Assembly: GCF_020520425.1 (NCBI RefSeq)
Contig: NC_079491.1
Span: 4,761,143 to 4,825,142, forward strand
Source: Spinacia oleracea
Lineage: Eukaryota; Streptophyta; Magnoliopsida; Caryophyllales; Amaranthaceae
Reading direction: 5' to 3'
DNA length: 64,000 bases
Position numbers and translations under genes: made by a program. This document shows positions 1 to 64,000 of the stretch, piece by piece (the stretch's first letter is position 1; each line of letters begins with the position of its first letter). The notes beneath the pieces were generated by a model. The model searched no databases. It worked only from the letters and a program-made list of their open reading frames with translations, and was not told the DNA's origin.

Positions 1-134
1 TTTGATTAACTTTTATATTATAAACAAAAATTGATAGATAAACATGTTAAAAGTGTTAAATAATACTTTACAGTATATGTGATTTTGAAGAAATAATTTG
101 TATTCAAATAAAAAAATTATCACCAAAAAATAAA

Positions 135-1606
135 GGATTTTTTTGGATAAAACCACCTTTTAAAGTTGCAGTTTTTGAAATAACCACCTTATATGTTTTT
201 TTTTTAAAATAATCACCTTAAACTTTCTTTTTTTATGAAATCACCACCAAATGTTAACGGACATCCAAACTTCCGTTAGTGGGGCCCACAACCAACGACC
301 AAAATTTGTTTTCCCTCCATTTTCACTCGATACTCTCTTTCTTCTCCTTCTTTACTGTTATTTTCATTTTCCAACCAATTTCTTCTTCCTCATTATTGCT
401 CTTCACACTCCCCCCTCATTTATTCTCTGTATTTTTTAACCTCAACCCCACAATTCGAATCTCTCTCTCCTCCATCTCTGTCAAAGCCTATGACATAATT
501 CTAAGGGCTAAAAGGATAGAGGTTTACCTGAATTCATCGACGACATAGCTCTTCTGATGTATTTTCAGCAAAACCACATATATCTGCTCCAATTATTGGC
601 ATCCAAAAATTCCAAAGTTCAACATAGTTGGAATAGAATACTGCAAATCATCCCATCTTGCAGCATCATCTCCAGTCCAATGCGCGGTATACTTCCCAGA
701 ACTAGTAAACGTCGACCTTGAAAGTAAATACGGCCTTTCATCGCTGGTTTTAACGAGTGCTTCACGGGTGGCTTGAGATTCAAGAAACCCGTAAAGGTTA
801 TGGACATTATAATCCGTTACATTACCGTAGTGCATAACTGTTCCTGGTATAGTCTTGCTGATTATAGGTACATGACCTCCAGAATTGTTTATCTTATATG
901 GTGGATTATCAAGGGTAGATCCAGGTGTAGGTGTAGAAGTTATGAAATTTGAAGCTTCATTCATGTCAATCCAGATTGGTAGGAAACTCCATGTGTGTGC
1001 TTTAATTGGTAGGAAAGGACGATTAAAGTATTAAACTATAACTCCAATCTCGAATTTGTTGATTAATTAGTAATTAAATTTCTTCTTTTGTTGATTGGTA
1101 ACCCCAAAAAATTGATTTGTTGAAATTGATGCAATTTGGTTGATTAAACTATGAATTTGGGCGTTTGGTTGATTAAACTTTCAGTTGAGTTTAAATCCCC
1201 AAATTGAAAAACCCCCAAATTCTACAATTGAAGAACCCTAATTTTAATTTAGCACAAATTACATGCTGATAATTGGGGGGAAGTGCCGAAATTTTCTTGC
1301 AGATGAATTGTACTTGAAAAATTGGGAGAGAAATAGATTTAATTTGTGGAATTTTGATAAAAAATTTCGAGAGAGGTTTGTTAATGGAGGAAGGGTTCAT
1401 GGAGAGGAAGAAGGGAGGAAAAGAGGAGGGAAAAAGAATATGGTCGTTGGTTGTGGGCCCACTAACGGAAGTATGAATGTCCGTTACCATTTGGTGGTGA
1501 TTTCATAAAAAAAGAAAATTTAAAGTGGTTCTTTAAAAAAAAAAACATATAAGGTGGTTATTTCAAAAATTGCAACTTTAAAATGTGGTTTTATCCAAAA
1601 AAATCC
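135..1606. mobile_element. Mutator-like element with long TIRs carrying a host gene fragment (Pack-MULE)
   Basis: About 170 bp at 135-310 and 1432-1606 are inverted repeats of each other. The ends read ggatttttttggataaaacc and its complement, and inside them lie a shared accaaatggtaacgg-like block and a cccac/gtggg block. The 1.1-kb interior has no transposase but holds part of a glycoside hydrolase family 31 gene on the minus strand. Long TIRs around a captured genic fragment fit a non-autonomous Pack-MULE. The flanks are A-rich, so the 9-bp target duplication expected for Mutator elements cannot be resolved. Confidence 0.75.
528..989 (-). pseudogene. Captured alpha-glucosidase (GH31) gene fragment
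   Basis: Read on the minus strand this encodes about 150 residues of a plant GH31 alpha-glucosidase/alpha-xylosidase. [10 protein letters not shown] carries the family's catalytic nucleophile Asp. It is followed by [36 protein letters not shown] and, in a shifted frame, [11 protein letters not shown] and TSEELCRR. One missing base near 601-604 shifts the frame, and a Trp codon near 535 has become TGA. The fragment stops exactly at a CAG/GTAAAC exon border at 528, so it was taken from genomic DNA and not from mRNA. It lies wholly inside the long-TIR element, far short of a full enzyme (about 900 residues), and cannot make active enzyme. Confidence 0.85.
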
Positions 1607-1665
1607 AAAAAAAATAAACTTTACATGTATAAAGTTAAATTTTAGGCATTTTAACTTAACTTTTA

Positions 1666-2264
1666 CTCCCTCCGTCCCTTAATACTCGCACCGATTTGAC
1701 CGGTGCGGAGTTTAATACACTTGAATTGACTTATTAATTTAATTGGTGTTAGTTGATATTGAGGTATTTTTTACTCCCTCCGTCCCAGATTAGTTGTTAC
1801 ACTTTCCTTTTTCATCTGTCCCAGATTAGTTGTTACATTTCTAAATTATGAATGACCCCACAATTATTATATTGTCTCTCTCTTCCCACTAAAACTTCTT
1901 TTGTCCCCTTTCAATTAAAAAAATACCCCACTAACTTCTATCACATCTACTTTTTCAATAAAATAACAATTGATAACCACGCAACCACTTATCACCTAAA
2001 ACTTTGTGCAAAGGTACGTGTAACAACTAATTTGGGACGGAGTGAGTAATATAGTTAGTGGAAAATGTGTAAGGATGGGGAGTGGTGAGTGGGATATGTG
2101 AATTTTTAAATGATTTTTTGTAGGGAGTAGGGATGTAGGTGGGTTAGTAGGTAAGTGTGAGAAATAATATAATATAAGTAAAAATTTCCATTTATAGAAG
2201 CGGTGCAAGTATTAAGGGACGGCCCGAAAAGGAAAGCGGTGCGAGTATTAAGGGACAGAGGGAG
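1666..2264. mobile_element. Stowaway-type MITE, host of a nested MITE
   Basis: The ends are inverted repeats (ctccctccgtcccttaatac at the left; the right end is gtattaagggacagagggag), both flanked by TA, the Tc1/mariner target. The interior holds a second, different TA-flanked MITE. A related copy, interrupted in the same region, lies at 32361-33010. Confidence 0.8.
1774..2046. mobile_element. Nested Stowaway-type MITE
   Basis: TA-flanked element with ends ctccctccgtcccagattag and its imperfect inverse caactaatttgggacggagt. The motif cccagattagttgttac occurs twice near the left end. It is inserted inside the MITE at 1666-2264. Confidence 0.8.
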
Positions 2265-2679
2265 TAATTGGTTTTAAATATTGTTCACCACTTATAAATA
2301 CGAATTTGTGTTATGCAAATTAAATAATTGGTCAGATAGGTACATAAATCATTGATGACCATTTCAAGATCCAATGTTTCAATCTAGGACAGACGGAGTA
2401 ACCTTTAAGAGATAATCACGAAGGCAAATCATACAAACTATCTTGCCGGAGTTTTTACTTAATGTGGTCAAAGATAACAACACGAACCGTATAAATAGTC
2501 CAAATGGTGCAACAATTTTAACGAAATTAGTGTGTACAAGCACTTGTATACACTGCATGTATATCAATATTCTGAATTTCAAGACTTAAACAGCAAACGA
2601 AAGTTAAATCCAAACCCAAAGTTATCATCAGATAACCATAGCTTGAAACTGTAGAAATTAGAATCTATAACTATTGACT
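2265..2679. other. Intergenic sequence, 3' side of the first F-box gene
   Basis: AT-rich. A lone MITE-end-like word (gacagacggagta) sits near 2390. No gene is visible; the short open frames here are not supported by family similarity. Confidence 0.4.
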
Positions 2680-5040
2680 TTACATCAATCTCCGTCCCAA
2701 AACCCTGTCCAATTTCGCCACGTTGGCCACATTTTCTTCAAGTATTTTCTTCAACGTATTACGTTCGTCTAATTCCTTGAGGAGATTCAATCTTCGTTCC
2801 GCAGAGTGTGTTCTGCTTTCCTCCATTGAAGTGTTCGGATGAGATTCTGATCAATAAGAACTTAATAACAGTCAGTATAACATAAACTTCAGAAAGTGGA
2901 GAAGGGAATGGATGTAATCTAATCAAGCATCTGCAAACTATTCCAATTGTCACCTGCTTCCGCAACATGATTCATACCATTATTGACAGGAGGATTCTGA
3001 GTGGTTTGTTCCTGGTATTCAGGTTCACCAAATGAGGAAGAGGAAGTCCGAGAAGAACTGTCATTGCTATTTGAATCAGATTGTGTCATTCCATTCACAT
3101 CTTGCCAAGAAGAACTATCATTGCTACTTGAATCAGATTGTGTCGTTCCATCCTCATCATCACTTTACACAAATTAAACATCACATTAGTCCAAATTAGA
3201 GTGTTCTTTAAGATTGTCATATAAGGTTTTAGCAATATGTACGGTGAACGGTAGACAATAGCAGAAGAAGAAGTCACTTAGTATTTGCCACTTTATCAGC
3301 AAAATTATCATATGATTATGCAAATGTCAAAAAGTCATTTAAAATGAAGGGAAAACAATGTACTACCTCCGTTCCTAAAAGTTCTTTAGGCTTTCCGTTT
3401 TAGTCCGTTCCTGAAAGTTCTTTACACTCTACTTTATTCCATTTTTGCTCTCATTTAGCCCACCATAACTTACCCACTCACAATACTTTAATATTTATTT
3501 TTATCCACTCATATTGTTGGACAATTTGTAGCCTCTCATTTTCCCATTTGTTACCCTACCATCACATATTTACCAAATTCCTTAATTACCGTGCAAATAG
3601 TAAGCGTAAAGATCATTTAGGAACGAAGTTAGTATGTTTATATTCCCAATCAACAAACCCAAGATTTATTTACATATTAATTTTCCATTGATTGCTGACC
3701 AGGCAAGAACAAGACTTTAGTTTCAAGATCCTATAGAACAAACAATATGTCGAAACTGGAAAACAAACAAACATAATCATGTTGGATTTTGTAAACAAAT
3801 ATAAAAAGGCAACCAAGAAATTAACAAAAATAAATTAAAGGGCAATAACGAATTGATACAGAGTATACAGTTACCTATGAGATGATGATAGGAAAGAAGA
3901 CTTTTGAGCCTCAAAATATACCCATGGTTGGGGTGACAATAGCTGGAGTAATCCTATGTTTGTTGAAAATGGCTGGGGTACTTCAAGTTCTTTTCCTAGC
4001 ATGAAACAATAAATCATCTCCTCTTCTGAAAACCGCCAACCATTGCCAGAATTAGGAGGAAAAGCAGAGTTGGAGTAAACGATGCTGTTGTATAATTGAT
4101 TACCAGGAAATTTATCAACAGCAATAAAGAAGCTGCAGTATCTAGTCACAAACAGTACCTCATGATTCGGGAATCCCGAAACCTTAACCCATCTTCTGGA
4201 GTTATCGTCACACATATTTAACTCAAAAACATTGAAACCTCTTCTGGTTTGTTTTACCAAATAAAAAGTTCCAGTTGATGATACTGCCAACCGCTTCCTC
4301 CATCCTATGTTAGACTGTTCGAATTCAGAAACCGGACAATCAACAACTGTTTTTAGCAATCCTAATACGTCGTTAGACATTTGATAGAGTTTTCCCTGAG
4401 TATCTAAAACATAAATCACACCCCTAAAACACAGCATATCATCAAATTGGTTAACATTATTGTAAGACATGGTAAAACATGGTACATCCCATCCCTGTAA
4501 TTTAGTCCCAGTTGAAGGGTATCCCTGTAAACAACCCATACGGTTTAAATAAAACACCCAACATTGTTCCAAGCTCGGGACTGGCATAGACACGAAACAG
4601 GTTTTTCCATACACTTCGCAGGAGAGAGGTGATGTGCATCCATCTTCACACTCATCTCCATGGTCATATACCTGATGGTAGGCTTCAGCGAGACACGAGA
4701 AACGAAATTGACCCAAGTCAAGATTATCGGGAAGATTAGGGAGCGGTGTACCAAAAAAGGGGTGGCAGAATTGAGTCCTGCCATCAGGAGTTTTGACAGT
4801 GCTCACCATCCAAGGGTAAGAGCCGTTGTAAGTTTCAGGGGGGTGGATGAGATAGACAGAAGAAGAGAATATAGTGCACTTTGCTTCTTCTATACGGTAG
4901 GGTAAGAGGGCGGAGATAGTATTTGAGTGATGCCAATTCTTACACACAGCTTGAAAATTGTGCAAGTCGTTTGCGTCGCATTGAAGGAACATTGCGATTG
5001 TTCGGAGGGCTTGCAGTGGCAAATCTGCCCATCTTTTCAT
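2680..5040 (-). CDS. F-box/DUF295 protein with acidic linker and shortened coiled-coil tail (gene 1)
   Basis: Three-exon model: 5040-3875, 3162-2954 and 2846-2680, giving 513 residues with matching phases (2 then 1). Residues 5-40 (LPLQALRTIAMFL...VCKNWH) are an F-box, which in this family binds SKP1 in an SCF ubiquitin ligase. The rest of exon 1 is a DUF295 (KIB-type) domain with LPNLPDNLDLGQF and the CSFFIAVDKFPGNQLYNSIV signature. Exon 2 is a Ser/Asp-rich linker with repeated TQSDSSSNDSSS. Exon 3 keeps only the end of the tail seen in the paralogues (SAERRLNLLKELDE). The ancestral acceptor equivalent to the one at 36416 has changed from AG to GA, and an AG 13 bases upstream restores the frame. 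Intron 1 holds a MITE at 3363-3632. The F-box/DUF295 call is firm; use of exons 2-3 is inferred. Confidence 0.8.
3363..3632. mobile_element. MITE in intron 1 of gene 1
   Basis: Imperfect inverted ends (ctacctccgttcctaaaag; right end catttaggaacgaagttag) flanked by TA, with an internal gcaaatagtaagcgtaaag block near the right end that recurs in the MITEs at 17479 and 61031. Stowaway-like. Confidence 0.6.
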
Positions 5041-5219
5041 GATGAATATCCCCGTATTTCTCTCTCTCTATTGACCAAGGTTTTAATCTGTATTATGGAA
5101 GTTTTAAATTGAGAACACAAAACATATATATATTTATATACATAGCCCTAAGTCTTTTGCCGCACAAAGATTCTGGTCATGGCAAGGGTGTCACACACTC
5201 ACACGCTTATCACATTAGG

Positions 5220-5450
5220 TAGTTCCCTAATACAAGATAACTAGAGTAAAGTTTGCATAACACAATAATACCTAAATACGAAGTGTATAATACTATTTTT
5301 AACAGAAGTGTTTGGAATTGAATAGGTATGTTTTAGTGTTTTCAGAACTTTCACCCTACCAAAACTCTCCTGAATTCAAAAATTAGAGTTAGGTTTCAGC
5401 TGAATTAGGTTTTAGCCGTGAAGGCAGTGTTTCCCAAAAACTAATCACAA
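5220..5450. repeat. Segment repeated in inverted orientation at 26.2-26.7 kb
   Basis: Words such as gtttgcataacacaataatacct and tatgttttagtgttttcaga recur reverse-complemented at 26225-26660, where a 253-bp MITE interrupts them. This is a dispersed or segmentally duplicated non-coding sequence upstream of gene 1. Confidence 0.55.
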
Positions 5451-5459
5451 ATTCGATCT

Positions 5460-5732
5460 TATTTACAAGGGTTTCTTGTACAATAAATCTTGTACACCGG
5501 ACTTATATAGGTAAAAGTTATCTATTTTTTAGTGATTTTTTTTAATTTTAATAAAACTTATTTCTTCAAAATCACTAAAAATGTATAAAATTAATCATTT
5601 AACCCTTTAAAATGTTATCTATCAACTTTATTTTTACTAATATAAAAGTTAATCAAAACTAGGTTAAAGTTACAGAAAAATGAATAAAAGTTATCTTGGT
5701 GTACACTTGCACGCGCAAGACCTTTTGAAAAC
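5460..5732. mobile_element. MITE with ggtcttgcgcg-type inverted ends
   Basis: The right end read in reverse is aaggtcttgcgcgtgcaagt followed by gtacaccaagataac. The left end gggtttcttgtacaataaat followed by cttgtacacc is an imperfect inverse. This is an unbroken copy of the repeat that MULEs interrupt at 1-1655 and at 21177-22790. Confidence 0.55.
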
Positions 5733-6322
5733 TAATTACAGTGTAACTTCTTTTTTTTCTTGGAGGAAAAAAAAATCTAGTGTAACTGGCTTATGAAAGA
5801 GCGTAAAATTTACTTGCAATTTTGAAAAACGTTGACCACAAAAGTCAAAGTATAACAACTATCACAAAGTAAAAACTAAAACTGAGGGAGCCGAGGGACT
5901 ATACGTCTATACCTGATTGTCCACAACTATCTCCTTCATTAACCCACCCATTTGCCCCCCTCCATTTCTGCTTTTCTAATCACGTACATAGAACAAGTAA
6001 AAAGAAGAAGAGTAGCAACTAAAATTCAGGTACGGCAAATCCATTATCAGTTCCAAACATATGCTTACCTAGGAATGGTCAAAGGTAGGTTATCTAAGAA
6101 CACATTCAGTGAAATTTATTTCTCAAGGGTACGTAGCATACAATGAAATATTAATGCGACATACATTTTTCTGTCAAAAAATACGCATCAGAAGTTTCAC
6201 GATTGTTTGAATAACAAGATACTTTGTAGAAGGGAAAGAAAGGCAAGGGGGATGTGAGCTCCATTTTATATCCAAATGTCTTCAATTTTTTGAAGGGGTG
6301 AGGTTTATTAAAATTGATCGCT

Positions 6323-6790
6323 CCCTCTCCCTTCCCTTCTTTCCCCCCAATCTTTTCTCCAAACAAGAGAGCTTGTTCCCCTCTCGTTCCTTTCTCTCCA
6401 TTTCCTCTTGTTCAAACAAAGTGTTAAGCTAGGTCATACCCCCATCTCAAAACATAGATATACACGCAAATTGGTAAGAAATGCTTTTTTATATGCAAAG
6501 CAGGCATATATCCGGTAGAAATGTTGCAAACTTGAAATAATAACCAGTCGAAATATCCCTCTCCCTTCCCTTCTTTCCCCCCAATCTTTTCTCCAAACAA
6601 GAGAGCTTGTTCCCCTCTCGTTCCTTTCTCTCCATTTCCTTTTGTTCAAACAAAGTGTTAAGCTAGGTCATACCCCCATCTCAAAACATAGATATACACG
6701 CAAATTGGTAAGAAATGCTTTTTTATATGCAAAGCAGGCATATATCCGGTAGAAATGTTGCAAACTTGAAATAATAACCAGTCGAAATAT
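6323..6790. repeat. 234-bp tandem duplication
   Basis: Two near-identical units, 6323-6556 and 6557-6790, each starting ccctctcccttcccttcttt and containing gttaagctaggtcataccccc. The few differences seen (for example cctcttg against ccttttg) suggest a recent event. It lies just 3' of the gene 2 tail remnant, with no coding content. Confidence 0.85.
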
Positions 6791-6928
6791 GTAAATCCCA
6801 CAACAAAAATATTAGAATTAACAACTAAGGCTGTCTCCTATCACAAGCCAATAATAAGCACAAAGCAGGGTATTATAAGTAAAACACACCTTATGTGACT
6901 CAGAAGTCAGAAGCCACAAGCATTTGAT

Positions 6929-7500
6929 TTATGTTCCTTCTCCACTTAAAGGTATGTCCAAATCTTTTTGTGCAGATAAAGGAATCATCTTGGACAGATT
7001 CACCATATCTTCCTTCAGTTCCTTTTGCAACTCATCAAGTTTGGCCAATTCATCAAAGAGGTTTGATCTGCGTTCTGTGGCTTGCTCATTTAACTGTCTA
7101 AGCTTGTTGAGAGATTCTATTAGGGGCTTACTTTTGTGTAGTCCTACTGCCTTCTCAACGATGGGAACAAGCCAATCAACTTCAAAGCGCATACATTTCA
7201 AGTCAGACAACGCAGAGCTTAAATAGTCGGCTTGGCAGTCACTCAAGGACCTGGCTGTGTTAGCCTCAAGAATGAGTACCATAGTAGCAAGTGACTCTAG
7301 TGCTCTGCCAAAAAGAATGGAAGGAGAATATTCTTACTAGATCCCTATAACAGGGCTGAAGTGAAAATGATCAAATTAGCAGGATTTATTACCTGGTTCA
7401 TAGAGGTTATATATGCCCTAGATACACCATCCTGACAGCTTGGGATCGACTGGTTGCTTATTTTCACCCCCTTCCTTGCCAGCCTCCCTTCGGATGAAAA
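6929..7500 (-). pseudogene. Decayed tail exons of gene 2 (MATH-CC/PEARLI4-like module)
   Basis: 7304-6929 encodes ALESLATMVLILEAN, then FEVDWLVPIVEKAVGLHKSK and a coiled coil ending DIPLSGEGT. This matches the tails at 35810, 47196 and 33367. The piece at about 7500-7393 matches their preceding small exon (VSRAYITSMNQ, then a GT donor). The first third of the tail exon (VKFEG...GDLIAK in the paralogues) is missing, no linker exon was found, and the phase across the two pieces does not match. This looks like a remnant and not a translated exon of the F-box gene. Confidence 0.65.
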
Positions 7501-8203
7501 AAAAAACATGAAAAAGCTTCAAATTTGAGAACCCTTCTTTACAATACACACCCATGGGTTAATCATTAGAAATATCATTCAACCTGACTTCATAATAAGT
7601 ACTAGTATGACGATGCCACATGTAAGTTAATGCAGGAAAATAAACATCCATTTGTTTCTTATAGCACTACTTATTTAGTTAATATCCACCTACATCATTT
7701 CTCAAACTTCATATTTAGCCCAAGGCTCCTTACCACAGCAAGATATTTTATGCTCTTGCCGTATTAGACACTTAATTAGTTAATTTAGCAGCACGATGGT
7801 GATATTGCCTTTGATTAATGGAGAAAATGAAGCACACCACATTAACAGTTTAACAGAATAAACCATACTCCTAACTTATACTTTATACATGATAAGGTAG
7901 CAATATACAAAACGGTTTGAAAACAAAAAGGAATACATGGTAAACAATACAGTCGAGCAGATGTATCACAGTTACTTAACAGGTACACCTAAGAATAGAT
8001 CAGAGCATAGAACAAATGGATACACAGCAACAACAAAATCACAACAATATTGCCATCCAAGAAAATAAAATTATTGCAACACTAATCCACCGTTGTTGCC
8101 ATCTTATGGGAGATCATCAAATAGAAGCAACAGAAAATGATCAAAATGATGGGGAAACAGGACAACAATTTTAAGTATCCTGAAGTACACAAAACTAATA
8201 CCA

Positions 8204-9415
8204 CTATTTCTCTAACAAGTGCGCACAACCCACAGGACAAATATGTTTATTGACAAGATATATAGGAGTTAATAGATAATGACTACTGTTAATAAAACTG
8301 CTGATAATTATGTACCTCCTAAGTGATAGGGAGGCCTGTAAAACACATGATGGAGGTGACCAAAGATGAATAGGAAATCCCGGGTAAGATGAAATTGGCA
8401 TGAAAGCATGATTGTTTCCTCCAAGCTGGTAAATATAGATCCCTACCCCGTCTCTCGGGTAATTCAAATCAGTATTAGAATAAGCAGGGAAAGCATAATG
8501 TGAGAAGACAATACAGTTGCTCAATTGACAACCGGGAAAATCTTTAGCAGAGGCAAAAAAGCTGTAGTCTCTAGTGACAAACAGAACCAGATCATCTTTA
8601 TCCCCAAAGCTCTGAACCTCAACAAACTTCCAAGAACTCCATAACTTGTCACACAACTCATAAACCTTGAACATGTTCTTTCTCCTCACAACCAAGTACA
8701 GTTTCCTTATTAACAACGATGAAGGTGTCACGAGGCGCTTTCGATACCGCATTACATCTACATCCACCTCATCAAATGCACTGGCACTGAGTGTTTTAGA
8801 AACTGTAGACTTCTGTATAGAAAACTTGTACAGGTTTCCTTTCCAATCAATTGAATAAATGAAGCTGCAAAAATTTATAGAATCATCAATTTGTTCATTT
8901 GAACCTTCAACTATTTTCAACAATGGTAATCTAATTGTTCCGGGAACTTTGAATTTCAGTGAGGTCAGAAGTAATTTCTCCGGCCTGTATAGAGCCGATA
9001 AGTTATCGATTTCGCCGTAATCCGCCTTATGGTGGGACATGGAAAGGCGGGAGGTGTGAAATTGAGAAAAGTCAAGTTCTTTAGGGAGACTGATGAGAGG
9101 TGTACCAAAAAAAGGGTGGAAGAAGAGGGTAATACCGTTGGCGATTTGGACAACAGACACCATCCATGGGGTGGAGATAGAGGCTGAGCCACCACGGGGG
9201 CGGAGGAGGATGACGGAGGAAGATAACAAACCCTTGTGGACGGAAGTGGGCACGGAATAAGCAGTTGATTGGCGCCATTTCTTGCACACCGACCGGAAAC
9301 TGCGCAAGCTATCGATATCTGTTCCGAGGGATTTGGCGATTGATTGAAGCACTTGTTTCGGAAGATCTGACCAATTTAACCTCCGGCGAGGGCGAGTATG
9401 ACTACCGTTCGGCAT
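8204..9415 (-). CDS. F-box/DUF295 protein (gene 2)
   Basis: An F-box (residues 14-50: LNWSDLPKQVLQSIAKSLG...VCKKWRQ) is followed by a DUF295/KIB domain with HPFFGTPLISLPKELDFSQF, LFVTRDYSFFASAKDFPGCQ and a terminal PGFPIHLWSPPSCV. The family supplies the substrate-receptor subunit of SCF ubiquitin ligases; the partner is unknown. The conserved exon-1 donor lies at 8316 (AG/GTACAT, phase 2, as in the paralogues). If it is not used, the frame runs on to a stop at 8204, giving 403 residues. No linker exon is visible downstream and the tail is decayed, so the read-through or a short 3' exon is the likely end. The Met at 9415 is just upstream of the F-box. Confidence 0.8.
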   Translation of the reverse strand: MPNGSHTRPRRRLNWSDLPKQVLQSIAKSLGTDIDSLRSFRSVCKKWRQSTAYSVPTSVHKGLLSSSVILLRPRGGSASISTPWMVSVVQIANGITLFFHPFFGTPLISLPKELDFSQFHTSRLSMSHHKADYGEIDNLSALYRPEKLLLTSLKFKVPGTIRLPLLKIVEGSNEQIDDSINFCSFIYSIDWKGNLYKFSIQKSTVSKTLSASAFDEVDVDVMRYRKRLVTPSSLLIRKLYLVVRRKNMFKVYELCDKLWSSWKFVEVQSFGDKDDLVLFVTRDYSFFASAKDFPGCQLSNCIVFSHYAFPAYSNTDLNYPRDGVGIYIYQLGGNNHAFMPISSYPGFPIHLWSPPSCVLQASLSLRRYIIISSFINSSHYLLTPIYLVNKHICPVGCAHLLEK

Positions 9416-10358
9416 CTTTTTCTTCCTCTTTGGCAGCTATGAAGTGGGGTGAAGGAAAGAGTGCTGCCCAGAAAGTGTTCGATGAAATGAACAAGAGGGA
9501 AATGCTTTAAGTTTCTCCTGGGATACCTAATCGAATGATCGAATCCAACCCAATATAAAGGAGTAAATAGATCTGCAGGTCCCTAAACTTTGCCAAAAGG
9601 AGCAGTTAGGTCCCTCAAGTTTCAAAAGGAGCATTTAGGTCCCTGCGTTTGGATGGAATCCGCTGCTTTTTGTTTTCCGTCACTAACGTCCGTTAAAATG
9701 CATTTAAATTAAAAGGAAACTAAATAAAAGGCACTAAACGACAAAAAAACAGTTACATTTACCATTTACCAATAATTAAATAAAGGGAAATTCATTTCAG
9801 TTAGCTTTTTACAAAAATATAGCCGTTGAGGCTCTCAAAAAACAGAGTATTTAACATTCCATGGCAAATAAAACACTTAAAAATTTTGTAGAACGTGAAT
9901 TATGAATTTTGTTACAATTTACAATTAGACGTTGCACTTACCGATATGTCCAGTATTTCATGCTCCTGGATCTAATTTATTTATCAAGTTTCGATGTGTG
10001 TTCAAGCCCGTCTAATTAATTAAATAAATGAACATAAACGAGCTTGTTCACGAGCTTGTAACATGAACGAGCATGTTTGTGTTCAGATCATAAACGAGCT
10101 TGTAACTGATTTGTTTAATGAGCCTCATTTTGTGTTCTATCTCGTCTCAAAGCTAAGCTCGCTCATCAGAGTATTATTTAACGAAATTCAATTAATGGTC
10201 ATACTCGTTAGATAAGAGGACTTAAAAGAGCTTCGTCCGAGTAAGGTAATGAACCTTAATACGGAGTATGTGTTCAAACTAGGTACATATACGGAGTATG
10301 TATCCACTGTTCTGGAAATTTAAACATTTGTATTAGATACAAGTTGCATTTCAGACGC

Positions 10359-10650
10359 ACTATATTTAATTTGGTCTTCCTTGGTCTACTAACTACTCCT
10401 AAGTATTTAATGAGGAGCATTGAGATGTGAGAAACAGCTTATCTTCCATTGGTATTCCTTGACTATATAAACACAAGGGGGTTGGCTTAAAGCATTACAA
10501 CAAGACTATATTTAATTTGGTCTTCCTTGGTCTACTAACTACTCCTAAGTATTTAATGAGAAGCATTGAGATGTGAGAAACAGCTTATCTTCCATTGGTC
10601 TTCCTTGACTATATAAACACAAGGGGGTTGGCTTAAAGCATTACAACAAT
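10359..10650 (+). promoter_or_regulatory. Tandemly duplicated 146-bp unit with TATA box
   Basis: Units 10359-10504 and 10505-10650 are almost identical. Each carries gactatataaacacaag, a good plant TATA box (10463 and 10609), and ends in ggcttaaagcattacaacaa, which resembles a transcription start and leader. The layout suggests a captured promoter later doubled inside the MULE. What it would transcribe is unknown; the frame at 11052-11318 lies downstream. Confidence 0.5.
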
Positions 10651-11051
10651 ATTCATCTCTTATATCTTGGTTTGTATTCAATACTCCATATATATTTCTT
10701 CTTCTACTCAACAACCCAGTTTTTTTTCCTTTCAATTCATCACAACACAATGAATATCTTCTTAACCATAGAAGATTTCGTATACAAATATCACCCCCCA
10801 TATAAGAAAATAAAAATTAGTCATAAAAAAAACACGACCGTAGTTTCTCTGTCTAAGTAGCCTTCCAATGTCATGCTTCCATGACCCCTTGTTGAGTCAT
10901 TCTCAAAGGGGTTGTGAATGTTGGAGAATCCTGAAAAGCAGATCATCGAATGGTGAGGAAATCATTTTTCGATGAAGTGAAGCTTGGGTTCGACAAAGGC
11001 GTGTTGTGAAGGGATCCACCTTGTGGGGCCTCACCTCGAGAGTTCTAGATC

Positions 11052-11318
11052 ATGGCCATCAAACCAAGGCTTCAAGCAGTACATGAAACGAATGGATGGC
11101 ATGTGAACAGAAGGTACGCAAGGCAGTTGGTCTGTATCCCAGCATGTCTGTATCCCGGGCCGAACAAACGTGAGTCGGATCAAATTGTGCATAAATGGTA
11201 TCCGTTACTCGGTTGGTCTTATGTTATGGTTCAAGTGTATTACCCTTTTGAGGATTGGGTTGGCAACGGGTATTTACTAGCCTTGTACAGTGGGGAAGGA
11301 CCATTGTCATGTAACTAG
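11052..11318 (+). CDS. Unidentified 88-residue frame inside a MULE
   Basis: ATG-initiated frame, rich in Trp/Tyr in its second half (HKWYPLLGWSYVMVQVYYPF, then EDWVGNGYLLALY), unlike random AT-rich frames. It lies downstream of the duplicated TATA unit inside the transposon, so it could be a captured exon. I do not recognise the family; it could be chance. Confidence 0.25.
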   Translation: MAIKPRLQAVHETNGWHVNRRYARQLVCIPACLYPGPNKRESDQIVHKWYPLLGWSYVMVQVYYPFEDWVGNGYLLALYSGEGPLSCN

Positions 11319-11689
11319 ATTATCCTTTATTAATATATGTTGTGATTTTGTGTTTAATAAGTTAAGTGTAAGAACTATTTGTAATCAGTTTTGATGAAAT
11401 GTGTATGGTGAAAAAGCAAATGAAAAGGCTAAGGAACTTGAAAAAGCTAAGTCAAAATCAAAAGAAGCTATTTTAAATCATTTATACACATGTAAATTGA
11501 TTTCCCTTTATTTAAAATCAGCTTTATTATTATTTAATTGAACTTAACGGAAAATGTAACGGTGTTAATAAAAATAGCTTATTCCATCCATTTTGAGGGA
11601 CCTAAATGCTCCTTTTGAAACTTGAGGGACTTAACTGCTCCTTTTGGAAAAGTTAAGGGACCTCCAGACCTATTTACTCCAATATAAAG

Positions 11690-13108
11690 GGCCAGGTCAA
11701 AATTTTCACCATTTAATTACATGTGTCAATCCAACCCGTTTAATTAAATAAGTCTGGTCATTGAAATATTCAACCCCAAAGCAACCTATCTAACCCAAAT
11801 AAGGGGAAGCCGCTACATAATACCCTTACGGTATCAAATAGTAACATACCCTGGCCTCCCATTGATTGTTTTCGATCACATAAGCAACTCCATATGAGAT
11901 TAAAATTTAAATCTAAAATATTCCACATGAAATTTAAAATTTTAGACAAATCACATTCACAACCATGGATATAATACCCTGAAGGGCTGAAGGTATATGT
12001 AGCCTTTTCGCAAATAAGGTTAAGGTCAACCTGCAAAAATGTTTAATCTAGTTTTTTAAAAATTATAAATATGAAAACTTAAACTAAATTCTAACAACCG
12101 CCAATACTTATTTTTCTCTCTCAATACATTGGAGTATTATTATTTTTGCTATAAGATTTCCGCCGATAAAATGATCCCTTAGTTATATATTCAAATCGAT
12201 CAATTTACAGTTAAATGGATCAACCCGTTCATAATCATGTCGGGTTGGGTTGAGAATCTTAACCCATTTAAAAAAACATGTCGGGTTGTTGGAAAAATCT
12301 CAACGCGTTTATAAATTAACGGGTCGACCTGATTTCAACCCAACCCATTGTGAGCTATAATATATATAAATCACAAACAGGGGTTTAAACTAGTTGCATA
12401 TGACCTACTCCCTCCGTCTCTAAAAGGCTAGCTAGCTTATTATGCATGCGATATGTACTTGTGTAATTAAAAATGCATACACAAAAATACTTATTTGGTT
12501 AACTCCTTTTCCTTTTTAATAATTTTTTTCTTAAATCTATCATTTATCTTTTCGTTTACTAATCAAATCATTTACTCATCGATGAAATATTTAATAAAAA
12601 ATTTAATAAATCTTTTTAATAAACTTTTTCCTTTTAATACAAAAATCTTTTTAATAATTTTTTTATTCATTTTTACTAATCGAATTATTTATCTTTTCTA
12701 CAAATGTATTTAGATCAAACACAAAACCATGGATCAAACACAAAACCATGAAATTAACAAAGAAAAGAATATGAAAAAATAATGTTGTGTTATCTTTGAG
12801 CGAGCTAATCAAATGTGATTTTTCTCCAAAATATAATGTATTTCAGCTTTTTAACTCAATACAATACAAAATTACTCAAAAAATTAGTTTACCGGTTGTT
12901 GGTTAACCAACTTTATTCTTAAACTGTATATGTAATGAAATTCATATTATATATTAATTGTCAAACTAAAATTTATAAGTGAATTTGAAATGACTAAAAA
13001 AAACTCGAACTATATGCAACACTTCGGGGCATCGCCAATATAGAGTGGTAGATCGATCAAACTAACAAACAAAATAATTAGTTTACTAGAATTAAGGTCA
13101 AGTACTTG
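11690..13108. other. Gene-free interval before the FBA gene
   Basis: AT-rich. 12200-12360 has repeated gggttg/caacccg words of a dispersed non-coding repeat. A lone MITE-like end (ctccctccgtctctaaaag) lies at about 12409. From about 13040 the sequence matches the 3' flank of the FBA paralogue near 25930-26000. No gene was recognised. Confidence 0.4.
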
Positions 13109-14073
13109 GGCTCTGTTTGGCAACACGTTTCAGTCATCTTAAATGATTAGGTATTTAAAACTCAAGTTACCTTAAAAGAATAGAAGTGTTTGGCAAATAG
13201 CTGAAATAAGATTTAAGATCCTTAAATTGACTGAAATTCAGACGTTAAAACTTTTAACGTCTACATTTCAGTCGACTGAAATTGTATTATGGAGCAGATG
13301 CAAAAATATAAAGTGAAGAGAGTTTTATGCTTTTAATTTGTTGCAGACTTGCATTATACCAAGGAATAATAATTAGAAAAGGCACTTTGTTTTAAGGGGT
13401 ATCAATTACTCCGTATTATAATTGTAGGTGGGATGCTTGAACAGATCGATTATGTCATCTTGTTTTATGGTGTATTTGAATTATGAAGTTTTGATAAATA
13501 TGGTTTAATGGGTGATACATGTTTACTCAAATGAAAAGAATTCACAAAAAAATATACTATATATTTCTGTTTTTAAAAGCTTTTTGTCCATTGAAATATA
13601 TGTCCAAATTATGAAAATTATGAACGTAAATTTTCATTAATATATCCGGAGTATATCAAAGCATTATCAAATGATATTTTGTTAGACTATTCTCGATATA
13701 CACTTCCAATATATCAACTTTTTATGGTACAAAATTAAATATATTAACGCTTGAATATTGAATTGGAGTCCGTGCAAATAATTGTAAAAAAATCACGAAG
13801 ATAAAATAATGAGGGTAAAGAATTTTCATAAACAAGAAAAAAAATTAATAAAGACAATTAAGCTAGCTACTACGGATCAGAGTAGTTTAGAAAATACTTA
13901 GTATGAAGTATTAGTTACCCTTTTTATCGCACATTATCAACTTCATATTACTAGTTGACATATATATAAAATAACAACAACAAAAAATTATAAAAAAACT
14001 TGCTTAAACAATCCGTTTTACCAAACGCTTCAGGTAATTAGCTACCTTATCAGTTTCAGCTATAAACAGAGCC
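13109..14073. mobile_element. PIF/Harbinger-like MITE at the 3' end of FBA gene 1
   Basis: The ends are ggctctgtttggcaacacg and, at the right, ttcagctataaacagagcc. The flanking 3-bp repeat ttg remains when compared with the uninterrupted paralogue near 25915, which proves insertion. A 3-bp target duplication and these termini fit a Harbinger/Tourist-type element of 965 bp without transposase. Its right end provides the last codons and stop of the neighbouring gene. Confidence 0.7.
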
Positions 14074-15403
14074 TTGATGTTGAGGGCAGAACAAAGGAAC
14101 CAATCCATGGAATCACATCATATAAATACCCTGGATCCTTCCAACCGTCAGGTAAACTACATGATTCGACCCTTTTTAACTCACCACTACGAACATCACA
14201 ATTAACAAAAGTTCTACCACCTAAAACCATGAGTATCTCATCTTCATTCTCCGAATAAGCATAAGGCAACGGCGGACTATACATAAATGGATAATGATAT
14301 GTAAGCACCTTTTTCCCAAGAGTACGATGCCGTTTCATTTCTCTTTCTACGACTTGTTTGAGTGAGAGACAATGTATCAATTTGACCCATGATTGATTTG
14401 AACCCATCGCCCATATTCGCATGACATACTCATGTATTTCGGGTGGGTCATTCTCATAAGTAATATTATATTCTACCAAATGCAAATATCCCCTTAAATT
14501 GGCCAATTCACGTGAATGAAAAACCTTATCATTGGAATCGTAATTAGGTTGTGATATTTGATCATACTCTTCAGTTGCGAGGTCAAAACTAAATATTATA
14601 TTATTACCAACTAACCAGTGTAAAGCATTATTATAGAGAACCATCTTTGGCTTAAACCCACATCGATGATGAGGCGGAGGAGGTTGAATGATTCTCCATG
14701 AATTGTTTTTCGAGCTATAAACCCAAGATTTAATGGGTTTATTATAATCATCAATATCACGTTCCTTTTGCGGAACTGAGCAAAATATCTTATAATCATC
14801 ACTTTTGGAATCATACCCAAACCCGATAATAGAATCCCAACTGTAATAAGCATAACCCGGTGTCAAATCCGGTATGTTGCTAAAGTTGCCGGTAACCGGG
14901 TTGTATAACGAAAACCTAATCATATGTCTTTCGTTGTAAATTATTTTTTGGAAGCAAAACAGACCATTACAAGAACTAACAAAGTCGTAATAAGGGGTAA
15001 GGCCATGAACAGGTAGTTTCTTTACCTTTATGGTATGATCAATGGAAAAGAATTGAAAATAACCACGACGAACGATGATAAGGCTGGAATTATTTTGTTT
15101 ATGAATCTGAATTCGACTTGTATGGGATCTCCTAAAATATGAACATTTGATTTCGTTACGCCAACGCTTACAAACGCATCGTAGTTGAAAAAGCGTTTTA
15201 ATTGGTAGTCTTTCGAGAATATTAGATTCAAGCTCCAACGGAAGGCGGCCACTCCACGATATTATTTCATTCTTCTGTAGAATTTTTCTGAATAACACGC
15301 GGCACATCGACCAACAGCCTACGTCGTGAATTGAATATTTGCCCGCCATAGCCATGAAGAATACACACAGAAAGAAGATAAATAACAAAGCAATTAATAG
15401 CAT
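14060..15403 (-). CDS. F-box protein with FBA (F-box-associated) domain, FBA gene 1
   Basis: Intronless, 447 residues. The F-box (about residues 52-92: GRLPLELESNILERLPIKTL...VCKRWR) is followed by an FBA type-1 domain with SSCNGLFCF, LYNPVTGNF, IIGFGYDSKSDDYKI, WVYSSKNNSW and ALHWL. Such proteins are substrate adaptors of SCF E3 ligases. It is about 90% alike to the inverted copy at 24498-25928. Two ends differ from the copy. The N-terminus has an extra MLLIALLFIFFLCVFFMAMA segment that could act as a signal anchor. The C-terminus reads PSTSRLCL, the last four residues being encoded by a MITE end. An internal Met start would avoid the hydrophobic stretch. Confidence 0.8.
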   Translation of the reverse strand: MLLIALLFIFFLCVFFMAMAGKYSIHDVGCWSMCRVLFRKILQKNEIISWSGRLPLELESNILERLPIKTLFQLRCVCKRWRNEIKCSYFRRSHTSRIQIHKQNNSSLIIVRRGYFQFFSIDHTIKVKKLPVHGLTPYYDFVSSCNGLFCFQKIIYNERHMIRFSLYNPVTGNFSNIPDLTPGYAYYSWDSIIGFGYDSKSDDYKIFCSVPQKERDIDDYNKPIKSWVYSSKNNSWRIIQPPPPHHRCGFKPKMVLYNNALHWLVGNNIIFSFDLATEEYDQISQPNYDSNDKVFHSRELANLRGYLHLVEYNITYENDPPEIHEYVMRIWAMGSNQSWVKLIHCLSLKQVVEREMKRHRTLGKKVLTYHYPFMYSPPLPYAYSENEDEILMVLGGRTFVNCDVRSGELKRVESCSLPDGWKDPGYLYDVIPWIGSFVLPSTSRLCL

Positions 15404-15774
15404 GATCGAGTGTTAGTTTAACGGCGTTATAAGAACATAAATTGGAATAAAAACTTAAAACACGATCTTAGAATCAATTGAAACCCTAATAAGTTTATAG
15501 ACTTTGTATATATCGATATTGGATAGCATATACAAGATCTTATATATGGTAGCTAGTAAACCAAAAACTCTCGATGAACTAATTAAAAATAATAAATAAT
15601 CCATTAGTCTGTATAATGTAGGACTCCTACCGTCATACTAGATGGCAACAATATACCGGCCAACATGATAATTCTTGTACATTAATCAACAATAAATCAT
15701 TTATTGTTTTGATTTACGGTAAGGCGGATATAAATATGTAAAGTTACCCCGATACGTACTCTATATAAGTAAAA

Positions 15775-16290
15775 CTAGATTTTAGCATGTGTGATGCACG
15801 TATGCTATTAAATTGTTTAGTTAAAATAAAACTACTATAAATACCAATTGTTATATTTATTATATTAGATGATTAGTGTTTGATTTTGGATTGAATTTTC
15901 ATTTTATATTAGATTAGATTAGTGTTTGATTTTGGATTGAATTTCATTTTAAATTTATTTTTAATTATTAAAGTGTTTGATTTTAATATAAGAGGGTACT
16001 CTTTAACTCTTTAAGGAATACCAAAGAAAATCTGGTGTCCATCTAAGTAGATGAGCTAAAGTGTTTGATTTTGTATGGAATTGCATATACGTAGTGTTAA
16101 TAATTAATTAATAAAAATATTTATGCGGCACCTAATTATTTATCTACGTGGCACTCGACTTTTTTAATTCATAAATAATTTCGTAATCTTATTTTTGATT
16201 GGCCAAATAATTCCAGTGCCACGTAGATAAATAACTCTTGAGGTTATTTTAGTAAATGACATTTTGGTGTCCCCTATGGAATATACTATA
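15775..16290 (-). mobile_element. Helitron-like 3' terminus and body
   Basis: On the minus strand a GC-containing hairpin (tagcatacgtgcatcacaca) is followed about 10 bases on by CTAG/T at 15775-15778, matching the Helitron rule of a hairpin just before a CTRR end. The adjoining body (gtgtttgattttggattgaa; atctacgtggcactcg) is shared with 23416-24020. The 5' TC end was not located, so the right limit is approximate. Confidence 0.5.
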
Positions 16291-17478
16291 ATATCCTTCA
16301 TAAGTTTATAATTTAATTAAATTAATTAAATTCATAAGTTTATAATTTAATTTAATTAATTAAAAATTTAATTGTAATAATACTAAAAACTGATTATTTA
16401 ATGTCCTATTGCAAAAAAAAAAAATTAAAAAAATTCAATGCATGTGACAACCAAAAGTCAACAACAATTTAATTGAATTCCTCTAGCAAACATGAAAGCA
16501 AGTTTTAAGGCAGTTACAAAAAAATGAATTCATCCGGCATTTTTTATCACGCCCTGATTTTATATGGTTATACAAGCACCTTGCGGCAAAAAACACAATA
16601 AAAATAAAAAAGTGAAAAACTCAATTTTTTACGTTGGTCTTAGTTAATTTGTTATTACATTAATTCCTAAATAGATTTTGTTACATATAAATATGTTTAT
16701 TTTTTTCTTTAGTTTTAAATAATTTTTCTTAGATGTTTTAGCAAATGTGCATATTAATCACGTGTAGCGTGTATATAGGACTATGTTTTAATTAACAAAT
16801 TAGAGAAGAAAGTCATTGAAATATTATTTTAGTTCATTCTGGTCAAACTTTAGTTTATTAACTTAGCACTTAGGTGTCCAAGTAAGATATCGATAATACC
16901 CTTATAAAAATTGTTAAATATTTTTTTAAAAACGTTGGAACATTACTTGCATATATTTCAAATCAAGTTTTTGAAAATAACAGCAAGCATCACATGCATA
17001 GAATACTAGTTGGATAATAAGCTAAGATGGCCCGTTGTTGATACACAATCTATGGAAGTCACCCAGATTTATTCAGAAGCTAAATGTACCCGAGGGTTTC
17101 AAATTTGCGGCAGCAAAATTGTGCATTCTTGTTAGTGTGTTGCGCATCAAAAGTAACCACAATTGTGTTGAAGTACGGATGCACAAAAGAAATGAAATCT
17201 TGCGGAGTTAACACATTTAAGATTATTAACTCCCGTCAAAAAAAAAAAAGTTCTTAATCGAAATAGTGTTACAAACTTACAATCTCGACTACACAACTAC
17301 GTGAAGTGACCTAAGGTTTGGACAAGGACTTCAACTCATTAAAAAAGTTGCATAACTTCACAAAAGACAAATGTTTCTCCGTGGTTAATAAAGTTGGCCA
17401 ATCAATTAAAAAATAAAAAATGTCATTGAGGTCCCAAAAAATATTTAAGTAAATTAAAACTAAAATTAAATTATTCCT
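16291..17478. other. AT-rich interval without recognised genes
   Basis: Long A/T runs and no family-supported frame. It probably belongs partly to the Helitron-like unit that starts at 15775. Confidence 0.35.
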
Positions 17479-17733
17479 ACCTCCGTTTCATTAAATTCTT
17501 TACTCTTTGAAAATGTGTTTCAAAATTAAAACTTTGACCATAGATTCGCATTATTATATCTACCAAAAATTATCATGACATATCTTGTTAGATTCGTCTC
17601 GAAATGTATTTTATAAATGTTAATTTTTTTTATAATTTTTTGCCATATAGAATTGGATATATTATAGGTAAAACATTGCACCTGAGTCCGTGCAAATAGT
17701 AAGTGTAAAGTTCTTTTTGAAACAGAGGTAGTA
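17479..17733. mobile_element. MITE (Stowaway-like)
   Basis: Ends acctccgtttcattaaattc and ttttgaaacagaggtagt are imperfect inverses. It contains cgtgcaaatagtaagtgtaaag near the right end, as in the element at 61031-61330. Confidence 0.6.
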
Positions 17734-17879
17734 GGTCGGAAAAAAAATTACGAATTATTTTATATATAAAGTAATTTAAAAAATTCACTTATGTAATCTT
17801 TTTAATCCGATAACCTAAATTTAGGATGCATTGGTCCCAATTTTTTGTAACTGTACCACAAATGTGATAACTGATAATC

Positions 17880-18330
17880 GAAAGAGGATGTTGCTTGAGT
17901 CTACCTGATGAGAAATTGGACGATGGCCAAACAGAACAATAGTGTACTACTGTAATTGTTTTTGTTTCCCCTTAAACTGTTTTGTGGTATTGTGTCTATT
18001 GTCTAAATCATCTAATACAAGTTATATTGCTCAATTCGTGTTACTGGTTTGCAGTTACTTTAGTGTTCTGCTATGCATATATTGGTGTATCTGGTCTGCA
18101 TTTGTGTTGCATTGCGCAGTCTTATGCTAAGATTGGTGTCGTATTACTCTTTTCCTAAGATAAACATGTGTTCGTGGTATATATTTCCTAGGAACATGAG
18201 GCAGAAGCAGGTAGTAATGAGTGTGAAGAGGAGAACGAGGCCACAAATGCATCTAGTTCAAATGTAACTACATCGACACAAGCTAATGGAGACCCTATGT
18301 ATTTGAATCTATGGGACAAGACAAAGAGGT
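17880..18330 (+). other. Unidentified exon-like fragments
   Basis: A frame following a possible acceptor at about 18190 reads EHEAEAGSNECEEENEAT and continues SSSNVTTSTQANGDPMYLNL before a stop at about 18330. Such acidic, low-complexity sequence is typical of coding DNA and unlike the AT-rich surroundings. At 17890 a second piece reads LPDEKLDDGQTEQ. I cannot assign a family. With the pyrophosphatase piece at 19042 they look like gene fragments gathered on the plus strand. Confidence 0.35.
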
Positions 18331-18362
18331 AATAATTTGTTCAGTTCAATAGGGAAAGCAAT

Positions 18363-18515
18363 CCCCACTAGGGGCACTTTGAGGGAAGGTTCCCCTTATC
18401 ACCCCCCACTCTCAAGTGTCTAGTCTGCTAATTCGGGCGGGTTGACCCGTGCGGGGTTCCGACCCGGTAGGGCTATTCATCTTACCTTGCAAAAAAAAAA
18501 AAAAAAAAAAAAAAA
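18363..18515 (+). mobile_element. SINE with poly(A) tail
   Basis: A 128-bp GC-richer body (ccccactaggggcactttga ... cggggttccgacccggtag) is followed by 25 A residues. It is flanked by the perfect 10-bp repeat ggaaagcaat (18353-18362 and 18516-18525). Target duplication plus poly(A) tail and small size fit a SINE. The stretch ggggttccgaccc resembles a pol III B box; the A box is not convincing. The perfect tail and duplication suggest a young insertion. Confidence 0.75.
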
Positions 18516-19041
18516 GGAAAGCAATATGTGTGTGAAAATAGAAATGCCACAAATGACTAGGCAACTCCAGTGGAGAAGCAACAGGCCATTTACAGCCATG
18601 TCTCCATCTTTAATACCACATCCCAACTTGTAGACGCTCTGAGTTGAGTCTTGAATCTTGATGTTGCTTATCAGATGTAAAGACTTGAGTCCACTGAATC
18701 AAGGGCCTATATGTTTGTCATGGATGTTCATGGTTCTTGCAGATATGAATTCTACATGCATAATCCAAGCCCTGTTGAGTTTGAATAGATTGTTCAACTA
18801 CAAGTAGTATTTCTATAAGCTTTTCCGATCCTAAGCAGTCAGGTGTTAGTCTTCATACTTCTAATTACTTGCATTTGTTGCTGATATTAAATTACTCTTC
18901 TTTTGCAGTGATAGGTACTCTGCATTGTTAAAGTTTGCATTTTTGATTGGTTTTAATGCCATTTTTCCTTGATCATGGCCATCAATTTCAAAGTTATGAA
19001 ATGATATGCTACAAGATCCTGATTTTGTTTATGTTATACAG

Positions 19042-19290
19042 GTTCTTGAGATCTGCAAAGGAAGCAAGGTCAAATATGAACTTGACAAGAAAACATGATT
19101 AATTAAGGTAATAGTTCTATTCAACCAGGGTTATAGACTTATAGCTATAATGTTATGTCACTTAACATATATGCAGCCTTTACAGTTTTCTCTATTACCA
19201 TTATGTTATGAACATTTGAATCTTTATGAAATAATTTCACAGGTTGATCGTTTCTGTATTCATCAGAAGTGTACCCTCGCAACTTGCACT
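19042..19290 (+). pseudogene. Soluble inorganic pyrophosphatase gene fragment
   Basis: Exon 19042-19107 reads [18 protein letters not shown], a stop, then LIK up to an AAG/GTAATA donor. After a 135-bp intron with a CACAG acceptor, 19243-19290 reads VDR and, after one missing base, LYSSEVYPRN. This matches [31 protein letters not shown] of plant family I soluble pyrophosphatases, which hydrolyse PPi in the cytosol. A stop replaces the Gly codon and a frameshift follows, and the rest of the enzyme is absent. The preceding intron (18927-18990) is partly repeated after the second exon (19285-19345), so the locus is rearranged. Confidence 0.75.
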
Positions 19291-19681
19291 TTTCGTTGGT
19301 TTGAATGCCATTTTTCCTTGATTAGGGCCATCAATTTCAACAGCTGAAGCAGTATTCAGTTAATATTATGTTTTGGAAGTGACCCTTGGTTGATGTGGCC
19401 TTTGGAGAACTTGCTTAGATGCTATTCTATGTAGGCTTTTTGAAATAAGTTTACGGTGGCTATCTTTCATAGTACATAATATCTAGTCAAGCGATCTTTG
19501 GTCCTAAACTGCTAACCTGCTGTCAATAGACTGATGTTGTAATGCTGTATATTTTGATACTAGTATGGCCTCGGTAGAACTTGTAATGTAACTGTGTGTA
19601 AACAATGGATACTTCTCTTTTGATATTAGCATGTAATAACTACTATAGTTCGTATCAAAGCTTGTTGTCATATATATATAT

Positions 19682-19823
19682 ACATAGTTACTTATAAGCT
19701 TAATTTTTGTATCAACCAGATTTATTTTTTTAAAAATAAAAAATATATATATATATATATACATAGTTACTTATAAGCTTAATTTTTGTATCAACCAGAT
19801 TTATTTTTTTTAAAATAAAAAAT
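19682..19823. repeat. 79-bp tandem duplication
   Basis: acatagttacttataagctt begins at 19682 and again at 19761, followed in both by aatttttgtatcaaccagat. The units are separated by a (TA)n run. Confidence 0.75.
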
Positions 19824-19825
19824 TG

Positions 19826-20165
19826 AACAAAGAGGGCGACATTAGCAAGTTGCCCTGTTTGGTTTTGAACAAACAGGGCAAAACAAATTGCCCTATTAAA
19901 GCTATTTTAGAGGGCGAAAAATAATCAAGGAGGGGGAGATATCAGTTGCTTTCCTTGTCTTCAACCAAAGAAGGGGAAAAACATTTGCCCTCTTTGATTT
20001 TGATAAAAAATGGCGAAAAAAAGAGTTGTCTTGGAAAGCTAATAGGACGAATCTAATAGGGCGAGTTAAGGGCGATTTTTTGGTCGCCCTTAAAAGTTAA
20101 AAGGGCGATTTTTTGATCAAACAGGGCGACTTTTTTCGCCCTCTTTGATCCTGTTTGTTGAAGTG
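19826..20165. mobile_element. CACTA-type element end with subterminal repeats
   Basis: Read in reverse, the right edge begins cacttcaacaaacaggatca and then agagggcga, a CACT-type terminus. The motif gggcga/tcgccc recurs many times through the segment, like the subterminal repeats of CACTA (En/Spm) elements. The left edge is a related but truncated version (attgaacaaagagggcgac). No transposase is present, so this is a small deletion derivative or remnant. Confidence 0.55.
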
Positions 20166-20895
20166 ATAAGAGTAATTTATATCCATTTTCGGGTCCTTCA
20201 TTGTCACTTTTGAAAGTTGAGGTCCCTAACTTTTCATAAAAGTGCCACTCTAGTCCCTCAACTATAAAAAATGGCACTTTTGAAAGTTAACACTGTTTCA
20301 TTTTCCGTTAAATTCAATAAAATAATAATAAAACTGCTATATACATGATTTGAAACAACTGGATTTGATTATTTTTTGGCATTTTCAACTTACTTAGCCT
20401 TTTCACATTTACACGCTTTTATCTTCTCCCTTTCCAGGTCCTTCCCACTCACCACCACATCTTCTCCGGCAACGATGATGATGATCATCGATCCTTGTTC
20501 TTCAATTACCAGAATTCCAACATTAATTCCAGGTCGTACACTCTCCGTGATTTCAATCCTGGAGTTAGGATTTCGAGGATTGAATTAGACGAAACCAAGT
20601 TGAAGAAGAACAATACTATTAATTCGAGTGGTGGAATTGTGCTCCAGCACAAAGGATATTGGATATCCGACCAGAAATAAAATTTTATAGGGGTGGATCT
20701 ATTGGATATCCGATCCGAAATAAAATTTGATCCAAATCCGATTTGAAATATCCGAACTTGAAACATCGAACCAGATATCAGAAATTTCGGATTCGAATAT
20801 TTAAAGGTGATTGTTTAAAATAAATTAATACGAAATATCCAAAAAATTTAAAATTTGATCTAAATCCGACCCAAATATCCAAATATAAAGATCCA
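20166..20895 (+). other. Possible truncated gene 5' end and dispersed repeat
   Basis: 20376-20680 contains overlapping frames of moderate complexity, one reading YTLRDFNPGVRISRIELDE up to about 20645. It may be a broken first exon; no family was recognised. From about 20650 the sequence turns into a dispersed repeat rich in ggatatccga and atccgaaat words. Confidence 0.3.
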
Positions 20896-21176
20896 ATAGT
20901 AGTTGATATATGTATGAGTTTTATTTTAACGCAACAATTTAATAGAAACCATGCATCGCACGGGCTAAAGTCTACTATTGACTAGTCCTCCTACAATTAA
21001 AGAGATATATTATTCGATTAGCATGGTTGACCCGTACATCGCACGGGCTAATCATTATATTAAGTTAAAATAAAACTCATATATATCAACTGCTATATTT
21101 ATATACTACCTCCGTTTCAAGAAGATCTTTAGAGTTACTATTTGCACGAACTCTAATGCAATATTTACAACAAAAG

Positions 21177-22790
21177 GTCTTGCGCGCACTAGGTGCACAA
21201 TAAATTTATTGTACACCAAGATAACTTTTACCCATTTTTTGTAACTTTTACCCATTTTTTGTAACTTTAACCTAGTTTTGATTAACTTTTATATTAATAA
21301 AAAAACGTTGATAGATAAACATTTTAAAGAGTTAAATGATTAATTTTACGGTTTTTTCATGAAATGCCCTTGAGGTTTAACGAAATGCACCAAATACACC
21401 CGCGTGTTTCAAATTACATATTATACCCCTATTTAAACTTATTGTGCACCAAATACCCTTCTTACTAACGGAAGTCTAACGCCGTCAGTCATTAGTGCTA
21501 ATTTACCTATTTATCCTAATTATTAACAATTAACCTCCAAATAAACCTGATTAATACATAACAAACCTAAAGATTTAGCAACCAAAAAAAAAAAACTCAC
21601 TCAAAATTCAATCAAACTTCTCGAAAATCTGGGTTCAAAATTTGCCCAATTTAAATCAAACTTGTGATAAAATTAATCGAGCAATAATGCTTCTACTTCA
21701 ATCAATTATCTCATCAATTAGCTCCACAATTCGTGCTAAAATCCCCAATTTGATTTGCCAAATCCTAAATTCAGAATTGATTTCTTTATGTTTTGATCCA
21801 ATTAATGTAACTTCTGGGTTCGAAAATCAGGGAAGCGGAGAGGAAAAGAGGAAAATTTTGGGTTTGAAAATATGAATTTAATCCAGAGCTTCGTTGCTTC
21901 TTCAATGGAGTTGGGTTTCTAAAAAGCATCTTCATCGCGAGAGCTTAGTTGCTTCTTCAATGGAGTTGGGGTTGCATGAATTTAATCTAAAATTTGGGGG
22001 TTTGAGTTGCGAATTGAAGAGGAGAGAGAAGAGGATGAGAGGAGAGCAAGGATGGGGGAATGGAGAGGATAGAGTAATTCTCGTTATTGGGGTAGTCGAT
22101 GGTGGTTTTGGTGGTGGATGTGGGACTTCATTCGGACTTGGGAGAGAGAGAAGGAGTTGTAGTGGTGGAGGCGGTGTGCGCTTTGAGGGTGGAGGCCGAC
22201 GGTGCGGGAATTTGATGATGGAGGTGGTGCTGTGCACTTTGACGGTGGAGCCGGTGCGGACTTTTGTGATGGCGGTGGTGCAGCTTCAATGGTGGTGTGT
22301 CTGTGGGCTTGGTGGTGGATAGAGCTATCACAGTGGTTGTGCGGCCGCCTCTCCTGGGAAATGAGAGAGGATCAAAGGATAGAGCTATCAGCTTCAATGT
22401 CATTCTAATTTCCATAAATAATCATGTTCGATTAGGTTTAATTAGTTTAATTAGGGGGGTTAAGTAAGTTAATTAGCACTAATGACTAATGTCGTTAGAC
22501 TTCCGTCAGTAAGAAGGGTATTTGGTGCACAATAAGTTTAAATAGGGGTATAATATGTAATTTGAAACACGCGGGTGTATTTGGTGCATTTCGTTAAACC
22601 TCAGGGGCATTTCATGAAAAAACCGTTAATTTTATACATTATTAGTGATTTTGAAGAAATAAGTTTTATTAAAATGAAAAAATTTATCACTAAAAAATGG
22701 ATAACTTTTACATATATAAGCTTAACTTTTAAACATTTTGAGTTAACTTTTACTCTGGTGTACAATATTTATTGTATAAATAAGAATTTG
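21177..22790. mobile_element. ggtcttgcgcg-type MITE interrupted by a MULE
   Basis: The left part 21177-21348 begins aaggtcttgcgcgcactagg and the right part 22626-22790 ends near ctggtgtacaatatttattg. Together they match the unbroken copy at 5460-5732. The Mutator-like element 21349-22625 splits it. Confidence 0.65.
21349..22625. mobile_element. Mutator-like element with ~170-bp TIRs and 9-bp target duplication
   Basis: The first 19 bases, cggttttttcatgaaatgc, are perfectly inverted at the right end, and similarity continues for about 170 bp (including cacccgcgtgtttcaaatta and ctaacggaagtctaac). ttaatttta lies immediately outside both ends (21340-21348, 22626-22634). The 0.9-kb interior has no transposase. 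A G-rich frame at 21894-22322 is Gly-rich low complexity and is not called. Near-perfect TIRs suggest recent activity. Confidence 0.85.
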
Positions 22791-23415
22791 TGTATTTACA
22801 AATTAACTTAATTATTACTCTGTAGTTGTTGATAGTTATTAATTGTCTTAAGAAAAAACCACAAAACGACACCATCCATTCACCGTAACGCAACCTCATA
22901 ACATAAATACAAAACCTTTACTAAAAAGAAAAAATCAAACAAAACCCGTGCATCGCACAGGCTTCAAAACTAGTATCCAAATATAAAGATCCAGGTCATA
23001 TATCTATTTTTTTGGATCGGACTTTTTTGCCCACCCGTAGGGCTCTTTGATGGGAAAAAATTGGGGACTACTGTTAAATGTTGTGGGTTGTTACTCCGTA
23101 GTCCGTGCTATACCATGCTCGATCATATTAGAGAGTAAAAGAAAAGATATTAAAATGCTAGCCCTTGCGTTAGAATTAAACATTGATCACATTTAAAACG
23201 AAAACAACATCTAAAATTAAAATAGAACATAACTCACATCGAGTTCATGTCAATTAAAGACCTCTTCCTAAAGATAGGTCTTGTGTGTATCTGATGTACA
23301 ATAATTTACTCTATATTATGTACGTAGTAACTTTTACCTGCATTTTGCCGTGACTTTTAAATTATTTTTTGATGGATACTTGTTTTTTTTTTTTTTTTTT
23401 TAAGATTATAAGTAA

Positions 23416-24030
23416 CTAGATTTTAACCCGTGCAATGCACGGTTTCTATTAAATTATTGCGTTAAAATAAAACTCCTATATATATCAACTGCTATAGTTC
23501 ATATATTAGATTAAATTGATTTTTTTTATTTTGGATTGAATTTCATTTTAGATTTATTTTTTAAATTATTATAGTGTTTGATTTTGGATGAAATTTTATA
23601 TAAGAAATATTAATAATTATTAAATAAAAATATTTATGTGCCACCTAATTTTATCTACGTGGCATTCGACTTTTTAATTCAAAAATAATTTTGAAGTTTT
23701 ATTTTTCATTGGCTGAAACCATTAAATGTCATACGTGGCGCTCTAATATTGGATTAATGTATGATTTTGGATTGAATTTTATTTTAGATTAGTGTTTGAT
23801 TTTGGATGATTTTTATTTTAGATTTATTTTTTTTAATTATTAGAGCGTTTGATTTTGGAGGGAATTGTACATATTAGTAATTAATTAATTAATTTAAATA
23901 TCTACGTGGCACCTACTTAATTATCTACGTGGCACTCGATTTTTTAATTCAAAAATAAATTAGAAATCTTATTTTTCTTTGGCCGAAACCATTAGTAATC
24001 CTAGGTGGCGCTCTAAAAGTTCAGCAAATA
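23416..24030 (-). mobile_element. Helitron-like 3' terminus and body
   Basis: On the minus strand accgtgcattgcacgggtta forms a hairpin followed by aaaatCTAG/T (23416-23419). The body shares tgtttgattttggat, tatctacgtggca and ggcgctctaa words with 15775-16290. It ends near a (TA)n tract that adjoins the right FBA duplication arm. Confidence 0.5.
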
Positions 24031-24036
24031 TACCTT

Positions 24037-24039
<3 letters not shown>

Positions 24040-24128
<89 letters not shown>
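24040..24128. repeat. (TA)n microsatellite
   Basis: About 89 bases of uninterrupted AT dinucleotide between the Helitron-like segment and the right FBA arm. Confidence 0.95.
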
Positions 24129-24132
<4 letters not shown>

Positions 24133-24497
24133 TAGATTAGATTAGATTTTTTTATTTTGTAGAGTTAATTTTACTTATATGGAGTATAGAGTAACTTTAC
24201 ATATTTATATCCGCCTTACCGTAAGTCAAACAATAAATCTATTATTGATTAATGTACAAGAATTATCGTGTTGGCCGGTATATAGTTGCCATCTAGTATG
24301 ACGGTAGGAGTCCTACATTATACAGACTAATGGATTATTTTATTATTTTTAATTAGTTCATCGAGATTTTTTGGTTTACTACCATATATAAGATCTTGTA
24401 TATGCTATCCAATATCGATATATGCAAAGTCTATAAATTTTGCTAGGGTTTCAATTGATTCTAAGATCGCGTGTTAAGTTTTTATGCTAATTTCACG

Positions 24498-25928
24498 ATG
24501 ATAGAGAAGAAAGATAATGTAACATCTTGCGGTGGCCGCCTTCCGTTGGAGCTGGAATCTAATATTCTCGAAAGACTACCAGTTAAAACGCTTTTCCAAG
24601 TCCGATGCGTTTGTAAGCGTTGGTGTAACGAAATCAACCGCTCATATTTTAGGCAATCCCATACAAATCGAATTCAGATTCATAAACAAAATAATTCCAG
24701 CCTTATTATCGCCCGTCGTGGTTATTTTGAATTCTTCTCCGTTGATCATACCATAAAGGTAAAGAAACTACCTTTTCAAATCCTTCCGGATGATTATTAC
24801 GGTATGATCGGTGACTTTGTTAGTTCTTGTAATGGTCTGCTTTGCTTCCAAAAAATAATTTACAACGAAAGACATATGATTAGGTTTTCGTTATACAACC
24901 CGGTTACCGGCAACTTTAGCAACATACCGGATTTAACACCGGGTTATCCTAATCACGGTTGCGATTCTATTATTGGGTTCGGGTACGATTCCAAAAGTGA
25001 TGATTATAAGATATTTTGCTCAGTTCCGCAAAAGGAACGTGATATTGATGATTATAAACCCATTAAATCTTGGGTTTATAGCTCGAAAAACAATTCATGG
25101 AGAATCATTCAACCCCCTCCGCCTCATCATCGATGTGGGTTTAAGCCAAAGATGGTTCTCTATAATAATGCTTTACACTGGTTAATTAAAAACAATATAA
25201 TATTTAGTTTTGACCTCGGAACTGAAGAGTATGATCAACTATCACTACCTGATTACGATTACGATTACGATTACGATGATGATAAGGTTTTTCACGTACG
25301 TGAATTGGTTGATTTAAGGGGATATTTGCATTTGGTAAAATATAATATTACTTATGAGTATGACCCACCCGAAATACAATGTATGTCATGCAGTGGCGGA
25401 TCCAGAAATTGTACTAATTGGGGTCACTAATACAAAATTACTGAAAAATTAACTAAATTAGATACTTTTTAATACAAATTAGTTTAAAATTAACTAAAAT
25501 TATGTAATTTTTTTGGGCCAAGTGGGGTCAAGTGACCCCACTCCCTACACACTAGATCCGCCAGTGATGTCATGCGAATATGGGCGATGGGTTCAAATCA
25601 ATCATGGGTCAAATTGATACATTGTCTCTCACTCAAACAAGTCGTAGAAAGAGAAATGAAACGGCATCGTACTCTTGGGAAAAAGGTGCTTACATATCAT
25701 TATCCATTTATGTATAGTCCGCCGTTGCCTTATGCTTATTCGGAGAATGAAGATGAGATACTCATGGTTTTAGGTGGTAGAACTTTTGTTAATTGTGATG
25801 TTCGTAGTGGTGAGTTAAAAAGGGTCGAATCATGTAGTTTACCTGACGGTTGGAAGGATCCAGGGTATTTATATGATGTGATTCCATGGATTGGTTCCTT
25901 TGTTCTGCCCTCAACCTCGACTACTTGA
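24498..25928 (+). pseudogene. F-box/FBA gene 2, broken copy
   Basis: ATG at 24498 gives MIEKKDNVTSCGGRLPLELE, then the same F-box and FBA blocks as FBA gene 1 (SSCNGLLCF, LYNPVTGNF, IIGFGYDSKSDDYKI, ALHWL) up to about 25379. A MITE with an 8-bp target duplication then interrupts it, and comparison with the intact copy shows one base also lost just before the insertion (GAAATACAATGTATG against GAAATACATGAGTATG). Translation stops at 25430. The remaining 118 codons (25572-25928, MRIWAMGSNQSWVKLI to LPSTSTT) are in another frame. The truncated 310-residue product would still keep the F-box and half of the FBA domain. It also has an Asp/Tyr codon repeat (DYDYDYDYDDD) absent from gene 1. Confidence 0.85.
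25391..25566. mobile_element. hAT-type MITE, 176 bp, inside FBA gene 2
   Basis: Terminal inverted repeats cagtggcggatccag and (complement of the right end) cactggcggatctag match at 13 of 15 positions. atgtcatg is duplicated exactly at 25383-25390 and 25567-25574. An 8-bp duplication and small size indicate a non-autonomous hAT element. The intact paralogue gives the empty site. Confidence 0.9.
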
Positions 25929-26224
25929 CCTTAATTCTAGTAATTAAACTAATTAATTATTTTTGTTTGTTAGTTTGTTTGTTTTATCGATTTGCACTCT
26001 ATGTTTTGAAGATCAATTAGTAGATTTGTTATGGTAACAATTTCCCTTCATCTTTTTCTACTTGACAGTTAAAATTGTGTACTCCCTCTGTTCTCGAATA
26101 TGAATCCCTTTTGAAATCTTGACATTATTCACAATTGAAGAGAATCTTCTAATTTTTTTTGCAATATGTATTTCAAAACATATGCATGTATGATCTTATT
26201 TTGTTCGTTTCAGTGTGTAGTTTA

Positions 26225-26660
26225 ACAATATCAAAAATTTAACATACGCATCCCAAAAACTAATACAGCTGAAACCTAACTCTAATGCCCTGTTCTGTTC
26301 GACTTATTTCAGACAAAATAAGTTCAAATGAGTTTAGTTAAGTTCAGATAATATAAGTTCAACAAAAATAAGTTTTTTTTTTTTTTTCCAGACATTTTCA
26401 CACACAAATAAGTCTATTTCAAACAAAATAAGTTTTTTTCAGATAAAATAAGTTCATATAAGTTCAGATAATTTCTGTTAAGTTCAGATAAATCCCAGTT
26501 AATAAAAGTTCGATCAAAATAAGTCCAATAAAACGAAGCCTAACTTTGAATTCAGCAGAGTTTTGGTAGGGTTAAAAGTCTGAAAACACTAAAACATACC
26601 GTATTCAATTTTTATTTTTCTTACGTATGTAGGTATTACTGTGTTATGCAAACTAGTTTT
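26225..26660. repeat. Inverted copy of 5220-5450 split by a MITE
   Basis: agctgaaacctaactctaat on the left and gaattcagcagagttttggt on the right are continuous (reverse-complemented) at about 5350-5400. The break here is the MITE at 26287-26539. Confidence 0.55.
26287..26539. mobile_element. hAT-like MITE
   Basis: The ends gccctgttctgttcgactta and (complement) gcttcgttttattggactta are inverted. The interior consists of repeated aaataagtt and agttcagata words. ctaact-type words flank both sides, a possible imperfect 8-bp target duplication. A related element is at 60147-60355. Confidence 0.6.
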
Positions 26661-26699
26661 ACATTATTCCGTAATCGGCAACTTTTGTGTAAGACAGGC

Positions 26700-27510
26700 T
26701 TTACCGAAAAGACCAATTTGATTGCTTAATTAAATGGCCTTATTGGTTAACTAATTGGTTACATTGCTTAACTAATCGGTTTCAGTGAGTAATTAATTAG
26801 TTACAGTGATTAACTAATTGCTTCCATTGCTTAATTTATATGATGTCAATATGATCTTTTGTGTAAACCGCCTTATATAAAACTTTGTATTCCGTAATAT
26901 ACTCACTTGCTAGACCTCAAAAAATATAAACAATGAGCTAGACAATTATTTGTGTATCATCTGCTAAATTATGCTGATTGCATTTATGGATGTCAATAGA
27001 ACATAGTAGTTCATTCCTAATTGAATTCATCTGAAATGGGATATAATATAATGTACATTTTTATTTTTATTTTAATATGATGGTAGTTAATTCATGATAT
27101 TATTCAAGTGATTCCTTCTCAATAAAGCAATGCCATGCTTCATTAATAAATTCAAAGATAAATGCTATGCTTCATTAACTAGTTCTTACAAGAATTCATA
27201 ACAAACAAAAGGTTCATTTGATATGCTTAAAACCCCAATTTAATTCAATACAAAATATTAATCTATTTTGGATTAGAAGAAATAAAACCATGAACATAAG
27301 GGAAAGGTTTCAAAAAACATCAACTCAATCTAGGATCAACATCAACAGCCACCAGCAAAAGGTTGTGATTTCTTTACTACAACAACACTAAACAGGCCAG
27401 ATGAAGTGAACAAGTTATGTGCTTTCTTCTACTACATAACCAATTCATGACAATAAACATAATCCGCGTCCAATAATTATGATAGATTCAGATATCTGCA
27501 ATTTGAGAAT
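26700..27510. other. Intergenic sequence with a degenerate ~30-bp minisatellite
   Basis: At 26735-26840 a unit like ttaactaattggttacattg repeats about four times with changes. The rest is AT-rich without recognised genes and forms the 3' side of gene 3. Confidence 0.45.
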
Positions 27511-30500
27511 TCAGAACAGTCCATCCCCAAGGTATTTATCCGGATTCATTGGCAAACTCTCAGAAACTAACCTTATATCCCTATCCAGTTCTTTCTTCAT
27601 TTCAGCCATTTCCGCAAGGAACTTCTTCTCCGTCTCTTCTGCACTAGCCTTGGCCTTCTCAAGCTCCAACAAAGAAGCCTGCAATGGCTTGTTTTTGTGC
27701 ATTACCAAAGCTTTTTCAACAAAAGGAGTCAACCAATCTACTTTCAGCTGCATGCATTGAAGGTCAGATAAAGTCGAGTCAAGATAATCGCCTGATCATC
27801 AGTTAACGTCTTTCCAGAGTTGGTTTGGAGAATAAGAATTATCTTTGCTAAAGATGCAAATGCCATGGTTTTGGTATCACAACTACGTATCAAACTTCCT
27901 TCAACAATATCTCCATGCTTCATCCAAACATTTTGTAAAACAGGGAGGTGATTAGACTCGACATCTAGTCCTTGAAACTTGAAGGTAACAACTCTGTTTA
28001 CAGAAGCCTGCACAAGACCATGAAAACATTGTTGTATACTCGATTACTCGTAGGTATATGCTTCATGATTTCTCAGGAAATGAAGTTAAAAAAACCGGGA
28101 AATAAGACAAATTAGGCTTGATTTTGAAACTTCCCTGTATATTAGACCTTTTTTCTCTCATTCAAACCTTTGTTTTCGTTGCCGGCAAACAACAAATCAA
28201 TTCATTGAAAAGAAAGAAATCTATTATTTACCAGTAGACGCCTACAGGTCCACAATCAGTGACCTTGGGTCATGGGGAAAGAAAACCAGATGAATCTATG
28301 TGGATACAAATGACTGTAGAAATATGAGTTTAAATTGAGCCTCACTTTGAATTGAAAATTATTAGAACTTAGGAGACGCAGGAAGAAAATACACCACATT
28401 GACTCGCGCCATGAATCACCAATTAAACTCCTACTATTACCTGAACCAAATGCTCCGTGTTATCTGTCTGAACAATGGCATCATCTAAGTTCCCGGTCAC
28501 CAAAGCTACCAAACAAGACATAAAATCCAAATTAGAAAAGATTGCAAAAATCCAATTTTAGGTAGGAGAAAAGGTGTAAGCCCAATAGAAAACAAACTCA
28601 GTATTCGCACAACAAAAAGAAAACAGAAACCTTATCTCTAGCCTTAGAATAGCTATTCATGTTATTAAGAATGAATAAAAAGGGAAAAGTTGCGGTTTGA
28701 TAACAGATACTACTCCAATAGTTACCTTCTTCTGCAGCATGCTCCATATCATTCACTACAGGTAGAGATCTTGTAGTTTGTGCTTGAGCAGCTCTAGTAG
28801 AAAGAGTTTCAGTGGTTTGTTCCTCGCTTTCAGACTCAGAATTATATTCCTCCTCTTCACTCGCAGAAGAATATTCCTCCTCTTCCCTCTCAGAATAATA
28901 TCGTTGTATCATTTCAACCTCCTCAAATGCACTTCACAAACAAACATCACAGAGTCAAGATTTGAGTACTCTTCTTTAAGCACAAGGAAAAAGATTTCTA
29001 CTTGACATCACAAAAGAAGGGGGTTTTCTGTCCCGAGTAAAGTTCCTATTCCTTTTTCTAGTAATCCAAAATTTCCATCTATCCTCACACTATCAGCTTT
29101 TATTTGCTGGGTTCAATTCAAAACTAGTTGATGTAGAAGGAATACATGTACATAATTTTGAGACATCCATTTTTGTGTTGTTCATGATTGATTAATGTGG
29201 CCATGTGGGTCATAACCTAGAAAACCGATCATAACACATGCCAACACAATAATGAAGTACAAGCTCCCAAATAAGGGGATATAAGTCTTTCCAAATAAAT
29301 TATGCAACGGGAAGACATGAAAATCAATTAGATACTGAAATTGACATTTAGCACCATAATTGATTTATGTGGATAAGAACCAAGAAAACCAATATATCCC
29401 ATGCTAGTACACTATTTTGAAGTGTAAGCTCCCAAATAAGATCATAATAAGAATTTGCAATGCGGGACTTAAGTTCAGCAAAATCTGTAAGCAATTTTAC
29501 AGACATGGTTGACAAAAAATATTTTCAGTGAAAAATGACTTTTCATGGAAAACATTCTTCAAGAATAAACACAATTCCAAACTAGTTTTCCTTTGTTTGG
29601 CTTACAAGAAAAGTCATACAAAAAAGGTAAATGAAAGTGGATGGGTGAGGATTGATGGGAACAGAGAAGAGGGGGGTTATAAGGAGGAAAAGTGGTCTTC
29701 TTTTCTTTACAATGGAAATTTTTTTCCACCTTTGAAGAGTTATTCTCCTACATATATTAGAAAATTGTTTTCCACCCCTTTCCATAATAAATAAAGCAAA
29801 CTAATTGATAAAGGGATAAAAACATTTTACACCAAACCACACACTCCCCAAATGCAATATTGGAGAAAAAAAATAGCAGAGAACTAAATCCAATATCTCT
29901 GTACTTCAGGAATTGGAGATAAGTGGTTAAAACATGAGAATGAGAATAAAATATAGTAAGAACCTACTCGAATTAACCTTTCTATGGAAAAAATTCAGGT
30001 GCCTGACAGTTCTTAGCATCGATCATTCAAATTTTCAAATTCCACAACAGCAATTTAAATGAAGGGGACAACAAAGTATGTTTGTATTCCCAAGAATACC
30101 AACATCGAACCACAATCACCATGCATCACACAGTGCATTCCGCCCTGCCATACATCAGAGTAGTCTCTTTTACTACAGTTACAGCCACATAGTAATGTTC
30201 ATTAGACTCAATACTATATAGAAATGAAACCCAAGATGAAGTTTAAGTTTATCGCAAGATTGGAGTAGTGACATTCTTAATATATTCGTGGTATGTCTTG
30301 GCACTTGCATTATTGATTTAGTGAGTTTTCGTGGCTAGATAGGGAGATAATTTTGGAATATTAGTACTAGAAGACTACTAGAAATACAAATTTTTCAAGG
30401 ACTTACTCAAAGAGAGATGAAAAAGTTAATAAAATTGCATACTAGTATTATACACAGTCTCCTGTAATTATTTACCTTTGAGCCTGAGATTGCAAAGGAG

Positions 30501-31716
30501 AAGAAACACTCTGCGAAACCCAAGGTGGAGGAGACCACAACATCAATGGAAAGCCTGGAAAACATTCAATAGGCAGACTGTAATGACCTTGTTCACTCAA
30601 CGAGTAAATTGCAGCCTTATTTCCAGCTTTGCTTTCATAATTCCAACCAGATTCAGGTTTATAATCCAAATAGGAAGGAAATGCGTCGTCTGAGAAGACA
30701 ATACAGTCCTTAAGTTGACATCCAGGGAATTCCTTTGCCCCAACAAAGAAGCAGTAATCTCTAGTGACAAACAGCACCTGATCAGCATCCCCAAAACTCG
30801 TCACCTCAACCCAAACAAAGTTAGATAGTCTCTTACCCCTATGCTCGATCTCGTAAACTTTAAATTGCAGATTAATAGCCCCCATTGGTCCTCCGCCATG
30901 TCCATCCACGGGCACAATCATGTAAAGTTTCTCTTCTGATGATGATATCCTTGTTGCCAAACGCTTCCATCGCCCTACTTTCAGCTTACCACAAAAGTGA
31001 CAATCAACGAAAGTCAAACAGAAATGTGATATATCCACCCAACAAGATGAGTTCAGGCTCCCTTGCTTATCTATTCCATAGGTCCTCCCCTTATACCTTA
31101 TAACGTCATCGGCATGTAGGCAAGAGTCCTTTTGTTGTTGTTTATACTTCGAAAATGGTCGCGATTTGTGTGTTCGACCACCATCAGATAAAGTCAACAT
31201 GGTACAATAGCGAAACGAAGGAGTAAATCGTTCACCCGTATAACACATCACCACTTTGATGTACAAAGAGAATAGATTATGGTCATTGTCATTGTCATTG
31301 TCATTGTCATTGTCGTCGTAGACGACATGGTAACCGGTGGTGAGCTGGGTGGATTGAAAATGGCCTAAATCTAGGTTTTGGGGAAGATCAGAAAGGGGAG
31401 TTCGGGAGAAAGGGTGGAAGAATTGGAAGACGCCTTTGGTAACCTCAACAGCGAGGACCATCCATGGCGGGAAATGCAGAGCATCAGGCGGGCGTAGAAG
31501 GAGGATGGAGGAGGAAATTACCTTTTGAGGGACATCGGAAATGATACGGTGGGGTAAGAAGGCGGAAATTAGGGTTGAGCGCCGCCATTCTTTGCACACT
31601 GCCCGGAATTTTTGCAAATCCTTTACTTTGGAGATGAATTGGGCGATTAATTGAACTGTTTCGGAGGGAAGATCAGACCAACTTACTCTACGACGATGAT
31701 TACTCTGCATCTCCAT
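27511..31716 (-). CDS. F-box/DUF295 - acidic linker - MATH-CC/PEARLI4-like tail chimera (gene 3)
   Basis: Exons 31716-30477 (read to 30476, phase 2), 28931-28726, 28505-28441 and 28007-27511 have consistent phases. The F-box is residues 10-50 (VSWSDLPSETVQLIAQFIS...VCKEWRR). DUF295 follows, with RTPLSDLPQNLDLGHF, VLFVTRDYCFFVGAKEFPGC and a terminal PGFPLMLWSPPPWV. Exon 2 is Glu/Ser-rich (SASEEEEYNSESESEEQ). Exon 4 carries the tail: VTFKFQGLDVESNHLPVLQN, IVEGSLIRS, SLAKIILIL, LKVDWLTPFVEKALVMHKNK and a coiled coil. One base is missing near 27797 (between TDDQA and YLDSTLSDL), so about 80 final residues are out of frame unless this is a sequencing error; restored, the product is about 669 residues. 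The F-box and linker parts are intact. It is probably an SCF adaptor of unknown target. Confidence 0.75.
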
Positions 31717-32360
31717 CTTCGTCTTCGTCTTCGTCTTCTTCTTCCTCTCCTGAGTCCCCTATTCTACGTCTCAGACTTTTGTATTCCAGTCATTTTGACT
31801 CTTTGACTCTCTCTCAGTCTCTTTGATTCAAACTGTACTCATAAATGGTGACGTGGAAATGAAACTTGGAAACGATAGGAAAAAAGTAAATGACTAAAAG
31901 TATTTAAAATAATAAAATAAAACATCACAACAACGATTTTAAATTTTTATTTTTTTTAAAAAGTTGGATTGAACTGTTGAACAACACCAACTTTGGTCGG
32001 ATGTACGGTACCTAAGAGCAACTCTAATGGAGAGCAACAAGATGTTGTGGTTAAGTTTGTCAAATTAAATTTCTAGTTATAATTGATAAAACTTATAAAT
32101 TTTCATATTGATGGGCTACAATACTTTGTAGCTCCATATAATATTTAATTTAAATAATTTATTTTTTTGAGCTATATTTTTTTTGAGCTACGTAGCCCAA
32201 AATAGCTATAAGATTTTAACCGATGGTTATGTCATTGTCATATGCTTTTTTTTTTGGTGAGCAAGTCCTTTTTTAACCATTGGAGTTGCTTTAATGTCAA
32301 AGTCGAGGTGATGTAAAAAAGGTTTTTTAATAAAAAAATATATTTTCAAAGTTACTGATA
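31717..32360. other. Upstream region of gene 3
   Basis: Pyrimidine-rich tcttcgtcttcg repeats just before the ATG (31717-31760) look like a 5' UTR. Beyond is AT-rich sequence with no gene seen. Confidence 0.4.
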
Positions 32361-33010
32361 CTCCCTCAGTCCCTTAATACTCGCACTGCTTTCCTTTTCG
32401 GGTCGTCCCATAATACTTGCACCGCTTCTATAAATGGAATTTTTTACCAATATCATATTATTTCTCACACTTACCTATTAACCCACTACACTTATACTCC
32501 CTACAAAAAATCATTTAAAAATTCACACCCCACACTCACTACTTCTCATCCTTTACCCATTTCCCACTAACTATATTATAAAAATACTCCACTATCAACT
32601 ACTCCCTCCATCTCTTTTTGTTTTTTACGTATTCCATTTTGGGTGTTTCATTTTGTTCTTTACATTTCCTATTATATTGTCACATAATGCATTAATATTC
32701 TATCAAAATTTGTGCCCAAATATTATTTTAACCAATTAAATCCATTGGACATTAAATATTTCTCATTTTTCCAACGTCAGATTTTTGATAAAAGTGAAAA
32801 CATTATAAATAAACGTAATTTTTCTTGTTTAAATAAAAAAGTAGATGAATCTCAATGCACATTAAATAGTCGTTAAATCGCGTGAAAAATATCAAACGTA
32901 AAAAATAAAAAGAGACGGAGAGAGTAACACCCATTAAATTATTAAGTCAATTCAAATGTCTTAAACTCCGCATCGTTCAAACCGATGCGAGTATTAAGGG
33001 ACGGAGGGAG
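32361..33010. mobile_element. Stowaway-type MITE, host of a nested MITE
   Basis: Ends ctccctcagtcccttaatac and gtattaagggacggagggag, TA-flanked. Same family as 1666-2264 and likewise interrupted by another MITE. Confidence 0.8.
32602..32924. mobile_element. Nested Stowaway-type MITE
   Basis: Ends ctccctccatctctttttgt and aaaaagagacggagagag, TA-flanked. Same family as 48738-49092, different from the one nested at 1774. Confidence 0.75.
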
Positions 33011-33366
33011 TATAACGATAATTATGTAATCAGAATAAATTATCCAACGACAATTGCTCATACTCCAGTATTTAAAAATTAAAGTTAATAAAAATTGGGT
33101 AAAATTTATCGTACAACGGATGCACGCAAGACCTATAGTTTTAAAAATTACTTATAATGGACCCAAACTATATTCAAAATAAAGAACTTTGATTTGAATC
33201 AACATTGGTTTTATCCAAGTAATTGGCAAAATAAGGAGTATGTCATTACTTTCCACCTTTTTTCTTACATAAAAGTTGTTATAAAAAAAAAAAAAAAAAG
33301 TAAAAAGTTAAATACTGGAACCAACAGCCAACTCAAACTGAGTTCACGTCAATCCTCCAGACCTCT

Positions 33367-34812
33367 TCAGAAAGGTAGGTGAAAATCCATACTAGACAAC
33401 TTAGTCAACTCTTCATCTAGTTTGGCTATTTTATTCAGCAGGTTTGATCTTTGTTCCTTCATTGTTGCATTAGTTTTGTGTAGTTCTAAAGCCTTCTCAA
33501 CACAAGGGACTAACCACTCTACTTGAAAACGCACGCATTTTAGGTCAGACAATGCGGACTTCAGATAATCAGCATGGAAATCACTCAATGATTGGGGTGA
33601 GTTTTCCTCAAGGATGAGTATCATAGTTGCTACTTGCTAGAGACTCAAGTAACCTTGCTATGTTGTCACCATTAGATATCAAGCTATTTTCTACAATGTT
33701 CCCATGCTTCGACCAAATCTTTTGCAGTGTTGGGAATAAATTAGGCCTTATATTCATCCCTTCAAATTTGACTGTTGAAGCATCGTTATTTTTGTCTTCC
33801 TGCATATCAAGGTGAATGATCGAAATTAAGGGCCCTTTAAAGCGGGTTTCTGTAGTAAACAAACAAATGTGATGAAAACAAGATTTTTTTTTTTTTTTTT
33901 TTGAGGGATGAAAACAAGATACTTGATGTTGTTTATGTTAATTAAATACCTTAGCTGAGGATGTTATATATGCCCTTGAAAATGACGGCAGGATTTCCTC
34001 CCTTGGAAGCTGCCGGTCAGATGCTGCTGCTTATATATTGGAGTACATGTTGCAGCAAGCAACAACAGCAACAACAAACACAGCAACAAGCACAAGGATC
34101 AGTTGCTCACAACTCTTGTAGCTAGACTACTAAGCATTGAAGATTATGATACACAGATTGCTGACATGTCTCATCAATACACAGATTGATGAGCTGTACA
34201 AAGGTTGTTACAGTTTGTAAGAGTTAGTTATAACTAACTCAGTTGTAATCAGTTGTAGTTAGTTGTAGTTACAAGCTTGCACTCTTAGTATAAATACTTT
34301 CATAGATAGTCAGTAGTTTGTAACATAAACTCTCTGATTCTTCAATCAATAAAAGCTCTCCTTATTCTTTTCTCTCTAAATTCGAAGTTCTGTTTCAGAA
34401 CTTCTTCATTATATAATAACAAAGACAACCCAAATCATTGATATGGAAGTACATACTCCATAGATATGGAAGTACGGTTAGATTAGATGTCATGACAAAT
34501 ATTGCAAATCGCTAATTACCTTGCACATCAACTTCAGGGTTTGAGTGATAAATCTGACGATGTATGGGTTGAAAACGAAATCTAACATCATTGAGAACGG
34601 ATCTCTCCTTGAGTTGTTTCTTACACTTCCTGTCTTCCTTCACCATTAAACATCAAATAAGACTCAATTAGAATTTAGAATACAGTAAGACTGCAATACT
34701 TATATGGAGGGAAAAAACAAAACAAAAAATCTCTCAAGTACTCTTTTTTTCTTATTCTTACCTCCTGCAGTTTGTAGAACATATCAGCAATATCATCAGT
34801 ATCTTCTTCCAT
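33367..34812 (-). pseudogene. Tail-only gene without F-box (gene 4), probably decayed
   Basis: 34812-34762 encodes MEEDTDDIADMFYKLQE before a GTAAG donor. 34637-34520 encodes EDRKCKKQLKERSVLNDVRF, then QPIHRQIYHSNPEVDVQ. An exon ending at 33950 encodes SRAYITSSAK. 33799-33367 holds the tail (STVKFEGMNIRPNLFPTLQK, HGNIVENSLIS, then FQVEWLVPCVEKALELHK and a coiled coil). A 7-bp near-duplication (agtagca) at about 33630 shifts the frame within LESLA/TMILILEEN, and the acceptor of the third exon cannot be placed in phase. A solo LTR sits in the intron between exons 2 and 3. The N-terminus is unlike the F-box members, so the tail also exists as, or came from, a separate gene. Function unknown. Confidence 0.6.
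34036..34408. mobile_element. Solo LTR, Copia-like
   Basis: A 373-bp block starting tattggagtacatgttgcag and ending gaacttcttca, flanked by the 5-bp repeat ttata (34031-34035 and 34409-34413). It contains a TATA-like agtataaatac and an aataaaagctc polyadenylation-like word in the order expected for an LTR. There is no internal region, so it is a solo LTR left by recombination. Fossil in an intron of gene 4. Confidence 0.65.
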
Positions 34813-35809
34813 TCTGCGACCAGCTTATGAATCTGAATTCCTAGTAGTGCTCTGATCTTTATATAGTTAGAAGAAAAAGGAATGGAATCCACCTTTACCT
34901 CATCTATCGAGCGATTTGGTGCCCAAAGTTCCAAGAACCTTCAATGTAGACTTTACTGCAGAAGGACTCAATTCCGTTTGGTTATTGAAAGTCACCCAAG
35001 TTGTCAATATACGTTGTACTCCCTCCTTTCTCTACTTATTTTATTACCGAGTACTTTTATGTTTATCATTTCCAATTTTAGTTTCTAGTTTCGAGAATAT
35101 GAAGAATCATAGGATAAGATAGTGCCACAAAAAGTGCCTTGTTGAGGTCTTAGCCAAATCATTGACGTCGGAGTATTCCACCAGTGCGTCGGAATACCAA
35201 AAATTTAACATTTTGTTATCACTAAGGTATAAGGGTACTATGCAGTATTTTTGGAAACCTTGGATATATGTTGTACAAATTGTTTATAGGTTGAGAAGTT
35301 GAGATACATCATGCATTCTTTAAGTGGATATCATCATATTTGGGAGTAATGTTTTAGGGGAGGATAACCAAGGTTTAAGATTAAATCTCGTCTTATACTC
35401 TTATGTTAGAGCATATTATATGTGCACCCAGGTGTCCCATGCACCCTTTCACATTTTCTCCTGTGAAAAAATGTGATGGATACCACCAATAAACATAAAA
35501 ATACCCTTTGATGCACAAAAAATCCGGATGCACCTTATAATTTTCAGTCTTATGGGAGATATACTCATGATTAAAATATGATCACATGCAAAAAAACAAA
35601 AAAAGAATTAATAAAAACCTTGATTACTTGAAAGCAGTTGTTGATACTAACATAATCCAGAAATTCAGCAAAAGTTTTAACATCCTCCAAGCCTCTGCAC
35701 ATAGATAAATACAATAAAGCATTGGAACAAGGCCATATCAGTTACAAAAAGCAGTACATATATACTAGATACATAGAACTATAGAAGTACAAACCATTAA
35801 CCACACAGT
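34813..35809. other. Interval between gene 4 and gene 5
   Basis: Gene 4's promoter side and the 3' side of gene 5. A lone MITE-like end (actccctcctttctctactt) lies at about 35020. No other gene was recognised. Confidence 0.35.
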
Positions 35810-38800
35810 TCACGGCAATCCCCCTCCTAGAAGTTGGTCCAAATCTACATTTCCGTTAAAAGGAAGCTTCCAAATTTGAAAGGCTAACTCTTCAAGAAGC
35901 TTCAATCTTTTTTCCGCAGTTTGTGCCCGGATTTGGCCAAGTTTGTGCAGTTCTATAGCGTTTTCCACACAAGGAACAAGCCAGTCTACTTTGAAATGGA
36001 AACATCTCAGGTCGGATAATGTAGAGCCCAACTTATCGACTTGGCAATCATTCAATGATCTGACCGAATTGCCCTCCAGAATGAGTATCACATTTGCCAA
36101 TGACTCTAACGCCTTGGCAATCAAGTCACCACTACGGATGATGCTATTTTCCACTATGTTTCCATGTCTGGACCACACGTTTTGCAATACTGGGACTAAA
36201 CTAGACCTTATATCAAATCCTTCAAATTTTACTGTCAAGTTATCACTTCTGTTGCTCTGTAAAAGATGGAACATAATGGACAAATTGAGCTAGGTATTGT
36301 TGTAAAAGGATATGAAAAGGTTTAGACAAGTGTGCAATTCAGTTTAGTACCTGATTTGCTGAGATTATACAAGCCCGAGACACGGCGTGAGTTCTGCTTT
36401 CCTCCCTTAAATTATCTGGATGAGTTATGATCAACAAGAACAGTCAGAAGACTAAGAAAAGCTTACACTTCAAAAAGTTGAATTGTTTAAATGACAACTA
36501 ATTACAAAAGTTTACCTTCCTTGACTTCAGACACCATTTCATTCATGGTAGGAGTTCTTGTGATTTCTACTCGGGCTTCAGCCATAGAGGGCATCTCAAT
36601 GGCTTGTTCAACGACTTTGTGTACAAAACCACCTTGGCGTAGTTCCTCTAAGTTCCGTGTCTCAAAAGCTAGTCAGCAAATAGTTATCCCAATATTAGAA
36701 AGCTGATAAGTAAAATCCAAATTGTACCACAAAAAAAGTGACACCACCTGAAGGAAACACCGAAACAATCTTCAGCATGAATTACGAGGCTTACACCATT
36801 AAAAATCCATATTCTACCAGAAAAAGATGTAATGCTTTCATTCCCAATAGAGGAACTGACACCAACATGATTGTTGCATCGGAAATTGTTCATGCCATGA
36901 AGGGTCGAAAGGGGAAAAAAGGGTGGTTTGCCTTTAAAATTGACTTAGAGAAGGCTTATGATAAATTGGAGTGGGATTTCATAAGAAATTGCATGATTAA
37001 TATGGGTTTTGATGAGGATTCTGTGAAGTTAGTCATGAACTGTCTGTCCACTTCCTCCTCCTCCATAATAATCAATGGTAAGCCTTCCCCAAACTTTCTT
37101 CCTTCACGGGGAATAAGGCAAGGGGATCCTCTCTCCCCTTACATTTTCACCTTGTGTATGGAATGGCTATCCAAGCTTATCCATCAAGAGTGCGAAGAAG
37201 GTTTTTGGACACCTTTTACATTGGGGAGGGGGGCCCTTTCCATATCCCACCTCCTTTTTGCGGATGACCTTATTTTATTTGGTGAGGCAAATAAGGGAAC
37301 CCTTGAGTCAATGATCAATACCCTTGATTTATTTGGTAATGTGTCAGGTCAGACTAAAACTTTGAAAAAAGTAAGCTTGTTTTTCCTCCGAATACTCATC
37401 CTGCCATCATCACCACTTTTAAGGATAAGCTTAACTGCAAGTCCACTCCAGATCTGTGCACGTACCTTGGCTTCCCCCTTCTTCACAAAAAACCAAATAA
37501 AACCAGTTGGCCTTTATAGTTGATAACGTGAGGGGTAAACTACCAGCCTGGAAAACAATTTTTCTCTCTAAAGAGGGTAGGGGTTTGGGCTGCCTCATTA
37601 AATCTTCCCTTGCCTCTATTCCTTCCTACTATATGTCCTGCCTCCCAAATTTACAAAGAATTCCATTGCTGCCAATTTTCTTTGGGAATCGCCCACTTCC
37701 ACCCCTCATCTTATTTCCTAGGAATCCATCTGCAAACCTACTTGGGCTGGAGGATTGGGAATTAGAAATTTGGAGCACACAAATAGGTTGATGTTTTTGA
37801 AGATGTGTTGGAAAATTGTGAACTTCTCAGAAAACTTGGCCTCTAAAATTATGCGATATAAAAATATTGTAAGAAGAGCCATCCCAACTAGCTTCAAAAA
37901 GGAATTTTTTATGTGGAAAGAATTAGGGAAAGTTTGGGAGGATTTTCAAGAGTTCTTCGAAATGGGTAATTGGGGATGGAGCAACAATTTCTTTTTGGGA
38001 GGACAATTGCATGCGCTGATTTTAGGTCTTTACGGTCTCAAGTGGAGGGTCCCTTATCCCAGACAGACATGCTTCTTACTGTGAAAGATTGTATTAGCCA
38101 CTCTAGTTGGAACCTTCCTCCTCTAAGCCTTACTCTACCTCCAACTGTTATCCGCCAAATTATGACTTCGCACATTCCCTTGCTCCATTGCCAAGATCTT
38201 TCTATCTCTAAATTTGTTCACAAAGGGAAATTCTTGTTCAAAAAAGCTTCCTCTGACCTTTTTACAAACAACTTCAATGAGGATGTCAAAATCTCTTCGG
38301 TTTGGAAAGCGCAAACTCTCCCAAAAATACGTTTCTTTATGTGGCAGTGCTGGAAAGAAAAACAGGTTACCTTCAAACTTGAACGTGGCAAATAAGAATA
38401 TAACCCCCTCCCCTGCATGCCCTTTCTGTCCGGGAGTAAACGAGTCAGCAATCCATATTCTTCTTCACTGTGTGAGAAGCTGAGAGCTAAGGAGGTGTGG
38501 GACAAAATCTCACAAAAATCAACCCTAACCTTTGTTACTAACCATGAATGGTTGGTGGGAAATTCGGAGAACTCTTCTGTCCATGAGTCCATGCCTTGGT
38601 GTGTTAGGTTTCCCTTTGTTACGTGGTACATATGGAAGAGAAGAAATGAGTGGGTGTTTGAGAGAAAATATGAAAGTAGATACGTGTTTGAAGCTTAGTA
38701 GTGATGCGGCTAGGGAGTGGTTGACAAATCAACCGTGCCCTGCAAACCGTGGGCCTGCTTGTCCCCTTACTAGTAACTTGGTTAATTGGTTGTCCTCTTG

Positions 38801-41800
38801 GGAAAGTGAACCTTGGGTAGCAGGGGTAGTTATTGTAGCTAGAGATGAGCATGAAAACTGGATTGCAGGTGCAACTCAAAAGCGGATCACTCCATCAGCA
38901 ATGGTGGCAGAATTGTATGGCATCAGATTGAGCCTAAAAGTCGCAAGGAGGAAGGATGGGACCATATTATAGTGGCCTCGGATTGCAAGCAAGCTGTACA
39001 TCTGATTACCCAAAAAGAAAACTTGGGGGATGACTTAGCTAACATTGTACTTGGTTGCAGGGAACTGAAGCAAGCCTTTTCAAGGATGCACCTTTGGTAC
39101 GAGGGTAGGAGAACAAACCAACTGGCAGAGTTCATGGTAAAAAGAGCTAGGGAAGAAAACACAGAACTTAATGGTTTTATCATATTACGGAACCCTGATA
39201 TATTTTGTAGACCTTTGAATGAATGAAGAAGAACTTCACAAGTGTAATAGAGAAAATGGGTCTGTAACGTAAATGGCTCTCACTAGTAGCGAACTTATCT
39301 TTGAACTCTTGTATTATTTGCTTTAATTTTATCTAGTCAGTCTGCCCTTCACTACCAAAAAAAAAGTATCTGAAACTAATCCAATAGTTACCTTCAACTG
39401 CAACATGCTCCTTATCGATCACGAGAGAAGGAGATCTTGTAGTTTCTGATTGAGCTGCTGTGATAGCAAAAATCTTAGTGGTTTGTTCCCTGCATCCAGA
39501 TCCAAATGAGGCAAGGGCTACCTCCTTTTGCAAAGATTGTACCCCTTCATCTTTCTCGTGCTCACTTCACATACAAACATCACATAAGTCTAAATTAATT
39601 TAAGTACTCTTCTTCAGATTATCCAGGCATGTAGTTTACTGACATTTAAAAAAATAACAATAATAATTTACTAAGTCTAATTCTGAGATTATAGGTGTCA
39701 TTTCTTTGATGTTCTTGGTATATCCCATAGGCAGACCAGACTAGGAGGCAGTTTTGGAATAAAAACACAGATCAAGAATTACTCTATAAGACAGTAACCC
39801 ATCTAGATAACAAAGGCACTGTTCTCCTCAACCTATTTTAACAAGTACTTCGTATAAGGTTAAATAAGTTCATATAAGTTGTATAACTTTACAAGTATAA
39901 AAACATGCCAGACCATCGCAACACATTATTTATGTATAGATTAACAATAATAAAAATAACAGCATGCGCCCATGAATTTTTCAAACACCAACTGCCCATT
40001 TTAACCACAAAATCCAATCCATACTTGTTCATTAAAAGATCAGTAATAGTATCATCCGTGAGTTCCTATGCATTTCAATTTGAAAGTTTCCACATTTCCT
40101 AAAACCTAAATTTGAATTTGTATTTACTTGTTTTCATTTCTAAGTTTTCACATTCCATTTCCGGGCAACATATATCACATTTTACAAGTGTAACATTAGT
40201 ACTTCTACTCCAAATAGAAAACCACAAGGCTTTCAAGTGTAGAAACAATCTCAAAATGAGGAAAAACTGTGCATGTTAAAATATCAGGAATAGAAAATCA
40301 TTGATGATTAATATTACTAAAAGATCGCATACCTGTGAGATTGAGACTGCTCCATATCAGTCATGGCAGGTGGAGATCTTGTAGTTTGTGCTTGAGCGGC
40401 ATTGGTTGAAATCTCAGTGGTTTGTACCTCTTGCGAAGATGCACTGTCTTCATTAAAGGAATCAGATTGTATCATTTCATCCTCGCATTCAGGGTCAGAA
40501 GCAGCAGAGGACGCCTCCTCTTGCAAAGATGCTCTATCTTCATTATTGGAATCAGAGTGTATCATTTCATCCTCTTCAGCCTCACTTCACAAACAAACAC
40601 CACAAAAGTCCAAATTTAATCACAACCATGGGGTGAAATATAGAAGAAGATTTCTACTTGGCATCATTAAAGAAAATTTCTTGCATGACAAAGTGAGTGG
40701 CCTGTCCCGAAATCAAAATCCAATTGCTTCACGTAGTAGTACGCATTTTACATTTGCTTTTGCACCATTCACAAATAGTTCATATAAGCTAAGTTCAAGC
40801 AAAACAATATCTAAGGATAAAAATAAGTTCACAAATTAGTTGACTATTTCACGGGCAAAAGTTATGCTTGAAAATTTGTAGCATTTGATAATTCAAATAC
40901 CTAGGTATTTTAAACTAAGGGGAAAGCAATGTTTGTATTCCTAATCAAGAAGCCCCAAGAAGGCAAGAACCACTGAATATGCCATAAAAACTAGCAAGAA
41001 TGCCAAGAAAAAATCACAACCACTACACAATGCATATTCTACCCTACCATACAACTGGCAAGCAAAATAATTCTGTTTTACAATCATTAGTCATTACAGG
41101 GGAACAAAATAATGTTGATTAGTACATAGAAATTAAACCCCCGAGGAATGATAAATTTGTTTCCAAGATTGGACTAGTGGCATTGGTCAAATAATCTTGC
41201 CATCTTGGTATATCTAGGAGTATTTTTTATATTTATTATTAAACAAGGAGACGGTTTTGAAATAAGAACACCCATACCTTGATTTAATCTCGATGATATA
41301 CTCTGTATAGACAAACAAGATTACTAAATAGAAAGATAATTTTTTCCCATATTGGAACAAGTCTGATGTTTGAAAGTTGTTTTGGTCTGTAGCTATGAAG
41401 CAAGATAAACTTTAGATCAACTGATTGCATGAATACTAAACAAGAAAGGAGATATTTGGACTACGAGTATCCTGATGGCTTATCATGGGCATTCAAGAAA
41501 AATCTAGATCTGATGTCAAAAAAAAAATCTAGGGAGCAGAGGACTTTTCACTGGCTCACTGCTCAACGTGGCTTACAAGTCTGCGTGTCCTTAATTCAGC
41601 TAGTCCCAACTCCAAAGAGTGTCCTTATCATATGCTTAGCTGTACTGAATAGGCTAACCACTAATGATAGGATGGTGATAAACTTTGAGTCTGATCTGCA
41701 ATGTGAACTATGTGGGTCTGCGTGGGAGTCATTGCAACATCTTTAATTTCAATGTAATTGTTCAACGAAAATATGGAAGGGTATTCTAAATATTCTACAT

Positions 41801-44800
41801 ATACAGTGAGGTCAGTGAAATGTCCTTCCATCCATTACTAAGATATCCTGGAAGGAGATAAGCCTGCACGAAAACTAATATGACTGGCACGGCCTATGGA
41901 ATGTGCTTGAGTGAAGGCGTGAAGCTGTGTATGCCATACGGCTAAAAGGAGATAGGAAAGTGTTTAAAGATGCCTGTAGTGAAGTGAAGACCCTGCAAAG
42001 TCCTTATGTCTATAGTTTTTAAGGCAGCTTGTTGAAGTTCTAGAAGTGTTAGAAATCTGCTTAAATTCCTGCATTGCATGTTTAAACAACAAACTGACGT
42101 GTGCCAAGTGAGGCCCTAATGCAAAAGCAATGCCTAACCATCACAACACATAATTTATGAATATTGAATAGATGAACAATAATGCCCGTGATTTTTCAAC
42201 AGAAACTGCCCATTTCACCACAAATCCAAACAACAATACTTGTTTTATTAAAAGATCAGTAATATTATCATCCCGGAAGTTCCTCTGCATTTCAATTTGA
42301 AAGTATCCACCTTTCCTAAAACCTAAAATTGTATTTGTGTTTACTTGTTTCTGGCATTTCGTTTCAGTGCAACATAGAACACATTTTACAAGTGCAACAT
42401 TAGTACTTTCTACTTCAAATAGAAAACAGAACTCTATAAGGCTTTCAAATGTGGAAACAATCTCAAAATGCGGAACTGTACATGTTAAAATAACAGGGAT
42501 AACAGGAATAGAAGATCATTGATGTTTAATACTACTACAAATTACATACCTATGAGATTGAGATTGCTCCATATCATTTATGACAGGAGATCTTGTAGTT
42601 TGTGCTTGAGCAGCATTGGTTGAAATAACCTCAGTGGTTTGTTCCTGGCATTCAGCTTCAGAGGCAGCAGAGGATGCTTCCTCTTGCGAAGATGCTTCAT
42701 TACTGGAATCATATTGCAACTTTTCATCTTCGTTAGCCTCACTTCTACAAATAAACACCACATAAGTCCAAATTTAAGCACGAACATGGCGTGAAATTTA
42801 GCATAAGAAAAAAGATTTCTACTTGACATCATATAAGGAACATTTCCTACACGTCCAGTGAGAGTGGCCTGTCCCGGAAACAAAATCCAATTGCTTTATA
42901 TAGTAATCCACATTTTGCATTTGCTTTTGAACCATCGACCTTTTTGTCTGGACTGATTTCAATACTCAATGACTTGGAAGGTATGCAAGTACATCAATTA
43001 GAAATGTTATTTTGTATCTGTTAGTAATTGATATAAAAACCATTTAAACCAAGCATGTCCAATGCTAACAAACAAAAAGAACACCCATCTATCCCATCCT
43101 AAGTCCTAACACATAATACTGAAGTACAAGCTTCCAAATAAAACCTTACAAAAAACCTCCATTGCAATCCTTGAATTTTAACAATAGAAATTTGTAAGAA
43201 AAGTTATAGACATCAAAAGATCGAAGAAGCGTGCCAAGGGAGATAAAGGAGGAATGCATAAAGTGGCGAAAAATGACATTCTAATCGAGTACTTATGGAG
43301 TCAGGATCAGTATTGGTTAAAAAAAAGGGGTGGACAGGGAATGTAGTAAGAACCCACTTATTAGATATTCTATTGTAAGCATTTGATCATTCAAGTTCCA
43401 AAGAAGCCATTTGAAATCACAGAATATAGCATAAAAACAAGCAAGAAAGAACTCACAAGTCCACCACAATACCACAACGATATTGTGCCCTGCCTTGCAA
43501 CTGGTAAGCAGAGTAAATATGATTTACAACAATTATAGGGCACAAAATAATGCTTACCCACAAAGAATAAGAATTTAGTTTAGAGGCATGGTTCTAATTA
43601 ATGCTCTTGGTATATCAAAGGGGGAAATTTTAAGTTTTCCTAACTGGATATACAAGGATTAATTTGAAGATTTTCTAACTAGATTAGACTGATGGCATGG
43701 TTTTTAATGATCTATGAAAACACATAAATTGATACAATCTCGAATATATGGTAACTGAACAAGATAAAATAATTGGAACATAAATTTGGCAACCCTTACC
43801 TTTGAGATTGAGATGGCTAAGGAGATGGTGCATTCTGCAGAACCCAAGGTGGGGGAGACCACAACATCACAGGGAAACCAGGATAACATTCAATAGGCAG
43901 ACTGTAAAGATATTCTCCACCTAATTCGAAAACTGCAACCTTATATTTAGCTAACTGTACAGATTTAGCTAAATATAACTGAGTGAAAGCATCATCTGAG
44001 AACACAATACAGTTCCTGAGTTGACAACCATGGAATTCAGCAGCAGGAACAAAAAAAGAGTGATGTTTGAAGACAAACAACACCTGATCACCAACCCCAA
44101 AACTCTTAACCTCAGTCCAACAACTAAAACCATCTGTATTACACAGCTTGTAAACTTTAAAATGCATTTTAATTGACCCTGCTGGCCCTTGAACACGTCC
44201 ATTCATAGCTACAACAATGTAGAGATTTTCATCAGAGGGTGATCGCATTACCACAAACCGCTTCCGTAGTTTGCTTTTAGGACAATTTAACCGAAGTTCA
44301 TCGAAATCAAATCTTTCATACTTCCTGTATGAGAGAAGTGCACCTTGATTATCTAAAGCGTAGGTCTTCCCCTTGTACCGTGTAATATCATTGATAACTA
44401 TAATCTTCTTGTGATTGTGATTAAACGCCTTACTGAAATACGGGGAGAGATGAAATGGCAGTGCTCTGAACACTTTACCCCTTGATAAAGCCACTAGAAT
44501 GCAGTTGCGGGTGTTAGCAATACATCGATCAAAGAAAATCACCACTTTGTCATACACAAAAGAACGAAAATGGAAGAAATCGTCACCATGGTCGTCACCG
44601 GCGACGATGTGGTATTCTTTGGCTAGTGGAGTAGACTTATAACGGGATAAATCGAAATTATCTGGGAAATTAGGGATTCGAGTTCTGGAGATAGGGTTGA
44701 ACAATTGGGTGGCGCCGCCGGTAGCCTCCACAGAGAGAACCATCCAGGCGGGTGAATTAGGGCTATTAAGTGGACGGAGGAGAGAGACAGAGGAGGAGAA

Positions 44801-44998
44801 GATCGTTGAGTGTACCGAGGAAATACGGCGGGGTAACAAGGCTGAAATGTGGGTGGCGCGCCACCATTTCGTGCAAACCCCTCGGAAACTTTGCACATCT
44901 TTGCATCTTAATCTGAGGAAGTAGGCGATCAATTGAACTACGTTGGTTGGTAGATCGGACCAGCTCACACAATGACGCTGACTACTCTGTATCTCCAT
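35810..44998 (-). CDS. Intact seven-exon F-box/DUF295 - triple acidic linker - MATH-CC/PEARLI4-like tail chimera (gene 5)
   Basis: Exons: 44998-43800, 42741-42550, 40584-40333, 39564-39392, 36668-36516, 36415-36351 and 36256-35810. All have GT/AG borders and matching phases, 2481 nt, 826 residues, no stop. The F-box is about residues 11-50 (VSWSDLPTNVVQLIAYFL...VCTKWWR). DUF295 runs to about 395 and ends PGFPVMLWSPPPWV. Residues 400-605 are three related linker exons (QEEASSAAS, EQTTE, AAQAQTTRSP). The tail at 679-826 has LTVKFEGFDIRSSLVPVLQN, ENSIIRSGDLIAKALESLAN, FKVDWLVPCVENAIELHK and a short coiled coil, ending DQLLGGGLP. The start at 44998 is chosen because MEIQSSQ aligns with gene 3; an in-frame Met at 45124 exists upstream. 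A LINE fills intron 4. Probably a substrate receptor of an SCF ligase; target unknown. Confidence 0.8.
36725..39367 (+). mobile_element. 5'-truncated L1-type LINE in intron 4 of gene 5
   Basis: The reverse transcriptase region at 36820-37350 has AFIPNR, FKIDLEKAYDKLEWDF, GIRQGDPLSPYIF and the catalytic FADD in LLFADDLILF. Then come a zinc-binding (zf-RVT) region at about 38300-38480 and an RNase H domain at about 38790-39226 (AGVVIVARD, AELYGIRLSLK, VASDCKQAV), as in plant L1 elements. The frame breaks at several points (near 37365, 37510, 37770, 38390 and 38950), the endonuclease part is missing, and the element is dead. It lies opposite to the gene. taccacaaaaaaagt (36725) and taccaaaaaaaaagt (39353) at its edges are a probable target duplication that merges with the short poly(A). 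Confidence 0.9.
39900..42920. repeat. Tandem duplication of a linker exon with its introns
   Basis: 39900-40800 and 42120-42920 match throughout. Both have aaaagatcagtaatat/gtatcatcc and gcatttcaatttgaaagt in the intron 3' of the exon, the linker exon itself (40333-40584; 42550-42741), and gtggcctgtcccg and aaatccaattgcttt upstream. A LINE fragment (41420-42020) lies between them. The exon is phase 2 at both ends, so duplication keeps the frame. Confidence 0.8.
41420..42020 (+). mobile_element. LINE fragment (zf-RVT part)
   Basis: FHWLTAQRGL, then PKSVLIICLAVLNRLTTNDR and CELCGSAWESLQHL, match the zinc-binding module between reverse transcriptase and RNase H of plant L1 elements. Stops follow soon after. 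It lies in intron 2 of gene 5. Confidence 0.6.
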
Positions 44999-45188
44999 CT
45001 CCAATCTTCTTCCTCGAGAAACAGGAGTTAGGGTTTTACTATTAGTTGAAAACAACAGGAAGAAAGAGGGTAATTGACTAATTGGAGAGAGAAGGCTGTG
45101 AAAGGTAAATAAACCACGCGCCAAAGTGAATGGAAATTTGGAGGGTCAAAATGCCAAATGCACGTTGACTTTTATTCAGTAACGCGTA

Positions 45189-45439
45189 CTTCCTTAGTCT
45201 TTTAATACTCGCAACGTTTGGACTTTTGCCACTATTCATATAATCTAATTTGACTATTCTTATTGCTTTTTATAAACATAGTCATGTGGGATCTTGTTAG
45301 ATTCGTCTCAATATGTATTTTCAAAATATCAACTTTTTATAATTTTTGCATAAAGAGAATTTAAGATATAAATGATCAAAGTTGTGCATTGGCATGCGTG
45401 AAACTAACAAACGTTGCGAGTATTAAAAGACGGAGGAAG
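45189..45439. mobile_element. Stowaway-type MITE upstream of gene 5
   Basis: TA-flanked inverted ends ttccttagtcttttaatact and gtattaaaagacggaggaag, with cgcaacgtttgg / caaacgttgcg continuing the inversion. It is about 65 bp upstream of the longest possible reading frame of gene 5. Confidence 0.8.
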
Positions 45440-47195
45440 TATCTTTTACTGCGTCCAGAGTCATAAACTAGGAGTTGCATTCGGGACGGCCCGCTAAGCC
45501 CGGTCAATCCGGACGTTTAAATAGTGGCTAGGATAATAATTTTGAAAAATAAAATAAAAATTTAGGTGGCCTAAGTTCGGCCCGTTAATGTTAATGGGCG
45601 GATATGAACAAGATAATATTTGTCGCGGCTAGCCTGTTCGGCCCGTTTATTAAAAATATGTAACAAAAAGTAATTAGTCGGTTATACTTGTATTTTTTTA
45701 ATTTTTGCGAGTAATAGAAAATCTTTGTAGTCTTGACCTTTTAGTGGATAAAACTTTTGACTTTCATTATCAACGTATCTATTTAAGATAAATAACTTTA
45801 TTCTTTCTCACATTCTTACAAGAATATCCCACGTTTTTAATTTTACACTTTGTTTTATAAGATGGAATTTAGAAATTTAGAGATGATTTAAGTGAAACAA
45901 AAAATCAAACAATAAACATAAAATAAATTAATTATATTCAGTAAAAAAAATTAAAAAAAGTTGGCCCATTAGCCCGCGGGAAAGCCCCACCCGTTTAATA
46001 GATGGGTACAGATAAGAAGTTAAGCCTGCAAAAAGGGCTTGGCTATTCCATTCTAGGCCCATTGGACAAAAAAATAAGTTTAGGCCCGGCCCGTACCCAT
46101 CCAAACCCGCAATTGATCACCTCTAATTCGTGTGTATCTCACATAATAGAAAGTGTATTCGGTAAAAAAATTTTGACGGGTAAGAAAATTTTTCATCAAA
46201 ATAGAGTCATAGGGCATTTATGATCAAAGTTTTCCCTAAACAAGAACAAGAATAAAATTTCCAACAAATTGTTTTTTTGCAAATAACTAAATGAGCAAAT
46301 GTTGAAGAACGACTCTGAAATCATGGTATATGTGTAGTCCTGATATAACTTCAATGTTAAAGCATTTTTTTGGGTGTATGAAGGATTTCGTTACAAACAT
46401 TATAGTCATCTTGAAAACTGAATCTGCTTCGTATCCCGTATTGATCTTGATCTTCAAAGTACATACATCATAGAAATAACACAATTTCCACCACGAAATA
46501 CACAACCAACACCTCTCAACTCGACACCAAAACGAAAGTATTTCAGAAAACGTTTCGAAAAGAAAGGAGAAAAAGCCTTGTCTTTCAAGGGATAAACGTC
46601 ATCAGAAGATTCGTTATTAGACCTACAAAAACAAAATTAAATTAAGGAAAGAACACTGGTAAAAACCGATTAAAGCCCCTAAAAAATTACCAATGAAGAC
46701 TTGGGTTTGGAGGAGAGAGAGGAGAGAGGGAAAGAATCGGCATTTGCACCAGATTTGTATGTAAGATGTAACTTTACACACAACCGTGTTAAAAACACAT
46801 TTTTACAGTTTTCAAAGGAAAATTTCAATTTAAAAGTACATTTGCGATTTAAAATCATTTATTATACACCCTCCATCCACATTGTTCGTTACACTTGTAC
46901 GCAATTAATTTTGTATGTCACAATTCTGTGCGCAGTGTACAATTTTACTAATTAAAAAGCTAGAGATACTGACCTTAAAATTGTGCATTGGCAAGTGGCA
47001 AGTGGCAACATGATCTCAAGACCATTAAATAAAATAAGAAATACAATATACAACCAAAATAAGGGATTGGAACAGAAAGTAAAACACCTAGGCCTTCCAA
47101 TCCTCTGCACATATAAATAAATAAAGCAATGGAACAATGCCATATCAGATACATCATACATTGATACATAGAAGTACAAACTAGTAACCAAGAAT
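45440..47195. other. Dispersed repeat and unassigned sequence between genes 5 and 6
   Basis: 45475-46125 is a dispersed repeat rich in cggcccgtt and gcccggcccg words. At 46640-46500 on the minus strand, after a TTTTTGTAG acceptor-like site, a frame reads SNNESSDDVYPLKDKAFSPF and runs on about 40 residues; it may be an exon fragment but no family was recognised. The rest shows nothing. Confidence 0.3.
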
Positions 47196-48386
47196 TCATG
47201 GCAATCCCCCTCCAAGAATTTGGTCCAAATCTACATCTCCATTAAAAGGAAGCTTCCTTGAAACATTTTCCATATCTTCTTGCAAAGTTTTCTCCAATTT
47301 ATCAAGTTCGTCCAACTCTCCAAGAAGCTTCAATCTTCTTTCTGCAGCTTGTGATCTGGTTTGGCCAAGCTTGTTCAGAGAATACAACAATGGCTTACTC
47401 TTGTGCAGTTCTATAGTCTTTTCAACACAAGGAACAAGCCAGTCTACTTTGAAACGAATACAACTCAGGTCAGACAATGTAGCGCTCAAATAATCGATTT
47501 GGCAATCATTCAATGATCTGACAGAGTTACCCTTCAGAATAAGTATCACATTTGCTAATGACTCTAATGCCTTGGCAATCAAGTCACCATTGCGGATGAT
47601 GCTATTCTCCACTATGTTTCCATGTATTGACCATATGTTTTGCAAAATTGGGAGTAAATCAGACCTTATATCGAATCCTTCGAATTTTACTTCCAATTTA
47701 TCACTTCTACCCCTCTGTCAAAAATGAACAAACATAATGGCTATATTGAGCTAGCTAGAGGTCTTGTAGTGAAAAGGATATATGATCATAACAAAAAGGC
47801 TAAGAACACTGCAGTTCATTTTAATACCTGATTTACTGAGGTTATATAAGCCGTAGACACGGACACGGTGTGAGTTCCGCTGTCCTCCCTTACATTCTCT
47901 AGATGAGTTATGATCAACAAGAACAGTACGTTAGCAAGATTGAATTCTGTTACACTTCAAAAGATAGAATTTTCTCTGAAAATTAACTACAAAAGTTTAC
48001 CTTCCTTGACTTCAGCCTCCATTTCATTCATGATAGTAATTCTGGTGATTCCTGCTTGAACTTGTGCCACAGAGGGCATTTCAATGGTTTGTTCCACACC
48101 TTTGTGTACCAAAAACCTAAAACAGCCAATTCCAAACAGTACACTGGTCACTCTCTTCTAATAGAGCTTTGAGCTTCTCAAACCCCTCCAAATCGGCCTG
48201 TAATGGCTTGCTTTTATGCATTATCAAAGCTTTTTCAACACAAGGAGCCAACCAATCTACGCCGGCAACCCCTGGACGAATTGGGGGGATTTTTATGGGA
48301 AGAGGAGAAGGATATTCCAAAATCGACTGACGACGCCGTTTTATTCCGATTGGTTCAATACCTCCGTTGACTAAATATAGCGCCAA
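47196..48386 (-). CDS. Tail-only MATH-CC/PEARLI4-like gene (gene 6), 5' end uncertain
   Basis: Three 3' exons are in good phase: about 48107-48001 (HKGVEQTIEMPSVAQ...EAEVKE), 47898-47828 (NVREDSGTHTVSVSTAYITS) and 47714-47196. The last encodes the most complete tail in the window, about 170 residues: KLEVKFEGFDIRSDLLPILQ, SIHGNIVENSIIRNGDLIAK, FKVDWLVPCVEKTIELHKSK and a heptad-like coiled coil to DQILGGGLP. Upstream, a frame from 48386 joins an unrelated 42-residue start (MALYLVNGGIEPIGIKRRRQ) to a second tail piece, VDWLAPCVEKALIMHKSKPL, most like gene 3, then stops at 48117. No F-box is present. The 5' part looks like a rearranged junction; the 3' exons look sound. Confidence 0.6.
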
Positions 48387-48737
48387 AAATTATTGTTTTC
48401 TCCCTCTTAAGTTGACAACACGTGTACTCCGTATATTAAATACTAGTGTACTAGTGTGTATCCGAGGAAGTACAAATACATATCAGATATGTATTGGGAA
48501 ATACATATCAGAACAAAAGACAAAATAGGAAAAATGACAAAAAAATAATTAAATGGTACTTTTCTAAACACAAATGGTACTTTTTTTTACAGAATGGTAC
48601 TTTTTATACATAAATGGTACTTCTCTTTTTGTCTTTTAGCTATTTGTCTTTTAGTTGATATGTGTGTTTCCACATATATCAGATATGCGAAAAAACGAAC
48701 CCGTGTGTATCCTGACTTTTATAACATTAAAATGCTA

Positions 48738-49092
48738 CTCGTTCCGTCTCTTTTGTTTTTTACGTTTGGTATTTTACACGCGTTTTAACGACTAATTAAT
48801 GTGCATTGAGATTCTTTTAAGTTTTTCATTTAAACGAGAAAAATTACGTTTATTTATAATGTTTTCGCTCTTATCAAAATTCTGATATTGGGAAAATGAG
48901 AAAAAGTTAATGACTTTATGGGAAAGTGTGAGGGATTAAATGACTCAATTGATTTAATTGGGTAAAATAATAATTGAGTACAAATTTTGATAGAATATTA
49001 AATCATTTATGTGATAATATAAAAGGAAATGTAAAGAACATTTTGAAACACTCAAAAAGGAAAACGTAAAGAACAAAAAGAGACGGAGGGGG
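48738..49092. mobile_element. Stowaway-type MITE
   Basis: TA-flanked ends ctcgttccgtctcttttgtt and acaaaaagagacggagggg; same family as 32602-32924. Confidence 0.75.
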
Positions 49093-49235
49093 TATTATAA
49101 TAATGCATATCATTATCCTTCCAACAAAAAATGCATATCATTAGATAAAAACAATTACAAAATACGATGTATAATGAAAATGTCAATAAACATGAAGTTT
49201 GTAGTTATGAAATTAAACAAGGATGTACACATTTA

Positions 49236-49492
49236 CTCATCCGTTTCGAAATAATAGGGACAATTAAATTTTTGACATTATTCACAATTTCAATTTGACT
49301 ATCATTTATAATTCATGGGTAAGGAAAAATATAGTTGTGTGAATTCTTTTTTGATTCGTCTCGATATGTACTTTTGGAATATCAACTTTTTATAATTTTT
49401 ACGAATAAAAAATTACTGATATTAATGTCCGTATATTTACATTCACAAACGTGAAACGGTAAATTATCCCCATTATTTCGAAGCGGAGGGAG
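49236..49492. mobile_element. Stowaway-type MITE
   Basis: TA-flanked ends ctcatccgtttcgaaataat and attatttcgaagcggaggga. Confidence 0.75.
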
Positions 49493-50307
49493 TATGTGAT
49501 AAATAATGCTTTCTCATTGATGTTAGATAATTAAATTGGTGTTATACGTCTAAGATAAAATAGCATGCTCTAATAATGACGTAACGTAATTTATAGTAGT
49601 TGGTAAATGACTTTGCTGAATTAATAGTATTTTATGATTTTATTAATGCAACCTAATTTCTATCAAAGAAATAATTTTTTTATATTGATTGGTCATTTAT
49701 GTTTATGTGTCATTTGGTTGTTTAATATATATGTGAATTTCTGTAACTGTATTGTGATTTATTACTTATACTGAGTTGAGTATAAATAATATAGTCTAAA
49801 TTTTATTGAATGAGTATTTTATTTGTTTATATGATCTCTATATCAAGCTTCCATATCTATCTATATCTATATATATTATTAAATCTCCAAGGCAATCCAT
49901 GACATCTCTTCACGTGTCACGATGATTTGGCAAGTGACATGATAGCGTCACGTCTTACGCACACATGATTGTTTAGTGTGTCTTCACAAAAAAAAAAAAA
50001 AAAAACATGTTGCTACCCATCCTTGAACCCATGACCCATTATATGTTAATGCTAAGTTTAATCTATCACTCTAACGATACAACTTATAACTCTAAAACAA
50101 CTAAAAATGAGAAAAGTCGCATAAAAATTTAATGCCCAAATTTATATATTTGAGTAACAATTTTTGATAACAACTTTTTTTCTTAATTTCTATTCTTTGA
50201 CTATTTGACCACATTTTTCCTCTTTTCACTTTTTTTCTTCGTCTTCTTCCATTTGATTTCCCAATTAATAAATAAGTCCAGCAAGTCATTTTAATGAAAA
50301 GTGCACT
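49493..50307. other. AT-rich interval, nothing recognised
   Basis: Simple tatctatatcta-type sequence near 49860 and an A17 run near 49989. No gene supported. Confidence 0.35.
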
Positions 50308-50700
50308 AAGGTCATGTTTGGCAAAATTAGCGGTAGCGGGTAGTGGGTAGAGGTTAGCGGTTGAGTAGTGGGTAGCGGTTCGAGTAGCGGGTGGCGGTGA
50401 ATGGTAGCGGGTCACAGTTAACTGTCAAAGTAGCGGCTAACTGATATATGTGTTCGGTAAAGTAGCGGTTGGTATTCTAAAATAAAATAAAAGGTAGAAT
50501 ATTGTTTAAAACTTTATTATAAAATTGTGAAAAGCTACCCGCTACCATAAAAGCTACTAATTTTAACGTTTGACAAAAGCTACCCAAACACTACCTAAAC
50601 TGCTACATTGTCAAACACTTACCAATTTTACAAATAGCGTCTTAACTAGATTAAAACGCTACCCGCTACCTCAAACGATGTTTTCGAACACGCCTTAAGT
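50308..50700. mobile_element. hAT-like MITE with gtagcggg subrepeats
   Basis: The ends taaggtcatgtttggcaaaa and (complement) ttaaggcgtgttcgaaaaca are inverted. The left half repeats gtagcgggtag/gtagcggtt about eight times, and ctacccgctacc recurs on the right. No clear target duplication. Confidence 0.6.
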
Positions 50701-50814
50701 CAAGCATGGAACCTTAGATTTAGTAATGAAATAAAACAATGTATTGTCAATCGAATCTTAATCATCATGGTAGATCAAAACCAGCGCAAACAATAAAAAA
50801 ATAGGATCAAATCA

Positions 50815-51480
50815 AATTATTATTATTATTATTTATTATTTATTATTATTATTTTTATTTTTTTATTAATTTCTTTTATACTACTATAATACAAACAAAG
50901 TTAACAAAATATTCATATTCACATAACCAATTTGTCCAAATTAGAACCTGATATGTCTATATCATGTATAGGTTAGATTATAATGGATTTGTCTAGATCA
51001 AAACCGATAAGTCAAGATCATAAACGAATTGTCCAGATCATGTCTAGATCAGATTCGATCTGGCTAGATAATGTTCACATCAGAACCGATCTGTCCAATC
51101 ATGGCCATGTCATAACCAATATATATGTGTAGATCATGTTCAGATCATGTCAAATATCTTCATTTTATGTCTAGATGAATATTGATTTGTCCATATATAT
51201 CATGTCCAGATCAGAACCGATCTTCTATATCATGTCCAGATAAAGTTTAATCGATCTATCCAAATAATGTCCATATCAAAATCAATATGTCTAGATCCTA
51301 CTCGATAAGTCGAGATCATGCCCATATCAGAACAAGTTTGTCTACATCATATGTCAATCAAAATCCATGTGTCTAGATTAGAACTAATTTGTCCACATCA
51401 TATCCGAACTCACATGTCCATGTCACGTCTAGATCATAACCAATATGTCAAAATCACGTCCAAATCAGAAAGATATAGGC
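50815..51480. repeat. TTA-rich tract and degenerate ~30-35 bp tandem repeat
   Basis: 50815-50875 is (TTA)n-like. From about 50930 to 51480 a unit close to tgtctagatcatgtccagat plus cagaaccgatc repeats many times with heavy divergence. No coding potential is seen. Confidence 0.7.
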
Positions 51481-51857
51481 GTAGAACATATATTTAAGAA
51501 TATACGTATATATACCTGTTTTTTGAGGGAAAGAGAAATAATTGTTTTAATTAAAATTTCAACTTATGCAGAAACTAATAGTGTCACAAATTTTGGATTT
51601 AAAGTTCAAACTAATACGATTATGCTATTTTCTTTGAAACTAAATTCTACTTAAGTCAATAAAATGAAGGGTAAAGGTTTAATAGTAAAAATGAAGGGTT
51701 TAGATTAAAAAATATACAATAGGTACAAAATTGTAAAATCATCTATAAATATATGAGGGCAGAGGACTAATCTTACAAACTCAGCAAACTCAGAATTTCT
51801 TGCCAACCAAGATTTTTTTTTTTTAAAACCAGAATTTCTTGCGGACAAAATGCTTCC

Positions 51858-52075
51858 ATGGCTTCCACCACCTCGATCTTCTTTTTCTCTTTCCTGGTTA
51901 CAATATCCGCCACCCTGACTTCCGCCATTCGCTTCAACTTCGCCCAACCCCATCTCCCATCTCACAACCAAAACTTCCTACACTCTCTCACCTCCAAGAT
52001 TCATATCACCAAGAATAATTCAATTCCATCATCCATTTCATTGTCGGTGCCGGGAATTTCAGCAACAGGGGACGC
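51858..52075 (+). pseudogene. 5' part of an unidentified secreted-protein gene, cut by a Copia LTR
   Basis: The first 23 residues, MASTTSIFFFSFLVTISATL plus TSA, form a typical signal peptide. They are followed by IRFNFAQPHLPSHNQNFLHS and a Ser-rich stretch to about GDARGSFDGP, where Copia LTR sequence begins. A TATA-like tataaatatatgag lies at about 51745, suitably upstream. The product would enter the secretory pathway. The family is not recognised and nothing downstream continues it, so it is probably a gene broken by the retroelement stack. Confidence 0.45.
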
Positions 52076-52079
52076 ACGC

Positions 52080-52431
52080 GGAAGTTTTGATGGACCTCAA
52101 TTATATAACAAAATTGCATTGATAAAATTTAAATTGTACAACAATATTTGCTTTGGTAGAACTCTTGTTTCTACCCTTCATATTTTGTGGGAGCTCTCTT
52201 GATTGGCTCACTCCTCAACTTATGCACATACAACATATTTATAGTGGTTGTGTCCTATTTTCTAGACTTTTCTACCCTTGTCATTTATCTAGATTTTTCT
52301 TAACTAGATATTTCTTAAGTAAATTCTAGACAATACTTTAGCTAGATTTTTCTACACATTTTACACTAGATTTTTGTATAGTACATTATTGATTTAGATT
52401 TTTCTAGATTAACATTTTAACACTCCCCCTT
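52080..52431 (-). mobile_element. Copia 3' LTR with polypurine tract (fossil)
   Basis: Read on the minus strand, agattaagggggag (the typical Copia polypurine tract, about 52423-52436) is followed by an LTR starting tgttaaaatgttaatctaga. It carries a TATA-like ctataaatatg. The inner end towards 52080 is approximate. Only the 3' end of the element is present, and the next retroelement cuts it off upstream. It looks old and broken. Confidence 0.6.
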
Positions 52432-53456
52432 AATCTTGAAAAATCTTGTACTCCAAATGTGAAGGAAATATGTCCTTCACCCAAGGTGCATTAAGTCTAA
52501 TACCAAGGTTCACATAAATTGCGAACAATTAATGTAGTGAGATCAAGTGATCGGAACAGCTAGCTGGAGCAATGATTCAGATCAGTGAGTTCTAATGAAT
52601 ATTAAGCTCACAACTTACTCTTGACTGAACCTACAAGGTCACACCAATGGCACGTAACAGATCACCGGATTAAATGAATCGAAAATTCATTTAATAGCTT
52701 TTCGGGAATTAGTTTTGGAAAACGTATTATACGATACGACCTTGCATCGGAATCGTATATCGTATCGCGAATATTCGTAAGCTGGGCGAAACGAATAAAT
52801 CGTATCGTACGACGGTGAGTCGTCGTATACGAAACGATAAATAATATCCGGAACGATATTAGTCGCGAATACGAAGAGCAGCCCACGAGCCGAATGCACG
52901 AAGCATTCAAGGCCCATGGGTGCATGGTGCGCAGCAACATAAGCACATTAGCGCTGGCCCAAAGCCGAGCGGCTGCGTGTGCGCGCGCGGGCTAAAGGCG
53001 ACAACGCAGCAGCAGCAGCGCGCGGCCCATGGCCCAGCTGGTTGCATGCTCGCTTGTCGTGTGTCGCGTGGGCTTGCTGGCCGGTCATGGCCTTTTGGCT
53101 TGGCCGGTTAGTTAGGTTATTGTTATAACCTACACACTATGTTTTCCATACACAATCTAATCACTACTCTCTTACCCTAGACACTCAGAGAAACCTAATT
53201 CTCTCTTTGTGCCTCCAAACTGAGTTCTTCCCAAAAGAAAACACTCTTGATTAATTGTCTAAGCTACGGTTATCAAGACGGATCTGATCGTGTCGGTGAA
53301 CCAAGTAGAGGAACGACAAGTGGAGTTCTAAGTTCGTGTTCGTTGACATATTACTAGGGAAAACACGCTTATGCTTAATCTGTGCTTTATACATGTTTCC
53401 TGGCTTTGGGGATTGTTTCTGCACATGTTATTATGTTTAACTGTATTCCACTACAA

Positions 53457-53470
53457 TGGTATCATGAGCC
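53457..53470 (+). promoter_or_regulatory. Primer-binding site of the Copia-type element
   Basis: tggtatcatgagcc, one base after the LTR end, is close to the complement of the initiator Met-tRNA 3' end (tggtatcagagc) used by plant Copia elements. It fixes the strand and the LTR border. Confidence 0.75.
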
Positions 53471-54729
53471 TTATGTATTCAAAGCATGTTTTAGCATGAT
53501 TTAATTGTTTTTGCTGCTGTCGAATTTTTTAGAATTTTTGTTGATTTTTTCGGAAATTTTATTCGATTATTGGATTAATCGCGTAAGCAGTTCTGAAATA
53601 AAAAAGATTCGATTTTTCGACTTTTCTGACCCTAATCTGATTGAAAACGATTTTCTAAGACCAACTCATGAGAACGGAATTGCAAAAACATGCCTCGAAG
53701 TGTCGTTTTTTGGGCGTTTTTGTTAATTATTTAATAAAAATTAAAAGTGTCGGAAATTAATTTAATTAAAAGGTCAACCTAAACAACTCGGAAATTCTTG
53801 AAATTTTGACACGATGTTGTTGGGTATATTCTTGATCTATGGTAAAAATTTCAGATTTCTCCGATAAGAATAAAACCTAATTTCGCTTTCCCCAAATTCG
53901 TAAAAATTTAGATCCTTAATTGATTTTTTAAATAATTTAGATCTAATAATTCGGTTAATTGGGAAAGGGAATATAATTTCATGGGTCAGCGGATAACTTT
54001 AAAAATTATTAGATTAAAATTTTGAATGGTTTCGTTAATTTTAATCGCACTTAAACCTAATTATTAAAATCTGAAATTTAAATGTTTAAAGAACGATTTA
54101 AAGTTTTGGATTTTATTATATATAAAGTTCAAATTTTTGGTTGATTCGTTCGTTCTTAAAATTTGAATAATGATAGCCTTGATTTAATATTTTACGAAAT
54201 TGGATTGTCGTTAATTTTATTAAATCGTAAAAACCGTTGTTTTTCGAAAATAAAAATCGTAACTTTTTATGAAAAATAACAATAATGCAAAGTTCGTGAA
54301 ATTAATTTTTTTTTTAAATTAATTTGGTCTGTAGGCACGAACCAAAGGCACGAACACAAGGGTGGGGTGGACGTGTGGCTCGACGAGCAACGCGGGCTGC
54401 CATGCCTGTGCCGAGCCGCAGCGACGCGGGCAGCAGCAAGTGAGCTGCGTGTCGTGCGCGCACTGGGCGAGGAAAGGGCGAGCAAGGCCGGCGCCTTGGC
54501 TTGCGAGTGCTGCGAGCGAAGCAGGGCACGAAGCCTTGCGACGCCCAGCGCAGCGACGAGCACAACGCAACGCGCATGGCAGCATGGAGCAGTGGGGACG
54601 CGCGCACCAGGCTGCGGGGTGTGCGAGTTTGCTCGTGTGCCTCGTAGGCCACACAAGTGCGGAAATGGGTTGGGCGCAAGCCTAGCCCAACCATGCACTT
54701 GGATATTTTTTATTTCATTGGGCTTGACA

Positions 54730-56424
54730 TGTGTAATACCTCGTATTTTTCTATTATTATAAATATATTTTATTATATTTATAAAGCATTTCGTTGTATT
54801 TTTACAAATTAATTTCACTTAATGAGAATTAAATGCGCTTTTATTTTTAAGTAATTTAAATATTAATTATTTCGAAAACCGTATTTTTATTAAATAAATT
54901 CAAGGAATTTATTTAGTCGGGAATTGTTGGGTCGTATTTCAAAAACGAATTTAATAAACTTAAAGCCCGGTCGTTTTGTTTTAATTAAACCCAAAAAAGC
55001 TTGCAAGGAAATTAATGGACTAAGCCCGAAAGCAAGCCCAACTCAAAATTACTCTAACCTAGCCCACAAAGGAGAGGAACCTATAATAAGACCTCATGTC
55101 AAACCCTCACAACCAAAAATTCAGAAATCACTCTCTCTCCTCTCCCTCTCTCCTTGCGGCACACTCCACCCGCACTCCCTCTTCTTCGTGCGCCCTTGCT
55201 TGCAGCGCAAGCCAGCCCCTCGCCCTCTCTCTCGCCCTCTCTCTCGCCCGTCCCGCACCGCAGCGTAGCACTACGTGCCTGCGAGGTTGCGTGGTCGTGC
55301 TCGCTTGTCCCCTCGTGCGCACGTTGTGTGCGTGCGTGTGTCTTGCTGTGCCCAGCGCCCTCGTCGCCTGCCCTGTCCCTCGCGCGCGCGCTCATGTTGT
55401 TTTGCGTGCGTCGCTGCTGCTATTATTGTTGTGGTCGTGTGTGTTGGTCGGAACACACACACACACACGATTAATTAATCGTTATGTGTGTGTGTGTATT
55501 GATCAATTGTTTAAGCCAATTTTTGTTTTCAAAAATATTAATTTTTCTGTTTTCAAATTGATTTAATTATTGTGATTGAGTTTAATTATTGGATTGTTTA
55601 GATTAATTAAAACGGTTATGAACACCGTATTGGGTTAGTATTGTGTTTTAATTAAAGAGATTGGGTTTGATGATTTAAATTATGATTTTCAGATTTTATA
55701 TGTTATAAAGTGTGGATTTGTGAAGTCAAAACATGTTTTCGGATTAAATTATTGCTAGGGTTTTGGTTTCAAATTGATTAAGCAATTGATTTACATAATT
55801 TAATGACAATTTAAATTATGGGAATCAATCAAAATTTTCCGAATGTTTATTAGCTTTAAAAGGATGGTTTTTAAGGGTTTTAAAGCTAAAAAGTCAATGT
55901 TTTTATACTATGACTTGAGTTGACTATTTGAGACTATTAAATTAACGATTAATGATTGATTTCTAACTAAATTAAGAGTTTTAGTTTCTTAAATAGTTGC
56001 TGGAAATTTAGTAAACATGGATAATAATTTAGTTCTCTTATTTTGTTTTATAGGAGTTGATTTCTAGCGAGTCGTGATTCGCACAGTGGCCCCCGTACTT
56101 AGGTATTCCAGGTACGTACAAGACTAGGGTGACCACCCATCCCTTGAGGACTTTGTGAAGTATATTGAATGCGAATCATGTGAACTTATATGTTATGAAT
56201 TCATATTTGGTGATTGGGAATGATTATGTTGTTATGAATTCATGTTTAATGTTGAGAACAAGCATGTTATTATTATTGTTGAATCTATGTGAACGAGCAT
56301 GTTATGAATTGAATTATGCTTTATAGATTCTATTGAACTATCATGTTATGGACTTTTATAATCGTTGAATTATGTCAAGCATGTTGTTCAAGTTGGTTTG
56401 CATGTATGAGTATTGCGCATGCAA

Positions 56425-56522
<98 letters not shown>

Positions 56523-57729
56523 GCTATAGTACAGGATGTCTAGCATAATTATTGAACCAGTCGAATATTGCCAGTGAGCAATATATATTCTACCAAAGGG
56601 GTAGAATATGTTAGAGAGTCTATGTGAATTGAATTAAGGACAATTCGTGCTAAGGGCACACCCCGCTTGTTTATAGGCAATGTCGGGTTATCTCAAACCG
56701 TGTTTTGAGAAGGAACAATGGGAGTAATTTCACTTGAGTCTTGTTTGATCACAAGTCCTAAAGAAGTAAAATATTGAAGTGTCATTGTTGAATTGTTTAA
56801 TTGTTCAATTGTTTGTATGTTGTGTCTTGAGTCGCCTTGAACATAATATACTAATTAACGTAAAGTGTAACCCAAAGAGCTTCAAAACTCTTGGAACGTA
56901 TATACCTTGAGTATGAACAATGGGGGGAGTCTTGCCGGAAAACTTGTACTCCTAGAATGATACAAGACGTTGTTTCATTCTTCTTTTATGCCGTTGTGCA
57001 TTGAAATTCCTGTCGGTATGGCCCGACTGTCGGTAGTAGCCCGACTTATTTTGGTGTATGGTTGGCTCCCATCACCCTCTCTTTCCTTTTGAGGATACTT
57101 TACTTTACCCGTTCGAAGCTACTTTTTATTAAACTGTGAGTCAAGAGTCGTGTCATGTGTCGAGTCTTGTCTCCATGTTTACTTGTTTATTTTATGGCTT
57201 TTGCATGTTGATTATTTAATTGTCGAGTGAAGCATGTTAGGATAGAATGATTATTCTAGCTTGTTCGTACTCGGCTTTTGCTGACTTCGTGCTTCATGTC
57301 TTCTGGTCATGGCCTTTGCCTTAATGACCCTATGATGATCCATCAATTGCATTTGCGTTGTTGGGGAGTAGATTTGCAATAAAGTAGGTTTGTAGAGATA
57401 ACTTGCGGGAGAAGTTATCATGGGATTCGAGTTGAGAGTTTTATGCTTCCGTAATTTATAAACTGTATTTCTATTTATAGTCATGACTAATACTACTATT
57501 TTCAGTTAATGGATTTCCAACAGTTTGTTTTAGTTTGGGCCTCAACGTTTCCAACTTGTTTTAATGACCATTAACTATTTATTTAATATGTTGAAAGTTA
57601 GTTAATTCCGCTGCGTAATTCTGGTAAATAGCCTTAGCCGTTATCACGGTGGCGGTAATATCTTGGTAATTCCTGTGTTTTAAGTTGGAAAATGTTTTAT
57701 AAAAAGCAAGGAATTATTAGGGTGTTACA
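54730..57729. mobile_element. Solo LTR, about 3.0 kb, Gypsy/Tekay-like (fossil)
   Basis: Starts tgtaatacctcg and ends gggtgttaca; these TG...CA termini with the TGTAAYACC inverted repeat are typical of the long LTRs of Tekay-type chromoviruses. There is no internal domain, so only one LTR remains. It contains a GC-rich block (55140-55480), a (TG)n tract and a 96-bp ATT microsatellite. The 5-bp target duplication is unclear (tgaca / acatg). It is inserted in the Copia-type element and is therefore younger. Confidence 0.6.
56426..56521. repeat. (TTA)n microsatellite
   Basis: Thirty-two uninterrupted TTA units inside the solo LTR. It yields a meaningless poly-Tyr frame. Confidence 0.95.
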
Positions 57730-58879
57730 ACATGTTTGCATTAATTTGGGCTAACGGGATATTTAATTTAATATTTTATTTACTTGGGCTGGGCCGCGAG
57801 TTCTAATTTAATATTTTATAATTAATTATCCGGAATATTTATTGGTTTGAGTGGGAGCCACTAAATGAAATTAAAATGAAATAATTATTTAATTATTTTC
57901 GTAGGTCGCATTTTTTTAATTAAATTCAATTTTAATTAGAATAAAGTCTAAGGATTAATAATTTGGAAATTGATTAATCTTTTAGGACGCGTTTATGTGA
58001 ACGTGAATTTTAATGAATTCACGTAAATACTTGCATAATTATATGGGCCATTCGTTTTAGCATACGAATGGGTGAATGCATAGAATATATATATTTTATG
58101 TAATGCAGGTACTCCAAGTGACTAGTATGGCCATTTAGGATAGTTAAATACGGTCTGCGAACCGTTCTATCTTTGAATGTAAAGTTTTAAATATGGCCTG
58201 CGTACAATGGAAATTTTGATGTAATTTTATTATTTTCAAGTATTTCTAAGTTTAGAACTTTAACTTAGCATTTGAACTAAGATTCAAGACGATGCCAAGC
58301 TAACAAGATGGTGATGAAGATTGGATGCTTCAAGACAAGATGTTTTGGGCCATACTAGTTCACCATTTATTTATGCATTTTGATATATATATATTATGCT
58401 TGAATGTATGTATGTATACTTTGCATGAATAGGTTGTTTCGTATGACTCGATACTTTGCATGAATATGTATACTTTGTAAAATTTCAACTTGAGTCTCTG
58501 AACAAAGCAGAGGATCAAGTATGGAAAATCGATGTCTACGTAATTACATTAACAAAAAGAAGCCCATAAGTTTTTCAAAATTTTTGCAAGCTACTAGTTG
58601 CATTATCAACCAAGTAGAAAGAATATAACAAAAATAACTAGCACGCAACACTGCAAGGTACTGAGATACTAGTAGAACAAAACTGACGCCCCAAACTAAT
58701 TCACAATAGCTTTTTGCAGAAGTCTTGAGGGCTGAACTATTTTTGACACAAAGTAAACACATCAAAATACTCTAGTCTTAGACTCCTAGTGGTCCAATGG
58801 ACTGGTTGTAGCAGAAAAGTTCATGAAATGAAGCACAAGAAGTTCATGAAATGATGCACCAAAAATTAGAATTCATACA

Positions 58880-59438
58880 TTTTTTATGTGATTAAACAAT
58901 GTGTTCAAATCAAACGAAAAGAAAAAATTTGCCATTGTGGAGGTGACCAAACATTTGCAGGGAAGCCTGGGTACGATGAAAGTAGTTTGAAACCGTCAGC
59001 AAATAACCAATTTTTTCTTAACCGATTAGATCATGGAAGGAAAGGCATCGCAGAGAAGATAATACAGTTGTCCAGTTGACAACTAGCAAATTTCGACGCC
59101 GTAACGAAAAAGTCATAATGATTATAGACAAACAGCACCTGATTCCCGAAATCATACACCTCAACCCATCTGTAAACGTCATTATCATCCTTAGACAACT
59201 CGTAAACACGGAAAGTCTGCCACATTTTCTTCACCAAATACAAGTTGTTTCGTGACACTAAAAAACGTATCAAAAATTCATTACTTGAACAATGTTTGCA
59301 GAGAAGCGTACCAACGACAAGGTTGTCGTGGAGGACGAACTCATTACCATATAGCCTGTGAATCTTCCTATCTGCATCTAATGCAAAAACTATACAATTA
59401 TATTCTATGATATCATCAAACCAGTCACTATACAACAT
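58880..59438 (-). pseudogene. 5'-truncated F-box/DUF295 gene (gene 7)
   Basis: 59438-59031 encodes the second half of a DUF295 domain: NCIVFALDADRKIHRLYG, WVEVYDFGNQVLFVYNHYDF, FVTASKFASCQLDNCIIFSA. The frame stops after FSAMPFLP. The conserved end of the domain, YPGFPANVWSPPQW, is readable further on (about 58985-58930), so a stop lies inside the domain. The F-box and first half are absent; a retroelement occupies the 3' side and no F-box is found upstream. No linker or tail exons were found. A dead relative of genes 1, 2, 3 and 5. Confidence 0.8.
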
Positions 59439-59439
59439 G

Positions 59440-60146
59440 TTTCATTCTACCTCCTACTCCGTGTCACTCTGTTTCATGCCCAGCCCATAGACCCCATTGC
59501 ATAAAATTATCTGACAACAATCTCCAAAGAAAGGAAAACACTTGAGCGAAAACATAATTGTTTTATCCGCTAAACAAAGATCGAGTGCATTTGCAGTTTC
59601 ACAATCAGTACATATATCCAAGTAATAACATGGTTCAACAATAAGATTAATTTGGGATAGATTAAAATTCTATTGAAGAGGAGGGAATGAAGCTCATAAT
59701 AACCCGTTACAATCAATATTACTGAAAATAAATTCTATATAAATCTATAATAGTTTTATCGTAAACTACGCATTATTGATTTGACTTTTCTTATGATTCA
59801 ACTGCTACTTATCCTATTATACTAGTTCAAGATATGTGCAACATACTAGTATTACTAAATATGTTTACGTAGTATTTTTAGTTACTCGTAAACGTTAATT
59901 TATAATTGATTTTTTTTTCATGAAATAAAATTTATTTGTACTTGTTATGTATGATTGAGAAGAAAATATGAGATACCAATTATAAACGATGTAATAAAAT
60001 TTTAGAATTGTATAAAACACAATTAGTTCAAATTAGTAAAGTAAGCATGACGTACGTTATAATATGTACGCACACTGCACATTAGATTTTGTTATTTCAT
60101 TATTTCACTTTTTTCGGGGAAAAGTTTGAGAGAAATTATATTTAAG
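59440..60146. other. AT-rich interval, nothing recognised
   Basis: No family-supported frame and no clear repeat ends. Confidence 0.35.
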
Positions 60147-60355
60147 GCTTCGTTCTATTGGACTTATTTTGACTGAACTTAAATTATCTGAACTTATTTG
60201 GACTTAACTGAATTTATTTTAAAAATCTAAAAAAAAAACATATTTTTTCTGAAATAAACTTATTTGTGTGTAAAAACGTATGAAAAAAACTTATTTTTGC
60301 TGAACTTATATTATCTGAACTTATTTTGTTTGAAATAAGTCAAACATAACAGAGA
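60147..60355. mobile_element. hAT-like MITE
   Basis: The ends ggcttcgttctattggactt and (complement) agtctctgttatgtttgact are inverted, and the interior is made of gaacttattt and aaataagt words. Same family as 26287-26539. Confidence 0.6.
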
Positions 60356-61030
60356 CTACGAAGAGCTACATGATATCTGAAATTTCCAGGGGTTAAATTA
60401 TAAACAAACTTTTTTTGTAAACACTGATTCATTTTATTAGAGATTTAAATTTTGATCCCGAGTTATATACGTAGGTTTAACTTTAGAACTTAATCCTTCT
60501 GTTCCATATAGATGTTTCAATTTCTATTTTTCACATTTGCCAATACATATTTTGTATTTCTAGTTATACATTGGCAAAAAAAAAAAAAAAAATAATAATT
60601 GATATTCTTAAATTACCAATTGAGACGAATAAAAAAGGAAAATATATATGGTTTAAGCCTCCGACGGCCCAAGTTTGTACAATATATATTATACGTATAA
60701 AGGGAGTTTTTTTTAGAGCGTTCGGGGGCCACGTAGTATTTTCATGTTATCAAATACAAATATTATTTTAGATTGATTAAAAAAGAAATAGATAAATAAA
60801 GACTCAATAAAATAAAATAAGAGATAGATTTTGCATTTTTGCTAAGGAGTAAAAAAAGATAAATAAAACTCAGTAAAAGATAATAAGAGAAAAATATACT
60901 TATCTCGTCTAAAAATAAAATAAAATTACAAATGTTATCGAATCGATCATAAGATAAGTTATGTATTGGGATTAAAAGACTACATGTATGTAATTCTCAT
61001 TTAAATTCATAAGAGAATTATGTAGTTGTA
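60356..61030. other. AT-rich interval with A-runs
   Basis: A partial MITE-like end (tccttctgttccatatagatg) is near 60497. An A17 run starts at 60574. No gene was recognised. Confidence 0.3.
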
Positions 61031-61330
61031 CTACCTCCGTTTCAAAATGATCTTTACACTTTCTGTTTTAGTCCGTTTCATAATATTTTTTACATTTTTT
61101 TAATTCTATTTTTGTACATGAAAATTAACTATCATACCCTTCTTACCCAACAATATTTACACTTTCCACTCACTTTCTCTTACTGTATTAATATTTTTCT
61201 TATACCCACCAACTTTTTTACACGTTTCTTTACTTTATCCATATTCTATAATATTCAACTAACTTTTCTGCTTTTGTCTTAATTTTTTTGCAAATAGTAA
61301 GTGTAAACATCTTTATAAAACAGGGGTAGT
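61031..61330. mobile_element. MITE (Stowaway-like)
   Basis: Ends ctacctccgtttcaaaatga and (right) ataaaacaggggtagtag are imperfect inverses. It has the gcaaatagtaagtgtaaa block seen in 17479-17733 and 3363-3632. Confidence 0.65.
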
Positions 61331-61713
61331 AGTTGACATTCAGAAAACAAGGCATAAAAGCCAAAAAAAAAAACTAAAAAAGAAGCTTCATAGAGCAAAA
61401 CTCGATATGCATATGAGAGGAAATGAGGCAGCTTAATCATTAAAAAGAGAGAAACCGATGTAAACATAATAAATTCATGATCAGATTCTTCATATTCTGT
61501 GTGAGAGGCATATCTTCTTTATTATAGGGATTCGAATTTGCGCCAAGGAAAAATACAGTGTCACTCACATACTCTTTGATGATTAGCAAACAATGAAGTT
61601 GATAATCGGTTTTCGAGGAGGCGAAAAATCAATAAACTAAAACCCATATCCTCATCCAATTCATAAGTGCAAGGTATACGAAATTTTAAATCTCGGAATA
61701 TGTAAGGATGTTT

Positions 61714-61950
61714 GTCAAAGGACCAACTCAACCAAAAGCTTAAGCTGATGGTTGAAGCCCCAAGATTAGTTTTATACTCTATCACGCCCCCTCACATGAA
61801 AACCCTATGAGCTTGAAGTGTGGAAGCAGCATAGGCCTCCTCATACCTCGCGCGAAATATTCCACTTTGAAAGGAGGGGTGGATGAGATTTGACCCGTGA
61901 CCTTTGCGTCACGTTTGCTCTGATACCGTGTCAAAGGACCAACTCAACCA
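61714..61950 (-). mobile_element. Small LTR-retroelement remnant (TRIM-like, fossil)
   Basis: A 21-bp word starting gtcaaaggaccaactcaacc occurs at 61714-61734 and 61930-61950. Read on the minus strand, the second copy is followed by ggtatcagagc, the plant Copia/TRIM primer-binding site motif. Only fragments of LTR and leader are visible, with no coding content. Confidence 0.35.
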
Positions 61951-62280
61951 ATATTATCCTTTGACAATGTTATCATCGTGTTCTCCAAACTCAAATGTTG
62001 GCTTGACAAAAGATTAGGGTTTTCTCTAAACTTATGAATTAAATTTGGTAACTCTTCTGTTTCTTTTGGTTCTTTTGGAAGGATGATGATCATAGAGAAT
62101 CACCTTGAGCAATTCGAATTAGTAGACTTGTAAGGAACCTTAAGGACATTGTAGTACGTCATCCAATGAACCATAGTCGTAGAAGCTTTCGTAATTGTAT
62201 GTAACCCATGCATTACACGTGCTTTAAATCTAGTGGATGTATAATTGAGAGTGTTTAAGGAGGGAGAGAGAGCAGGAAAT

Positions 62281-62916
62281 AGGGATGACAATGGATCGGA
62301 TTCGGGTCGGATGTAGTAAACTCCAAATTCGATCCATTTAAAATCCGGACTCTAAAGTTGCATTCATATCCATATCCATTTAAAATTCGGACTCCAAAAT
62401 TGCATCCATATCCATATCCATATCCATATCCACATCCATATCCATATCCATATCCACATCCATATCCATATCCATATCCATATCCATATCCATTTAAAAT
62501 CCGAATAATGCGTTAACTTTACTTACATAGAACTTGTATTTCTTAATTTTAAAATAAATTAGAAATCATATTTCTCATTTACCAAAATCTATTGAGTTTC
62601 TAATAAATTAATAAATTACAAATGTATGCGCTTTAATTAAATATATTAGATTAAATTGGTAACTTCCTTTAAATAAAAGTTATGTACGAAAAATAATACA
62701 CTTTGAAATAATTTCGAGTCGGATTTGGACTCGGATTCGGACTCGGGTCGGAGTCGGGTCGGAGTCTCTGCAGACTCCATATCCGTTCCATATCCATTCG
62801 GATTCGGAGTTTTTAATCGGATTCGGATTCGGACTTTTTTTCTTGGATTCGGATCAGATTTTTTCCTTCGGATCGGATCGGACTCGGTTCTGATTTGGAT
62901 GTGATTGCCATCCCTA
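62281..62916. mobile_element. MITE with agggatg ends and inner hexamer array
   Basis: The ends agggatgacaatggatcgga and (complement) tagggatggcaatcacatcc are inverted, and the ggattcgg/ccgaatcc words continue inward. gcaggaaat (62272-62280) and gtaggaaat (62917-62925) flank it, a near-perfect 9-bp target duplication (8 of 9). hAT- or Mutator-type. Confidence 0.65.
62403..62493. repeat. (ccatat)n hexamer array
   Basis: About 15 units of ccatat with occasional ccacat variants inside the MITE at 62281-62916. Confidence 0.9.
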
Positions 62917-63090
62917 GTAGGAAATGTCATCTTAGGTTAGAGAATTGACCTATGTGGCTATGTTTACCTTGCCCATGAGTGGTGTATATAGTAGTCTTAT
63001 TGGACCTTTTAAGTTCTTTAAGCCTTATGAATAATTGGGCTCTAGTGAGTATATTTAACTTAAAATGATACGTCTATTTTAGCACCCAAA

Positions 63091-64000
63091 CTAGTATGGT
63101 ACCCGTGCGATGCACGATTTATAATCTAAATATAAATTATTATGAAATCTGGTAGAAATTATGATCAATATAAAGTTTATAGATATTCTTCAAATAAAAA
63201 ATTATTAATAGTTGATAACTTTGTTATTGCTCAATCGATGTCTTGCTTACTAAAATAATTAAAACAAATAAAGGTACATAGATAAAATTATTTTCATTCT
63301 CATTCACCACTTTGTGTCAAGCATAAAGTTATCTCACCCTCCTTTCACTTCGTTATTAATACTCACTTAATACTCGCACAATCACTCGTCAACCTGGTTA
63401 CCCGTTCACTTAACAGCTATCTAGACCAAATACTTTATTGAGCTTGAGATGACTTTGAGGCGGGGCAAGACCTGCACACCAGCACCCACCTACAATTCTC
63501 ATCTTCATCCTATCCATCCACGATAAGAAAGATACCCACCCCTCCCAACCCCTATCACGAGAGGTACAAAATAAAATTCATCACCTCTTCATCACCCCCA
63601 TCCCCGTGTATCCACACCAACCCTTACACGCGACTTTTTTTTTGGTAAGGAGTTTTGAATTTTAAAACTCTATTATACAACCTCTGAAAATCCTTCTGTT
63701 TGATTAGATTAGAGTTACTGAGTAAAAAAACAAAACATTATAAAGTTAGATGAAAGATTAGCGGCTCATACGGTACAATCTGAAATCCATCATCGCCCCC
63801 TTCACCCGCGACAAATACATTTTTTGACCTCATTACCCAATAAAATTTCGTCCATCGCCGCCCACTTGGGGCGGATGCACAAGGAGATCTCCCAAAAAAC
63901 CCGCCCCACTAACAATCTGACATCCCTATATTCGATAAATAATCTAATTTTCCTTTCAAATAAATTTTAAATATACTGACTTAAGTTTATTACGAAGTTT
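63091..64000 (-). mobile_element. Helitron-like 3' terminus running out of the window
   Basis: On the minus strand cgtgcatcgcacgggtacca forms a hairpin followed by CTAG/T at 63091-63094, as at 15775 and 23416. The rest of the interval is AT-rich with no recognised gene. The extent is unknown; only the terminus is supported. Confidence 0.4.

Follow-up and report, generated by a model that had tools for sequence, protein, structure and literature searches.

In-phase pairing of F-box/DUF295 heads with PEARLI-4-type tails in a spinach gene array with open and interrupted members

Our gene models support the view that, in spinach (Spinacia oleracea), a multi-copy architecture with open members couples F-box/DUF295 heads, in phase, to a PEARLI-4-type tail. 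Specifically, an open path from an F-box/KIB1-4 (DUF295) propeller through a linker into a PEARLI-4 domain runs through 13 of the 26 units that we modelled (573-791 amino acids), and one whole open head-linker-tail unit is also present on another contig, C6. An initial annotation of the window, a stretch of 64,000 nucleotides (C5:4761143-4825142; positions below are window positions unless a contig is given), had proposed this architecture, with gene 1 (44998 to 35810, minus strand) as its flagship. The architecture is borne out for the family, and gene 1 itself is one of the 13 units with no clean open path.

The genome searched comprises 894,210,420 bases in 242 contigs, and the loci came from six of these, C1-C6 (115-189 Mb); F-box proteins feature in the expanded families given in the Monoe-Viroflay spinach genome paper (PMC8668906). 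Whole-genome profile searches gave at least 152 matches to KIB1-4 (PF03478), and 111 matches to PEARLI-4 (PF05278) at E<=10, with 38 over the profile cut-off. From the latter search 28 array-type PEARLI-4 sites were picked, 27 of them on C5. Among the matches listed, at least 22 of the 28 sites have a same-strand KIB1-4 match at most 9 kb upstream, a lower count because the KIB1-4 matches listed are incomplete (the head of L045, for example, is missing among them); and at least 20 of the 27 C5 sites lie no more than 3.6 kb downstream of a same-strand KIB1-4 match, as against a mean of 2.4 and a maximum of 9 in 2000 draws of random placement. The proximity of heads and tails on C5 is more than chance. 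Adjacency alone could nevertheless reflect tandem duplication of a neighbouring pair, and we therefore examined 26 units for open paths (20 fetched loci, the four window genes, the C6 copy, and L060/L028), building the gene models with our own script.

The open units are L039, L041, L042, L043, L044, L048, L049, L051, L054, L056, L057, L058, and the C6 copy; the models of L041, L044, and L048 are weaker, and the tail as modelled begins inside the core in L049 and L057. Openness alone is no proof of fusion, since the head-to-tail region when shuffled gave an open path in 325/325 trials; the real linker region outscores all 25 of its shuffles in 11 of the 13 open units, the exceptions being L049 and L054. 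Every one of the 13 open units has a phase-2 exon-1 donor, as do 16 of 18 modelled units and, in addition, genes 1 and 3. Of 19 tail pieces, 16 have no Met ahead of residue 18, a count that becomes 17 when the truncated gene 4 tail is set aside (in L048 and gene 4 a Met stands at tail-piece residue 8); with most tails lacking an early Met, upstream exons would be needed for whole translation. A G before the stop at exon-1 ends was also tried as donor evidence and proved too weak (13 of 21 array heads versus 3 of 9 other heads), and one of the controls, L063, has a downstream tail match (C5:5271696).

The phasing of the donors, the scarcity of early Met codons in the tails, and the open unit on C6 all speak against the main rival reading, in which heads and tails are separate, alternating genes of one array: an F-box/KIB protein would stop close to the exon-1 donor, and a linker-plus-tail protein would begin at an in-frame ATG in the linker. 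Tail-only copies at 33.8 kb and 47.7 kb and in-frame Met codons in the linkers of genes 1 and 2 are what that reading would lead one to expect, and we regard it as unlikely, while giving it a real share of our doubt.

Profile matches bear out the propeller and the tail, and are less uniform for the F-box. All 18 array heads match KIB1-4, those of genes 1 and 2 over the cut-off; at E<=0.01, 13 of the 18 match the F-box-like profile and 12 the F-box profile, and five are without an F-box-like match. PEARLI-4 is matched at E<=0.01 by 18 of 19 tails, in agreement with the initial annotation, which had called the tail MATH-CC (RTM3)/PEARLI4-like and had asked for comparison with PF05278; the gene 1 tail scores 49.6 bits against a cut-off of 29.9. 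A profile comparison within this genome aligned the array tails to seven stand-alone PEARLI-4 rows over 86 columns (probability 98.4%, E 4e-15). In the tree the 19 array-type tails stand apart from these seven rows (100/99), which is consistent with a single origin, a reading weakened by the tree program's long-branch warning. For the L042 tail, AlphaFold predicts five helices (mean pLDDT 87.1), ending with one of 51 residues (107-157); the model of the L042 head is weaker than that of the tail (mean pLDDT 67.6), and its layout, helices at 62-93 and then strands, would be as expected of an F-box plus a beta domain. No solved relative of the tail was found by sequence (best E 0.067) or by fold (best Foldseek E 1.0), so that multimerisation of the tail is suggested by its helices alone. 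Beyond this genome, 42 stretches matching a sequence pattern turned up in prokaryotic contigs, none of them related.

Gene 1 could be rebuilt as the initial annotation had drawn it (Table 1), with seven exons, GT/AG borders, matching phases (2,2,2,1,1,0), and 827 codons including the last stop, hence the same 826-residue model; what did not hold is that it reads without a stop, because exon 1 carries an in-frame TAG at codon 394, and the assembled gene 1 would encode no more than a 393-residue head. The codon aligned with this TAG is TTG in gene 2. The exon-1 donor (43799, AAG/GTAAGG) lies beyond the TAG, and we found no good alternative donor before it, the other GTs in 43920-43790 being poor in context as judged by eye. 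The TAG rules out gene 1 as an open fusion, there being no open reading frame over all seven exons, and a gene-finder path gets around it only by excising the last part of the propeller and running on across LINE sequence. The LINE remains in intron 4 match RVT_1 (E 1e-21), RVT_3 (1e-8), and zf-RVT (6e-4, below cut-off) in separate frames. Of the F-box and DUF295 domains ascribed to gene 1, the second is confirmed by its profile match, and the F-box has no Pfam match at E<=1.

Gene 2, given in the initial annotation as having the same order, does keep phase over three exons; its tail exon then shifts frame and hits a TGA before KVDWL, and a shorter open path exists only if the core is skipped. 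Gene 3, given as a shortened version, is open and has a head, a linker, and a short coiled end, with no PEARLI-4 core in the 513-amino-acid model. A fourth gene, absent from that annotation, has a tail without the first part of the core and a model without a linker. The 48-kb tail-only unit has a gene-2-like tail fragment attached at 48260-48123 (108/136 nt).

Table 1. Features of the array within the window (window positions)
Feature	Position	Strand	Evidence or remark
Gene 1 exon 1, KIB1-4 (DUF295) propeller behind an F-box-like N-terminus	44998-43800	-	PF03478 E 9e-22
Gene 1 exon 1, in-frame TAG, codon 394, 17 nt before donor	43819-43817	-	rebuilt model
Gene 1 linker exon 2, Ser/Glu/Gln rich	42741-42550	-	phase 2-2
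Gene 1 linker exon 3, resembles linker exon 2	40584-40333	-	model and alignment
Gene 1 linker exon 4; gene-2-like stretch runs on to 39372	39564-39392	-	model and alignment
Remnants of a LINE-type reverse transcriptase/RNase H in intron 4 of gene 1 (antisense)	36714-39226	+	Pfam matches
Gene 1 exon 5, chimeric: resembles gene 2 exon 3 at the 5′ end and the 48-kb tail unit elsewhere	36668-36516	-	fine alignment
Gene 1 exon 6, 65 nt	36415-36351	-	rebuilt model
Gene 1 exon 7, PEARLI-4-type tail	36256-35810	-	PF05278 E 5e-13
Gene 2 exon 1, F-box-like and KIB1-4	31716-30476	-	PF03478 2e-13; F-box-like 5e-5, just under cut-off
Gene 2 linker exon	28931-28726	-	rebuilt model
Gene 2 exon 3, 65 nt	28505-28441	-	rebuilt model
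Gene 2 tail exon, frameshifted within PEARLI-4 core	28007-27511	-	TGA before KVDWL
Gene 3, open, 513 aa	5040-2681	-	head 5040-3875, linker 3162-2954, short coiled end 2846-2681
Gene 4	9415-6929	-	head 9415-8316, tail 7304-6929
Tail-only copy, over two frames	33800-33370	-	two reading frames; aligns to gene 1 tail
Tail-only unit, like gene 1 exons 5-7	48260-47200	-	open tail exon 47714-47205

Gene 1 is a mosaic, with a head and linkers of gene 2 type and a tail of the 48-kb type, now interrupted by a stop. Its DNA is 69-88% like that of gene 2 in matched stretches from the head through the linkers to 39372, and from 36628 to 35686 it is 74% like the 48-kb tail-only unit. Fine alignment places the main junction within exon 5, at about 36640-36628, where the gene-2-like side scores 63 as against a maximum of 43 in 500 shuffles. 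Stretches of intron in the linker part of gene 1 are 74-76% like L045, so that exchange was not limited to one point.

Head and tail trees of the array disagree in the same sense. For these trees and for the dN/dS analysis we left out L040, L050, L052, L055, and L060 (no long head frame), L053 (no tail frame), and gene 3 (no core), and kept L045, L046, L047, gene 1, gene 2, and gene 4, none of which is clean. Specifically, i) genes 1 and 2 are sisters in the head tree (100/99), whereas in the tail tree gene 1 falls with L046, gene 4, L042, and L045 (92/91), and gene 2 with L043 and L047 (95/92); ii) the head of L039 groups with L043 and L046, and its tail with L041 and L044; iii) seven AU tests, on clades named after the trees had been inspected, reject groups that one tree contains when these are imposed on the other data set (p 6e-5 to 1e-29); and iv) near relatives are concordant in both trees (L042/L045/gene 4, L054/L056/C6, L041/L044, and L051/L057). 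Taken with the mosaic structure of gene 1, the conflict between the trees indicates that heads and tails have been re-paired; separate head and tail genes would produce such a conflict as well, and to that extent it counts for the rival reading too. Going further, one might see the array as a reassorting recognition system, in which recombination joins F-box/propeller heads that vary to a small set of conserved PEARLI-4 tails; we offer this tentatively, as a possibility that we would not at present bet on.

Pairwise counts over 19 units put pN/pS below 1 in 171/171 pairs, for head and tail alike; tails have a median dN/dS of 0.34 (82 pairs with dS<2) and heads one of 0.52 (111 pairs); only the last 78 residues of the gene 2 tail entered this comparison, and the L046 head is partial. 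In 5 of 12 near pairs, which were picked by hand, head dN/dS came out above tail dN/dS in 475 or more of the 500 codon resamples. The tails are under purifying selection, and the lower dN/dS of the tail together with the resampling makes it look the more constrained part, as protein. These values argue against the view that the array is mostly drift, a set of duplicated F-box fusions with little function, many of them dead, in which the fusion is a historical accident. That view accords with the half of the 26 units that lack a clean open path, with the lesions or missing heads of gene 1, gene 2, and the two tail-only copies, and with a known reading of plant F-box expansions (PMC3030570); given pN/pS below 1 in every pair, in tails and heads alike, we hold it to be improbable, somewhat more so than separate head and tail genes.

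By what is established for F-box proteins, SKP1/ASK would be bound by the F-box and the target by the propeller; we know of no molecular role for the PEARLI-4 domain. We think it fairly probable that the locus is a tandem array of SCF-type substrate adaptors, each made of an F-box, a KIB1-4 propeller, a linker, and a helical PEARLI-4 tail. One transcript would then cover head and tail; the putative F-box would bind SKP1/ASK, and ubiquitination of the target would follow; the faster-evolving KIB1-4 beta-propeller is predicted to bind that target; and the long end helix of the PEARLI-4 domain, to judge by the helices of the model, probably self-associates or docks a partner. The tail may thereby multimerise the adaptor, or link it to a common partner, leaving the propeller to vary; most simply, it would be an assembly or docking module common to many adaptors.

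To our knowledge, known members of the KIB1-4/SKIP23/AMR1 type end after the propeller; the array shares with them KIB1-4 (DUF295) and, in most heads, a match to the F-box-like profile, here in one large first exon, and differs in adding a linker and a PEARLI-4 tail after the propeller. SKIP23 and AMR1 are named as F-box-DUF295 proteins in PMC7583174, which also gives SKIP23, a DUF295 F-box gene, as induced in nematode-resistant beet, merely a lead. On the tail side, AT4G38550 and AT2G20960 are examples of the PEARLI-4 family (PF05278), and Arabidopsis PEARLI-4 proteins are among the phosphopeptides of a MAPK study (both PMC4202796), the latter again merely a lead. The array tail resembles stand-alone PEARLI-4 proteins in matching the profile and aligning over the columns given above; the stand-alone members of this genome, unlike the array tails, have different N-termini and form their own tree group. 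Some Class-IV MATH proteins, the class of RTM3, likewise combine PEARLI-4 with another interaction domain (PMC3664471), so that the link from PEARLI-4 to the RTM3 class drawn in the initial annotation is in print; the array has an F-box and propeller instead of MATH, and its kinship with RTM3 is through that paper alone. An F-box and PEARLI-4 in one protein is not named in the titles and abstract openings of the open-licence literature, among the matches listed. F-box genes with captured domains in Caenorhabditis and zebrafish (PMC12062965) offer a parallel, a multi-copy F-box family gaining a domain; there the captured domain came from transposons, whereas the spinach genes have a plant PEARLI-4 domain whose re-pairing took place inside the array.

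The further proposal that the tail directs ubiquitination in an RTM3-type antiviral (potyvirus) pathway, for which one can cite the shared PEARLI-4 domain and the self-interaction of RTM3, a MATH plus coiled-coil protein whose coiled coil could mediate interaction (PMC3377653), is one that we reject as very improbable, because it amounts to domain kinship only and nothing ties the array to such a role: there is no MATH domain among the Pfam matches of the 18 array heads, and an exon-wise search of the genome gave 2 MATH matches (on C1 and C3), neither of them in the array or close to any of the PEARLI-4 sites listed.

We wish to stress what the adaptor reading and the re-pairing would each mean. 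Re-pairing of modules in a tandem F-box array would, if the fused proteins are made, be a source of new specificities; if reassortment is true, one assembly or pathway defined by the tail would gain new target specificities, comparable with the diversification of plant immune receptors. On the same condition, a set of ubiquitin-ligase adaptors in a plant lineage would share a C-terminal module conserved above the target-binding part, and the role of a PEARLI-4 domain for an adaptor would become testable.

In gene 1, the seven-exon minus-strand model that runs from an F-box-like/KIB1-4 head, interrupted by an in-frame TAG, to a PEARLI-4-type tail, linker exon 2 and linker exon 3 both align to the same stretches of other units. 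The intron stretch 3′ of each of these two exons is 74-76% like spinach locus L045 immediately around the end of its exon 1, and this resemblance is a further sign of exchange close to the exon-1 splice donor. LINE-type remains lie within gene 1 intron 4, antisense to the gene, and are adjoined by the mosaic junction in exon 5. A fourth unit, gene 4, is absent from the initial annotation; its tail is without the first part of the PEARLI-4 core.

Features located in the window
Feature	Position	Strand	Remarks
Gene 4, fourth unit	6929-9415	-	
Gene 1 linker exon 2 region	42962-42291	-	
Gene 1 linker exon 3 region	40765-40074	-	
LINE-type reverse transcriptase and RNase H remains	36714-39226	+	several frames

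Outside the window, tail and head matches at C5:4679840 and C5:4694839 (spacing 14,999 bases) score equally; the pair reflects either a segmental duplication of recent date or a duplicate introduced by the assembly. A tail match at C3:159239328-159239648 is 68% identical to that of locus L058, which lies on a different chromosome; none of the KIB1-4 matches listed places a head near it.

PEARLI-4 also occurs in ten scattered, near-identical ORFs of ~296-301 aa (L009-L018, on C1, C2, C3, C5, and C6), one of which, L015, contains a single TAG. With L010 as reference, the other nine are 98.0-99.9% like it across 2-3.6 kb. Tandem repeats of ~159 bp come after the L010 ORF. The set has the look of a mobile element that carries a PEARLI-4 gene.
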